Source: a virus
DNA: 42,190 nt
Virus record (IMG/VR): IMGVR_UViG_3300034012_002645
Location: 1-42,190 of that record
Direction: 5' to 3' (one strand)
Position numbers and translations under genes: made by a program. Under the pieces are notes generated by a model, which saw nothing but the letters and a program-made list of their open reading frames with translations, was not told where the DNA came from and ran no database searches. Shown in pieces: positions 1 to 42,190 of the stretch (its first letter is position 1; every line of letters starts with the position of its first letter).

Positions 1-127
1 GGCGCAGCATCTCAGCGACCTTCGTGACTCCCGTGCGCGTCAACACTCGGAGCCCCCCTTCTTTTTTGCTGTAGTCCGCCCCTTCGGTGAGGAGCCCTTC
101 TTTTTCGGTGGTGTGCGTTTGCATAGA
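1..127. repeat. Terminal direct repeat, left copy (circular contig overlap)
   Basis: Bases 1-127 are identical to 42064-42190. An exact 127-bp overlap at both ends is what an assembler leaves when it closes a circle with a 127-base word, so I read it as circularity and not as a biological terminal repeat. The genes at 40-939 and 41753-42187 therefore run into each other, with an 85-bp overlap in different frames. Confidence 0.9.
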
Positions 128-939
128 TCATTGGCCCTTTGCCCAAAATTCTGTTTTTCGGGATCAATCACCCCTGGGGCACAGACATCAGAAGCGGCAC
201 CCCCTCCCCCCCTACTACCGGCACCGGGGGCATCATCGGCCTCGGCCGTGGCCTGACTGGCATGGCAAGTGGCCTGACTCGTGGCCTCGCCTCTGTTGTT
301 CATGGCGCGAACCTCTGATCTCGAATCAGAGGACGGCGCCGGAGCCGGCAGCGCCAGGCTGTCCGCCTTTTGTCCGGACGTTTCCCCGGCAACACCGGTT
401 GCAATCTCATCTTCGACCAGCTCGGCCTCGATCACCGGCAACGAATCGACAAACGCTTGCACCTGGTCCGCTCGCACCTCGACACGCTCGACCCGGGCCG
501 TGGCTTCGCCGCTCAACAGCTGATACTTGTCGAGCATCACGGCCGTCGTGATTGCTGCATCCTTGGCAGACTTCAGATCCGGGATTAGCTCGAGCACCTT
601 CTCGACACCCAACCGGGAAGCCTTGCGAAGATCCTTGAGGAGCTCTCTTTTATCCTGCTCTATAGAAATCCCCTCACGGTCACGGACAGCGCAAACGGTA
701 TTGCGAGACACTCCAAGCGCCCGGGCCGTGGCACTGATACTCTGACCCTCGGCCGCCATCCTAACCACCGCCGCATAAATGCCGGGCCGATCCCGGTGCA
801 ATCGCTCGCCGGTAAACTCCCCAGCGTCAGCAAGTCTCTTCTCTGCTTCCTCTATCTCCGAAAAAAAAGAAAGGACGGGGGCGGCAACCTGGGCGGCCGC
901 CGCTTCCTGTATCAGACTGGCGCCGCGCTTTGCCATCAT
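40..939 (-). CDS. HTH DNA-binding protein, possible small terminase subunit
   Basis: 299 residues. A helix-turn-helix stretch at about residues 68-87 (SISATARALGVSRNTVCAVR) is followed by helices ending in DKYQLLSGEATARVE (about 137-151). That order resembles small terminase or Mu-like HTH proteins, which bind phage DNA to start packaging. This is recall of the family, not a search. The C-terminal 100 residues are low complexity (Ser/Ala/Gly) and end in Lys-rich PPKKKGSSPKGRTTAKKKGG, a likely DNA-binding tail. The ATG overlaps the stop of the upstream gene by 4 nt (936-939). The 3' end overlaps the next gene across the contig join by 85 bp. Alternative: an early regulatory DNA-binding protein, since TerL lies far away. 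Confidence 0.6.
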   Translation of the reverse strand: MMAKRGASLIQEAAAAQVAAPVLSFFSEIEEAEKRLADAGEFTGERLHRDRPGIYAAVVRMAAEGQSISATARALGVSRNTVCAVRDREGISIEQDKRELLKDLRKASRLGVEKVLELIPDLKSAKDAAITTAVMLDKYQLLSGEATARVERVEVRADQVQAFVDSLPVIEAELVEDEIATGVAGETSGQKADSLALPAPAPSSDSRSEVRAMNNRGEATSQATCHASQATAEADDAPGAGSRGGGGAASDVCAPGVIDPEKQNFGQRANDLCKRTPPKKKGSSPKGRTTAKKKGGSEC

Positions 940-1163
940 GCTACGCGCAGACGCGGCCGGCGGCCGATGCGCCGAGCCTCGAGCCAGGCCACCGCGGACG
1001 GTTCCGGGATCAATGCCCGGGAGCCGACCCGATAATGTTCCAGCTCACCCGATGAGAGCGCCGCCGTGATCGTCCGCCGGCTGAGCCCCAACCGGGCCCC
1101 GAGATCCGCAATGGAGAACACCACCGGCAACCCCGGCACCGCTTTGTTTGTCTCTTGAGCCAT
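936..1163 (-). CDS. MerR/excisionase-like HTH protein
   Basis: 75 residues from the ATG at 1163; an in-frame GTG at 1211 would add 16 residues. The core (VFSIADLGARLGLSRRTI, then SGELEHYRVGSRALIPEPS, then AVAWLEARR) is a winged-helix excisionase/MerR-type fold, usually a DNA-bending cofactor or small regulator. It sits in the leftward early operon just after the RHH gene group, so Xis or a replication regulator are both possible. Its stop overlaps the following start by 4 nt. No good Shine-Dalgarno is visible at 1163; the upstream bases are T-rich in the mRNA sense. Confidence 0.6.
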   Translation of the reverse strand: MAQETNKAVPGLPVVFSIADLGARLGLSRRTITAALSSGELEHYRVGSRALIPEPSAVAWLEARRIGRRPRLRVA

Positions 1164-1189
1164 AAAAAAAGAAAAAGGGCCCGGCGCCC

Positions 1190-1399
1190 TCAATGCGGCC
1201 GCACCTGGCACGCCTCCGGGCTCATGTCATGTTCTGCGCAATAGCGCACCAGGGCGCCCGCGGCCGTGGCCGCCCGGACGATTTCCCGCCAGGGCCCGGT
1301 GAGCGGGCAAAACCCGTAGACCATCCACCGCGCCGGCGCCCGGCGCCGATCCGCGGCCGGCTTCGCCCGGCGACAACGCAACGCGGCCGCCGCGGTCAT
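1190..1399 (-). CDS. Small protein of unknown function (69 aa)
   Basis: 69 residues from ATG at 1399, with a good Shine-Dalgarno (AGGGG) 7 nt upstream. The start overlaps the stop of the 34-residue gene before it by 4 nt, which fixes the start; an upstream in-frame start at 1468 is not needed. The Arg/Ala-rich N-terminus is followed by an aromatic stretch (RWMVYGFCPLTGPWREI), with two Cys and two His in total. I do not recognise the family. Its place in the early operon suggests a regulatory or host-takeover role, by position only. Confidence 0.5.
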   Translation of the reverse strand: MTAAAALRCRRAKPAADRRRAPARWMVYGFCPLTGPWREIVRAATAAGALVRYCAEHDMSPEACQVRPH

Positions 1400-1500
1400 C
1401 GCTGGCCCCTCCGCATCAACTTTCCGAGCTCGTGAAACACCCCGGCCAACGCGACCAGGAACGAGCACAGCAAAAATAAAATCACGGCCGAATCATTCAC
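1396..1500 (-). CDS. Tiny single-span membrane protein (34 aa)
   Basis: A 34-codon frame with GTG start at 1500. It begins inside the stop of the RHH gene (GTGA overlap) and ends inside the start of the next gene (ATGA overlap). The protein is VNDSAVILFLLCSFLVAL followed by AGVFHELGKLMRRGQR: about 18 hydrophobic residues, then a basic tail, as in a single-pass inner-membrane peptide with positive-inside C-terminus. The exact 4-nt junctions on both sides match the rest of this operon and are the main support. Function unknown. Confidence 0.5.
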   Translation of the reverse strand: MNDSAVILFLLCSFLVALAGVFHELGKLMRRGQR

Positions 1501-1670
1501 GCGGCGGCCTCCGGTTGAGCGTCGCCAGCCTCGAGCCGACGGCGCTGAATTTCATTGATGAGGATAAGCCGGACGGCCGCGGAGCGGCTTAAACACTGGC
1601 TCCGCGAGAGATCATCAATCTTCTCGAGGATGTCCGCCGGCACGTGCAGGGCGAGCACTTTGGTGGGCAT
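1497..1670 (-). CDS. Ribbon-helix-helix (Arc/CopG-type) regulator heading the leftward operon
   Basis: 57 residues from ATG 1670 (60 if the GTG at 1679 is used). KVLALHVPADILEKIDDLS gives the beta strand and first helix of an RHH fold, and CLSRSAAVRLILINEIQRR gives the second. RHH proteins bind DNA as dimers through the N-terminal strand. A 9-bp palindrome at 1681-1700 lies immediately before the start, as expected of an autoregulatory operator. Facing it across 78 bp is a second RHH gene, so the pair occupies the place of the cI/cro pair of a temperate phage. This one heads the unit leading to replication and structural genes. Which of the two maintains lysogeny cannot be told. Confidence 0.75.
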   Translation of the reverse strand: MPTKVLALHVPADILEKIDDLSRSQCLSRSAAVRLILINEIQRRRLEAGDAQPEAAA

Positions 1671-1680
1671 GAGGAACACT

Positions 1681-1700
1681 TCTAGGTAGTTCTACCTAGA
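1681..1700. promoter_or_regulatory. 9-bp perfect palindrome, probable RHH operator
   Basis: TCTAGGTAG (1681-1689), 2-nt spacer, CTACCTAGA (1692-1700), in the short divergent gap between the two RHH genes. A perfect inverted repeat in the leader of an RHH gene is typical of the operator of that family. No clear -35/-10 pair could be assigned in either direction. Confidence 0.6.
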
Positions 1701-1702
1701 AC

Positions 1703-1725
1703 GCAAGATATTTCTTGCTAGAAAT
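1703..1725. promoter_or_regulatory. Overlapping inverted repeats, possible second operator
   Basis: Two inverted repeats overlap: GCAAGA (1703-1708) with TCTTGC (1713-1718), and ATTTCT (1710-1715) with AGAAAT (1720-1725). They lie nearer the rightward RHH gene than the 1681-1700 palindrome and could be its operator. The TCTTGC/GCAAGA half-site also occurs as a palindrome upstream of the integrase (6598-6607). Confidence 0.4.
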
Positions 1726-1748
1726 TTCAACCGTGCGACATTCACCCC

Positions 1749-2027
1749 ATGAAACGCACACCCCGGCGCAAGTCGGACCAATCCGCCGGCAAGGGCCGCA
1801 CCCGCATCAGCACCACCATTACCGAAGCCACGGACGCCGAGCTCTGCCGCCTCGCCGAAGCCTCGAGCCTCACCCGCGCCGCCATGGCCCGGGAATGCAT
1901 CACCGACGCAGTAGCCCGCGGCCTGACCATCACCGCCCACAAGAGCCACGCCGGCAAAGTCATTGATTATCCCCTGGCCCACCCCGGAAACCCCACCGCC
2001 CGCGCTGCCGACGATGCGGGAGCGTGA
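1749..2027 (+). CDS. Ribbon-helix-helix regulator heading the rightward unit
   Basis: 92 residues. After a basic N-terminus (MKRTPRRKSDQSAGKG), RTRISTTITEATDAELCRLA gives the DNA-binding strand and first helix, and LTRAAMARECITDAVARGL the second helix of an RHH fold. The C-terminal 30 residues are an Ala/His/Pro tail. It is divergent from the leftward RHH gene and shares the operator region 1681-1725. There is no Shine-Dalgarno; the bases before ATG are pyrimidine-rich. Probable partner of the lysis-lysogeny switch. It could repress either itself, the leftward operon, or both. Confidence 0.7.
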   Translation: MKRTPRRKSDQSAGKGRTRISTTITEATDAELCRLAEASSLTRAAMARECITDAVARGLTITAHKSHAGKVIDYPLAHPGNPTARAADDAGA

Positions 2028-2088
2028 TATTAACTCCCGAATACTCGGAAGACAATATCATTCGCGGGCCCTGGCCCGGCAGCTGGTT

Positions 2089-2116
2089 TTGACCCCCTCA
2101 AAAAAACTTTTAGATT
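2089..2116 (+). promoter_or_regulatory. Candidate sigma70-type promoter for the radC unit
   Basis: TTGACC at 2089-2094 and TAGATT at 2111-2116 with a 16-nt spacer containing an A tract. It lies in the 195-bp gap between the RHH gene and the RadC-like gene. Called by eye only. Confidence 0.4.
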
Positions 2117-2127
2117 TTCCTTGCGCG

Positions 2128-2145
2128 TTAGCGAGCGCACGCTAA
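2128..2145. promoter_or_regulatory. Inverted repeat just after the candidate promoter
   Basis: TTAGCG (2128-2133) and CGCTAA (2140-2145) with a 6-nt centre, placed about +5 to +22 relative to the candidate start site. It could be an operator or a 5'-UTR hairpin. Confidence 0.35.
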
Positions 2146-2182
2146 TATTCACCACGTAGCGAGGCAAAACGCCAAGCAACCA

Positions 2183-2213
2183 AACCGGAAGAGCCGACCG
2201 GAACAAACGGGCA
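2183..2213 (+). repeat. Leader motif, copy 1 (before the RadC-like gene)
   Basis: A roughly 30-nt motif beginning AACCGGAAGAGCC and ending CAAACGGGCA, ending 9 nt before the ATG at 2223. Three further copies occur before the genes at 2825, 3180 and 3687, at 9 or 10 nt from each start. This first copy diverges in the middle and lacks the upstream hairpin. Confidence 0.7.
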
Positions 2214-2222
2214 AATCAAAAT

Positions 2223-2714
2223 ATGACAAACATACAGCACGACCTGTTCGCGCCTCGTCCCATGATCGAGGTGAAGATCGTTGAAACCCGCGTTTGCGAA
2301 CCCATCGCCCGCGCCGCCGGCACCCCCGAGAAAGTCGCCGCGGCATGGAACGCGCACGTGACCACCGCGCCCTGGTATGGCGACGGCCGCGAGCACCTGG
2401 TCGCGTTCGGCATGGACACCCGGCACAACATCACCGAGCTGTTCCTTATTGCCATCGGTTCCTTGAACGAATGCACGGCCCACCCGCGGGACATTATGCG
2501 CCCGGCCGTCATCGCAAATTGCTATGCCATGGCCCTTCTGCACAACCACCCCAGCGGCGACCCCACGCCCAGCGAGGCCGACCGCGCCTTGACCCGCCGC
2601 ATCCGCGAAGCCGCCGACCTTTTACAAATCCACCTGCTTGACCACGTCATCATTGGCCAGCCCCGCGACAACATGCCCGGCCATTTCAGCTTTAAGGAGC
2701 ACGGCCTGCTTTGA
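2223..2714 (+). CDS. radC-like: RadC-like JAB/MPN-domain protein
   Basis: 163 residues. The JAMM metal-binding motif is intact: H107-N-H109-P-S-G then S117-E-A-D120 (H-x-H-P-x7-S-x2-D), preceded by TELFLIAIGSLNECTAHPRDI, the usual RadC lead-in. The N-terminal HhH region of chromosomal RadC is replaced by about 55 unrelated residues, so it is a short phage/mobile-element type. RadC-like JAB proteins are common on phages, plasmids and anti-restriction islands; their biochemical role is unsettled. It is the first gene of a series spaced by nearly identical cassettes. Function is inferred from the fold only. Confidence 0.85.
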   Translation: MTNIQHDLFAPRPMIEVKIVETRVCEPIARAAGTPEKVAAAWNAHVTTAPWYGDGREHLVAFGMDTRHNITELFLIAIGSLNECTAHPRDIMRPAVIANCYAMALLHNHPSGDPTPSEADRALTRRIREAADLLQIHLLDHVIIGQPRDNMPGHFSFKEHGLL

Positions 2715-2815
2715 CCGCCCGACACCGGCGCCGCCTCGAGCGGCGCCGGAACGGACGGCCAACCAGCCGACCAACACAACAACACAACCGGAAGAGCCAA
2801 CCGACCAAACGGGCA
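2715..2815 (+). repeat. Intergenic cassette A (hairpin, A/C-rich linker, leader motif)
   Basis: It starts at the stop codon of the RadC-like gene. A perfect 10-bp stem, CCGGCGCCGC (2725-2734) with GCGGCGCCGG (2740-2749) around a CTCGA loop, is followed by an almost G-free A/C linker and the leader motif (2786-2815), which ends 9 nt before the next ATG. Cassettes B and C are nearly the same sequence. Confidence 0.85.
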
Positions 2816-2824
2816 AACAACCAC

Positions 2825-3070
2825 ATGACCACGCTAACCAAATCCGTCACCCGCAAAGCCCGCACCACACCGGCCGCCCACGGCGTCCGGCCCGAGCTCG
2901 TCATCTCGCTGCACCCCGGCGGCATCATCGGCATCCGCGAAGCCGGCCGCCGCGACGCCTCCGGCATCATGTTCGAGGCCGCCCGGCTCTACGTCGACGG
3001 CATCCGCAACAAAGCCGCACAGATCCGCGCCGAGAAGCGCAAAGCCCGCGCCGCCAAACGCCGCCGCTGA
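2825..3070 (+). CDS. Small basic protein of unknown function (81 aa)
   Basis: 81 residues from ATG 2825; an upstream in-frame TTG at 2711 is rejected because it would translate the intergenic cassette. The C-terminus is strongly basic and helical (IRNKAAQIRAEKRKARAAKR), suggesting nucleic-acid binding. The middle (ELVISLHPGGIIGIREAGRR) looks beta-rich. I do not recognise a family. Cassettes A and B flank it, so it could move as a unit by recombination between them. Confidence 0.6.
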   Translation: MTTLTKSVTRKARTTPAAHGVRPELVISLHPGGIIGIREAGRRDASGIMFEAARLYVDGIRNKAAQIRAEKRKARAAKRRR

Positions 3071-3169
3071 CCGCCCGACCCCGGCGCCGCCTCGAGCGGC
3101 GCCGGCACGGACGGCCACCAGGCCAACCACACAACAACCAACCGGAAGAGCCAACCGACCAAACGGGCA
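3071..3169 (+). repeat. Intergenic cassette B
   Basis: Same order as cassette A. The 10-bp stem is at 3081-3090 and 3096-3105 with the CTCGA loop, then an A/C linker, then the leader motif at 3140-3169, 10 nt before the ATG at 3180. It begins directly at the preceding stop codon. Confidence 0.85.
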
Positions 3170-3179
3170 CACCGACCGA

Positions 3180-3575
3180 ATGAAACTGACAAAAATCAAA
3201 CTCCGCGACAACGAGCACAGCTACGTGAACGACACCAACCCAACGACGCTTTACGGTCAAAAATCCGCGTGCATCCAGCAACGCGACGCCGGGGATTGGT
3301 GCGTCGAATACCGTGACGGCGCCCGCTTTGTCTCCCGTCACCGATACGCCACCGCACGGGAAGCAATCGCCGCGGCCCGAGACGGATACCAGGTTGCCAA
3401 GACCACAACCGGCGGCGCCGGTTGGCCCGGATTCATGGCGGATCAGCTTTACAACACGGCACGCGGCGCCGTCGATGCCCTACAAAATTACGTTGACCGC
3501 TGCCACCGCCGCGGCCTGCGGCCGGACTTGGACCGTTTCATGCACGCGCACAAAACCACCGGCGCAAACGATTGA
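3180..3575 (+). CDS. Hypothetical protein (131 aa)
   Basis: 131 residues. The N-terminal half looks beta-rich, with the pattern DWCVEYRDGARFVSRHRY then TAREAIAAARDGYQVAK, a 'strand-strand-helix' module often seen in small phage proteins. The C-terminal half is helical (QLYNTARGAVDALQNYVDRC). No catalytic motif or membrane segment is visible and I do not recognise the family. Cassettes B and C flank it at the usual distances, so the start is well supported. Confidence 0.6.
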   Translation: MKLTKIKLRDNEHSYVNDTNPTTLYGQKSACIQQRDAGDWCVEYRDGARFVSRHRYATAREAIAAARDGYQVAKTTTGGAGWPGFMADQLYNTARGAVDALQNYVDRCHRRGLRPDLDRFMHAHKTTGAND

Positions 3576-3676
3576 CCGCCCGACCCCGGCGCCGCCTCGA
3601 GCGGCGCCGGCACGGACGGCCACCCGGCCAACCAACACAACAACACAACCGGAAGAGCCAACCGACCAAACGGGCA
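3576..3676 (+). repeat. Intergenic cassette C
   Basis: Third full copy: 10-bp stem at 3586-3595 and 3601-3610, A/C linker, leader motif 3647-3676, 10 nt before the ATG at 3687. The linker is almost the same as in cassette A. Confidence 0.85.
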
Positions 3677-3686
3677 CAACAACACC

Positions 3687-3899
3687 ATGAGCAGATACAC
3701 GCAACACCGGCCCCCGTGCTTCATCACGGCCCGCTTCCCCAGCACCTGCCCCGAGACCGGGAAGCAGATCAGCAAAGGCGATTCCGTCGCCTACTACCCC
3801 GCCACCCGCAAAGCCTACCACGAAACCAGCAGCGCCGCGGAGCAGATCCGCGGCATGCAATTCGCCCAGGCTTGGAACATGGCAGACGCCAACTACTAA
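3687..3899 (+). CDS. Small Cys-containing protein of unknown function (70 aa)
   Basis: 70 residues. The core reads CFITARFPSTCPETGKQISK then GDSVAYYPATRKAYH, a short beta-rich module of the 'C-x-x-T-G-x-x-I-x-x-G-D-x-x-x-Y' kind found in several small phage and bacterial proteins. It has two Cys only, so a full zinc ribbon is not formed. It is the last gene headed by the cassette leader; the next genes follow with tight spacing. Function unknown. Confidence 0.55.
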   Translation: MSRYTQHRPPCFITARFPSTCPETGKQISKGDSVAYYPATRKAYHETSSAAEQIRGMQFAQAWNMADANY

Positions 3900-3900
3900 A

Positions 3901-4125
3901 ATGACAATCCAACAACAGCAAACCGCCCGCGACCTAGATCGCGCCGTCGAAATTGCCTATCAAATGCGCTTCAGCGCCGAGCATGAACACTGCCCATCCG
4001 TCCGCGACTTCTACGAGCTCCGCGGGCTCCACCAACGCGGCCGCATCGGCGACTGCATGCTGGCCGCCGCATTGCGCAGGGCCGCCGCCGGCGCAGCGCA
4101 AAACCTCGGAGGCGCCGACCAATGA
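3901..4125 (+). CDS. Hypothetical protein (74 aa)
   Basis: 74 residues. The ATG lies one base after the stop of the previous gene, with no separate cassette, so the two are probably translationally linked. Sequence is helical and polar (ARDLDRAVEIAYQMRF; RIGDCMLAAALRRAAAG). No family is recognised. Its 3' end overlaps the next start by 4 nt. Confidence 0.5.
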   Translation: MTIQQQQTARDLDRAVEIAYQMRFSAEHEHCPSVRDFYELRGLHQRGRIGDCMLAAALRRAAAGAAQNLGGADQ

Positions 4126-4436
4126 CCGCCACCATCACCCAAGAGCTCGAAGACATCCGCGCCGAGCTCGACCTGGGCGAGCGCGACGGCCGCGCCGCCG
4201 GCGCCAGAACGGCCGCGGAATTGTTCGACGGGCCGGAAAGCGAAAACGCCGCGGCCTTATGCCTGGCCGACTTGGCCGACGGCAACCCGGATTTGTGGTT
4301 GCAATGTCCCGAGCCGCACCACATGCACGGCGACAGCTACCTAGACGGTTACGGTGCCGGATGGGCCGCCGAGCTCGAGCGCCAGGCGCGACTTGTCTTG
4401 ATCGTGGCAACCGACTTCGAGACCGTCCCCCATTGA
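4122..4436 (+). CDS. Hypothetical acidic protein (104 aa)
   Basis: 104 residues, with an ATGA overlap to the previous gene that fixes the start. Acidic and mostly helical N-terminus (TQELEDIRAELDLGERDG). A central segment (LWLQCPEPHHMHGDSYLDGY) has one Cys and three His, and a Trp/Leu-rich end follows. No known domain is recognised. A strong hairpin follows its stop. Confidence 0.5.
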   Translation: MTATITQELEDIRAELDLGERDGRAAGARTAAELFDGPESENAAALCLADLADGNPDLWLQCPEPHHMHGDSYLDGYGAGWAAELERQARLVLIVATDFETVPH

Positions 4437-4446
4437 CCGCCGCACC

Positions 4447-4472
4447 CCGGCGCCGGATAATCCCGGCGCCGG
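4447..4472 (+). repeat. GC hairpin, variant of the cassette stem
   Basis: CCGGCGCCGG at 4447-4456 and again at 4463-4472 around ATAATC. The arms are self-complementary and match the stem sequence of cassettes A-C, but the A/C linker and leader motif are missing. No U tract follows, so it is not a classic rho-independent terminator. Confidence 0.6.
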
Positions 4473-4488
4473 CAGCGGCCGCCAAACC

Positions 4489-4680
4489 ATGAGCGCACAA
4501 CAAGCAAAACAAATCGCCCGCGACACCGTCCGGGATCTTCTCGCCAAACATCCGCCCGGGCTCGTCGTCATGATCCTCCGCGAACTAAAGACAATCCTCC
4601 GCGCCACCAAAGACATCACCATTTACGCACCAACCGAAGGAAAGCAGACGCATGAAAACCAAAACACCCCGCACCCCTAA
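4489..4680 (+). CDS. Hypothetical protein (63 aa)
   Basis: 63 residues: helical first 40 (KQIARDTVRDLLAKHPP, then LVVMILRELKTILRATKD), then a polar tail ending in HENQNTPHP. The helical part could be amphipathic or a small oligomeric domain; I do not recognise it. The last 10 codons overlap the next small gene in another frame. Confidence 0.45.
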   Translation: MSAQQAKQIARDTVRDLLAKHPPGLVVMILRELKTILRATKDITIYAPTEGKQTHENQNTPHP

Positions 4681-4822
4681 CGCGCCCGACCTCTGCCCCC
4701 ATTGCGGCGCCTCCATCAACGCCGCCAGCCTCCTCGCCAAACGTCCCAGCCCCGCCCGCGCCGCCGCCGCCCGCCGCGCCGCCACCTTCCCGCGCCCCAA
4801 CCGCAGGAAAGCAGCAGCATAA
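4652..4822 (+). CDS. Small Arg/Ala-rich protein with a CPHCG knuckle (56 aa)
   Basis: 56 residues, starting at ATG 4652 inside the end of the previous gene. A strong Shine-Dalgarno (AAGGAAAG) lies about 6-8 nt upstream, the best on this strand. The protein has a zinc-knuckle half (LCPHCGAS, about residues 14-21) followed by an Ala/Arg-rich basic tail (RPSPARAAAARRAATFPRP). It may bind nucleic acid, possibly as a dimer sharing zinc. Last gene of the rightward unit; the minus-strand gene at 4845-5114 converges on it. Confidence 0.5.
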   Translation: MKTKTPRTPNAPDLCPHCGASINAASLLAKRPSPARAAAARRAATFPRPNRRKAAA

Positions 4823-4844
4823 AACTCCCGCAGCCCGGCACCCC

Positions 4845-5114
4845 TTACTTCCCCGGGTCCGCCGGCTCATCCCGCATCATCAGATGCGCCCCCGCAAACG
4901 CGCACCCCACGCACGCGACAAACCCCAGCACCCACGGCCAGCCCGCCGCCGCCGCCATTATGACACCGCGGCCCCACTCCAGCCTCCCCGAGAAATCCCA
5001 CGTCGCAAACATCGACGGCCCCGCCCACGTTGCACCCAGCACCCCCGACATAAACGCACAAGCCAGCGCACCATAGCACCCCACCGCCAGCAGCACCCAA
5101 CTCAGCGCCCTCAT
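4845..5114 (-). CDS. Small membrane protein next to integrase lipoprotein
   Basis: 89 residues with two to three hydrophobic segments: about 5-27 (SWVLLAVGCYGALACAF) and 50-76 (VIMAAAAGWPWVLGFVACVG). The C-terminus is charged (RDEPADPGK). The start overlaps the stop of the lipoprotein gene by 4 nt, so the pair is co-translated. Being the last genes after the integrase, they are candidates for expression from the prophage (superinfection exclusion or surface change). This is inferred from position only. Confidence 0.6.
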   Translation of the reverse strand: MRALSWVLLAVGCYGALACAFMSGVLGATWAGPSMFATWDFSGRLEWGRGVIMAAAAGWPWVLGFVACVGCAFAGAHLMMRDEPADPGK

Positions 5115-5491
5115 GGTCCAAAACTAAGCGCCGGCCGCGCCTCCAGCCAAGGCCGAATATCCAGCAGCAACCGCTCCGGCACCGCTTCCCCCCGCTGAAT
5201 CCGCCGCCACACATGCGCCCCCGACGGCGTATCCGTCGCCCGGATCACCACCGACGGCCCCACCGGCAGCCCCTCCGCCGACGTCCGCACCCGCACCGCG
5301 ATCGGCGCCACCCCGATGTATTCATTATTCCGCTCGATATACGCCCCCCGCGGAATCGTCTGCACCAGGATCTCCCGGAAATGCTCCACCTCCGGCGCCG
5401 CCACCGGCACCGGCCTCGAAGCACACCCCACCAACGCCGCCAGGACTAAAGCGGCGCCGGCTCGTGAACCAAAGCGTGATAATGTTTCCAT
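5111..5491 (-). CDS. Lipoprotein with PEGA-like surface domain
   Basis: 126 residues. A signal sequence with basic start and hydrophobic core (RAGAALVLAALVGCASRP) carries a clear lipobox, Leu-Val-Gly-Cys at about residues 20-23, so it should be lipidated and membrane anchored. The mature part (PRGAYIERNNEYIGVAPIAV) matches the PEGA-type pattern of short beta domains that present a repeat near the envelope. It overlaps the integrase 3' end by 46 bp and the next gene by 4 nt. A lysogenic-conversion or superinfection-exclusion role is possible; no direct evidence. Confidence 0.65.
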   Translation of the reverse strand: METLSRFGSRAGAALVLAALVGCASRPVPVAAPEVEHFREILVQTIPRGAYIERNNEYIGVAPIAVRVRTSAEGLPVGPSVVIRATDTPSGAHVWRRIQRGEAVPERLLLDIRPWLEARPALSFGP

Positions 5492-6570
5492 GTAGTTTTA
5501 ATGTCCCCGTGACGCAGCAACCGGCTCGCCACCTCGATCCCATCCCGCATCGCAATCTCCGCGCCGAACTGCTTGCGCAACTCATACGCCCCCTTCGTCC
5601 GCTCCGGAATAAACGGACGCACAAACGCATTGATCGTCCGGTGCGTCAGCGCATGCGCATCCGTCGGATTCGACCGCGGTATGACAAACTCCCCATCCCG
5701 CCCCAGCGCCCGCCGCAGCTGAGCCAACAACCGCAACCGCACCGGCACCTCCCCACTACGCCCCTTCGGCTTCCACCACGAACCATCCGGCAACCGCGTC
5801 CGCACCAGACGCAGCAACGGCGACCGCTTCCCCTTCACCACCCAATCCCTGCGAAGCGCCGCCACCTCAATATTCCGCAGCCCACACCACCGCATCAAAG
5901 CATACACCGCCCACACCCGCCGCTCCTCCAGATCCGCCGAAGTCCGCAGCTTTTCCGCCGCCGCATCCATCTCCCTAAGCACCGCCGCCGGAATCAAAGC
6001 AAACCCCTCGAACTCCTCCTCATCATCCTTCGTCTCCACCCGCACCTTCCGCAACTCCGCCACCTCCGGCATCACCAACCGAGCATCCCGATACCAATCC
6101 ATCGCCAGAGGTTGAAACATCGCCAGAATCTGCCGCGCCGTCGACTTCCGCCCCTCCGGCGAGCCAGGCCAAGCCCGCAAATAAGTCCGCAACTCCCCCG
6201 CCGTGCAACGCGTCATCGCCACCGCATCCGCATCACCCCCCGCGAACGCCCGCACCCACTTCCGCAACGTCGACACATTATTCCGCTTCGTCGAAGCCTC
6301 CGACATCTGCAACCACACCCTACAAACATCCCCCACAGACGCATACCCCGGCCGCGCCATTGTTTCCCGCGCATCCCCATGCAGCAGCTGCTTGGCAATA
6401 ATCTTCGCTTGCGCCTGGGCCAGTTTCTTGTCAGTGTGCCCGGTCGATCGGTTATGACGCTTGCCATGAATCAACACCCGGTAATACCAGCAGTTGCTAT
6501 CGTGCGGTTTGTATACCGATACCTCGCCATGCTTACGCTGGCGCCGAGCCACTTTACAGTCCACTTCCAT
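5446..6570 (-). CDS. int: Tyrosine site-specific recombinase (integrase)
   Basis: 374 residues from ATG 6570; an upstream in-frame TTG at 6588 would add 6. It has an N-terminal arm-binding-like part, a SAM-like core-binding domain (about 75-160) and the C-terminal catalytic domain. Catalytic residues are visible: R232 (CGLRNIEVAALR), K269 (KPKGRSGEVPV), R332 in YELR where the usual His is Tyr, H354 (LLRHGDIKTT) and the nucleophile Y364 (TTWKHYHAL). It integrates and excises the prophage at attB. A tRNA-Arg half gene about 110 bp upstream of its start marks attP. No Shine-Dalgarno is seen at either start. Confidence 0.93.
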   Translation of the reverse strand: MEVDCKVARRQRKHGEVSVYKPHDSNCWYYRVLIHGKRHNRSTGHTDKKLAQAQAKIIAKQLLHGDARETMARPGYASVGDVCRVWLQMSEASTKRNNVSTLRKWVRAFAGGDADAVAMTRCTAGELRTYLRAWPGSPEGRKSTARQILAMFQPLAMDWYRDARLVMPEVAELRKVRVETKDDEEEFEGFALIPAAVLREMDAAAEKLRTSADLEERRVWAVYALMRWCGLRNIEVAALRRDWVVKGKRSPLLRLVRTRLPDGSWWKPKGRSGEVPVRLRLLAQLRRALGRDGEFVIPRSNPTDAHALTHRTINAFVRPFIPERTKGAYELRKQFGAEIAMRDGIEVASRLLRHGDIKTTWKHYHALVHEPAPL

Positions 6571-6607
6571 ACGCGCATCATTGCCCAAGGACGCGCATCT
6601 TGCAAGA
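6571..6607. promoter_or_regulatory. Direct repeats and palindrome upstream of int
   Basis: ACGCGCATC occurs at 6571-6579 and 6591-6599, 20 bp apart (two helical turns). The palindrome TCTTGCAAGA follows at 6598-6607. These could be Int/Xis arm sites or a repressor operator. The TCTTGC half-site is also found at 1703-1718 in the RHH switch region. Confidence 0.35.
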
Positions 6608-6657
6608 ACTATTTCGTCACGAGATCAGAACCCGCATCAGAGTCCACTGGCGCGGAA

Positions 6658-6669
6658 GTAAGATCTTAC
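6658..6669. promoter_or_regulatory. 12-bp palindrome beside the att core
   Basis: GTAAGATCTTAC, a perfect self-complementary 12-mer, 10 bp before the tRNA-derived att core. It could be a binding site for an integration factor or regulator. Confidence 0.35.
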
Positions 6670-6679
6670 AAGAGTAAAA

Positions 6680-6718
6680 GCAGCCATAGCTCAATTGGAT
6701 AGAGCATCTGACTACGGA
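6680..6718 (+). other. attP core: 5' half of a tRNA-Arg(ACG) gene
   Basis: Reading + strand: a 7-nt acceptor strand GCAGCCA, TA at positions 8-9, D-arm GCTC...GAGC with the GGAT loop, anticodon 5' stem TCTGA and loop CTACGGA (anticodon ACG). Identity to a tRNA stops there. No 3' anticodon stem, T-loop or acceptor complement follows, so this is not a functional tRNA gene. Placed between int and the structural genes, it is the expected attP core. Most tRNA-targeting phages carry the 3' part; this one carries the 5' part. Confidence 0.75.
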
Positions 6719-6768
6719 CCGCTGGTTTCTCTCTGTCGGATTGGCACTCAGGCCAGATAGCATACCAC

Positions 6769-9700
6769 TTAGCGGATTCTTTGCTCGTAGTCCCAGGCCC
6801 TTTGTTCCGGCGTGCCCTCGGGGATCTGGTCGAGCAGCTTGAGCACGGATTCCATTTGCTCCACGCCGTCGGCGTTCCAGCTGAGGATGGCTTGGGCGTA
6901 GCGCGTCAGCGCCACCTGCATATTCTTCTCCTCGATGTAGCGTTCGCTGATCCCGTAGACCTTCGCGTCCTGGCGCAGCTTGTCCATGCCGCCTAGGCTC
7001 GGCCAATTCTGCACGATCTGATGCCCGCGCCGCAGGAACTCCAGGTATTGCAATTGCGTATGCAAGGCCCGCAGCTCGTTCGTCGGCAGCTGGTCCACCG
7101 GGAACTCCGGATTCCGCAGGATCGTGCTCCAGCCCTTCGCGGCCAGGCGCGTGTCGATTTGCCGCAGCGTCGCGTCGACTTCCTCCACCTTGCGCATACT
7201 CATCGAGCCGAATCCCATCGGGTCCCGGGCAAACAGGCGCCCGACAAATGGCAACTCCGCCGCCTCCAAGTTCACCGGCTTGCCCCCGCCGACCGACTCC
7301 AGCAGCTTCACCGTCTCGTCCGCCTGGCGGCCGATTGCTTGGCGCATGATGTATTCGATCTTCGCCGGCGAGTAGTCGATCCATTTGCCGACCTTCCGGT
7401 AGAAGTCCGGCGTGCTCATGTAATATTGCTCGCTGGCCGGCAGCGCCGACATCCACGGCGACACGATATGCTTCTGCTTGAAGTAAGAAAAATTCGCCTG
7501 TGCCTCGAACAGCGCCGTCATTTGCGGACCGAACACCGCCAACGGCGACCCCACATCGAACACCCGGTTCACCAGCAGCATCGCCTCCTTGCGCCCCAGC
7601 TCCTTCGGTCGCTCCAGCAAATGATCCATCATCGCATTCCAGGCCAACGACTGCACCACGCCCTCCGGACCGTAGGCAAAGGCCAGGCGAAATCCGCCCA
7701 CATTGGCATACCCCATCCGCTCCTCGATCGGCCGCTCGCGTTCGCGTTCCTTGTCCTCCTCCGACATCCACATATACGTCGCGCCCGCGCCCGCGCTCGA
7801 CATCGCCGCCACTTGGATGAGCCGCGCCGCCATGCGTCCCCGCACCGCCGGGTCCGGATCGGTCAGCACCTGGGCGAAGTTGCGCATGCCCTGCACCATC
7901 GGGTTGAAGAACATCATCGGCCGCATCATCCCCCGCAGATTCGCCGACAGCGGATGCTCGTTGAACTGCCCGCTCGACGTCCAATACTTCATCGCCGCCT
8001 CTTCGTCCTTCGCGCCCATCTTCAGCGCATAAGCCGCCGCGCCCTCCCGGGCCCCGGTCTCCACCAGCGGCGACAAGATCCGCCCAAACGTCAGCGCGTT
8101 AATAATATCCTGCGACTTGAATCCGATCAGCGGCGTGTAAAGCAGGTAATTACTCGGCTGCAACCAAGTCTGGAGCGCCCGCGCCGTCGGGTCCTTCGAC
8201 GTCCCCACGTAGAAACCTTCCGTCAGGAACTGCATCACCGAACTCCGCCGCAGATGATCCATCAGCTCCGTGCTCGAAGGCTCCACCCGGCTGAGCAGCA
8301 GACCGTCTTGTGCCAGTTGCGGATACTTGCCCGACAACTTATTCCACAATCCCTGCACCAGCGAACCTCCCGGCACCCACCCGATTGCGTCCGGGTTGAG
8401 CAGCATTTGCGAGATCATGTCACGTTGCAATCCAGCCACCGCGAACGGCGTGCTCTGCGTGATCGTCCGCTTGTAATTCTCCGACAGCGGCCCCGCCATC
8501 CAGTTGAGCGCCTTCAGCACCCCATCCATCGCCTGCTTGTTGGCAAAGAAATTGAACATCGCCGGGTCATTGACCAGCAAGTAACGCCGCTCGCCGCCCC
8601 GCAGGTAGCTTATGACATTGGCATCATTCGGCCGCGTCGGCCGCCAGATCCCGTCGAACTCCAGCGCATCGAGCAACTTTAGATCCTCGTCCCGCAGTTG
8701 CGGTTGGAATCCCATCTGCTGCTTCATGTGCTTCTCTACGGCCGCCTTCACCTGCTCGCGGATCTGCGCCGGCGTCGCCGCCGCTTCCGTCGGGATGTTC
8801 AGTCGCACCACCTGCTGCCCGGCCATGGTCCGCGTCAGCACCGGCACCTTCGGATCATTGGCGATCTTCGCCGTGACGTCCTCGAGGAGCCACATCAGTC
8901 GGTTGTTTGCGTGAGCATCCAGCGCCTGCTTCGTCTTGTTGATCGCCACCGCATTGAGATCCTCGATCGCCTCCTGGCTGCCCTTGATCGTCATGTCGCC
9001 GGATTGCACATCGCCTTTCGAGCTCGTGCCCGCCCGGTTGCCATCGCCGTAGACTTGTTTGACCAGCGGCCAATAATCCTCCTGCTCCGTCATCCGCTCC
9101 ACCTCGTCCTTCGATTTCAGCCCGCCACGCAGCTTGAGGTGCAGCAACGTATCGAAATATTTTTGGATCTTCGCGTAGCCCAGCTGAGCATTCGGGATCT
9201 CCCGCTCCGCCGCCGTCACGATTTCCTTCAGCTTGTCCGGACCGAACCCCTCGTTCAGCAACGGGTATTGCGCCTTCGCCAGATTCGCCTGCACCGCCTC
9301 CTCATCGCCCGCCGCCCGCGCCGTCCGCGCCCGATCGACAAAGAAATTGTAACGATACAACGCCGTCCGCGCCCACCCATACTCCATGAACCTCTGAAAA
9401 TGTTTCGGCGAGACCGTCCGCGTCGCGTCCCGCCAGGAATAATCCAGCAGGTTCACGAAGTTGCCGTCCATGTCCAGCATCCGCAGCCCCTTGCCCTTGA
9501 TCGCCCGCGTCGTCTCGCCGCCCACCATCAGCTTGTAGTTGTGGGCGAACTGCACGCGATCCGTCAGCTTCCGCACCTGGCGCATCTTGTCCACCGCCTT
9601 CACCTCGAGCCCCATCGACTCATCCCATTCCTTCAAGATCGACCGCAGAATCCGCCGCCCCATCCGGCTGAACGGCGCTCCGCTCGCCACCGCATCCGCC

Positions 9701-12700
9701 ACCGCATTGCCCTGGGCGATCGCCAGCTGCATCACCTTGCTCGTCGAGATCGTCTCATCCGGCTGGGCATTCGCCATACTCCACTGGTCGATCGCCGGCT
9801 TGTTCTGGAAACGATGCACCGCCCGGGCTGCGTCCCGCAGTTGCGCCGCCATCTTCGGGTAAAATTGATCCGCCGCCGCGCTGATCGCCGCCGTGACTTT
9901 GAGGTTTTGCACCGCCGGCGGGTCCACCATGAGGAGTCGCGTCCACTCCGCCACGCCCTCGCCGATTAAATACTCCCGCTTCGTCGCCTCGCTCGCATTA
10001 CCCGGCGGCTGGCTCGCCATGCTCCCCGGCAGCTGCGTCAGCGCCAGAAGTTCATCCGCGTGCTGATTCCAAAACCCCGGCGCCTTCGCATCCAGGAGAA
10101 ACTCCAGCCCGTGCCCCGCCTCGTGGAAATTGATCTGGCTCTGCGTCGCCCGCGTGAACGCCGTATGATTCCCCGGTCGGTAGACCGCCGGATGCGAACG
10201 CGTTGTCTGCGACGTCGACCGCTTCATCTCCAGGTTCACCGCCCGGTTCACATGATCCACGATCGACCGGTAGCCCCAATGTTGCCCCGGCTTATAGTTC
10301 TCGATCCCCTTGATGAGTCGTCGCCCCTCGCCCGTTTCGCCCTGGCGCAGCACCCAATCCGGCCGCGGCGTCGTCGTATCCGACGGCCGCGCCACCCCAG
10401 GCGGCACCCAAGCCGGCCCCGAAGCCGCCGGCGGCGTCGCCCCCCGCCGCGCTCCGGTCCCCCCGGTAGGGACCGCTGGCCCAGCGGTCCGCGTTGCCTC
10501 CGGCAATGCAAACAAATCCCCCTGCCCCGCCGCGGCCGCCGCGGCATCCGCTTCCGCCTGGGCCCGCGCCGCCAGCTCCGCCGGCGTCAGGCTCGAACGA
10601 TCCGTCTGCCCGGCCAGCGTGAATTCCACATCGCTCTCACCCAAAAGATCCATCTGCCGCGGCGCCGCCCCCCGCCGCGCCAGCCCCGCCATCGGCTCAT
10701 CCGCCGCGCCGACCCGCCCGTCCCCGTAGGCAAACATCGGTTTGCCACTCCGCAACCGTTGCTCCAGCAGCTCGAAGAGATCCGCCTCCGTCTCGACCTT
10801 GAAACCCTCCGCTTGCAGTGCCATCACCACGCGGTCCACATCATTCGCATCCTTGCGGAAGAGATCGCGGGCCTGCTTGATCCCCAGGTCCCGGGCGCCC
10901 CGCGCCATTTCCTGCAACCGCTTCAGCTCGCCCGCCCACACCGCCTTATTCTTCCCCTTCGCCGCCGTCGGTAGCCCGCCGGCCATGCGAATCGCGTCGA
11001 GCAGATCCACTCCACCCTGCCGCATATTCTCGCTGGCCTCGCGCTCCTGCCCCTGCACGTATTTGCCCCAAGCATCGAATGCCGCCTGGTCAAACACCGC
11101 CAGCCCCGTCGCCTCATCGCGCACATAATACGGCACCCGCATCTCGTAGAGATCCAGCGCCGCCGCCGACACCGGTTGGTTGGCATTGATCGCATCGCGC
11201 ACGATCCGGAAATGCTCATTGAAAAGTTCCGTCGTCGCGTCCGGGTTGAAATCCATGTCAATCCCCCGCTCCGTCCCCAGCGTCACGGCAAAATCATCCG
11301 GCGTCATCATCGCCGGCGTCATCGGCGGAGGCGTCACGATCGTCTCGCGTCCCGCCGGCATCACATTCACCGGCGCCTGCCGCGGCGCCACCGGGGCGGA
11401 CCCCGTCCGTGCCGCCGAGACCGCCGCCGCCCGGGCCGCCGCCGCATCCGGCAACCGCGGCGGCACATAGTAAGTCATCTCCGGCCGAGCGCCCGTCACC
11501 TGACGAAATCCCGGCACCCCAGCCTGCGCTGCATTGAAAGTCACCTGCGGCTCGCGTCCCCCCGCCGCCTGCATCCCCGCGGTCAACCGCCGCATCGGCA
11601 CCTCGAGCGCCCGGAAAATCTCCGCCTCCTCCCGGCTCAGCCCCTGCCCCGTCGCCTGCTTGTTCAGGATGAGATTCACCTTCTCATCCGGAATCCGCCG
11701 GTTCCCGATAAAAAATCCACTCAAAAGCAAACCCGCGCCCGCACCCGTCGCCACATCCCCCGCCGTGAAAGGCTCGCCCGTCATCGCCGCCGTGACCGGC
11801 ACCGCCGCCGCACCCGCCACCGTGCCCGCGCCCGCCGCTTGTCCGGCAACACGAGCCACCTCCCGGGCGCCACCCGCCGCCGCCGCCGTCTGGAGTCCCC
11901 GCACCGCCTGCACGCCCGACACCGGGAGTGACAACGCCGCCACGCCCAGCTCGCCGCCCATCTTCCATTCCGGCTTCAGCTTCGCCGCCGCCAGGACCGC
12001 ATCATACTCCTCCATGTGCCGGCCCAGCTGCTCGTAGACCGCATCGTAAGCCATCCCCGCACCCACGCCGCCCACGATCGCCGCCCCCGTCCCGGCCACC
12101 AGGCCAACGACCGGAGCCAAAGGCGCCGCCGGAGTCATCGCCGTCACCCCCGCCGCCGCCGGACCCACCAGCTTTGCCGCCCCGATCGCGCCCGCTGTCA
12201 TAGCGCCGCCGCGGCCCGCGCCGTAGAGGAGCGCCATCAATTCCGGATTATCCCCCGCCCGCCGCTCGAGCGCAGCACGCAGCTTCTCATCCTCTTGGGC
12301 TTTCTTGATGAGCGCCTCGCGGTCCTTCGTCACCCGTTCCACTTCCGGCGCCGCCGCCATGCCCGTCTGGTAATCCTCCTCCGAGATCAGCCCCGCATCG
12401 AACGCCCCCTGCAAACCCTGCGACAAACGCGCCGGGTCAAAATTCACCATGCCCCCCACCGGCACCTGCTGACCATTCACGGCCACCGTCCCCATCGCCC
12501 CCGTAAATTCAAACGCCTGTTTAGGTTGCTCCGGCTCCGCATCGAGAAACGCATCCACCTCCTCCGGCGAAGAGAACGCCGGCCCAGCGGTCCGCTCCTC
12601 CGGCGCATCAAGAAAAGCATCCACATCCTCCGGCGTAGCAAACGTCGGTCCCTCGGTTCCGACTCCCTGCTCCATGCTCCCCGCTCCAGGCTGCACCACC

Positions 12701-13038
12701 GGCGGCAGATCCTCATCCGCTTGTGGTAGGGCGGGACCTCCGGGCCCGCCGTCCTTCGTCGGCAACGGCGGCTCGCCATTCTCATCCAGCACCGCCTGCA
12801 CATTCGGTTCGATCGCGCCATCCAGCGGACGCTCCAGCTGCAACAACGGCGTCGGATCTTCCGGTGCAATGTCCACCGCGGACGGCCCCGCCGGTTCCGG
12901 CAGCATGTTGGGATTCCGCACCGCCGCATTCGATTCCTCGAGGATACGACGCTGTTCCTCCTCGGCCGACAGCAGATCCACCGGCGCGTCGAGAAACGCG
13001 TCGGCCTCCTCCACCGAGTTAAACGCCGGGACTGCCAT
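6769..13038 (-). CDS. Giant internal virion/ejection protein with zincin-like HEAGH motif
   Basis: 2089 residues from ATG 13038 with Shine-Dalgarno AAAGGG; longer frames upstream are rejected. The N-terminal 170 residues hold three copies of an (S/T)xE(E/D)xDAFLDA repeat (about 9-18, 135-145, 157-167). Residues about 260-430 are Gly/Ala-rich and hydrophobic, suiting membrane insertion. HEAGH at 972-976 (NFHEAGHGLEFLL) with a later GVAEW is a metallopeptidase-like signature. The C-terminal third resembles the 'large polyvalent protein' regions seen at the end of phage ejection proteins. Being last in the structural operon, it is probably the gp16-like protein injected with the DNA. Repeat elements have been inserted in frame (see 10462, 12662 and 12725). 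Confidence 0.75.
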   Translation of the reverse strand: MAVPAFNSVEEADAFLDAPVDLLSAEEEQRRILEESNAAVRNPNMLPEPAGPSAVDIAPEDPTPLLQLERPLDGAIEPNVQAVLDENGEPPLPTKDGGPGGPALPQADEDLPPVVQPGAGSMEQGVGTEGPTFATPEDVDAFLDAPEERTAGPAFSSPEEVDAFLDAEPEQPKQAFEFTGAMGTVAVNGQQVPVGGMVNFDPARLSQGLQGAFDAGLISEEDYQTGMAAAPEVERVTKDREALIKKAQEDEKLRAALERRAGDNPELMALLYGAGRGGAMTAGAIGAAKLVGPAAAGVTAMTPAAPLAPVVGLVAGTGAAIVGGVGAGMAYDAVYEQLGRHMEEYDAVLAAAKLKPEWKMGGELGVAALSLPVSGVQAVRGLQTAAAAGGAREVARVAGQAAGAGTVAGAAAVPVTAAMTGEPFTAGDVATGAGAGLLLSGFFIGNRRIPDEKVNLILNKQATGQGLSREEAEIFRALEVPMRRLTAGMQAAGGREPQVTFNAAQAGVPGFRQVTGARPEMTYYVPPRLPDAAAARAAAVSAARTGSAPVAPRQAPVNVMPAGRETIVTPPPMTPAMMTPDDFAVTLGTERGIDMDFNPDATTELFNEHFRIVRDAINANQPVSAAALDLYEMRVPYYVRDEATGLAVFDQAAFDAWGKYVQGQEREASENMRQGGVDLLDAIRMAGGLPTAAKGKNKAVWAGELKRLQEMARGARDLGIKQARDLFRKDANDVDRVVMALQAEGFKVETEADLFELLEQRLRSGKPMFAYGDGRVGAADEPMAGLARRGAAPRQMDLLGESDVEFTLAGQTDRSSLTPAELAARAQAEADAAAAAAGQGDLFALPEATRTAGPAVPTGGTGARRGATPPAASGPAWVPPGVARPSDTTTPRPDWVLRQGETGEGRRLIKGIENYKPGQHWGYRSIVDHVNRAVNLEMKRSTSQTTRSHPAVYRPGNHTAFTRATQSQINFHEAGHGLEFLLDAKAPGFWNQHADELLALTQLPGSMASQPPGNASEATKREYLIGEGVAEWTRLLMVDPPAVQNLKVTAAISAAADQFYPKMAAQLRDAARAVHRFQNKPAIDQWSMANAQPDETISTSKVMQLAIAQGNAVADAVASGAPFSRMGRRILRSILKEWDESMGLEVKAVDKMRQVRKLTDRVQFAHNYKLMVGGETTRAIKGKGLRMLDMDGNFVNLLDYSWRDATRTVSPKHFQRFMEYGWARTALYRYNFFVDRARTARAAGDEEAVQANLAKAQYPLLNEGFGPDKLKEIVTAAEREIPNAQLGYAKIQKYFDTLLHLKLRGGLKSKDEVERMTEQEDYWPLVKQVYGDGNRAGTSSKGDVQSGDMTIKGSQEAIEDLNAVAINKTKQALDAHANNRLMWLLEDVTAKIANDPKVPVLTRTMAGQQVVRLNIPTEAAATPAQIREQVKAAVEKHMKQQMGFQPQLRDEDLKLLDALEFDGIWRPTRPNDANVISYLRGGERRYLLVNDPAMFNFFANKQAMDGVLKALNWMAGPLSENYKRTITQSTPFAVAGLQRDMISQMLLNPDAIGWVPGGSLVQGLWNKLSGKYPQLAQDGLLLSRVEPSSTELMDHLRRSSVMQFLTEGFYVGTSKDPTARALQTWLQPSNYLLYTPLIGFKSQDIINALTFGRILSPLVETGAREGAAAYALKMGAKDEEAAMKYWTSSGQFNEHPLSANLRGMMRPMMFFNPMVQGMRNFAQVLTDPDPAVRGRMAARLIQVAAMSSAGAGATYMWMSEEDKERERERPIEERMGYANVGGFRLAFAYGPEGVVQSLAWNAMMDHLLERPKELGRKEAMLLVNRVFDVGSPLAVFGPQMTALFEAQANFSYFKQKHIVSPWMSALPASEQYYMSTPDFYRKVGKWIDYSPAKIEYIMRQAIGRQADETVKLLESVGGGKPVNLEAAELPFVGRLFARDPMGFGSMSMRKVEEVDATLRQIDTRLAAKGWSTILRNPEFPVDQLPTNELRALHTQLQYLEFLRRGHQIVQNWPSLGGMDKLRQDAKVYGISERYIEEKNMQVALTRYAQAILSWNADGVEQMESVLKLLDQIPEGTPEQRAWDYEQRIR
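10462..10490 (+). repeat. GGTAGGG palindromic element 1, inside the giant gene
   Basis: CCCGGTAG (10462-10469) joined to a perfect palindrome, GGACCGCTGG / CCAGCGGTCC (10470-10479 and 10481-10490). In the frame of the gene it encodes TAGPAVPTGG, so it is tolerated as an in-frame insert. The element lies opposite to the gene. Related copies are at 27602, 31055 and 31514. Confidence 0.75.
12662..12689. repeat. Heptamer block inside the giant gene (4 x 7 bp)
   Basis: Four heptamers of the type GCTCCNN (ACTCCCT, GCTCCAT, GCTCCCC, GCTCCAG). They encode part of the linker PGAGSMEQGVG. A related block, also in a coding region, is at 14467-14494. Confidence 0.65.
12725..12754 (+). repeat. GGTAGGG palindromic element, subfamily 2, inside the giant gene
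   Basis: GGTAGGGCGGGACC, TCCGG and CCCGCC form a stem of GGCGGG (12730-12735) with CCCGCC (12745-12750). It encodes DGGPGGPALP in the gene's frame. The same subfamily occurs at 19958-19983 in the opposite orientation. Confidence 0.65.
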
Positions 13039-13045
13039 AGTCCCT

Positions 13046-13735
13046 TTATCGCACGCCCAACAACTGCCGTGCTTGCTCCCTGGTAATCTGCCCCGCCTTG
13101 AAAGCCGCCCGCACCTGGTCCGCGGACATCGCACCCGCTGCCGCGGCCGCAGCTGGGGCGGCCGCCGGCGCCATGCTCATCGCATTCGTCGGAGCCATCC
13201 CCATCCCCATCGCCGCCGAGCTGGTCGGCGCCGACATCGGCAGCGGCATATTTGTCTCGAACGCCCCCGCGCCCGCGGGCGCCACAGACGCCGTCGGCGT
13301 CGGCACATTCGTCGGCGTCGGCATCACATCCTCCGCCCCCGGAAGCAGCATCATCTTGCCATCCGGACCGAACGCAATCGGCATCGGTCCGCCCTTAGAA
13401 GCCTTCGGTTTGACCACCGATTGCGTAGCGCGATTGGTGCCTGGGAAGTAGGTCCCCGTCATCGGATCAAAGACCAGCTGTTGCCCATCCTTATCCACCG
13501 GTCCCTCCTTGAATCGTTCTTGCGGAAACGGCTGCACCGAATTCGGCGACGTCGTGACAAACGGCACCACCTGGTTCGTGTTCACCGGATTCGTGATCGC
13601 CACCGCGGACGGCTGGAAGTTCGCGCCGCCGCCTGTTTCCTTGAGCCAGGCCGCGTTAAGTTGCTTGGCCACCGCTTCTGGAATACGGCGCCCGGGCGCA
13701 TAGCCCTTGCTCTGCACGTAGGTATCGAAGTCCAT
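13046..13735 (-). CDS. Internal virion protein, Pro/Ala-rich (229 aa)
   Basis: 229 residues from ATG 13735, 4 nt after the preceding stop; a longer frame upstream is rejected. N-terminal 60 residues are folded-looking (MDFDTYVQSKGYAPGRRIPE). The middle is polar, and residues about 150-210 are Pro/Thr/Met/Ala low complexity (TPTNVPTPTASVAP; MGMGMAPTNAMSMAPAAAP). It ends in a short helical motif (SADQVRAAFKAGQITREQAR) like a small peptide-binding or dimer helix. The place between the 184-aa gene and the giant ejection protein suggests a capsid-internal or head-tail cargo protein. Confidence 0.6.
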   Translation of the reverse strand: MDFDTYVQSKGYAPGRRIPEAVAKQLNAAWLKETGGGANFQPSAVAITNPVNTNQVVPFVTTSPNSVQPFPQERFKEGPVDKDGQQLVFDPMTGTYFPGTNRATQSVVKPKASKGGPMPIAFGPDGKMMLLPGAEDVMPTPTNVPTPTASVAPAGAGAFETNMPLPMSAPTSSAAMGMGMAPTNAMSMAPAAAPAAAAAAGAMSADQVRAAFKAGQITREQARQLLGVR

Positions 13736-13739
13736 GGTA

Positions 13740-14294
13740 TTATTGCCAGCCTTGGCCGACCAAGTAGTCCCCCGCACCGCCGCCGCCACCGGTCCCCCGG
13801 TTGCCGCCGCCGCCCATCTGCCGATCGACGATCTGCTGGCTCATGAGCGAGCGGCCGGTGTTGTTCATGCCGATGATGCTGTCGCCGATCATGGCTTGTT
13901 GGCGGGGGGATTCGCTGAGGAAGCCTTTGATCCATTCCGGATCAAAGCCCAGCTGGTCGCCGTGCCGTTTCATGAAATCTCCATACGCCGAGCCTTTCGC
14001 CTCGAGGGCTTTGTTGTTTGCAAAGGCTGAGACGAAGCTACCCAGCACGCTATCCGCCGAGCTGCCGCCGCCGCCACGGCCGCCGCGTTCGCCGCCGCCC
14101 TGCATGGCCATGGCCGCGCCGGCCGGTCCGCCCATGGCGAAACCGGCGACCGCTTGGCCCGCCTTGCGGATCGTGCCGCCGACGTCCTCGCCGATCTGCT
14201 CATACATTTGTTGGTTGGCTTGGGCCGCGCCGAGGGCGCCCTTGGCGAGATACTCGCCGCTTGTGTCATAGACTCCGGGGTTGTAGGCAAACAT
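13740..14294 (-). CDS. Gly-rich internal virion protein (184 aa)
   Basis: 184 residues with a clear Shine-Dalgarno (AAGGAGAG). The N-terminal helical region (YLAKGALGAAQANQQMYEQI), then Gly/Ala-rich hydrophobic stretches (AVAGFAMGGPAGAAMAMQGG) and a Gly-rich C-terminus are typical of small ejected podovirus proteins such as gp14-like ones. This is an analogy by position and composition; no family motif is certain. Confidence 0.6.
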   Translation of the reverse strand: MFAYNPGVYDTSGEYLAKGALGAAQANQQMYEQIGEDVGGTIRKAGQAVAGFAMGGPAGAAMAMQGGGERGGRGGGGSSADSVLGSFVSAFANNKALEAKGSAYGDFMKRHGDQLGFDPEWIKGFLSESPRQQAMIGDSIIGMNNTGRSLMSQQIVDRQMGGGGNRGTGGGGGAGDYLVGQGWQ

Positions 14295-14312
14295 AGTTAT
14301 TCTCTCCTTCGA

Positions 14313-15401
14313 TTAAGCCGCTTTGGCTTGGGTTAATTCTTGGGCCAAGGCCGCGCCGATCACGGACGGCTTGATCGCCAGGCGTTTCTTGCCGCGGTAG
14401 TTCACTTCTTCGACGGCTTCGGGCAGCACCTTCTTGACGTCTTGGGCGAGGAATCCGACATGCTTGGCTCCGGGCTCCCCGCTCCCTGCTCCCTGCTCTT
14501 TGTATTTGAACTCGTAGGCGGTCAAGCCAAGCACGCTACCAGCTTTGCCGAGCGGCTTGATGTCCTTCTTCATCCGTTTGTCCGAGAAGATGGACGAACC
14601 GATGTTGCCGATCATGCCCATCATCCCGGCCTGGCGCATCGCGCCCGCTTGGAGGTTGGCGCCTTGGATCGCGGCTTGGTTATTCATCGCCGAGTTATAC
14701 ATCGAGCCTTGGAGATTCCGGTTAAAGGATTCGACGTTGCCCGCCTGGTTCACGGCATTGTTGAACGTGTTGCCGATCAGCTGCGTGCCTTGTCCCATGG
14801 TCGCTTGGCCCAGGCCGAAGGCCGGGTTGAGTCCGCGGGCGAAAGGGTCGAGGGCGCCGTAGCCTTCGGCTAGGGTGATCCGGCGGCCGCGGCGGGCGAG
14901 GTCGAGCTGGTTGGCACCGAGGGCGAATTGACGCCGCTGGTCGAGACGCTGCTGCGACATGGCATCCCGGTTGAGGATTTCCGCGGCCGACGATCCGGCG
15001 CTGGTGCCGAGACCGCGGCCGGCAAAGGCGCCGCGGGCGGATTGCTGCGCCGCCCGCTCCTGCTCCGGCGAGAGCGAACGTCCGAGCATCAGCTCCTCTT
15101 GAGCCTGACGCTGGATCTCCGCCTCGATGGCGCTGGGGGCGCTGGCCGCTTGCAGTTCCTGGTCCATCACGCCACGGGTCCGGGCGAGGTATTCATTGTC
15201 CAACTCCCCCGCCACCTGACGGGCCGTGCCGAGCTGCATGGCCGTCATCTTGGGATACAGACGCTCGAGCGAACGCTCCTGCTCCTGCATCTGTTGGATG
15301 GCCGACCGCGTCGCCGCGGCATACATCCGGTCGTAATCGATTGGCGTCGGCGCCGGCGGTGCCGGCGGCGGTGCTGGTGCTTTTGATCCTCCTCCACCCA
15401 T
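14313..15401 (-). CDS. Virion protein with C-terminal S74 self-cleaving chaperone domain
   Basis: 362 residues with strong Shine-Dalgarno AGGAGG. MGGGGSKAPAPPPAPPAP is a Pro-rich start; residues about 35-265 are helical and Gln/Ala-rich. Residues 273-362 form a peptidase S74 intramolecular chaperone: S273-D-K-R-M-K278 is the cleavage Ser/Lys pair, followed by LTAYEFKYK, KHVGFLAQDVKKVLPEAV and LAIKPSVIGAALAQEL. S74 domains trimerise a fibre and then cut themselves off. Finding one on a helical protein next to the ejection genes is odd. A heptamer block (14467-14494) encodes its GAGSGEPGA loop. Confidence 0.8.
   Translation of the reverse strand: MGGGGSKAPAPPPAPPAPTPIDYDRMYAAATRSAIQQMQEQERSLERLYPKMTAMQLGTARQVAGELDNEYLARTRGVMDQELQAASAPSAIEAEIQRQAQEELMLGRSLSPEQERAAQQSARGAFAGRGLGTSAGSSAAEILNRDAMSQQRLDQRRQFALGANQLDLARRGRRITLAEGYGALDPFARGLNPAFGLGQATMGQGTQLIGNTFNNAVNQAGNVESFNRNLQGSMYNSAMNNQAAIQGANLQAGAMRQAGMMGMIGNIGSSIFSDKRMKKDIKPLGKAGSVLGLTAYEFKYKEQGAGSGEPGAKHVGFLAQDVKKVLPEAVEEVNYRGKKRLAIKPSVIGAALAQELTQAKAA
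14467..14494. repeat. Heptamer block inside the S74-domain gene (4 x 7 bp)
   Basis: GCTCCGG, GCTCCCC, GCTCCCT, GCTCCCT in perfect 7-bp phase, encoding a Gly/Glu/Pro loop in the S74 domain between its two conserved halves. Same family as 12662-12689. Confidence 0.7.
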
Positions 15402-15405
15402 AATG

Positions 15406-15753
15406 TTATCCTCCTACTTTCTTCATTAGTTTATCCCACCGGTAAATCCGTGGTTCAAATTGTTGGCGGCGATACCAGCCGACCCATTGGTGCGGGCGTG
15501 GCGCCACACGCAGAAACTCCCGCACAGCATTTGTGTGGCCAGCAGAAGCAGCCAAACGCACGAACCAGCAGTTAGGCTCGCCGTCTTCAAAGGCTTGCTC
15601 CTCCGCATTCCACCGCGCTTCGCTGGCCAGCATGAACGTCTTGGAGCTGTTCCAGACAAGGCCCGAAGACAGATGCTCGCCGAGCAGCGTCCAGAAGTCC
15701 GTCGTTGCGTCGTGATCGTCTTGCCATGCTTTTGCTTTTTGCCATGGGGTCAT
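15406..15753 (-). CDS. Hypothetical virion-region protein (115 aa)
   Basis: 115 residues from ATG 15753, which overlaps the preceding stop by 4 nt; an earlier in-frame Met at 15774 is less likely. Rich in Trp and charged residues (MTPWQKAKAWQDDHDATTDF; WVGWYRRQQFEPRIYRWDK). It looks like a small compact alpha/beta protein of the kind found between nozzle and internal protein genes in podoviruses, where GNAT-like folds are common. I cannot see a firm acetyl-CoA motif. Function unknown. Confidence 0.55.
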   Translation of the reverse strand: MTPWQKAKAWQDDHDATTDFWTLLGEHLSSGLVWNSSKTFMLASEARWNAEEQAFEDGEPNCWFVRLAASAGHTNAVREFLRVAPRPHQWVGWYRRQQFEPRIYRWDKLMKKVGG

Positions 15754-16364
15754 CGGAAGATGGCAAGCATGCACAACTGGTCTTCGTCGCGAAGCGATCC
15801 GTTATCTTGTCGTGAAAACAAAACACTGAAACTGCTTGCCGTTTGTAAGCCTACTGTAAGGTGGCCGAACCAAGTGCCGGCAATAATACTCTGACTTGAT
15901 CCATTGACTACTGCATAGTTGGCATCTGCCATAGCCGTTGTGAATGTTACTGTGTAGTCGCCCGTTCCGTTCTTAAGCACGCTCGCCACGTTGCCGCTGG
16001 CTCGGATATGCACGTTGGCTCCGTTGGTTGACGCTCCGGTATTTGTGGCGTTTCTGGCTCCGTTGAAGTTGACCCAAGCACGGCAACCATAAATGGGCGC
16101 AGAGCCTGTCTGCGCTCCGTCAAGTTTTGCGGCGGTGATAGCACCATCCGCAACTCGCGCAATCGGCAGCGTGCCGGTGGTCAACTTGCTGGCGTCGATG
16201 TCGCTGGCCAGCTTGGCGTTGGTCACGTTCGCGTCCGCAATTTTCGCGGTCGTGACTTCGTCATTGCTCAACGTGATCGTTGCACTATTGACCATCTGGT
16301 TGAGCAGGCCCGGCAAGACCGTGTTGCCAGAGGCCCATGTATATCCTGTAGTTGCTGTTGCCAT
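15750..16364 (-). CDS. Tail fibre-like protein with trimer repeat region (204 aa)
   Basis: 204 residues, Shine-Dalgarno AAGGAGA. Residues about 30-85 carry repeats of the form TAKIADANVTNAKLASDIDA and SKLTTGTLPIARVADGAITA, a beta-helix-like stalk seen in many phage fibres. The C-terminal 110 residues are beta-rich (YTVTFTTAMADANYAVVNGS) and look like a receptor-binding knob. One of at least four fibre-type genes in the window. Confidence 0.7.
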   Translation of the reverse strand: MATATTGYTWASGNTVLPGLLNQMVNSATITLSNDEVTTAKIADANVTNAKLASDIDASKLTTGTLPIARVADGAITAAKLDGAQTGSAPIYGCRAWVNFNGARNATNTGASTNGANVHIRASGNVASVLKNGTGDYTVTFTTAMADANYAVVNGSSQSIIAGTWFGHLTVGLQTASSFSVLFSRQDNGSLRDEDQLCMLAIFR

Positions 16365-16383
16365 TGATTATTCTCCTTAGTTG

Positions 16384-18399
16384 TTAAGCTGCGTTCCTTG
16401 TCTCAGTCGGCGGGTTGCTCGGTCCTGCGGCCTCGATGCTGACGTTGCGGATCTCCGGCCGGTTGGCCGTGGTTAGAAATTCCAGTTCGCAGTAATGCGC
16501 TTTCTGCCGGATCGGTTGCTTGAGCGTGTAGTCTTCGGCCAAGCCGGAAGTGTTGGTCTGCCCCGGCACCAGCGTGATCGTGGCGTCAGGGTTGATCGTG
16601 ATGGCTTTGACCGTCACCGATCCGGTGTTAGGCAAGACGACATCGGCGAGCGAGCGGACGAAGCGTTTGGTGCTCATGCTGCCCATACCGTAGCGCCGCG
16701 TGACAATGCGGCCGGGGACCGGCGTGATGACATCGGCCTGCACGTCGGGCGACTGGTCGCCTTCCTCGATCTCGTCAAGGAGCATGAGGCGTCCGGCCTT
16801 GTTGCTGACAAAGAGGCGGCGCTCGTTGGCGCGGGTGGCGACGACGAAGTCATCCACGCCGAAGCCGTAGATGTCGCGGGTTTCCCACTGGTCGTTCAAG
16901 GCATTGTATAGGAAGACGCCGTTGTTGTTGTCGGCACCGGCCAGCGGGACGGCGAGGTAGTAGCGGTTGCTATACCAGAGGCCGACCGAGTTCTTCACCA
17001 GCGTGGCGTTGAGATCATCGAGCTGGTTGGCGATGGGGTCGCTGAGTGGCTTGGTGTCGCCGCGTAGTTTAAGGTCGAGCCTGCTGTCGAGACGGTAGAC
17101 ACCGGAGTCCGAGAGGAAATAGACAAACTGCCCCGCCGTGGCGATGGATCGGCGGGCCGCGCAGCCGACCTCGTCGGTGAGGAGCGTGAGCTTACTGAGT
17201 GCCGTGTCGATAGCCGTAGAGGCGCCGTCTGTGCTGGCAAATTGGTTGACCTCGGCGAGCCAGATGGACTTTCTACAAAAGACGAGGAAGCTGTTCTCCA
17301 CCCACGGATGGACCGCGACAACGAAGTCATTGCTGCCCGCACCGGCGCGGAAGGAAGCCCAGTAAGGATCGTAGCTATTGGCGTCCAAAATATCGCTGAT
17401 GAGCACGTTGTTTTTACCATCCGGCAGAACGAGCCGGTTGTTGACGTAGGTGCCCCAAGGCGTCGAGCGCATGGTCTTGTAGGTGGCCGAGAGTCCGGTC
17501 GGCACGCCTGCGGGACTGCGGACAAAGGAGGTCGTGATGCCGTCCCAGTATAAAGGTGCCTTTACTCGGCGGATGGTGCGTCCGCTGGTCGTGGCGTCGG
17601 TCGCGGTGCCGGACGGCACGGTGATGGTAAAGCTATTGGTGGAGGACGTGGCGATGTCGTATTCCACGCCGTCAAAGGCCGCGACATTGCTCCCCTCGAT
17701 GCGCACGCGGGCACCAGCAGGGAATCCGTGGCCGGTCAGGTTGACGGTCGCCGTGGTGGACGCCACGGTGATGCCGCCGGTGGTCACGTTCTTGATCACC
17801 CAGCCGGGGCGCGAGGCGTCGGCTTCGCGGAAGAGGTAGAGGCGGTCGTTGGCCTGCGTCATGGAAATCGTGTCGGTCGGCTCGATGACCTCGTCCGGCG
17901 ATGTTGGGTAGCCCAGTTCCTGCGGGAGCACGCTGATGACGATGGTGTCGCCGTTCTCGTCTACGATCTCCTCGCTGCCCTGAGAGACGGCAGTAACCAG
18001 AAAGCCGCCCGCCCAGACACCGGCAAAGGATTGGTTGTCGTCCAAGAGAATCGTGTAGGCGCGGTCGCCGCCCGCCAGCACGACGATCTCCGCGCTCTGC
18101 ACCTGATCCGGCGAGCGGTAGACGCTGGCCGCAAAGATGCCGCCGCTGTAGACGCTCTGCACGATCGGCGCGTTGGGCGCAGGGTTCAGCACGAAGGGCA
18201 CCGTGAGCGGCGAGCTGGCCACGCTGATGCCATCCGCCATGCGCTTGGCGCCCTTGCGCGTCACCGCAACGCCACGATCAAGCCGCATGTTCTCCGAGAG
18301 CTGGAGCATGCCAGCGGGCAACGCAACCGGATTGATGCGCGAGGCATAGCCTGCGAATCCGGCGTCACCGTCGCGGAGGATGGGGCTTTCGAGGGGCAT
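16384..18399 (-). CDS. Tail nozzle (gp12-like tail tube) protein
   Basis: 671 residues. The N-terminus (DGDAGFAGYASRINPVALPA, then ENMRLDRGVAVTRKGAKR) is characteristic of the long tail-tubular/nozzle proteins of podoviruses, which cap the tail and meet the receptor. It is beta-rich throughout. A fold with Ig-like Thr/Val stretches is seen near residues 205-280 (ITVASTTATVNLTGHGFPAG). It sits between two fibre genes, as expected for the fibre-holding part of a short tail. Assignment rests on recall of the family and on position. Confidence 0.75.
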   Translation of the reverse strand: MPLESPILRDGDAGFAGYASRINPVALPAGMLQLSENMRLDRGVAVTRKGAKRMADGISVASSPLTVPFVLNPAPNAPIVQSVYSGGIFAASVYRSPDQVQSAEIVVLAGGDRAYTILLDDNQSFAGVWAGGFLVTAVSQGSEEIVDENGDTIVISVLPQELGYPTSPDEVIEPTDTISMTQANDRLYLFREADASRPGWVIKNVTTGGITVASTTATVNLTGHGFPAGARVRIEGSNVAAFDGVEYDIATSSTNSFTITVPSGTATDATTSGRTIRRVKAPLYWDGITTSFVRSPAGVPTGLSATYKTMRSTPWGTYVNNRLVLPDGKNNVLISDILDANSYDPYWASFRAGAGSNDFVVAVHPWVENSFLVFCRKSIWLAEVNQFASTDGASTAIDTALSKLTLLTDEVGCAARRSIATAGQFVYFLSDSGVYRLDSRLDLKLRGDTKPLSDPIANQLDDLNATLVKNSVGLWYSNRYYLAVPLAGADNNNGVFLYNALNDQWETRDIYGFGVDDFVVATRANERRLFVSNKAGRLMLLDEIEEGDQSPDVQADVITPVPGRIVTRRYGMGSMSTKRFVRSLADVVLPNTGSVTVKAITINPDATITLVPGQTNTSGLAEDYTLKQPIRQKAHYCELEFLTTANRPEIRNVSIEAAGPSNPPTETRNAA

Positions 18400-18406
18400 T
18401 TAGTGA

Positions 18407-19192
18407 TTAGCCCTCATACATGATGTTGACCGATCCTGCGTCGAATGTGTCGGCGCCGTTGACGGTGGTGATTCGGATGCGGTCGAGAGAATCGGAGAGA
18501 GTTTTTGATCCACCTCCAAATTGCCCGCCGCCATTTTCTGTTATGCCGATTGAATGACTTGCAACCCAAGTGTTGCCGGAAACATTTGTGATGACGACAT
18601 GGCCGCTGCGAATATGACCTGCGGCCGATCCATCCAACACAAAACCAGCGCCCGAAGTTGCTATGTTGCAAGAATTAGCTCCGAACACATTTGCAGACGA
18701 ACTTGCATATCCTGTTGCTTCGATTCCCCCGCTGTCACCAAGGCGGACGAGAACCAAGCTGGTTCCGGTCGTGCTTACTCCATTAAGCATCACCGTAATC
18801 CGCTTCGCCCAAGACGGAATGCCGGTAAAGTCGATTTCGGTTCCGCTCGTTGTGTTTTGCGCTGTTGCCAGCGCAAGCGGCTGAGTCAACATCGTCGGCG
18901 TCACCTTCGCGCTGCCAATCGCCGTAACACCAGCATTGCTGATCGTCACGTCGCCGGTCACGGCAACCTTAGTTGCCACGTTGCTGCCGTTGCCGACAAG
19001 GATGTTGGCGCTGTCCAGTGCGGCGAGCTTACTGAAGGCAATGGCCGCCGCCGCATCAATGTCCGCATTGACCAGTCCGCCGCGCACAACGGAGGCGGCG
19101 ATGCGCTTGGTCAGTCCGCTCTGCTCAATGACGAACTCGTCGCCGGATGCGAGGGTGGTGGCTTGGGTTAGTTGTCCGATTGTTTTGGCCAT
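18407..19192 (-). CDS. Tail fibre-like protein (261 aa)
   Basis: 261 residues. The start (MAKTIGQLTQATTLASGDEF, then VIEQSGLTKRIAASVVRGGL) is a common N-terminal attachment module of phage fibres. Residues about 45-105 form a short repeated stalk (AAIAFSKLAALDSANILVGN; VTISNAGVTAIGSAKVTPTM), and a beta-rich tip follows. Ends 7 nt before the nozzle gene. An octamer/heptamer tract lies upstream and no Shine-Dalgarno is visible. Confidence 0.7.
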   Translation of the reverse strand: MAKTIGQLTQATTLASGDEFVIEQSGLTKRIAASVVRGGLVNADIDAAAAIAFSKLAALDSANILVGNGSNVATKVAVTGDVTISNAGVTAIGSAKVTPTMLTQPLALATAQNTTSGTEIDFTGIPSWAKRITVMLNGVSTTGTSLVLVRLGDSGGIEATGYASSSANVFGANSCNIATSGAGFVLDGSAAGHIRSGHVVITNVSGNTWVASHSIGITENGGGQFGGGSKTLSDSLDRIRITTVNGADTFDAGSVNIMYEG

Positions 19193-19202
19193 AGGATTAG
19201 AG

Positions 19203-19237
19203 GTGTGAAAGTGGGAAGGTAAAAGGTGGGAAGGTTA
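19203..19237. repeat. Short tandem repeat tract (AGGTGGGA type)
   Basis: Imperfect 7-8-bp units of the AGGTGGGA family, from 10 nt upstream of the fibre start at 19192 to the stop of the amidase gene. The same family is at 36893-36916. Confidence 0.5.
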
Positions 19238-19822
19238 GTTGAGGGCGGCTTTGAGGCGGCTCTTGAATCTTGCGGCGTCACCCGGGGAGATGTCGGTTTT
19301 GCGGGTTGGGGCGACTTGTTGGTGGGTGAGGACGAGGTTCATCGGGATGTTCCACTTGCGCATGCGGGGGACGAGGTATTCTAGGGCGCTGTTCATCGCC
19401 GCTTCGCCGAGTGGGTCTTCGTAGGTGTTGCCTTCCCAGGCCACGCCGAGGCTCCAACTGTTGAGGTCGGAGCGGCCTTGCCATGAGCTGCGGCCGGCGT
19501 GCCAGCAGCGGTCGGTGTCGCTTCCGAAGACGGTGCGGCGGCCGTCCCTGGCGATGAGGACGTGGTAGCTCACCTTACTCGCGGGGTTGGTGATCCAGGC
19601 GCAGCTGCCCCGGTAGCTGCCGTCCGAATGATGCAGGACGACGGCTTGCGGCTTGATGCGGTTGGCTTGTTTGTTCGGCGTGCTGAGTCGGCGTTCGTCG
19701 TAGGTCGTCAGCGGTGGCTCGACGGTGTAGCTCGTTGTGGATGCGGAGGGCAAATTCGGCAAGGCCGGCGCTGGGGTAGCGTCGGATTTCTTGCCAAAGA
19801 TTCTCTTGAGCCAGGTCCACAT
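19235..19822 (-). CDS. Endolysin: N-acetylmuramoyl-L-alanine amidase (amidase_2)
   Basis: 195 residues. Amidase_2 core from about residue 58: VVLHHSDGSYRG (zinc His64/65), ASKVSYHVLIARDGR, CWHAGRSSW, NSWSLGVAWEGN, and the second ligand set at H167 and D177 (LTHQQVAPTRKTDISPGDA). It cuts the amide bond between muramic acid and the stem peptide. The first 57 residues (MWTWLKRIFGKKSDATPAPA) are a hydrophobic/basic start and Pro/Thr linker that may act as membrane anchor. It is last of a lysis group of four, 3 nt after the lipoprotein gene. Confidence 0.88.
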   Translation of the reverse strand: MWTWLKRIFGKKSDATPAPALPNLPSASTTSYTVEPPLTTYDERRLSTPNKQANRIKPQAVVLHHSDGSYRGSCAWITNPASKVSYHVLIARDGRRTVFGSDTDRCWHAGRSSWQGRSDLNSWSLGVAWEGNTYEDPLGEAAMNSALEYLVPRMRKWNIPMNLVLTHQQVAPTRKTDISPGDAARFKSRLKAALN

Positions 19823-19825
19823 GGG

Positions 19826-20002
19826 TTATTTCGCGTAGCCTTTGGTCGGGGGATTGACGGTGACGGTGGCTTGTTGCTTGAGGAAGTCGTAGCCGACGGT
19901 GACGCAGCTGGTCATCGACAGAGCGATGAGCGCGAGGGCTGAGACTTGGAGGCAGCGGCGGGTCCGGAGGCCCCGCCCTACCTGGTCGGCTTGCGGTTTC
20001 AT
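19826..20002 (-). CDS. Small lipoprotein, o-spanin (Rz1)-like
   Basis: 58 residues from ATG 20002. N-terminus MKPQADQVGRGLRTRRC, then hydrophobic LQVSALALIALSMTSC with a lipobox-like M-T-S-C (Cys33), then a short polar tail (VTVGYDFLKQQATVTVNPPT). Size, lipid anchor, and position between a holin candidate and the endolysin suggest an outer-membrane spanin subunit. No inner spanin partner is evident, so this is tentative. The basic residues before the signal core are encoded by a GGTAGGG palindromic element (19958-19983). Confidence 0.55.
   Translation of the reverse strand: MKPQADQVGRGLRTRRCLQVSALALIALSMTSCVTVGYDFLKQQATVTVNPPTKGYAK
19958..19983 (-). repeat. GGTAGGG palindromic element, subfamily 2, in the lipoprotein gene
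   Basis: On the minus strand GGTAGGGCGGGGCC, TCCGGA and CCCGCC; the stem pairs CCCGCC (19973-19978) with GGCGGG (19958-19963). It encodes about residues 7-15 of the lipoprotein, the positively charged start of the signal peptide. Confidence 0.6.
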
Positions 20003-20010
20003 CCTTCGTG

Positions 20011-20184
20011 TTACAGGCGGGCGGTGCCGTCTTTCGCTACCACTAATCCCCATGCAGCCATGAGGCTGGCGGCGATGAGGCCGATGTCAGGGATGGTGCC
20101 GGTGGCAAGGAATTCCTTCGCGCCAGTCGCCAAGGCGATGAGGGCGGTGAGGATTCCGATGGTCGTTGTTTTCCAGTTTCTCAT
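20011..20184 (-). CDS. Small two-span membrane protein, holin candidate (57 aa)
   Basis: 57 residues from ATG 20184, which overlaps the stop of the previous gene by 4 nt. Two hydrophobic segments: TIGILTALIALATGAKEFL (about 8-26) and DIGLIAASLMAAWGLVVA (about 33-50), then KDGTARL. The form MRNWKTTTIGILTAL...GLVVAKDG is common in small phage lysis-region proteins. It may form the membrane hole alone or with the 68-residue protein before it. Confidence 0.6.
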   Translation of the reverse strand: MRNWKTTTIGILTALIALATGAKEFLATGTIPDIGLIAASLMAAWGLVVAKDGTARL

Positions 20185-20387
20185 TTGTTTGCTTTCTGTT
20201 TTTTGCGGAGGTCGTGAAGGACCGAAATTAAGGTGACAACGCCGACCGCGAGGCCGACACATAGACCGGCGACACGGAGATAGACTTCAAGGTGGCTGAC
20301 CATAGAAACCGCCGCGCTGCCGATGCTGGCAAACGTGCCGAGGGCGCCGCGCTCAACCGTGGAAAGGTGTTGCTGCATGTAGCTCAT
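20181..20387 (-). CDS. Small membrane protein, holin/antiholin candidate (68 aa)
   Basis: 68 residues from ATG 20387 (ATGA overlap with the preceding stop; an in-frame start 2 codons earlier is less likely). Hydrophobic segments LGTFASIGSAAVSMV (about 17-31) and YLRVAGLCVGLAVGVVTLIS (about 36-55) with a basic tail (HDLRKKQKANK). This layout fits a class II-type holin. Three small membrane/lipid genes and the amidase follow in order, supporting a lysis cassette. Confidence 0.6.
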   Translation of the reverse strand: MSYMQQHLSTVERGALGTFASIGSAAVSMVSHLEVYLRVAGLCVGLAVGVVTLISVLHDLRKKQKANK

Positions 20388-20659
20388 AGCCACACCCTCC
20401 GTTGCTGTGTCGGCGTGACGCTGTAGTCTGCCGCCGGGTCAGGCCGGTCGTCGGTCACGCGGAGGTTGAGGTGCCAGCCGTCGAGCAGCGTGCTGACGGG
20501 GTTCTCGGGGTCGGTGTTGTCTACGTCTGCCAGCACACCCACAGGATCAAGCGCATAGCCTTCGCCGCTGGTCTTCCAGCCGGTCTCGCTGTCGTAGTAA
20601 TCGGCCAGCGCGCCTTGCGCCGTGGCTTCACTGGGGAATTTGTAGAGGTAGTCCGTCAT
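20384..20659 (-). CDS. Conserved-type phage protein between fibre and lysis genes (91 aa)
   Basis: 91 residues, beginning MTDYLYKFPSEATAQGALAD and including EGYALDPVGVLADVDNTDPE and LLDGWHLNLRVTDDRPDPAA. Proteins with this 'YALDP.G....GWHLNLR' outline are common just after fibre genes in phages (recall, not searched); their function is unknown. It ends with a 4-nt overlap to the holin candidate. Confidence 0.6.
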   Translation of the reverse strand: MTDYLYKFPSEATAQGALADYYDSETGWKTSGEGYALDPVGVLADVDNTDPENPVSTLLDGWHLNLRVTDDRPDPAADYSVTPTQQRRVWL

Positions 20660-20660
20660 G

Positions 20661-21983
20661 TTACGTCGTGAGTTGTTGCAGCAGCGTGTTGCTCAAGCGG
20701 CGGGGCCAGTAGGCGATCTTGCGGATGTGGCCGTTCCAAGGAATAAACCCTTGTGTTGTTGCTCCTATTCTTGCCCTGTCAACTGTTGGCAATGTTCCAG
20801 ACAAGTCTATAAGCGCCGTTGTGCCATTTGTTGAACTCGCAAAATCGTTTGTTTTATAGGCAGCCGCAATTTTCCCAATAGAACCATTGGGAAACCCGAT
20901 TCCGCTTGAGGCTTGCAAAACAGCTTGCTGTGATCCTCCAGCGGTAACAATAAATACAGAGGCATCGGTGCCAGATTGCCTTGCAAGCGTAATGCGATTG
21001 TTTAATGTCCCGTCAGCAATATCAATAATGCCCTGACCATTCGTGTTTGCTGCGATGGGCATAGTGGTTATCCCCTCCGCAAACAAAGTCCCCTCGCTCT
21101 GATTGTAGAAGCTGGAGATCGGCGTGACGACCGCACTGTCCGCTGCGCGGGTGGCGGCGGCGGATGTTGTCGGTATGTAGGACGTGGCGAATGCGCCTTG
21201 CTCTAGCTGCGGGGCGGCTATGCGGAGGGTTAGGTCGATGGGGTTGCCGTTGGTGTAAATGACCTCAAAGTTGTAAGTGACCCTCGCAACCGTTGCGTCG
21301 CTGAACGTGTGCGTGCTGGTAATTCTTTGCGAGTTAAGCTTTGCTGATGTTGGGACGAATGTTACTGTGGACGCTTGCCCAGCAATGGCTGATCCGCCAG
21401 AAGTTCTTCCAGTTACATATCCGCGAAAAGTTGCGTTTGTAGTTGCTCCAGCTTGCAACTTAATATACGTCGAACCACTCCATGTTTGTCCATCGGCGGC
21501 AACAATTTGCGTTATGGATTCTGTATTAAAGCTCAAAACCCCATTGGACGTTGGAGTGCCGCTGACCTTTAGGTCTATGTAGGAAAGGCCGTCTTCTGTT
21601 CCTGTGCCGAGTATTTCTGCTGAAATTCCGTTGGTATTGTGACCAGAAGTCGACCAATTCGTCGGCATCACCCCACCACTCCCAATCACCCCATTGGTCG
21701 AACCACCAGCCTGCGCGTTGCGGATGCTGTTGGTTCTGGCCTCCTCGATGAGAAGCCCCAAGCTGCTGCCGCCGGAATGGTCGAAGCGTGGCGTGTCGTT
21801 GGCGGCGGTTTGCAGGGTGCCGTTGGCGTCGAAGAAGGTGGCGTTCGATGCCCGCGTGAAGGTGATCGCGGGGCCGGTGCCGTTGTTTAAGGTCTTCTCA
21901 CCGGCAAAGTCGCGGCTGAAGGTCGGCCGCGCGATGGCGGCGCCGGACCCAGCGTTCAGCAACAATGTCGGGGCGAGGATCAT
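20661..21983 (-). CDS. Fibre/spike protein with carbohydrate-binding-like domains (440 aa)
   Basis: 440 residues. The N-terminus (SRDFAGEKTLNNGTGPAITF, then TRASNATFFDANGTLQTAAN and GLLIEEARTNSI) is the signature of 'phage head spike/fibre' proteins. The middle contains a jelly-roll-like part ending in LRIAAPQLEQGAFATSYIPT, typical of carbohydrate-binding modules. The C-terminus (AYWPRRLSNTLLQQLTT) resembles a concanavalin-like end. It starts by a TAATG 1-nt overlap with the 84-residue gene. Base composition is lower in GC than neighbours around 20750-21650, consistent with exchange of receptor-binding parts. Confidence 0.75.
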   Translation of the reverse strand: MILAPTLLLNAGSGAAIARPTFSRDFAGEKTLNNGTGPAITFTRASNATFFDANGTLQTAANDTPRFDHSGGSSLGLLIEEARTNSIRNAQAGGSTNGVIGSGGVMPTNWSTSGHNTNGISAEILGTGTEDGLSYIDLKVSGTPTSNGVLSFNTESITQIVAADGQTWSGSTYIKLQAGATTNATFRGYVTGRTSGGSAIAGQASTVTFVPTSAKLNSQRITSTHTFSDATVARVTYNFEVIYTNGNPIDLTLRIAAPQLEQGAFATSYIPTTSAAATRAADSAVVTPISSFYNQSEGTLFAEGITTMPIAANTNGQGIIDIADGTLNNRITLARQSGTDASVFIVTAGGSQQAVLQASSGIGFPNGSIGKIAAAYKTNDFASSTNGTTALIDLSGTLPTVDRARIGATTQGFIPWNGHIRKIAYWPRRLSNTLLQQLTT

Positions 21984-22237
21984 TAGGCGGTGTAGGCGAT
22001 GATGCGACCGCTGTGCAGGTCGAGGGCGGTGAACTTGCCGAAGAGGATCGTGCCTGCCGGAATGACCGGGGCGCTGGCGTCGGTCGTGTTCGCAATGTCG
22101 GCGATGTTGCCGGTAAGCGTGTGGAACTTGGCGTCGGCGAGGACTTGGATGGCGAGCCAGTCGCCGGTGCGGGCCGTGGTGTCGGCGATGTAGATGCCGC
22201 CGCTGAGGCCGTTGGTGATTTTGTTGTTAGGGTTCAT
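21983..22237 (-). CDS. Small beta-rich virion protein (84 aa)
   Basis: 84 residues, MNPNNKITNGLSGGIYIADT then DWLAIQVLADAKFHTLTGNI and PAGTILFGKFTALDLHSGRI. This looks like a compact beta-barrel with the 'IPAGTILFGKFT...L..G.IIAY' ending, found in small structural proteins that precede fibre genes. Possible decoration or fibre-base protein. A four-heptamer block lies 5 nt upstream, without a Shine-Dalgarno. Confidence 0.55.
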   Translation of the reverse strand: MNPNNKITNGLSGGIYIADTTARTGDWLAIQVLADAKFHTLTGNIADIANTTDASAPVIPAGTILFGKFTALDLHSGRIIAYTA

Positions 22238-22242
22238 GAAGA

Positions 22243-22270
22243 GTTGAGCGTTGAGGGTTGAGAGTTGAGG
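22243..22270. repeat. Heptamer block (GTTGAGN x 4)
   Basis: GTTGAGC, GTTGAGG, GTTGAGA, GTTGAGG in perfect phase, 5 nt upstream of the ATG at 22237. The rest of the gap to 22306 holds two copies of TTCGTTAGC. Confidence 0.8.
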
Positions 22271-22306
22271 GTTTGGAAATACCTTCGTTAGCTTCGTTAG
22301 CTTTTG

Positions 22307-22927
22307 TTAATAATGTCCGATCCGGGCGGACCAGGCTTGGGGTTGGTTTTGCTGGAAGTAGAATTTGTCGCGTTCGGTCACTAGTTCGTTCATGGCTTTT
22401 TCTTCCATGAGCGTTGATTTCGTGAGCTGTCCGTCTTCTTCGAGGAGGCTGGCCGTGAGGTAGTAGCCGACGGCTTTGCTTAGGACGGCGGGGACGGTCG
22501 CCGAGAGGTTGCTCGTCGTGTAGGTGTCGGGGCGTAGGCGGTATCTCACCCAGGCGGTGGTGGGGATGTCGGTGTCGTCCGGAAAGCGCACGCTGTCGCC
22601 GAGGAGACTGTATTGCAGTTCGCGGGGTGAGGCTGTTTTGTTCGGGTTGTCCCGAGTGATGGCAAAGACTTCGCCCATCACCGTCTCGCCGCCGCCTTGG
22701 TCGTAGTCGATGTAGAACCCGGTGGTTTCGTTGCCCTGGATGGTGCGCTCCTCGATGCGGCACAGCTCGGGCCAATCCGCCCAGGTCCAGCATTGCTCGA
22801 TGGCGTCGTTCGCCGCGGCGACCAACATCGTCTGCGCACCGCTCGGGATGTTGGAGATGGATGAGGCGTCGTTGCCGACTCTCTGCCAGGCGCGTAACAA
22901 AATAGACTGAAGAGTTACAGTTCTCAC
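22307..22927 (-). CDS. Head-to-tail adaptor (gp11-like)
   Basis: 206 residues. A helical N-terminus (TLQSILLRAWQRVGNDASSI), then AANDAIEQCWTWADWPELCR, a beta middle, and helical C-terminus (LSKAVGYYLTASLLEEDGQL; KAMNELVTERDKFYFQQNQP) match the tail-tubular protein A/adaptor family that docks below the portal ring. It is separated from the nozzle gene by fibre and lysis genes, which is unusual because gp11 and gp12 are commonly adjacent. Confidence 0.75.
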   Translation of the reverse strand: MRTVTLQSILLRAWQRVGNDASSISNIPSGAQTMLVAAANDAIEQCWTWADWPELCRIEERTIQGNETTGFYIDYDQGGGETVMGEVFAITRDNPNKTASPRELQYSLLGDSVRFPDDTDIPTTAWVRYRLRPDTYTTSNLSATVPAVLSKAVGYYLTASLLEEDGQLTKSTLMEEKAMNELVTERDKFYFQQNQPQAWSARIGHY

Positions 22928-22934
22928 GGGGACA

Positions 22935-23360
22935 CTAAGGCACTAAGGGGTTAAGAGTTTGCATGGCGGACTGCACGGCGGCCTCGAAAGTTATTGGCGG
23001 CTGCGGCCAGTCGTTGCGGGGGCTTGGATCGGACGCGAAGATGGCGAGGATCTGGTTCAAGTATTGCTCGATGGCGTCCAGCTCGGGGCTTTGCTGGCCG
23101 GCGGCGGCGAGGGACTGGCGGAGATAAAGCAACGTGGGCTGGCGTTCGCCGCCGAGGCCGACGGATTTGAGGTGTTCTTCGGCGGTGATCGGTTCGGCTT
23201 CCGGTGCGGGTGCGGGCGGAAGTGTGGCGAGGTCGATATCGGCCAAGCGGACGGCGGATGTTCCGGCGGGCGGTTGCCACTTCGCGGTGTCGCCGTCCCA
23301 AAGGACGACGTTGACGAGGTGTCCGTTGGGTTGGTCGAGGATGGCGTATTGCTCGGTCAT
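22935..23360 (-). CDS. Fibre-associated protein (141 aa)
   Basis: 141 residues from ATG 23360, which overlaps the fibre stop by one base (TAATG); a longer frame upstream would re-read the Gly-rich fibre gene in another frame and is rejected. The start (QYAILDQPNGHLVNVVLWDG, then WQPPAGTSAVRLADIDL) resembles the N-terminal part of tail-fibre assembly or capping proteins. The rest is helical and Gln/Ala-rich. Likely assists or caps the preceding fibre. Confidence 0.6.
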   Translation of the reverse strand: MTEQYAILDQPNGHLVNVVLWDGDTAKWQPPAGTSAVRLADIDLATLPPAPAPEAEPITAEEHLKSVGLGGERQPTLLYLRQSLAAAGQQSPELDAIEQYLNQILAIFASDPSPRNDWPQPPITFEAAVQSAMQTLNPLVP

Positions 23361-24598
23361 TAGAAGTAAGTGGTTATGACGACGATGCCTTGCGCTCCGT
23401 CGCCGCCTTTGCCCTCGCCGCCAGCGTCGTTGTCGCAGGCGCTGCCGCCGCCGCCGCCGCCTCCGTAGAGTCCGCCGTTGCCGCCGTTGTTGGCTTGGCC
23501 GCCGGTGCCGGGCGATCCGCCGCCGCCGCCGGAGCCAAGGTAGCCGCCGATCCATGTTGCTCCGGCATTGCCTGCGGCGTTGGCAACAAACGTGCCGCCT
23601 GCGGTAGACGTGACGTTGCCAGCCGCGCCGCCGTTAGCGCCGTTGTAATAAGTCGTGGCCTGCTTGCCGCCGCCGCCTCCTCCACCAGCGGCTGTTCCTA
23701 TCGCCGCAGCGGGGGCTGTCGCGTTAGCACTGAAGCCTCCGGCACTGCTCGCGCCGCGACCTACGTTCGTTGCGTAATATAGACCCAAACTTGTCCCTGC
23801 GCTTTGGAGTGTGCCGCCTGCCGTGCCTGTTCCGTTACCGCCGCCGCCACCGCCAGTAGACGTAATTCCCCCAAAGCTGCTTGCGCCGCCAGCGGTGCCG
23901 GTGACGCCAGTGTTGTTGTTGGGGCGATTTCCAGCGCCACCACCGCCACCAGCCCCGACTGTGACTGTTACAGTGTCGGCCAGTGCTGCCGCGTCAATCC
24001 AGCCAACACTCACTGAACCGCCAGCGCCGCCGCCGCCGCCGCCTCCGTTGTTGGCCGTGGTGTCGCGGCGACCTGATCCGCCGCCGCCGCCTCCGGCAAC
24101 GATGAAGTAGTGGACGAGCTTGGCTCCGGCGGGTTTTGTCCAAGTGTCGCCTGCGGTGTAGATTTTAACGTCGGTGAGCTGGGATGTGAGGGCGATGGTT
24201 CCGGAGCTATTGGGGACGGTTAAGGTCCGGGTCGTGCTGGCGCTGATGCCGGAAAGTTGGAACTTTAGATTCTTGGTGGCGTCTCCGTCGTCGTAGATGA
24301 GGAACGCGCTGTCGCTCATCACGTCGAAGAAGGACGTGTCGGTGAGCTGGTAGTCGTTATCGCGGGAGGCGCCGACGATGGCTTTGCGGACATAGACGCC
24401 GGCTTGTTTGTAGGAGCTGAAGGGCCACGTTCCGGAATTCGACCGGACGAGCCAGCGGCTATCCAATGCGGCCGATCCGTCGAGCGGGAGGTCGGCATAG
24501 GTTGCCACTTCGCCGGCGAAGAAGGCAGAGCCTCCTCCTCCACCGGAGCCGCCGGTGAAGTCGAAGTTGCCGCTTAGTGGATTGAGCCTGACTCCCAT
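23360..24598 (-). CDS. Glycine-rich tail fibre/adhesin
   Basis: 412 residues. The first 150 form a beta-rich base (VATYADLPLDGSAALDSRWL; FQLSGISASTTRTLTVPNSS). From about 160 the chain is dominated by Gly runs separated by short variable loops (VAGGGGGGSGRRDTTANNGG; GGGGGSPGTGGQANNGG) and ends in IVVITTYF. This pattern matches glycine-rich receptor-binding adhesins that fold as a polyglycine-II sandwich and present variable loops to the host. Gly-coding runs make this gene prone to slippage and recombination. Confidence 0.78.
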   Translation of the reverse strand: MGVRLNPLSGNFDFTGGSGGGGGSAFFAGEVATYADLPLDGSAALDSRWLVRSNSGTWPFSSYKQAGVYVRKAIVGASRDNDYQLTDTSFFDVMSDSAFLIYDDGDATKNLKFQLSGISASTTRTLTVPNSSGTIALTSQLTDVKIYTAGDTWTKPAGAKLVHYFIVAGGGGGGSGRRDTTANNGGGGGGGAGGSVSVGWIDAAALADTVTVTVGAGGGGGAGNRPNNNTGVTGTAGGASSFGGITSTGGGGGGNGTGTAGGTLQSAGTSLGLYYATNVGRGASSAGGFSANATAPAAAIGTAAGGGGGGGKQATTYYNGANGGAAGNVTSTAGGTFVANAAGNAGATWIGGYLGSGGGGGSPGTGGQANNGGNGGLYGGGGGGGSACDNDAGGEGKGGDGAQGIVVITTYF

Positions 24599-24600
24599 TG

Positions 24601-24621
24601 GAAATTAGAAATTTGAGATTT
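24601..24621. repeat. Heptamer tract (GAAATTN/GAGATTT)
   Basis: GAAATTA, GAAATTT, GAGATTT in phase, 2 nt upstream of the fibre ATG at 24598. It runs into the stop codon of the 69-residue gene. Confidence 0.65.
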
Positions 24622-24829
24622 AAGAGCGGATGACGGTGGCGATGCGGGCGTCGTCCGAGGACGGCGTGCCGCCGACGTAGGTGAACGTCAACGTGGCGAC
24701 GGTGTTGGTTCCCTCTTTGTAGACGACGCTGGAAAGATTGTTCGTGGTCGAGACGTAGCTCAGCTCAACGGTCGTATGCTGCGGGATGTTCAGTCCGGGA
24801 ATGTTTCTGACTTGGACGTTGGGGTTCAT
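24620..24829 (-). CDS. Small virion protein (69 aa)
   Basis: 69 residues, MNPNVQVRNIPGLNIPQHTT then VYKEGTNTVATLTFTYVGGT. All beta by eye, probably a small structural or fibre-attachment protein; family not recognised. It starts 11 nt after a heptamer block and has no Shine-Dalgarno. Confidence 0.5.
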   Translation of the reverse strand: MNPNVQVRNIPGLNIPQHTTVELSYVSTTNNLSSVVYKEGTNTVATLTFTYVGGTPSSDDARIATVIRS

Positions 24830-24840
24830 GAGCGGAGGAA

Positions 24841-24868
24841 GTTGGCAGTTGGCAGTTGGCAGTAGTCA
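24841..24868. repeat. Heptamer block (GTTGGCA x 3 + GTAGTCA)
   Basis: Three perfect GTTGGCA units plus GTAGTCA, filling the 49-bp gap between the portal stop and the 69-residue gene. Confidence 0.85.
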
Positions 24869-24878
24869 GCGGGAGGCA

Positions 24879-27035
24879 TTAGGCGGCTTGGGCTCCGGCG
24901 GTGGCGCCTCTTGCGGCGAAGGCTCCGCCCATGCTTTGGGGCTGGGAGGCCAGGGCGGGGACGGCGCCGGTGCGGCCGATTTGGGCGTTTTGGATTTGGG
25001 TCATTTGGAAGTTCAGGGCTTGGGCTCTTGCATCGACCATGCCTTTGTAGATTTCGTCGCCGGCGTAGCGTTGCTGGAGCTGGGGGTTGGCCTGGATCGC
25101 GCTTTGGAGGACTTGCAATCTCAGCTGGGGATTGACGCCTTGTTCGGGTAATGGGGGCTCGATGCCGGCGGAGATCTTGGTCAGGGCGAGTTGTTCGTCT
25201 TCGGCTTCTTGGGCGGTGGCGACGTCTTGGCTGCGCACAATCATGCTGGCGAGGCTGGGGTCTACGGCCCCGACGATGAAGTTGACCAACCCGGCGCGAT
25301 CAATAACGCCGGCGACGTCGAGGGGGACGGCGACTTTGGCGATATACTCGAGCTTTTTGCCGAGGACCTCTGCGTCGAGGTCACGGACGTCGAATTCGGC
25401 GACCAGGTCGTAGCGGCCTTGGATCTGCTCGCGGCTGACTTGGAAGGGCGCGGGCATGGCGCCGGCGACTCGGGCGATCTCGGTGTCGCTGACGTATTGC
25501 TGCATCAAGGCGAAGGCTTGGGCGATGACGGCTTTGCTGCTGCGCAACCAACGGTCGACCATGGTTTGCTGGGTGAGCATCGTCAGCGGCTGCGGGACCG
25601 ACTGGCTGAAGCGGCCGAAGTATTCGTCGACGTCGCGGCGGGTGGCGGCTTCGATCTCGATGGTGCCGCTGTCGAATCGCGGGGGGTCCATCCATCCGAA
25701 TTCGTTGGGGCGTCTTTCCGGGATCTGGGCGCCGGGGCCGAAGATGAGGTTTAGTTTGCCGCGGTTCGCGGGGACGCGGACGGGAGGGAGGACGGCGACG
25801 GCGGCGCGGTCGCTGCGGAAATCGCGCTGGGTCTTTATTTCATACTGCTGGCTCTCGAGCAGCTCGGGGACGCCGCGGGATTCGAGGAGGTTGCGGGAGA
25901 TGCGTTCGCGGGCGAATTCGACGAAGGGATAGTCGCCGTGCGCGTAGGGCAAGAGTTCGCTGACGGCGACTTCGTCGGCGACGGATTCGTGCAGGACGGT
26001 GTAGTGAACCCTGGTCGTCTGATCCTTGTTGAACTGTTTTTGATAATAGTGCCAGAGCTCGATCATCTCGCGCTCGGTCTCGAGGTTGATGATTTCTTGC
26101 CGGTAGTAATTCCTGATCGGGCGGCGGTAGGCGCCTTTGTGGCGGAGGGCTTGTTCGACGAAGTCTTCGCTGTAGCCGTCGGTGACGATGCGTTCGCGCA
26201 GTTCGGTCTCGGTGACCATTTCGCGCCAGGACACGTAGCGGGCGCGTTGGAGGTCGGAGGTTTGAGGCGGAAAGTAGATGTCTTCCCAGGGCTCGAGGGC
26301 GACGAATTCGGGGCGGTTCTCGAAGAGGTAGGGATTTTCGTAGGTGCAGGCGCCGGTGTTGCGGAGGTCGCGGACGCAGCTGAGCTTGCCGGCGGCGGGG
26401 CCGATGAGGTCGGCGAGCATTTGCTTGGCGTCTTCTTCCTGGAGCGGGTCCATGATGCTCTCGAGGAGGATCTGGATCATGGGGTCGCCGGTCTCGGCGA
26501 GCATGGCGGCGAGTTGATCGAGGGTGATGGTCTTGGATTCGGTGCGGGTGGTGCGGCGCCAGAAGACTCCCATCACGGCGAGGCCGTATTGTTCCTGCAT
26601 TTGCGCGAGGAGTTCGACTTCGCGGCGTAAATCATCGGCGCAGTGTTGGAAGAGCATCCATTTCAACGCGGTCTCGGCGCTGACTTTGGCGGCGTAGTCG
26701 CTGGACTCGATGGGTTGAAGTTGGATTTTGCTGCGGAAGAAGGCGTTGGTGAGCAGGGCGACGTTCTCGTTGCAGATTTGGTCGGCGAGGCGGACGCGGG
26801 CGTCGCTGGCGCCTTCCCAGGGGAAGGCTTGCTTGGCCAGGGCGGAGGAATGTTTGCGTCCGTCGGGGGATTGGCCGGACCAGATGGCGTGCCTTACCTC
26901 GTAGTTGCGTTGCTTTTTGTCGAGGTAGCCGCCGACGTCGGACTCGGCTTCCTGAATATTCAGCAGGAATCCCCTAATATCCTCGGGGGTCGGTTTGCCC
27001 AGCGTTGCTTCGTAGTTGTAGCCGGAGGAGGTCAT
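24879..27035 (-). CDS. Portal protein
   Basis: 718 residues, the size of podovirus portals of the P22/N4 type. It forms the 12-subunit ring through which DNA is packaged and leaves. Signs: an N-terminal helical part with WEGASDARVRLADQICNENV, long wing-like mixed region, KTQRDFRSDRAAVAVLPPVR in the stem/crown region, and a C-terminal helical barrel-like tail rich in Gln/Ala (QVLQSAIQANPQLQQRYAGD). Only heptamers and no Shine-Dalgarno lie before the ATG. It follows the capsid gene, opposite to the usual portal-scaffold-capsid order. Confidence 0.85.
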   Translation of the reverse strand: MTSSGYNYEATLGKPTPEDIRGFLLNIQEAESDVGGYLDKKQRNYEVRHAIWSGQSPDGRKHSSALAKQAFPWEGASDARVRLADQICNENVALLTNAFFRSKIQLQPIESSDYAAKVSAETALKWMLFQHCADDLRREVELLAQMQEQYGLAVMGVFWRRTTRTESKTITLDQLAAMLAETGDPMIQILLESIMDPLQEEDAKQMLADLIGPAAGKLSCVRDLRNTGACTYENPYLFENRPEFVALEPWEDIYFPPQTSDLQRARYVSWREMVTETELRERIVTDGYSEDFVEQALRHKGAYRRPIRNYYRQEIINLETEREMIELWHYYQKQFNKDQTTRVHYTVLHESVADEVAVSELLPYAHGDYPFVEFARERISRNLLESRGVPELLESQQYEIKTQRDFRSDRAAVAVLPPVRVPANRGKLNLIFGPGAQIPERRPNEFGWMDPPRFDSGTIEIEAATRRDVDEYFGRFSQSVPQPLTMLTQQTMVDRWLRSSKAVIAQAFALMQQYVSDTEIARVAGAMPAPFQVSREQIQGRYDLVAEFDVRDLDAEVLGKKLEYIAKVAVPLDVAGVIDRAGLVNFIVGAVDPSLASMIVRSQDVATAQEAEDEQLALTKISAGIEPPLPEQGVNPQLRLQVLQSAIQANPQLQQRYAGDEIYKGMVDARAQALNFQMTQIQNAQIGRTGAVPALASQPQSMGGAFAARGATAGAQAA

Positions 27036-27036
27036 A

Positions 27037-27064
27037 GGAGACAGGAGGCAGGAGACGGGGGACA
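27037..27064. repeat. Heptamer block (GGAGACA family x 4)
   Basis: GGAGACA, GGAGGCA, GGAGACG, GGGGACA in exact phase, filling the 31-bp gap and lying one base upstream of the portal ATG. Confidence 0.85.
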
Positions 27065-27066
27065 GA

Positions 27067-27504
27067 TCATTTCTTTCCCTCCCTAGCGTTCAGTTTCTTG
27101 AGCAACTCGTCGGCAAATTGCTTTTGCTCCGGCGTGAAATTCTTGGCCGATGGATCTCCGCTCAAAATCCGAGCGACGATTGTTTGGCGCATATACTGTT
27201 CGTTGCCCGGCCCGTCGTATGGCCCTCCCCGAAACGACTGCGCCTGCTCCGGAGTAACGTCGAATTCTGGCGAGATTTTGTTCTCGAACATAAACAGACG
27301 CGCCGCCTCGTTGCGGGCAAGAGCTTGCCTTTCGTGCGGCAATAACTTGCTGGCAGGATTCATCACAATTTTCCCGTCTTCCGCTGCCATACCGGGGGTA
27401 TCGGGGTTTGTTACAAAGAACACCTGCTCGCTAAAAGTCGGCTTACGGATCTTGTAGCCATACACGGAAAACGGGCTTCCAGTTTGGTTTGTTGAGGCGT
27501 CCAT
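27067..27504 (-). CDS. Hypothetical virion-region protein (145 aa)
   Basis: 145 residues from ATG 27504, chosen because it overlaps the preceding stop by one base (TAATG); an in-frame ATG at 27537 is possible. Contains IVMNPASKLLPHERQALARN then EAARLFMFENKISPEFDVTP, and a helical Lys-rich end (EQKQFADELLKKLNAREGKK). Located between capsid and portal genes. Possibly a head completion or portal-associated protein. I do not recognise the family. Confidence 0.55.
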   Translation of the reverse strand: MDASTNQTGSPFSVYGYKIRKPTFSEQVFFVTNPDTPGMAAEDGKIVMNPASKLLPHERQALARNEAARLFMFENKISPEFDVTPEQAQSFRGGPYDGPGNEQYMRQTIVARILSGDPSAKNFTPEQKQFADELLKKLNAREGKK

Positions 27505-27968
27505 TAGGCGGCGGAGATCAAAGGTTCCGACGGACATAGTCCGCCGCTACAAGTGTCGGAAACGGCCGGCGCCGGGGACGGCGCCGCTACATTAGCCAGA
27601 CGGTCCGCTGGGCCAGCGGACCCTACCGGGGGCTCTTGGTCTGTGCCGGGGGCGCTGAGGCCGGCGAAGCTGACTTGGGTTTTGGCGGACGATGTTTGCA
27701 CCCGACACTCGGGGTTGTCGCGGAGCAATGATTTGAGCCAGTCTTTGTCTCTGGTGATTCCGGGGTTTCTTCGTTCCCAGTCGATGAAGGCGAAGGCGTC
27801 GATGGACGCTACGTGCTGGCCTACTCCTTCGATGTGGGCGTGCTCGAGGCGGGCGTTGGCTTGGGCGATTCTTAGCTGCCTGGCCTTGGCGTTGACGGCT
27901 TGGGCGTAGAAGCCGCGCTGGAGTTCCTCTTTGACGAGGGAGCCGAGTTCGGTATCTAGATCAAGCAT
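27504..27968 (-). CDS. Hypothetical virion-region protein carrying repeat-derived insert (154 aa)
   Basis: 154 residues. The first 100 are helical (LVKEELQRGFYAQAVNAKAR; QLRIAQANARLEHAHIEGVG) and include FIDWERRNPGITRDKDWLKS. From about residue 112 to the end the sequence (PPVGSAGPADRL; AAPSPAPAVSDTCSGG) is encoded by palindromic repeats, including element 27602-27630 and a GGCGCC hairpin at 27567-27586, so the C-terminal quarter is probably acquired. Preceded by a heptamer block, no Shine-Dalgarno. Confidence 0.5.
   Translation of the reverse strand: MLDLDTELGSLVKEELQRGFYAQAVNAKARQLRIAQANARLEHAHIEGVGQHVASIDAFAFIDWERRNPGITRDKDWLKSLLRDNPECRVQTSSAKTQVSFAGLSAPGTDQEPPVGSAGPADRLANVAAPSPAPAVSDTCSGGLCPSEPLISAA
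27602..27630 (-). repeat. GGTAGGG palindromic element 2, inside a coding frame
   Basis: On the minus strand CCCGGTAG then a perfect palindrome, GGTCCGCTGG/CCAGCGGACC on the plus strand (27602-27611 and 27613-27622). It encodes PPVGSAGPADR. Compared with element 1 the palindrome has paired base changes (A/T swapped in both arms), as for a conserved stem. Confidence 0.75.
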
Positions 27969-27975
27969 TGGAGGA

Positions 27976-28003
27976 GTTGAGGGTTGAGGGATGAGAGTTG
28001 AGA
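27976..28003. repeat. Heptamer block (GTTGAGN x 4)
   Basis: GTTGAGG, GTTGAGG, GATGAGA, GTTGAGA, 7 nt upstream of the ATG at 27968. Confidence 0.8.
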
Positions 28004-28157
28004 GAGACCTAGCCAGCCACGGGTCGAGCCGGTCACGCTCGCTGCTGTATCGTTCTGGTTACCGACCAAGCCCTCACCAGAAACCCTGCGCCCGTGATGC
28101 AATGAGCACTCGGCCCGCATATTGGGGTTGACTAGACTGACTAGAAGTTTCACGCGA

Positions 28158-28227
28158 TTGCGGCCCTGGGAGTTATTCCCTGAATCCACCGTGAGTTGCC
28201 GAGTTGGCGACAAGCCCAGGGCCGCAA
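28158..28227 (-). terminator. Long hairpin after the capsid-region genes
   Basis: Perfect 13-bp inverted repeat: TTGCGGCCCTGGG (28158-28170) and CCCAGGGCCGCAA (28215-28227) around a 44-nt centre, in the 275-bp gap after the 149-residue gene. No U tract follows, so it may slow or process transcripts and not terminate them. The rest of the gap (27969-28157) holds the heptamer block, a smaller inverted repeat TTCTGGT/ACCAGAA, and no convincing gene. Confidence 0.4.
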
Positions 28228-28243
28228 GGTGCGTGCTACCTCA

Positions 28244-28693
28244 TCAGCTGAGGCTGTCGAGCTGGGCGACTTCGAGGAAGATGTGGATCTCCCCTTTGTC
28301 GAGCTCGAGCAGGTCGTAGCTCGCCATGGAGGCGAACTTGGCGACCACCGCGGTCGAGGCAACGTAGGCGTGAGGCGTGGTCGAGGCGTGGGCCTTGGCC
28401 AACACTTCCGTGCCGTTCACGTTGATCTGCTGCGACGTGATGAAACGGTCGTCGTCGGTGGCGTCGCCAACGATGACGGTGTTGCTGTTGTAGGCCGAGG
28501 TGCCGACCAGCTCGAAGGGGGTCTTCAAGTAGGTGGCGGCGGACTTCACGACGCTGTTGGCCGGCAGGGTAATCAAGGTGATGTCCTGCGCGGTGTTGTC
28601 GGTGCCTTGCGTCAGATCGGTGTGATCGATGACGAAGCGGTAGTTGTAGCCACGAGGACTCTCGTGGAGTGAGCGGAATGCGTTGGTTGTCAT
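28244..28693 (-). CDS. Capsid decoration/structural protein (149 aa)
   Basis: 149 residues with Shine-Dalgarno GGAGG. It looks beta-rich (YNYRFVIDHTDLTQGTDNTA; ITLITLPANSVVKSAATYLK; YDLLELDKGEIHIFLEVAQL), like the small proteins encoded just after the major capsid gene that decorate or cement the shell. The gene follows the capsid gene by 18 nt and is followed by a large hairpin, consistent with high expression of the pair. Exact family uncertain. Confidence 0.6.
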   Translation of the reverse strand: MTTNAFRSLHESPRGYNYRFVIDHTDLTQGTDNTAQDITLITLPANSVVKSAATYLKTPFELVGTSAYNSNTVIVGDATDDDRFITSQQINVNGTEVLAKAHASTTPHAYVASTAVVAKFASMASYDLLELDKGEIHIFLEVAQLDSLS

Positions 28694-28711
28694 AATAGTG
28701 ATTTCCTCCGA

Positions 28712-29725
28712 TTAATCCGCGGTGCTGGCGATTTTGCCGTGAACCAAGGGGTTATCAACTTGGAGCGCAGCAATGGTGTCTACTATGCCTCGCGGGCCTC
28801 CACCGGCGTCGTCGAGCGGCATGTAGCGCGGGCGACGGTTGTAGCGGATGCTGACGCCGTCCATGTCGAGCAGGTAACCGCGACGCAGCTGGGAAGCTGT
28901 GACTTGGTCTTTAGCCAGGAACAAGGACGGTGTGAGGGCCAAGTCGCCAAAGTCGCCGGAAAACAGATCGATCTTTGCCGTGTAGGAAAGATCGGCGGCG
29001 TCTTGGTTGAAGAGGCGGACGGTGGCGCCGGTGTTGGTGCTGCCGAACTGGACCTGCTGGAAGCCGGTGAAGCGGCGTTTCAGCGTGGGTCCGCAGAGGA
29101 GCGTGTAGCTCTTGTTTTTGCCGCACTGTTCGTAGAGCGACTGGAGCAGCGCCTGGATGGTGCCATCCGTGATGCTGTTGGTCGCGGTCGTGCTGATCGA
29201 GGCAGCGGGTGTGCGGTAGGCAGCGGGAACGGCGGTAGCCGAATCACTCTGCGCACTGTTGCTGATCCAGCTACCCAGGCCCCTAGTTTTGAAGGGGGTG
29301 GTGCCGGATTGTTCGGTGCTGTCCTGGTCGGAGCAGAACACGGATTCGAGGTCACGTGCGAGTTCCTGCAAGGAGCGGGTCACGCTGCGAGCCATCTCGC
29401 GCTTGCGGCCGATGCCGGCGACCTCGGAAACGGATTCCGCGAGATCGTCGACCTTGGGCAGACGCCACATCTTTTGGATGCGGCCGTAGAGGCGGGCGCG
29501 GTTGGCAGCCTGGTTGGAGAACGTGGTTGCGTCCTGGTTGGAGAGCACGCCGTTGAGTTGCGGCTCGTTCATTGCGTCGACAAGCCAGCTGAAAAGCGGG
29601 TTGGTCGGGTCTTTGGATTTTTTCGCCATGGAAAGCAGCGGTGTGCTTTTCTGGTCGGCGACAGCAATCAAATCGGCGAGGTCCTCGCGGGCGCCAATTT
29701 GTTGCGTGATGAGAAGTTCAGCCAT
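28712..29725 (-). CDS. Major capsid protein (SU10-like HK97 fold)
   Basis: 337 residues. The start (AELLITQQIGAREDLADLIA), middle (MARSVTRSLQELARDLESVF) and end (YMPLDDAGGGPRGIVDTIAA, then LQVDNPLVHGKIA) resemble the SU10-type major capsid family used by many podoviruses and siphoviruses. The N-terminal arm, spine helix and a TYTLLCGPTLKRRF-like A-domain region are in the expected order. A scaffold-like gene is just upstream and a decoration-like gene just downstream. No Shine-Dalgarno is visible at the ATG, which is odd for so abundant a protein. Confidence 0.8.
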   Translation of the reverse strand: MAELLITQQIGAREDLADLIAVADQKSTPLLSMAKKSKDPTNPLFSWLVDAMNEPQLNGVLSNQDATTFSNQAANRARLYGRIQKMWRLPKVDDLAESVSEVAGIGRKREMARSVTRSLQELARDLESVFCSDQDSTEQSGTTPFKTRGLGSWISNSAQSDSATAVPAAYRTPAASISTTATNSITDGTIQALLQSLYEQCGKNKSYTLLCGPTLKRRFTGFQQVQFGSTNTGATVRLFNQDAADLSYTAKIDLFSGDFGDLALTPSLFLAKDQVTASQLRRGYLLDMDGVSIRYNRRPRYMPLDDAGGGPRGIVDTIAALQVDNPLVHGKIASTAD

Positions 29726-29773
29726 TGTAGTTGGTTTTCTAAATGTTGGTTTGGAATCTTGGTTGGAAGTGCA

Positions 29774-30823
29774 TCACACGATGCTTTCCATGAATGCTTC
29801 GAGGGCGTTGCGATCGCCTCGGGCCTTGAGCGCGGTGTCGGCCTTTTGCCGCAGGGCCGCGCTCGAATTTGCAGATACTTTGGGACTGGCGCTCGGAGTC
29901 GGGGTTTTCGGCACCTTGTCGGTGGCCGCCGCTTTCGTCGCCGGTGATTTTTTGGTCTTGTCGGCGGATGCTCGCTTTTGCATCTGCTCGACACGTGCCA
30001 TGCGCAGTTGTTGTCCCGCAAACGCGTCGCCTACGATGAGTTCCCAATTTGGGAAGCTGACGATGGTCGGATATTGCTTGAGCGTGGCCTGGAGGAATTG
30101 ATGGGCGCTGGTCCCGTTCTGGAAGAATTCGGGATAGAACGCTTTGGCTTCCGGGAGCGTTTGCTCGCGGACGCGGATGTATTCCTGCTGGCGTGGGCCG
30201 GCTTTGACTAAGGCTCGGGCGTTGGCGCGGATTTGTTTGACGGCGTCGGAGTCGTAATACTTCTCCTCGCCGGCAACCGTTACCGTGCCGCCGTCGCGGT
30301 GGTCGTCGGTCCAATCAAGGACCGCTTGGGCCTTTGCAATCTCCGCCTCGAGGGCGGCTGCGTCTGTGAAAGAACTGAGCGGGTTGGCGGGGTCCTGGAT
30401 GATGACCGGTGGCTTGGCGTCGGCGGCGGCTTTCGCGTCGGCGAGCTGGGCCTTGAGGTCGTCGAGCTGCTCGAGGGCTTCGCGTTTTTGGGCGGTGAGC
30501 TTGTCGATGCGTTGCTGAACCTTTGTCGGAGCTTCGGGCTCTTCGGCCTTGGCTTCCTCGTCGGTCCCCTCGCCTTCCTCGTCGGATGGCTCGGCGTCGG
30601 TCTCGTCGGTTTTTTCTTCGGTGTCCCCGGCGTCTTCGGCGGCTGGCTCGGAGTCTGGCTCTTCGTCGGCTGCTTCGGTTCCGCTGGTTTCTGCGTCTGG
30701 CTCGGGCGTTGCGTTGGTCGGCTTGGCGAACTGGACGCCGAGATGTTCGGCGATGTCTGCGAAGTCGATGTCGGTGACGTCCGGACCGTTAGTTTGCACC
30801 TTGTCTGTGGTGTCTGTTGCCAT
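29774..30823 (-). CDS. Scaffolding protein
   Basis: 349 residues from ATG 30823; an in-frame TTG at 30838 is an alternative. Very acidic residues about 35-100 (Glu/Asp-rich with many Ala) are followed by a coiled coil (TKVQQRIDKLTAQKREALEQ, LDDLKAQLADAKAAADA) and a C-terminal basic/helical end (SAALRQKADTALKARGDRNA). This is the typical profile of a scaffold, which directs shell assembly through its C-terminal helix and then leaves. It precedes the major capsid gene by 48 bp. Low-complexity acidic DNA makes the frame longer than average. Confidence 0.78.
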   Translation of the reverse strand: MATDTTDKVQTNGPDVTDIDFADIAEHLGVQFAKPTNATPEPDAETSGTEAADEEPDSEPAAEDAGDTEEKTDETDAEPSDEEGEGTDEEAKAEEPEAPTKVQQRIDKLTAQKREALEQLDDLKAQLADAKAAADAKPPVIIQDPANPLSSFTDAAALEAEIAKAQAVLDWTDDHRDGGTVTVAGEEKYYDSDAVKQIRANARALVKAGPRQQEYIRVREQTLPEAKAFYPEFFQNGTSAHQFLQATLKQYPTIVSFPNWELIVGDAFAGQQLRMARVEQMQKRASADKTKKSPATKAAATDKVPKTPTPSASPKVSANSSAALRQKADTALKARGDRNALEAFMESIV

Positions 30824-30909
30824 GGTTAGTGGGTCCAAGTCCCGGCAGCATTGATTGCGTGCGCCGTAGATGACGCGCCGCTTGCGTGGCCAATGCAGAA
30901 TGCCGTTCG

Positions 30910-30994
30910 CATGCAGGGGGAATTACGGCGACGGTGGGCGGATGGCAAAGGGGTGCGGTCACAAAGCACCGCAATGCACTGCAAAGCACTGCAA
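30910..30994. repeat. Duplicated leader A with three 10-bp iterations
   Basis: CAAAGCACCG (30962-30971), CAATGCACTG (30972-30981) and CAAAGCACTG (30982-30991) in exact 10-bp phase, with about 50 bp of further similarity on the left to the segment starting at 32785. It lies upstream of the scaffold/capsid genes in the 252-bp gap 30824-31075. No convincing gene is seen there. Confidence 0.7.
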
Positions 30995-30997
30995 ATT

Positions 30998-31014
30998 GTG
31001 CCGCGAAGCGGCAC
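30998..31014 (-). terminator. Short GC hairpin between the 51-aa gene and the scaffold
   Basis: GTGCCGC (30998-31004), GAA loop, GCGGCAC (31008-31014). In the transcript the loop reads UUC within C(UUCG)-like context; the following bases are AAUUUGC, a weak U tract. Could be a weak terminator or processing site ahead of the capsid genes. Confidence 0.4.
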
Positions 31015-31015
31015 A

Positions 31016-31043
31016 GTTGGCAGTTTTCAGTTGGCAGTTTGCA
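31016..31043. repeat. Heptamer block (GTTGGCA family x 4)
   Basis: GTTGGCA, GTTTTCA, GTTGGCA, GTTTGCA in exact phase, downstream of the 51-residue gene and next to a GGTAGGG palindrome. Confidence 0.75.
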
Positions 31044-31054
31044 GCAAAGGCGGC

Positions 31055-31083
31055 GGACGGCTGGGCCAGCCGTCCCTACCGGG
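31055..31083 (-). repeat. GGTAGGG palindromic element 3, supplying a stop codon
   Basis: Minus strand: CCCGGTAG then the palindrome GGACGGCTGG / CCAGCCGTCC (plus-strand 31055-31064 and 31066-31075). The TAG inside CCGGTAG is the stop codon of the 51-residue gene (31076-31078). Confidence 0.8.
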
Positions 31084-31231
31084 AGCCGTAGACGGAGATG
31101 TAGAGGAAGCCGATGTTGCCGAGGGTGTAGCCGGTGAAGGCGATGCCCATGCCTACTTGGCCTTCGCGGAAGAAGCCGATTGCCGTCAATACGTAGCAGA
31201 TGGTGCAGATGAGGAGCGGGGTGAATGTCAT
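31076..31231 (-). CDS. Small two-span membrane protein (51 aa)
   Basis: 51 residues, ATG 31231, overlapping the stop of the HEXXH gene by 4 nt. Sequence MTFTPLLICTICYVLTAIGF, FREGQVGMGIAFTGYTLGNI, GFLYISVYGSR: two hydrophobic spans around a short charged turn. The stop codon lies in a palindromic element, so the natural C-terminus may have been cut by the insertion. Function unknown. Confidence 0.55.
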   Translation of the reverse strand: MTFTPLLICTICYVLTAIGFFREGQVGMGIAFTGYTLGNIGFLYISVYGSR

Positions 31232-31503
31232 AGCCGGTAGCCTAACGTGGTGAGGATCGTGGTGAGTTCGCGGCTTCTTTGGTCGATGACTTCCTCTGCC
31301 ATGTCGGGGAAGGCGGCGTGGAGGAATTCGTGGAGTTCGACTCTGAGGCGTTTGCGGCCGACTAGGCGGCGGTCGATCAGGATGCGGTGGCCGGAGCTGT
31401 TGTCGCCGGGCTCAGGAGTGAAGGCGTAGCCGTCGGCTTTGCCTTTCAATCGGACGTATTTCCAGGGCCATGACCGGCTGGCGATGCGGAAGCGGTGCTG
31501 CAT
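31228..31503 (-). CDS. Small HEXXH zincin-like protein (91 aa)
   Basis: 91 residues. H58-E-F-L-H62 is followed by AAFPDMAEEVIDQRSREL, a common layout of short phage HEXXH proteins in which a downstream Glu completes the zinc site. A basic first half (KYVRLKGKADGYAFTP; RRLVGRKRLRVELHEF) precedes it. Such proteins may be minimal metalloproteases, but their substrates are unknown. Coupled by ATGA to the 51-residue membrane protein. Confidence 0.65.
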   Translation of the reverse strand: MQHRFRIASRSWPWKYVRLKGKADGYAFTPEPGDNSSGHRILIDRRLVGRKRLRVELHEFLHAAFPDMAEEVIDQRSRELTTILTTLGYRL

Positions 31504-31513
31504 GGCGGCGGGC

Positions 31514-31542
31514 GGACGGCTGGGCCAGCCGTCCCTACCGGG
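31514..31542 (-). repeat. GGTAGGG palindromic element 4, supplying a stop codon
   Basis: Same sequence as element 3: palindrome arms at 31514-31523 and 31525-31534, then CTACCGGG on the plus strand. On the minus strand its CCGGTAG provides the TAG stop (31535-31537) of the HTH gene. Confidence 0.8.
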
Positions 31543-31810
31543 GGGTGAGGCGGTAGTGGGGGACTTTGCGGGCGACTTGCTCGAGCTGGATGGTGAAGTC
31601 TTGGCGGTCGGCTTGGCCGGTCTTGACCATTTTGCGGATGCGTTGGCTGATGGTGACGGGGGCTTTGCCTACTTCCGCGGCCAGATCGGCGACGGTGAAC
31701 CAACCGGGGGGGACGACGTCGAGATCGACCCTGGGCTGGGTGAGTTGCTGGCAAAAGTTGGAGAGCGAGGATTCGATTTGCTCGGCGGTGATCTTCGACT
31801 TTTTGCTCAT
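31535..31810 (-). CDS. Winged-helix/HTH protein (91 aa)
   Basis: 91 residues from ATG 31810 (ATGA overlap with the metallophosphoesterase stop). WFTVADLAAEVGKAPVTISQ followed by RIRKMVKTGQADRQDFTIQL is a clear helix-turn-helix with a following wing, as in ArsR/MarR-like regulators; KITAEQIESSLSNFCQQLTQ precedes it. The stop codon comes from palindromic element 4, so the end (HYRLTPR) may be altered. It may regulate late genes or assist in packaging. Confidence 0.65.
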   Translation of the reverse strand: MSKKSKITAEQIESSLSNFCQQLTQPRVDLDVVPPGWFTVADLAAEVGKAPVTISQRIRKMVKTGQADRQDFTIQLEQVARKVPHYRLTPR

Positions 31811-32628
31811 AGATGGGTCACTTTGGGCGCCGGGGGGTTGTAGAAGATGTGATGCGGGCTCGGCAGGGCGCCTTGGGGTTTGCCGCGCCAATCCAAGATC
31901 AAGAGGCTGGGACGCGGGATGCTGTCGGGGACGACCTTGTGTCCGTGGCGGGTCAAGAATTGCCATCCGCCGGTGACGCCGATCATGCCGCTGCCGTCGC
32001 TGTAGACGCCGCCGCAGTGGCGGTGTCCGCGGAGGTAGACTTGGGCGACCGGGTGGCCGGCGCGGACGGAGTTGAGGCGGGCGTTGCCGAGGGTGATCGA
32101 AAGGGCGCTGGCTTCGAGGTAGGCGCGGGAGGTGGCGCCGATGTGGTGGGTGGCGTCGATGGCGCAGCCGTGGATGTTGATGAGCCACTTCTCGCGGGCG
32201 ACTTCGTCGCGGGCGCCGATGAGCCTGGCGAGGTAGCTCTCGACATCGTGGGTATGACATTCGGTGCCTTTGACGACGAAGGTGGCGGCGGCTTTCGACG
32301 TGAGCGGCTTTAAGGCTTCGGCGGCCATGGCGCAGTGGTTTTCGATCAAGCTGGCAACGACTTCGGGGCTGCGATGGTGGATGCCTTCGGTGGCGTCGCC
32401 GTTGACCAGGACGGCGTAAGGATCGCTGCCGGCGATGGTGGCGACTTGGCTAAGGGCATTTTGCCAGCATTCCCATAGCCAACGCTGATGGTGGTTCTTG
32501 CCGAAATTGATGGTGTTTCCAGCGAGGTTCTCGCTGTCGGGCGGCATGAGACCGACGGTGCTGCCGCAGTGCAGATCGGAGCAGACGACGAGGATCGACG
32601 GCTTTTTGTCGGCTTTCTTCTTGGGCAT
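31807..32628 (-). CDS. Calcineurin-like metallophosphoesterase
   Basis: 273 residues. The metal-binding motifs are in order: SDLHCGS (D18, H20), NGDATEG (D77), KGTECHTHDVE in place of the usual GNHD/E, DATHHIG (H160/H161) and GHRHCGG (H201, H203). Enzymes of this fold split phosphoesters in nucleic acids, nucleotides or proteins. The replaced GNHD is a change at a residue that usually binds the metal or stabilises phosphate. Phage copies often sit in the packaging/replication area, as here; substrate unknown. Confidence 0.8.
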   Translation of the reverse strand: MPKKKADKKPSILVVCSDLHCGSTVGLMPPDSENLAGNTINFGKNHHQRWLWECWQNALSQVATIAGSDPYAVLVNGDATEGIHHRSPEVVASLIENHCAMAAEALKPLTSKAAATFVVKGTECHTHDVESYLARLIGARDEVAREKWLINIHGCAIDATHHIGATSRAYLEASALSITLGNARLNSVRAGHPVAQVYLRGHRHCGGVYSDGSGMIGVTGGWQFLTRHGHKVVPDSIPRPSLLILDWRGKPQGALPSPHHIFYNPPAPKVTHL

Positions 32629-32632
32629 GCGG

Positions 32633-32788
32633 TTAGTTTGGGGAAGGCGCAGTGGGTTGAATGTGACCGCTTACCTGCGCGATTTCCCGGTGCATAGATG
32701 AAGGAGCGGGGCCGTCCGTGGAATAGATCCGGAGAGCAGTGGCGACGCCATGCTTTGACTTGTTTTTGACGCGTTGCCTTTGATCCAT
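32633..32788 (-). CDS. Possible small basic protein (51 aa, tentative)
   Basis: 51 codons from ATG 32788 to TAA just before the metallophosphoesterase start: MDQRQRVKNKSKHGVATALR, IYSTDGPAPSSMHREIAQVS, GHIQPTAPSPN. The composition is protein-like and basic, but there is no Shine-Dalgarno, and the start sits at the edge of duplicated leader B. It could equally be untranslated leader. The gap 32629-32872 holds nothing else convincing. Confidence 0.25.
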   Translation of the reverse strand: MDQRQRVKNKSKHGVATALRIYSTDGPAPSSMHREIAQVSGHIQPTAPSPN

Positions 32789-32872
32789 GCGGGGGGAGCA
32801 ATGCGGGGGCGGCTGATGAATTGCGAGTCGTTGCGGCAGCAAAGCACCGCAATCCACTGCAAAGCACCGCAA
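32785..32872. repeat. Duplicated leader B with three 10-bp iterations
   Basis: CAAAGCACCG (32840-32849), CAATCCACTG (32850-32859), CAAAGCACCG (32860-32869), plus about 50 bp of similarity on the left matching the segment at 30910. The 10-bp period places the units on one face of the helix. Located upstream of the metallophosphoesterase gene. Confidence 0.7.
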
Positions 32873-33160
32873 TTAAAGGCCCTGCGGGCTGGCTATGGCG
32901 TCGGCGCGGCGAGCGGCGAGGTCTTCCTTGAGGGAAAGGATGGCGTCCATGCCGCCGGCGGTGTGGGCGAGAAGGCTCGGTTGCTGCGCGGTTTGCGGTG
33001 CGCGGACGATTGCCTGGGCATCACCGATATGCTCGTCGATCACGGCCATGATGGCCGCCCAGAGAGGCGTGCTCTCCGGGACGGCCAAGGCGCCCCGTTT
33101 CTCTTTATCGGTCAACGTAGGGACGTCGATGCGGATGGTTCTTCGAAACAAGTTTCTCAT
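32873..33160 (-). CDS. Hypothetical protein (95 aa)
   Basis: 95 residues: basic start (MRNLFRRTIRIDVPTLTDKE), then helical PLWAAIMAVIDEHIGDAQAI and a helical end (MDAILSLKEDLAARRADAIA). Proteins with this 'PLWxAxxxxIDE...' outline are common in phage packaging/head regions (recall only). No catalytic motif. Starts one base after a heptamer block, without a Shine-Dalgarno. Confidence 0.5.
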   Translation of the reverse strand: MRNLFRRTIRIDVPTLTDKEKRGALAVPESTPLWAAIMAVIDEHIGDAQAIVRAPQTAQQPSLLAHTAGGMDAILSLKEDLAARRADAIASPQGL

Positions 33161-33161
33161 A

Positions 33162-33239
33162 GTTTGCAGTATTCAGTTGGCAGTTAGCAGTATCAGTTGG
33201 CTTGCGTCCGCAAGCCTGTCTCGCAGACTCGGCTGGCAG
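33162..33239. repeat. Heptamer block plus hairpin repeat, copy 1
   Basis: GTTTGCA, GTATTCA, GTTGGCA, GTTAGCA (33162-33189), then the stem GGCTTGC (33199-33205) / GCAAGCC (33210-33216) and the tail CTGTCTCGC-AGACTCGGCTGGCAG. A second copy at 36283-36352 has stem GGTTTGC/GCAAACC, a compensated C-to-T / G-to-A change. Confidence 0.75.
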
Positions 33240-33248
33240 CAAGAAGGG

Positions 33249-33440
33249 TCATAGCGTGGGTTCGGGGAGGCCGAACGCTTGCAGGACGTCGATGCGTCGA
33301 AAGCGGCGGTATTTGATGCCTTTGAGCCGGACGGGTTTGAGCAGTCCGGTTTTGAGGTATTTGCGGTAGGTATTGACGTCGTCGGGATCGAGCCCGAGCA
33401 GGTCCATGACGTCGCGGCGTTTGAGGATTTGTTTGCGCAT
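33249..33440 (-). CDS. MerR/excisionase-like HTH protein beside TerL (63 aa)
   Basis: 63 residues. KRRDVMDLLGLDPDDVNTYR and KYLKTGLLKPVRLKGIKYRR followed by RIDVLQAFGLP form a single winged-helix of the MerR/excisionase type, with many basic residues. It lies immediately before the large terminase gene in transcription order, so it is a second candidate for a DNA-recognition partner in packaging, or a late regulator. Confidence 0.6.
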   Translation of the reverse strand: MRKQILKRRDVMDLLGLDPDDVNTYRKYLKTGLLKPVRLKGIKYRRFRRIDVLQAFGLPEPTL

Positions 33441-33446
33441 GCGCGA

Positions 33447-33509
33447 GTTGAGGGTTGAGGGTTGAGAGTTGAGGGATTGGAGATTGGAAATTTGAGATTG
33501 GAAATTTCA
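33447..33509. repeat. Nine heptamers in one phase
   Basis: GTTGAGG, GTTGAGG, GTTGAGA, GTTGAGG (33447-33474) followed without break by GATTGGA, GATTGGA, AATTTGA, GATTGGA, AATTTCA (33475-33509). Two heptamer families are joined in the same 7-bp phase. The terL stop codon (TGA, plus-strand TCA 33507-33509) is the end of the last unit. Confidence 0.85.
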
Positions 33510-35204
33510 GTAGCTGCCTAGGGGTTGGAAGCTAAGGTCTGTGTTGTCGTGGTAGCTGGCGCCGCTTAAGACGAGGTATCTCAGGACGTCGATGGCATCT
33601 TTTGTTCCGGAGGTTTTGGGCCCCGTCCCCGTGTATTGGCTGAGGGCGAAGATGAGGTTTTTGCAGTTGCTGGTGACATACAGGGTCGGTTGGTTGAGGG
33701 CGCCGATGGGCTGGCTGTCGTCGTAGCTGAGCCAGTTGATAATCATCGTCACGCCTTCGGCGATGCCGTCGCCGGGGGCGGCGGTGAAGTGGAGGCCGAT
33801 CTCGCTGCATTCTTCGATGAGCGTGGTCGCGCCTTCCCTGGCGACGGTGGCGGCGTTGCCATACCGGCTGTCCATGATGCGCTCGAAGATGACGAAGTCT
33901 TCGGCGTCGCGGGCGTGGCGGGTTTCGATGTTTTCGATCTCGAGTTTGTAGTGGCTTAACCCGAAGCCGAAGCTGCGCTGGGCGTCGCCGGCAATGCCGT
34001 CGGGGTTGTTGCCGCCGGGGACGGCCCAGGGGCCGGGGAGGCCGACGCCGGGGACTTCGCGGACCTGGCTGGGCCATTCGTCATAAACGAAGCAGCGGCC
34101 GGCGGCGTCGAATCGCGCCCAGATCATGAACCAGTTGCGGCCGGAGCACGGGTCGACGACTTGGTAGTTGACGCCTTTTTTCGGCACGCGGTCGGGGGGG
34201 ATGACGTGGATGTTGGTGTTGAAGTTGACGAACATGTTGGCGGCCTTTTTCGTGGGGACGCCGTAGGCTCGCATGAGAATGCGGTCTTTGGGGGACTTGA
34301 TGAGCTCGGTCTTCATCGCGTCGTAGTTGCCGAAGGGGTTGTCGGCGGTGTGGAAGTAGACGACGCGGGCGGTGGGCTTGGCGCATTGCTGGACGCGGGG
34401 GACGCGGATGGGGCGGCCTTTAATGTCGAGGACGAGCTCGGCTTCCGTATCCTCGAGGGTGATAGCACCGGCGAGGTATTCGGCAACGGTGTCGGTGTAG
34501 CCGAGGACGGGCGTGAAGCCGACGGCGAGTTCGCCGTTGCGGGTGATGAGGCGGAAGCGGAGGGCTTCGATCCACTCGGGACTGACGAGCTCGTCGGCCC
34601 AGCAGTAGGTTAATTCGGCGCCTTCTACGGCTTTGACGTCCATGGAGTAAAATTTGAACCAGCACTGGCTGCCGTTCGGGAGGACGAAGGAGTTTTCGGT
34701 GAATCCGCCTTTCTGCGAGTAGGTGATGTTCGTGACGACGCCTTTGCGGAGCTTGCCAGAGGCGGCGGGTTTCCATTCGGCGGGCAGGTATTCCCAGATG
34801 TAGGGTTGCTGGTTCTGGATGCTGGAGGCTTCGGTGGATTGCAGGCACCAGACTTTGGCGCCGGGGGTATTGACCAGGATCTGCACGGCGCGGCGGGCGA
34901 GGTAGCGGGATTTGCTGGCGCGGTTGCCGCCGAGGATGAGGAGCTCGGTGACGCCTTTGGGGAATTGCTCGCGGAGCTCCGCGAATTGGCGGTCGGCCGT
35001 GGACCAAACGGGCAGGACGGCGCCGTAGCGGTAAGGATCTTCGATCTCGAGGCGGATGCGCTCTTCGAAAAGTTTGTGGAATTCGACGAGCTGATCCGGG
35101 GTCATGCGGCGGACGCCGTCGTCGAAGCGGACGAGGACGTTGCCGGCGGGGTCGCGGCCGAGGATTTCGGGCGCCTTATGGATTTGGTGCTGGGTGAAAA
35201 TCAC
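33507..35204 (-). CDS. terL: Large terminase subunit (ATPase-nuclease)
   Basis: 565 residues from GTG 35204, chosen because earlier in-frame starts would run through the upstream gene and its repeat. Walker A is the variant GGNRASKS (about 92-99), Walker B LTYCWADE (about 198-205). The C-terminal nuclease fold starts near YQVVDPCSGRNW (Asp351), with VYDEWP (about 374-379) and KDAIDVLRYLV near the end as further acidic sites. It packages DNA into the prohead through the portal. Heptamers are directly upstream and no Shine-Dalgarno is seen. Confidence 0.9.
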   Translation of the reverse strand: MIFTQHQIHKAPEILGRDPAGNVLVRFDDGVRRMTPDQLVEFHKLFEERIRLEIEDPYRYGAVLPVWSTADRQFAELREQFPKGVTELLILGGNRASKSRYLARRAVQILVNTPGAKVWCLQSTEASSIQNQQPYIWEYLPAEWKPAASGKLRKGVVTNITYSQKGGFTENSFVLPNGSQCWFKFYSMDVKAVEGAELTYCWADELVSPEWIEALRFRLITRNGELAVGFTPVLGYTDTVAEYLAGAITLEDTEAELVLDIKGRPIRVPRVQQCAKPTARVVYFHTADNPFGNYDAMKTELIKSPKDRILMRAYGVPTKKAANMFVNFNTNIHVIPPDRVPKKGVNYQVVDPCSGRNWFMIWARFDAAGRCFVYDEWPSQVREVPGVGLPGPWAVPGGNNPDGIAGDAQRSFGFGLSHYKLEIENIETRHARDAEDFVIFERIMDSRYGNAATVAREGATTLIEECSEIGLHFTAAPGDGIAEGVTMIINWLSYDDSQPIGALNQPTLYVTSNCKNLIFALSQYTGTGPKTSGTKDAIDVLRYLVLSGASYHDNTDLSFQPLGSY

Positions 35205-35205
35205 A

Positions 35206-35226
35206 GATGGGAGATTTGAAATTTCA
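35206..35226. repeat. Heptamer tract upstream of terL (3 x 7 bp)
   Basis: GATGGGA, GATTTGA, AATTTCA, one base before the GTG of terL; the last unit contains the stop codon of the 61-residue gene. Confidence 0.65.
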
Positions 35227-35409
35227 GAGGGCTGAGGCGGCCGTGACGATTTGCTCTTCGATATCTTCCCAGTTTTCGGGCGCTTCGGGTTGATCCCACT
35301 CGATGCGGGTGGGGCCGCGTTCGTCGGCAGCAAACGTGATCGTGCCGGTGTATTCGCCATGCTGCCACGCGTAGCGCGACGGGCTTTCGGTTTGTTCGAT
35401 GGTTGTCAT
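35224..35409 (-). CDS. Small acidic protein (61 aa)
   Basis: 61 residues from ATG 35409, overlapping the methyltransferase stop by 4 nt; an in-frame ATG at 35433 would overlap more. Sequence MTTIEQTESPSRYAWQHGEY, TGTITFAADERGPTRIEWDQ, PEAPENWEDIEEQIVTAASA. Acidic, with a beta-hairpin-like middle and helical end. Acidic small proteins beside methyltransferases can be DNA mimics, but nothing specific is seen. Confidence 0.45.
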   Translation of the reverse strand: MTTIEQTESPSRYAWQHGEYTGTITFAADERGPTRIEWDQPEAPENWEDIEEQIVTAASAL

Positions 35410-36236
35410 TTCTCTACGTGTAAAATTTGCCATGCGAGAGCAGCCACTGCTGGAACTTGTCCGTTTCCAACGGACTTAATGCGGTCCAACCAACTGGCCA
35501 TCCCATGACCCATTCCGGCAACTCGGGGCAGTAGTCCGGTCCGGAAATCGTGACATTCACCAGGCCCTTCATATTCACAGTTTGGGCAGCCGTATTTGCC
35601 CAGTTGGTCGTCGAAGATATGCCCGCATTTCTCACAAGATCGAAAAGCAACATCGGCAACCGATCCAATCGTGTCTTGCCGTCCTTGCGTTCCGTCCCCA
35701 TGCCCAAGGTGTCCTTCCAATCCCGGGCGGTAGGCGTTGGAAGCGTAGAACCATAACCGCTTGCGTTTATGACCAAGTCCGACAGCGTCAGCTCCCAAAG
35801 TGATCCATCGGCATGCATACCCGAGGCGGGCAAGCTGGAAGACAATTTGCTCAAGTCCGCTTGTTCGGAGAGCAGGTGAGTTCTCACCGAAAACATAGGC
35901 AGGGCGAACCTCGCCAATAATTCGCAGCATCTCGCGCCATAAACCGGACCTGTCACCCCCAAGGCCCTCGCGTCCCCACATTGCTCGCGCAACGCTGATG
36001 TCTTGGCAAGGAAAGCCCCCCGATACCACATCAACAAATCCGGCCCAGGGTCGCCCATCGAAGGATCGGACGTCATCCCAAATTGGAAAAGGCTCAAGGA
36101 TTCGGTCGTTCTGTCGTGCCAGCAATACGCTTCGGGGATATCGCTCGATTTCAACGGCGCAAACCGTTCGCCATCCGTGGAGGACGCTTCCAAGTATTCC
36201 TCCACCAGCGCCTGTGAAAAGTGCCAGCTCATTCAC
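35406..36236 (-). CDS. DNA cytosine-C5 methyltransferase
   Basis: 276 residues, GTG start at 36236. Motif I-like LALFTGAGGGILGS (4-17), motif IV SGGFPCQDIS with catalytic Cys77, motif VI GENS (117-120), motif VIII-like GHKRKRLWFYAS (155-166), motif X GNGQVPAVAALAW (258-270). It puts a methyl group on C5 of cytosine, probably to protect phage DNA from restriction. The target-recognition region is short and holds a zinc ribbon (C201-x2-C204, C217-x2-C220). The whole gene is overlapped by a second open frame (35414-36232). ENS in place of ENV and KRKR in place of QxRxR are mild departures. Confidence 0.85.
   Translation of the reverse strand: MNELALFTGAGGGILGSVLHGWRTVCAVEIERYPRSVLLARQNDRILEPFPIWDDVRSFDGRPWAGFVDVVSGGFPCQDISVARAMWGREGLGGDRSGLWREMLRIIGEVRPAYVFGENSPALRTSGLEQIVFQLARLGYACRWITLGADAVGLGHKRKRLWFYASNAYRPGLEGHLGHGDGTQGRQDTIGSVADVAFRSCEKCGHIFDDQLGKYGCPNCEYEGPGECHDFRTGLLPRVAGMGHGMASWLDRIKSVGNGQVPAVAALAWQILHVEK
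35414..36232 (-). CDS. Overprinted 272-residue frame inside the methyltransferase gene
   Basis: Open from ATG 36232 (4 nt inside the methyltransferase GTG) to 35414, in another frame of the same strand. The protein starts MSWHFSQALVEEYLEASSTD and ends near LPEWVMGWPVGWTALSPLET; I recall annotated phage proteins with this start and a GWPxGWT end, but have not searched. Its GAFLAKTS is the shifted reading of the methyltransferase GGFPCQDIS. Support for translation: the ATG overlaps the stop of a 15-codon frame by 4 nt, and a GGAAA lies about 8 nt upstream, better spaced for this ATG than for the GTG. No known catalytic motif. It may be truly dual-coded or an open shadow. Confidence 0.5.
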   Translation of the reverse strand: MSWHFSQALVEEYLEASSTDGERFAPLKSSDIPEAYCWHDRTTESLSLFQFGMTSDPSMGDPGPDLLMWYRGAFLAKTSALREQCGDARALGVTGPVYGARCCELLARFALPMFSVRTHLLSEQADLSKLSSSLPASGMHADGSLWELTLSDLVINASGYGSTLPTPTARDWKDTLGMGTERKDGKTRLDRLPMLLFDLVRNAGISSTTNWANTAAQTVNMKGLVNVTISGPDYCPELPEWVMGWPVGWTALSPLETDKFQQWLLSHGKFYT

Positions 36237-36276
36237 TTTGTTTCCATTCTTTCGGGAGGTCGAGGTCGAGGATCAT
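36229..36276 (-). CDS. 15-residue mini-gene coupling the zinc protein to the overprinted frame
   Basis: ATG 36276 overlaps the stop of the upstream zinc-ribbon gene (ATGA), and its own TGA overlaps the ATG at 36232 (ATGA). Peptide MILDLDLPKEWKQSE. Both junctions follow the 4-nt rule used throughout this operon. It could be a leader peptide whose translation feeds ribosomes onto 36232, or the remnant of a longer gene. Very short, so uncertain. Confidence 0.4.
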   Translation of the reverse strand: MILDLDLPKEWKQSE

Positions 36277-36599
36277 GGGAGAGTTGGCAGTTGGCAGTCG
36301 TCAGTATCAGTTGGTTTGCTCTGCAAACCTGTCTCGCGGACTCGGCTGGCAGTGGGCAGGGGCCAGGCGCGGAGGTGGCCGTAGTCGCGGGGTTCGCTGA
36401 CGCTGGCGGATTGTCCGCAGATGTCGCAGGTGCCTTCGTGCCACGTGGCGATGTGCCCGGCGGGCATGCCGCGGCCGTGGGTCTGTCCACACGGGGCGCA
36501 TATCCAGTCGGGATACGACGGGGACTTGCGGAAGATCGCGTCGTAGTTCGCGGCGTATCGCTGCGGGTCGACGGGTCTTGGTTTGCTGCCTTTGCCCAT
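36273..36599 (-). CDS. Zinc-ribbon protein with repeat-derived tail (108 aa)
   Basis: 108 residues. MGKGSKPRPVDPQRYAANYD then WICAPCGQTHGRGMPAGHIA and EGTCDICGQSASVSEPRDYG: two Cys pairs, C-x2-C (ICAPCG and TCDICG) with His between, forming a zinc ribbon; the outline is common in phages beside methyltransferases (recall). From about residue 77 to the end the sequence (PLPTASRVRETGLQSKPTDT, DDCQLPTLP) is encoded by the hairpin and heptamer repeat, so the tail is probably an accident of insertion. Preceded by four heptamers. Confidence 0.65.
   Translation of the reverse strand: MGKGSKPRPVDPQRYAANYDAIFRKSPSYPDWICAPCGQTHGRGMPAGHIATWHEGTCDICGQSASVSEPRDYGHLRAWPLPTASRVRETGLQSKPTDTDDCQLPTLP
36283..36352. 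repeat. Heptamer block plus hairpin repeat, copy 2
   Basis: GTTGGCA, GTTGGCA, GTCGTCA (36283-36303), then stem GGTTTGC (36313-36319) / GCAAACC (36323-36329) and the conserved tail to GGCTGGCAG. It matches 33162-33239 over about 50 bp but lies inside the coding end of the zinc-ribbon gene. Confidence 0.75.
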
Positions 36600-36605
36600 G
36601 AGGGA

Positions 36606-36633
36606 GTTGAGGGTTGAGGGTTGAGAGTTGAGG
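36606..36633. repeat. Heptamer block (GTTGAGN x 4)
   Basis: GTTGAGG, GTTGAGG, GTTGAGA, GTTGAGG, 6 nt upstream of the ATG at 36599. Identical in unit order to 33447-33474. Confidence 0.85.
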
Positions 36634-36636
36634 GAA

Positions 36637-36888
36637 TTACCAAGGCTGCTCCCCTGCCCCTTCGGGCTCGGCAGTGAGTTCGCGCTGGGGTTCTTTGATT
36701 TTGATGAAGCCGCCGATGAATTTGACGTCGGTTTTCGTGACGCGTTTCCAGGCGGTGAGTTTGTATTCGGCTTGGGTGCCGTCGGGTAAGGTCAACAAGG
36801 CGGTGCCGCTGAAGTCGGGATGGTTGCCGTCTTTTTTGAATTTGTTCGGGAATAGGGTCCAGGTGTCGGGTTTGGGTTGGTATGACAT
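36637..36888 (-). CDS. Small DUF736-like protein (83 aa)
   Basis: 83 residues. NKFKKDGNHPDFSGTALLTL and QAEYKLTAWKRVTKTDVKFI, then GGFIKIKEP, give the compact beta-rich outline with 'DF.G....G....Y...AW.K' that recalls DUF736-type small phage/plasmid proteins. Function unknown; possibly a single-strand-binding-like or helicase-accessory fold given the neighbouring DnaB. Starts 4 nt after an octamer tract. Confidence 0.5.
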   Translation of the reverse strand: MSYQPKPDTWTLFPNKFKKDGNHPDFSGTALLTLPDGTQAEYKLTAWKRVTKTDVKFIGGFIKIKEPQRELTAEPEGAGEQPW

Positions 36889-36892
36889 AAAG

Positions 36893-36946
36893 AGGTAGGA
36901 AGGTGGGAAGGTGGGAAAGTTGGCAGTGGTCAGGAGTCAGTTGGCA
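36893..36946. repeat. Octamer plus heptamer tract
   Basis: AGGTAGGA, AGGTGGGA, AGGTGGGA (36893-36916), then GTTGGCA, GTGGTCA, GGAGTCA, GTTGGCA (36919-36946). The stop codon of the next gene (36937-36939) lies in a heptamer. Confidence 0.75.
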
Positions 36947-37215
36947 GAGGTGGCTTTGACGAGTTTGACGCTGAGGTCGTAGACGGGGACTTGGCGGACG
37001 GTCTTGACGACTTTGACGATGTGCGCAGGCGCGGCCCACGTGGCGCGGTCGTCGGGTTTCACGGGGTCGGTGGCGTAGTGCTCGAGCACCTCAAGCGCGT
37101 CGCGGACAAGCCAGGCTTCGGCTGCGGCGATGGTGGCGAACGGGCCCGCGGGGCTCACGGACGGCGTCATCTTGATGCCATCGGTGTCGATGACGAAGTA
37201 GGTGTGTTTGCTCAT
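36937..37215 (-). CDS. Hypothetical protein (92 aa)
   Basis: 92 residues: TYFVIDTDGIKMTPSVSPAG, then helical ATIAAAEAWLVRDALEVLEH and a beta end (VKVVKTVRQVPVYDLSVKLV). The 'FVID.DG.......GPFATIAAAEAWL' outline is typical of a small strand-helix module. No known function. Its last codons run into heptamer repeats. Confidence 0.5.
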   Translation of the reverse strand: MSKHTYFVIDTDGIKMTPSVSPAGPFATIAAAEAWLVRDALEVLEHYATDPVKPDDRATWAAPAHIVKVVKTVRQVPVYDLSVKLVKATSAN

Positions 37216-37232
37216 GGGTTTGTTGGTTTTGC

Positions 37233-37260
37233 TGAATACTGAAGACTGAAGACTGAAAAC
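37233..37260. repeat. Heptamer block (TGAANAC x 4)
   Basis: TGAATAC, TGAAGAC, TGAAGAC, TGAAAAC in exact phase in the 54-bp gap, 17 nt upstream of the ATG at 37215. Confidence 0.85.
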
Positions 37261-37282
37261 TCCGGGCGGTTAGTCCGCCCGG
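37254..37282 (-). terminator. Hairpin over the stop codon of the 106-aa gene
   Basis: In the transcript CCGGGCGG-ACUAA-CCGCCCGG is followed by AGUUUUCAG. The 8-bp stem (37262-37269 with 37275-37282) has the stop codon UAA in its loop. GC stem plus U-rich tail fits a weak rho-independent terminator separating the helicase/alpha-CTD genes from the rest. Confidence 0.5.
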
Positions 37283-37590
37283 TCTATTTGGTCGAAGAGT
37301 TGGAGGAGGTCGTCCATGGCGGCGGTGCGGGCGCTTTGGATGATGAGCATGCGCTCGTGGTTGCGGAGGGCGCGTTCGTCTTCGGCGGCGCGGGCGGCCG
37401 CGGCCTGGGCGCCGTGCTTGCTGTAGGCGGTAGCGGCGGCAGACTTGAGTTTGTAGACGGCTTCGCGGGCGAGGCTGGCTTGTTTGCAAAGGCGTTCGTT
37501 GTGCTCGCGCTCGACTTGCCAGCGTCGGGCCCAGGTCTCGCTGGTGTTTAACTCGGCATTGATGCGTTGGATTTTTTCTTGGTGGCTCAT
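37270..37590 (-). CDS. Helical coiled-coil protein (106 aa)
   Basis: 106 residues, almost entirely helical and charged: SHQEKIQRINAELNTSETWA, RRWQVEREHNERLCKQASLA, KHGAQAAAARAAEDERALRN, HERMLIIQSARTAAMDDLLQ. Heptad-like hydrophobics suggest a coiled coil. It overlaps the alpha-CTD gene stop by 4 nt, so the two are co-translated. Unknown function; it could partner the alpha-CTD-like protein. Confidence 0.5.
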   Translation of the reverse strand: MSHQEKIQRINAELNTSETWARRWQVEREHNERLCKQASLAREAVYKLKSAAATAYSKHGAQAAAARAAEDERALRNHERMLIIQSARTAAMDDLLQLFDQIDRAD

Positions 37591-37802
37591 TTTTTTGCGA
37601 GTTGAAGGCCCATTCGGGCCAAGGCGCTTTCAATGACTGCGACCGTTTTCTTGCCGCAGTTTGGAATTTGGAGAAGTTGCTTCTTAGTCAGCTTGACCAG
37701 CTCGCCGATTGTTTGTGCGTCGATATGACATAACGCATTGCAGGCGCGTTGGTTGATTCCTGGCATGCCGAATATGGTGTAATTAAGGCGTTGGTCTTTC
37801 AT
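37587..37802 (-). CDS. Stand-alone RNA polymerase alpha-CTD-like protein (71 aa)
   Basis: 71 residues. Residues 19-33 (RACNALCHIDAQTIG) align without gaps to the RSANCLKAEAIHYIG segment of the E. coli alpha C-terminal domain, and PNCGKKTV to PNLGKKSL. DNA-contact positions match: R19 (R265), N22 (N268), G50 (G296), K52 (K298), T53 for S299. The alpha-CTD binds UP-element DNA and activators. A free copy could compete with or bridge host RNA polymerase at phage promoters, or act only as a HhH DNA-binding module. It lies 3 nt after the DnaB gene. Confidence 0.75.
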   Translation of the reverse strand: MKDQRLNYTIFGMPGINQRACNALCHIDAQTIGELVKLTKKQLLQIPNCGKKTVAVIESALARMGLQLAKK

Positions 37803-37805
37803 GGG

Positions 37806-39203
37806 TTAGTTCCCGTCGGGGTCGTTGAAGTTTTTGGGTTGGTAGGTTTGGCGTTCGGCTTTGTTGTTGCTGTAGAGCTTTTCGGTGCTGCTGCGGAATT
37901 GGGTGATCTCGGCGTCGAAGTGCATTTCGATGCGGCCGACGGGGCCGTTGCGTTGCTTGGCGAGGATCAGGACGGCTTTGCCTTTGTCTTCTTCTTTATG
38001 ACTTACTCGTTCGGGGCGGTGCAAAAGCGCTACGACGTCGGCGTCTTGTTCGATGCTGCCGCTTTCGCGGAGGTGGCTGAGCTTGGGCTCGGCTCTTTCT
38101 TCGGCGTCGCGGTTGAGTTGGCTCAGGGCGATGACGGGGACGCCTAATTCTTTGGCGGTGGCTTTGAGGCCGGAGCTGATTTCGTCGATCTCGAGGCGGC
38201 GGTCTTGGGCGGCGCGTTTGGTGCTGCCTTTCATCAACTGCAAGTAGTCGACGATGAGGAGTTTGACGCCGTGCTTGGCGACGGCGCGGCGGGCTCGGGC
38301 GCGGAAGGCGGCGATGCTCAAGGCGGGGGTCTCGTCGAGATACAGGGGGGCGTCGACGATCTCGCCGACCTTGCGGCCGAGCTTGGCCATCTCATCCTTT
38401 GACATAAAGCCGTCGCGGACGCGTTGGAGTTTGACGCCGGATTGGGTGCAGAGGACGCGTTCCATTAATTCTTCGCCGGTCATTTCTAGGCTGAAGAGGG
38501 CGGTGGGGACTTTGTCGGTGAGGCAGGCGTGTTCGGCGATGTTGGTGGCGAAGGCGGATTTGCCCATGCTGGGGCGGGCGGCGATGATGATGAGTTGGCC
38601 GGCCTTGAGCCCGCCGGTCATGCGGTCGAGGTCGCTGAAGCCGGTGGCGATGCCGATGGGTTTGCCGCGCTTTTTGTGGGCGAGTTCGATGCGGGTGGCG
38701 GCGGCGTCGACGGCGTCGGCACAATGGACGAGGCCGGATTGCTTGGTCTCGAGGCGGAGGTCGAGGAGCATTTTTTCGCTGGCGTCGAGGATGTCGTCGG
38801 TGGGGCGTTGGAAGTTGCGGCTCTCGAGGACGAGCTCGAGGCCGATGCGGTGGATCTCGCGGCGGCGCCAGTAGTCGCGGAGTTGGTCGGCCCAGTGGGT
38901 GAGATTCCCGGCGATGCGGGTGTATTCGCTGGTGATGTAGCCGGGGCCGCCTTCGATCTTGGCGAGCTCGCCGGATTGGCGCCAGGCCTCGGTGTAGGTG
39001 AGGAGGTCGAGGGGTTGGCGTTTGTGGGCGATGTCTTTGAGGAGGAGCCAGGCGGTCTTATTTACCGGGGCGAAGAACCAGTCGTCCTGGACGAGTTCGA
39101 GGGCGGCGTCGAGGGAGGGCTGGCCGCCGTTGAGGACACTGCTGATGAGGGAGGCTTCGGCTTCGTGGGACCAAAGCGGGATTTGGGTGTTGTCGGAGGT
39201 CAT
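37806..39203 (-). CDS. dnaB: Replicative DNA helicase, DnaB family
   Basis: 465 residues, the usual size. The N-terminal helical domain (SHEAEASLISSVLNG) is joined to the RecA-like domain. Walker A ARPSMGKSA (209-217, K215), Walker B LLIVDYLQLM (D319), SQLNR (361-365) and RESGSIEQDADVVALLHRP at the end of the core. It unwinds DNA at the fork as a hexamer and should work with host primase and polymerase. The replication-initiator-like gene at 40363-41259 is a probable loader partner. No Shine-Dalgarno; heptamers lie upstream. Confidence 0.93.
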   Translation of the reverse strand: MTSDNTQIPLWSHEAEASLISSVLNGGQPSLDAALELVQDDWFFAPVNKTAWLLLKDIAHKRQPLDLLTYTEAWRQSGELAKIEGGPGYITSEYTRIAGNLTHWADQLRDYWRRREIHRIGLELVLESRNFQRPTDDILDASEKMLLDLRLETKQSGLVHCADAVDAAATRIELAHKKRGKPIGIATGFSDLDRMTGGLKAGQLIIIAARPSMGKSAFATNIAEHACLTDKVPTALFSLEMTGEELMERVLCTQSGVKLQRVRDGFMSKDEMAKLGRKVGEIVDAPLYLDETPALSIAAFRARARRAVAKHGVKLLIVDYLQLMKGSTKRAAQDRRLEIDEISSGLKATAKELGVPVIALSQLNRDAEERAEPKLSHLRESGSIEQDADVVALLHRPERVSHKEEDKGKAVLILAKQRNGPVGRIEMHFDAEITQFRSSTEKLYSNNKAERQTYQPKNFNDPDGN

Positions 39204-39219
39204 GGTGGAAGAAGGGGAA

Positions 39220-39277
39220 GTTGGCAGTTGGCAGTTGGCGGTTGGCAGGGATTGGAGATTGGAGATTTGAGATTTGA
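39220..39277. repeat. Two heptamer blocks in tandem upstream of dnaB
   Basis: GTTGGCA, GTTGGCA, GTTGGCG, GTTGGCA (39220-39247), a 2-bp step, then GATTGGA, GATTGGA, GATTTGA, GATTTGA (39250-39277). They fill the gap between dnaB and the 72-residue gene. Confidence 0.85.
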
Positions 39278-39282
39278 GAGGG

Positions 39283-39501
39283 TCAGAGTTCGGAGGGGGT
39301 GGCGGTGGTTTTCAAACGGGCGTATGATTCGAGGGCGGTGCCGCGGCTGTGCCAGGCGTGGCTGTCGATGGTGCCGCAATCGCGGAGGCAGGCGGCGAGG
39401 AAGGCGGCGACTTCTTGCCAGCGTTCGAGCTGGGCCTCGAGGTCGACGATCTTTTTGCGGCGCATGTCGGCGATCTGTGCAAGATGGTCTTGGTCGGTCA
39501 T
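39283..39501 (-). CDS. Small helical protein (72 aa)
   Basis: 72 residues from ATG 39501, overlapping the previous stop by 4 nt; a longer frame upstream is rejected. HLAQIADMRRKKIVDLEAQL, ERWQEVAAFLAACLRDCG form a coiled coil, then TIDSHAWHSRGTALESYARL. Unknown function. Member of a run of tiny coupled genes. Confidence 0.5.
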   Translation of the reverse strand: MTDQDHLAQIADMRRKKIVDLEAQLERWQEVAAFLAACLRDCGTIDSHAWHSRGTALESYARLKTTATPSEL

Positions 39502-39701
39502 CGCTGGTTCCTCCGGGCTTGGCGTTGGAGTTTGCGGAGGCGGAGGCGTTTGACGCGCTGGCGGCCGTGGAAGTTGGTGGCGGCGGTGCCGGGGGTGGTG
39601 CGGCGGCCGCGCATGGTGGTGCGACGCCATTTGCGGAAGGTGGTGGTGGTGAGACCGATCTTCTGCTTGTAGTGCCGGAGGGGTGAGCTGGTGTGTTTCA
39701 T
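39498..39701 (-). CDS. Small very basic protein (67 aa)
   Basis: 67 residues with over 20 Arg/Lys: MKHTSSPLRHYKQKIGLTTT, TFRKWRRTTMRGRRTTPGTA, HGRQRVKRLRLRKLQRQARR. Both ends overlap neighbours by 4 nt. It probably binds nucleic acid. No family recognised; the alternative that it is a shadow frame is made less likely by the exact junctions. Confidence 0.45.
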   Translation of the reverse strand: MKHTSSPLRHYKQKIGLTTTTFRKWRRTTMRGRRTTPGTAATNFHGRQRVKRLRLRKLQRQARRNQR

Positions 39702-39874
39702 TGCAAGTCGGGGTCGAGGGCTTCGCTGCGGGCGTCGATGGCGCGTTGGGTTAGTGGGGCGCAGAGTTTCAGGGCATACTCGAGCCGTTCGATGCGCTTC
39801 GCGGCTTTGTCATAGAGCTCGGCGAGTTGGATGCTCGTCGGCGCCGTGGGGAAGTCTTTGGGGAATTTGTTCAT
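39698..39874 (-). CDS. Small helical protein (58 aa)
   Basis: 58 codons from ATG 39874 with an ATGA overlap at each end. Sequence MNKFPKDFPTAPTSIQLAEL, YDKAAKRIERLEYALKLCAP, LTQRAIDARSEALDPDLQ: one long amphipathic helix with a Pro-rich start. Function unknown. Confidence 0.5.
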   Translation of the reverse strand: MNKFPKDFPTAPTSIQLAELYDKAAKRIERLEYALKLCAPLTQRAIDARSEALDPDLQ

Positions 39875-39969
39875 CGGAGGATGAGGGCGAGGCCGAGGGC
39901 GGTGTAGATGGCGAGCGCGGCCAACAGGAGGAGGCCGGTGCGGAGTTGGGTGCGGGTTTTGTTTGTCAT
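39871..39969 (-). CDS. Tiny single-span membrane protein (32 aa)
   Basis: 32 codons, ATG 39969, ATGA overlaps with both neighbours. MTNKTRTQLRTGLLLLAALA, IYTALGLALILR: basic start, about 20 hydrophobic residues, Arg end. A membrane peptide of unknown role; similar in length and layout to the products of 40268-40366 and 1396-1500. Confidence 0.5.
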   Translation of the reverse strand: MTNKTRTQLRTGLLLLAALAIYTALGLALILR

Positions 39970-40271
39970 AGGGGGGTTGCTCCTGCCTGTTTCATGAGGT
40001 GTGAACATGCACGTCCCGTCCGCGGATCTCCCGCGGCACCATGGGTCAGGGGCAAAGGTATGGGGTTAAACCAGATGGCTTCCTGGATCTTGCGCTTGAG
40101 GCGCTTGTAGGCGCGGAGCTTGTGCCAGGCGGGGCTGCTGGCGTGCCAGCCGGCGCAGATGGGGCAGTGGTAATGGCGCATGCCGGGCTGGTCGCGTTGG
40201 GCGTCGGCGGCGCGGGCGTAGCGGACTTTGCGGCTGCACATGCGGAAGGCGGTCTGTAGGGCGCGGCTCAT
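39966..40271 (-). CDS. Zinc-finger-like basic protein (101 aa)
   Basis: 101 residues. RMCSRKVRYARAADAQRDQP and MRHYHCPICAGWHASSPAWH give one Cys then a C-x2-C-x2-WH knuckle of the type in small phage DNA-binding proteins; AYKRLKRKIQEAIWFNP is a basic helix. The last 25 residues (THGAAGDPRTGRACSHLMKQ) look disordered. Coupled at both ends by 4-nt overlaps. Confidence 0.6.
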   Translation of the reverse strand: MSRALQTAFRMCSRKVRYARAADAQRDQPGMRHYHCPICAGWHASSPAWHKLRAYKRLKRKIQEAIWFNPIPLPLTHGAAGDPRTGRACSHLMKQAGATPL

Positions 40272-40366
40272 GGATGGCGGGGGCCGTTGTCGTCGTCGAA
40301 GATGGTGGCGAGGATGATGGCGAGGAGGCCGAAGAGCAGGATGTAGGCGAGGACGGGGGCGATCAT
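40268..40366 (-). CDS. Tiny single-span membrane protein (32 aa)
   Basis: 32 codons, ATG 40366, strong Shine-Dalgarno AAGGAGG 5 nt upstream (inside the replication gene), with ATGA overlaps at both ends. MIAPVLAYILLFGLLAIILA, TIFDDDNGPRHP: a hydrophobic helix and a short acidic tail. It is the best supported of the tiny genes. Role unknown. Confidence 0.6.
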   Translation of the reverse strand: MIAPVLAYILLFGLLAIILATIFDDDNGPRHP

Positions 40367-41259
40367 GCGGCCTCCTTTTCGGCGAGCTGTATGGCGGACA
40401 GGATCTCGGTGCGGAGGCTGTCGGGGACTTGGGACCAGGTGCTGTAGACGGACGGGTCGCTATCCGGATAAAGGGCGTGGAGGACTTCGCGCCAGAGGTC
40501 GTCGGGCGGGGCGCCCCCGTCTTTTTCTTTTTTTGCGGAATCGGGATGCAGACCTTGGCGTTCGCAATAGCGGGCGGCTTTGGTGAGTTCGCCGGACCAG
40601 TTGTTCAGCAATGTGCTGAGGTCTTGGCGGCGGTAGTCGTCTTTGGAGGGGATGACGTCGGCGTAGTAGGCTTCGAGGCGGGACCATTCGGCGGCGGATG
40701 TGGCGGCGACGGCGGCCTTGGCGGTTTTCCATGCGCGGGCGGAAGATCGGTCGAGCGGGGTGCCGGGGCGCATGCGGAAGAGGGCCATGGCGCGGAGGAG
40801 ATGAGCTGGCTTTTCTTCGGCCGGAGGCTCAGGGTTTTCGTCCCCTTTGGGGACTATAGGGGTATTACTTTCCTTTCCCTGTTCCTGCGTCGATTGATCG
40901 TCGAGGGGTCGTCGACCGTTCGTCGAAGATTCGTCGAGCGCATATTGCTTAAGACGAGAGGGTTGCGGACGGTCGACGCGTTGGTGTTTGCGGAAGTGGA
41001 CGACTTGGCCGATGGGGCGTTCGAGGGTGCCGCAGAGGGTGATCCAACCGCTGCGCGAGAGCTCGTCGAGCATTCGTCGAACATTCGACGAATCTTCGCG
41101 GAAGAGGACGGCGCCGCGGATGTAGTCGGTGTCGGCGCTGAAATAACCTTCGTCGTCGGCGAGGTTGAGGAGGCCGAGGGCAAGGATGCGGGTGTCGTAG
41201 GGGAGCCGGGACATGACGGGGTGTTGCCAGAACTCGGGTTTGATGGTGCGGATTCTCAT
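40363..41259 (-). CDS. Phage replication initiator/helicase-loader-like protein
   Basis: 298 residues. The N-terminus (MRIRTIKPEFWQHPVMSRLP, then ILALGLLNLADDEGYFSADT) is the winged-helix start common to phage replisome organisers and DnaT-like loaders. SNVRRMLDELSRSGWITLCG, then PIGQVVHFRKHQRVDRPQPS follow. The middle is a polar linker, and the C-terminal half is helical (KDDYRRQDLSTLLNNWSGEL). It should bind the origin and bring DnaB; an origin may lie within or near this gene, but I see no clear iterons in it. Confidence 0.75.
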   Translation of the reverse strand: MRIRTIKPEFWQHPVMSRLPYDTRILALGLLNLADDEGYFSADTDYIRGAVLFREDSSNVRRMLDELSRSGWITLCGTLERPIGQVVHFRKHQRVDRPQPSRLKQYALDESSTNGRRPLDDQSTQEQGKESNTPIVPKGDENPEPPAEEKPAHLLRAMALFRMRPGTPLDRSSARAWKTAKAAVAATSAAEWSRLEAYYADVIPSKDDYRRQDLSTLLNNWSGELTKAARYCERQGLHPDSAKKEKDGGAPPDDLWREVLHALYPDSDPSVYSTWSQVPDSLRTEILSAIQLAEKEAA

Positions 41260-41438
41260 GAGGGTCGGGTGTTCTTTTTGCGGCCGAATTGGAGGGGCTT
41301 GCGGAAGGGGCTCTCCCAGGTGATGCCGCGGCGTTTGGCCCAGGCGTTGAGGGCGCGGTTGAAGGCGGCGCAGTCGAGCTGCTCGTAGCCGATGGTGCCG
41401 GGTTCTATTTCCAAGGTGCGGCCGTTCATTTTTTTCAC
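41256..41438 (-). CDS. Hypothetical protein (60 aa)
   Basis: 60 residues from GTG 41438, chosen because it overlaps the preceding stop as GTGA; an ATG three codons later is possible. MKKMNGRTLEIEPGTIGYEQ, LDCAAFNRALNAWAKRRGIT, WESPFRKPLQFGRKKNTRPS. Basic C-terminus, short helical middle. Unknown function; ends by ATGA overlap with the replication gene. Confidence 0.5.
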   Translation of the reverse strand: MKKMNGRTLEIEPGTIGYEQLDCAAFNRALNAWAKRRGITWESPFRKPLQFGRKKNTRPS

Positions 41439-41584
41439 GGGCGGTTGGCGAGGCGGGTGAGGATGGTTTTCCAGCCGAAATAGCCGACGAGCTGGCGGCG
41501 GCCGTCGGTCTCGCGGAGGATGACGGGGGGTTTGGCGGCGCGGTGGGGCGCGGGCTGGAGTGGGTCAGGCTGTTTTGTGGTCAT
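41435..41584 (-). CDS. Hypothetical protein (49 aa)
   Basis: 49 codons from ATG 41584. MTTKQPDPLQPAPHRAAKPP, VILRETDGRRQLVGYFGWKT, ILTRLANRP. A Pro-rich start then a basic beta/helix part (RQLVGYFGWKTILTRL). Its stop overlaps the next GTG; its start overlaps the upstream gene by 20 bp. Unknown function. Confidence 0.45.
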   Translation of the reverse strand: MTTKQPDPLQPAPHRAAKPPVILRETDGRRQLVGYFGWKTILTRLANRP

Positions 41585-41756
41585 GGGCGTGGCGTTCGTG
41601 TTTGTCCATGGGGCGCCAGCCGAGATTCGTCAGGAGCCAGGTCATGATTTTTTGGGTTTCGTAGAAGCAGCCGGAGCAGAGGTAGCCGACGTCGGTGAGG
41701 AAGCCGGCGCGGCGGGGACAGAGGCAGCACCATTGGGGGTGGTCGAGGTCGTTCAT
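41565..41756 (-). CDS. Small zinc-binding protein (63 aa)
   Basis: 63 residues from ATG 41756 (ATGA overlap). WCCLCPRRAGFLTDVGYLCS then GCFYETQKIMTWLLTNLG: Cys pairs C-x2-C and C-x2-C about 15 residues apart form a treble-clef/ribbon zinc site. The C-terminus is His/Lys-rich (DKHERHAHDHKTA). Likely nucleic-acid or protein binding; family unknown. Confidence 0.55.
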   Translation of the reverse strand: MNDLDHPQWCCLCPRRAGFLTDVGYLCSGCFYETQKIMTWLLTNLGWRPMDKHERHAHDHKTA

Positions 41757-42187
41757 CGGAAGCGGGGCTGACTGCGGTGGACGGCGGCTTCCCATTCGCC
41801 GTAGTCATTGCGGTGGACTTCGAACTGCTCGCCTTGGCGGTAGTAGCCGGTGTCGCGGACCAGGACGGCGTGCTCTTGGCCGTTGATCGTGCAGCTGAGG
41901 CGCTTGCGGTTCGGGAGGTTGCGGGAGCGCAGAGCCGTCGCCATGGTGGGCGCCGGTGCGGTCCCGATCCCCTCGCCCGGCCGCCACTCTTCTTTTTTTT
42001 CGGGTTCCGCTATCGGAGCATTGTCTGGCTCCAAAGGCTGCTGCTGGGCCTGCTGCCGGCGCTGGCGCAGCATCTCAGCGACCTTCGTGACTCCCGTGCG
42101 CGTCAACACTCGGAGCCCCCCTTCTTTTTTGCTGTAGTCCGCCCCTTCGGTGAGGAGCCCTTCTTTTTCGGTGGTGTGCGTTTGCAT
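41753..42187 (-). CDS. Hypothetical protein across the contig join (144 aa)
   Basis: 144 residues, ATG 42187 (the same base as 124 in the left copy). The N-terminal 60 residues are polar with a Gln/Arg-rich helix (VAEMLRQRRQQAQQQPLEPD), then a Pro/Glu linker. The C-terminal 50 (LSCTINGQEHAVLVRDTGYY, RQGEQFEVHRNDYGEWEAAV) form a compact beta-rich domain. The weak Shine-Dalgarno AAAGGG is about 12 nt upstream. It overlaps the end of the HTH gene (40-939) by 85 bp in another frame. Unknown function. Confidence 0.55.
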   Translation of the reverse strand: MQTHTTEKEGLLTEGADYSKKEGGLRVLTRTGVTKVAEMLRQRRQQAQQQPLEPDNAPIAEPEKKEEWRPGEGIGTAPAPTMATALRSRNLPNRKRLSCTINGQEHAVLVRDTGYYRQGEQFEVHRNDYGEWEAAVHRSQPRFR

Positions 42188-42190
42188 AGA
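42064..42190. repeat. Terminal direct repeat, right copy
   Basis: Identical to 1-127. See the left copy; it marks a circular genome. Confidence 0.9.

Follow-up and report, generated by a model that had tools for sequence, protein, structure and literature searches.

A phage C5-cytosine methyltransferase gene with a second, fully nested reading frame that probably encodes a partner subunit

Two reading frames on one stretch of phage DNA

The window, meaning the whole stretch of DNA analysed here, is a tailed-phage record of 42,190 bases. Two reading frames on its minus strand span the same ~820 bp. The first, M (35406..36236), begins with GTG and specifies 276 amino acids; its sequence, its PF00145 and phrog_363 matches and an AF2 model mark it as a C5-cytosine DNA methyltransferase, the putative alpha subunit of the enzyme proposed below. 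The second, O (35414..36232), begins with ATG, specifies 272 amino acids in the +1 frame relative to M and lies entirely inside it; sequence and homology suggest a beta, or specificity, subunit. The initial annotation had described two full-length frames sharing one strand and one stretch, and both are present at these coordinates. A large-terminase-like gene (33507-35360) and a DnaB-type helicase-like gene (37806-39203), both named by eye, lie near the locus, and an unsystematic look recognised no restriction partner adjoining the pair.

Along M, sequence and alignments place motif I (FTGAGGG, 36198..36218, minus strand, as are all features of the pair), which is also covered by the PF00145 match, and motif IV with the catalytic cysteine (GGFPCQ, 36003..36020). 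The GAFLAKTS segment of O is the +1 reading at this motif IV, as had been pointed out from the sequence at the outset. Further along, alignment identifies the motif VIII region (HKRKRLW, 35751..35771) and motif X (GNGQVP, 35451..35468), the latter in a canonical motif X context. Two features are proposed for O. Residues 165-235 (35528..35740), consisting of PTPTARDWKD and a variable stretch, are the candidate target-recognition region, on the basis of an entropy profile and the layout of single-chain enzymes; residues 236-251, PELPEWVMGWPVGWTA (35480..35527), are the candidate motif IX, from the O C-terminus HMM and hhalign.

The frames open at a double start, GGAAA-caaa-GTG(M)-A-ATG(O)-A (36229..36245), which is evident from the sequence and the family alignment. 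The GGAAA (36245-36241) stands 8 nt before the ATG of O and 4 nt before the GTG of M. A mini-ORF of 15 codons (36276..36229) lies upstream and overlaps the start of O through ATGA. Both the GGAAA spacing and this overlap had been read as start signals for O; both exist, but the mini-ORF is not conserved among relatives, and a role for it was dropped for that reason. The ATG of O lies exactly 4 nt downstream of the M start in 135 of 141 loci, a set that partly includes loci found with O, and the consensus of the family start is NTG-A-ATG-AGY-TGG. About one tenth of the relatives (L016, L020, L023, L024, L040, L090, L114, L136 and L160) have a non-start codon 4 nt upstream of the O ATG (TTA, CTT, CTC, TTC and others). 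As these are not usual starts, M must begin elsewhere in those relatives.

Selection on both frames

Does O exist only because of the methyltransferase frame that contains it? Homologues were gathered from viral contigs, with M alone and with O, and from bacterial and archaeal genomes with the O profile, and both frames match end to end in almost all of them. Stop codons were counted from the start to motif X in 40 homologues of <85% identity, chosen by M alone, and compared with 500 within-gene synonymous codon shuffles that preserve the M protein and its codon usage. The +1 frame contains 1 stop where 161 are expected, the lowest of the 500 shuffles having 136, and it is stop-free in 39 of the 40 homologues against an expectation of 0.7. 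Stops in the +2 frame match expectation (460 vs 467). This M-selected test is the unbiased one, since the sets used for start offsets and interruptions partly include loci found with O. In a set of 155 distinct loci that match over the full length of both frames, some of them found with O, interruptions affect M in 8 loci and O in 4.

Substitution patterns point the same way. The third codon positions of M are the second codon positions of O, and within the window's clade, at ~70-73% M identity, third-position differences are about as frequent as first-position differences (M codons). Single-chain enzymes of Streptococcus phages served as a divergence control because close relatives share no flanking genes. 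At an M identity of ~0.8, four-fold third positions differ at 0.219 in nested genes vs 0.457 in the single-chain Streptococcus genes; at ~0.9 the values are 0.072 vs 0.260. The amino acid identity of the +1 frame is correspondingly 0.71 vs 0.52 and 0.88 vs 0.72. Pairwise BLOSUM scores of the +1 frame are far above those of shuffles throughout the gene. However, conservation of the +2 frame is above shuffles as well, and the +1 scores were set aside as sole proof; more weight is therefore placed on the stops, the third positions and homology outside the overlap. The size of the conservation scores, but not the stop and third-position results, is partly a matter of shared ancestry or DNA-level constraint.

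The raised +2 similarity would be in keeping with O being a passive, untranslated shadow of the methyltransferase frame, produced by composition, codon bias and conserved M residues, as would the fact that some +1 residues are forced by conserved M residues. The single-chain Streptococcus genes (L311-L390) also lack +1 stops over 10-40% of their length, where ~59 would be expected in 11 representatives, and have many elsewhere; shared ancestry is possibly the cause. Nevertheless, a passive shadow is extremely unlikely, because +1 stops are depleted even conditional on the M protein and codon usage, third-position change in M is suppressed, the start of O is fixed in position, and homologues of O exist outside any overlap. 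O is not a chance ORF: both frames are open and under purifying selection across homologues, which shows dual coding under selection. The initial annotation had suspected a long dual-coding gene with a conserved overprint, and stop depletion, third-position constraint and the fixed start offset bear this out; the finding that it named as decisive against the idea, a second frame broken by stops at the neutral rate, did not materialise.

Methyltransferase motifs in M and O

M matches PF00145 (E 3.5e-23) over M residues 4-165 only and phrog_363 at 2e-47, and its profile matches M.HhaI at 3.5e-21. Motifs I, IV (PCQ), VI (ENV/ENS), VIII and X are present, with invariant columns in the alignment, and by these features M is the catalytic part of a C5-cytosine DNA methyltransferase. 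It has motifs I-VIII and X, and no recognisable motif IX or full target-recognition region, so that the catalytic polypeptide does not hold what a single-chain enzyme would hold. The AF2 model of M (mean pLDDT 69.6) aligns to M.HaeIII and M.HhaI over ~171 of 324-327 residues, which corresponds to the large domain only. A short, poorly conserved stretch is kept between motifs VIII and X. In the window's clade this part of M has a zinc-ribbon-like CEKC...CPNC (window 35580-35640), which overlaps the proposed target-recognition region of O.

O gives no match above chance in Pfam or NCBIfam, and a PDB profile search against solved structures returned only a chance match (E 0.38). It does match phrog_1008, 'DNA methyltransferase', at 1e-8, and its C-terminus matches phrog_26627 and phrog_35493, two families of unknown function. 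The C-terminal part is built of PTPTARD-type segments, then a variable stretch, then PELPEWVMGWPVGWT; in the window, PTPTARDWKD and the stretch after it are followed by the C-terminal end PELPEWVMGWPVGWTAL. Residues 181-235 vary in both sequence and length in the entropy profile. This is how a target-recognition region with motif IX behind it would be expected to look, although the putative motif IX of O is without the usual TxRE. AF2 predicts O alone poorly (mean pLDDT 49.8), with moderate values at the C-terminus only; the poor model fits a protein that would fold on its partner, and also fits disorder.

The distribution of motif IX is informative about the two frames. Thirty PF00145 loci were compared in 15 genomes, and as these genomes were reached via nested loci the counts are not a census: 14 loci, judged by eye or pattern, have a motif IX in M and lack O in +1. 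The M frame of the other 16 has no motif IX. In 15 of these, +1 matches the HMM of the O C-terminus and contains 0-2 stops over ~200-280 codons; in the last, L399, +1 reads RWLSGSERLKMMGFASDWM, which is more conventional. In a wider scored set, likewise no census since its first group comes mostly from one Streptococcus clade, 80 loci have a canonical motif IX without O, and 292 lack a canonical motif IX and have O in +1. At the level of sequence, motif IX in M and in O is thus shown to be mutually exclusive.

Where else are the parts of O found? Gordonia phage Fitzgerald gp4, Mycobacterium phage Seagreen gp68 and prophiFSQJ01-1 gp6 are natural fusions, in which LLPTPxAxD-like segments and an AEWMM/PEWMMGWP-like stretch share one polypeptide with the catalytic domain and motif X. 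Graduation gp47 is a shorter form, with AEFYEWLMGLPRGWV and then motif X, and stops close its +1 frame. In split forms (Alma gp83/gp82, Vagabond gp6/gp5, ArV1 067a/067b and phiBT1 9.1), the catalytic gene and a second frame that follows it overlap in part, and the second frame has the C-terminal half seen in O. The O profile matches these second genes (ArV1 067b 1.7e-15, Alma gp82 3.1e-15, Vagabond gp5 3.8e-13, ranging to 5.3e-5) and the fusions Seagreen gp68 (5.6e-7) and FSQJ gp6 (1.8e-5); its matches to Fitzgerald (0.003) and Graduation (0.01) are weak, and it does not match the catalytic (alpha) genes of the split pairs. Profile-profile comparison with hhalign gave 98.5% (E 1.9e-15) and 94.6% (E 6.6e-8), and the O C-terminus HMM matches single-chain methyltransferases directly before motif X. 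The phrog_1008 family that includes O scores 2.1e-74 with ArV1 067b, 2.8e-68 with Alma gp82 and 3.1e-67 with single-chain Fitzgerald. Since the parts of relatives outside any overlap are still matched by the O profile (9.8e-7 to 1e-3), the methyltransferase frame does not account for the similarity.

These sequence comparisons show O to be homologous to single-chain and split C5 methyltransferases over their C-terminal half, which holds the target-recognition region and motif IX, and the two frames are therefore most likely two subunits of one enzyme. The initial annotation had envisaged a methyltransferase plus an unknown partner; dual coding with a methyltransferase stands, and the partner now has a family. 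By contrast, nothing comparable to the first ~100 residues of O is seen in split or fused relatives or outside nested genes. This would suit a protein that is truly overprinted yet no subunit, acting independently, for example as a regulator or an anti-restriction factor. Such a role is unlikely, given that the C-terminal half is homologous to that of single-chain enzymes and to the second gene of split ones, and that O is present where M is without motif IX.

Nesting takes more than one form. Whereas L052 and L041 share with the actinophage pairs a motif X in the O frame, the window and most relatives carry it in M. Because X follows IX in the O frame of L052, L041 and the actinophage pairs, a programmed +1 frameshift joining M motifs I-VIII to the target-recognition region and motif IX of O would there rebuild the full enzyme as a single chain, leaving the O start unused. 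For the window and most relatives the fusion would be without motif X; moreover, O has a fixed ATG at +4, and its N-terminus over motifs I-IV, for which a frameshift would have no need, is conserved. A frameshifted single chain is thus very unlikely, and two separate subunits remain the preferred reading. In the L225 family and in phages including ShroomBoi and S72, the +1 frame does not become open until some way into the gene, and the extension of O to the gene start, with its MSWHFSQALVEEY-like N-terminus, therefore seems to be a derived trait of the window's group. These forms suggest that a single chain may have passed through a tandem split to full nesting.

A proposed two-subunit enzyme and its relation to known systems

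With considerable confidence, we interpret the locus as a two-subunit C5-cytosine DNA methyltransferase whose second subunit is coded by a fully nested +1 frame. M (alpha) would supply the SAM-binding and catalytic domain (motifs I-VIII) together with motif X, while O (beta) would supply the target-recognition region and motif IX that are absent from M. Two starts 4 nt apart behind one Shine-Dalgarno-like GGAAA would allow both subunits to be made off one mRNA, and M and O would assemble into one active enzyme that may modify phage DNA, probably against host restriction. We infer translation of both frames, assembly of the subunits, methylation activity, a joint requirement for M and O, and the biological role. 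The model predicts that M expressed alone fails.

It is somewhat more likely than not that fully nested alpha/beta C5 methyltransferases form a major, largely unrecognised class in tailed phages, that single-chain, tandem-split, nested X-in-beta and nested X-in-alpha forms all survive, and that the N-terminal ~100 residues of O are a newly created domain. If all four forms survive, the change from one gene to two superimposed genes can be traced and tested. The locus would be a same-strand overlap of ~270 codons that well over a hundred divergent phages and prophages retain, and both frames are intact in hundreds of related ones. It is rare for both products of overlapping genes to be assignable to parts of one enzyme, as they would be here. 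As a DNA sequence coding for two proteins that probably work together, the pair is unusual in its length and conservation, and it can be tested. A nested partner would also explain why many phage C5 methyltransferases look truncated after motif VIII. Gene callers choose one frame (O in SOVA965, M in others), so part of the enzyme is routinely missed. In SOVA965 (L223, 1703-2203), the gene annotated 'DNA-cytosine methyltransferase' is the O frame and not the catalytic frame; in BUCT711 (L138, 1662-2177), the annotated gene begins inside the pair. In the open-licence literature searched, overlapping methyltransferase genes of this arrangement in phages are unreported, and as that literature omits most subscription papers, the novelty is provisional.

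A reading frame hidden in a phage methyltransferase gene has a parallel in ShiLan, where an HNH is inserted out of frame in a methylase (PMC11855218). The ShiLan frame is a mobile insertion; O, by contrast, runs across the gene's core and also occurs in relatives that have no insertion. Five relatives (L061, L063, L111, L112 and L114) have HNH-endonuclease-like ORFs inside the gene pair, at ~2.6-3.3 kb in each locus, which resemble the ShiLan insertion in spirit (PMC11855218). They apparently also duplicate the C-terminus of O, this time in a third frame; the ORFs and the duplication were seen by eye in translations.

As in the window, the small-subunit gene of M.EcoHK31I is reportedly nested in another frame of the large-subunit gene. 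In the summary of Lee, Kam and Shaw (1995) given in PMC3404938, M.EcoHK31I is a two-polypeptide C5 methyltransferase with motifs I-VIII and X in the large subunit and a small subunit that carries only motif IX. M resembles that large subunit in having motifs I-VIII and X, and motif IX likewise falls, by sequence, on a second polypeptide, here O. There are also differences. The predicted target-recognition region of EcoHK31I is placed by that summary in the large subunit (PMC3404938), whereas in the window the variable region from PTPTARD to motif IX seems to lie in O, while M keeps a short, poorly conserved stretch between motifs VIII and X; and O, unlike the EcoHK31I subunit, begins 4 nt downstream of the M start and extends over nearly the whole of M. 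The likeness is to a published description, and O/M is not a proven member of the EcoHK31I family. Nested pairs would be natural split methyltransferases, the kind used for targeted DNA methylation, a use that M.EcoHK31I has had according to PMC3439449.

Further comparisons come from other C5 methyltransferases. Fitzgerald gp4, Seagreen gp68, FSQJ gp6 and Graduation gp47 share the catalytic domain family with M and have an EWMMGWPxGW-like stretch followed by motif X, with PTPxAxD segments in all but the M frame of Graduation; unlike the window, they hold all parts in a single frame. In M.AquI-type splits and in the Alma, Vagabond and ArV1 pairs, a catalytic alpha protein (motifs I-VIII) is accompanied by a second protein with the target-recognition region and motif IX, as proposed for M and O. 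The phage pairs and M.AquI-type splits have motif X in beta and overlap partially, whereas alpha holds motif X in the window and the overlap there is complete. O is nonetheless homologous, as judged by profile comparison, to the beta proteins of the Alma, Vagabond and ArV1 pairs, and its HMM match places it in phrog_1008 as a beta-like member of a DNA methyltransferase family.
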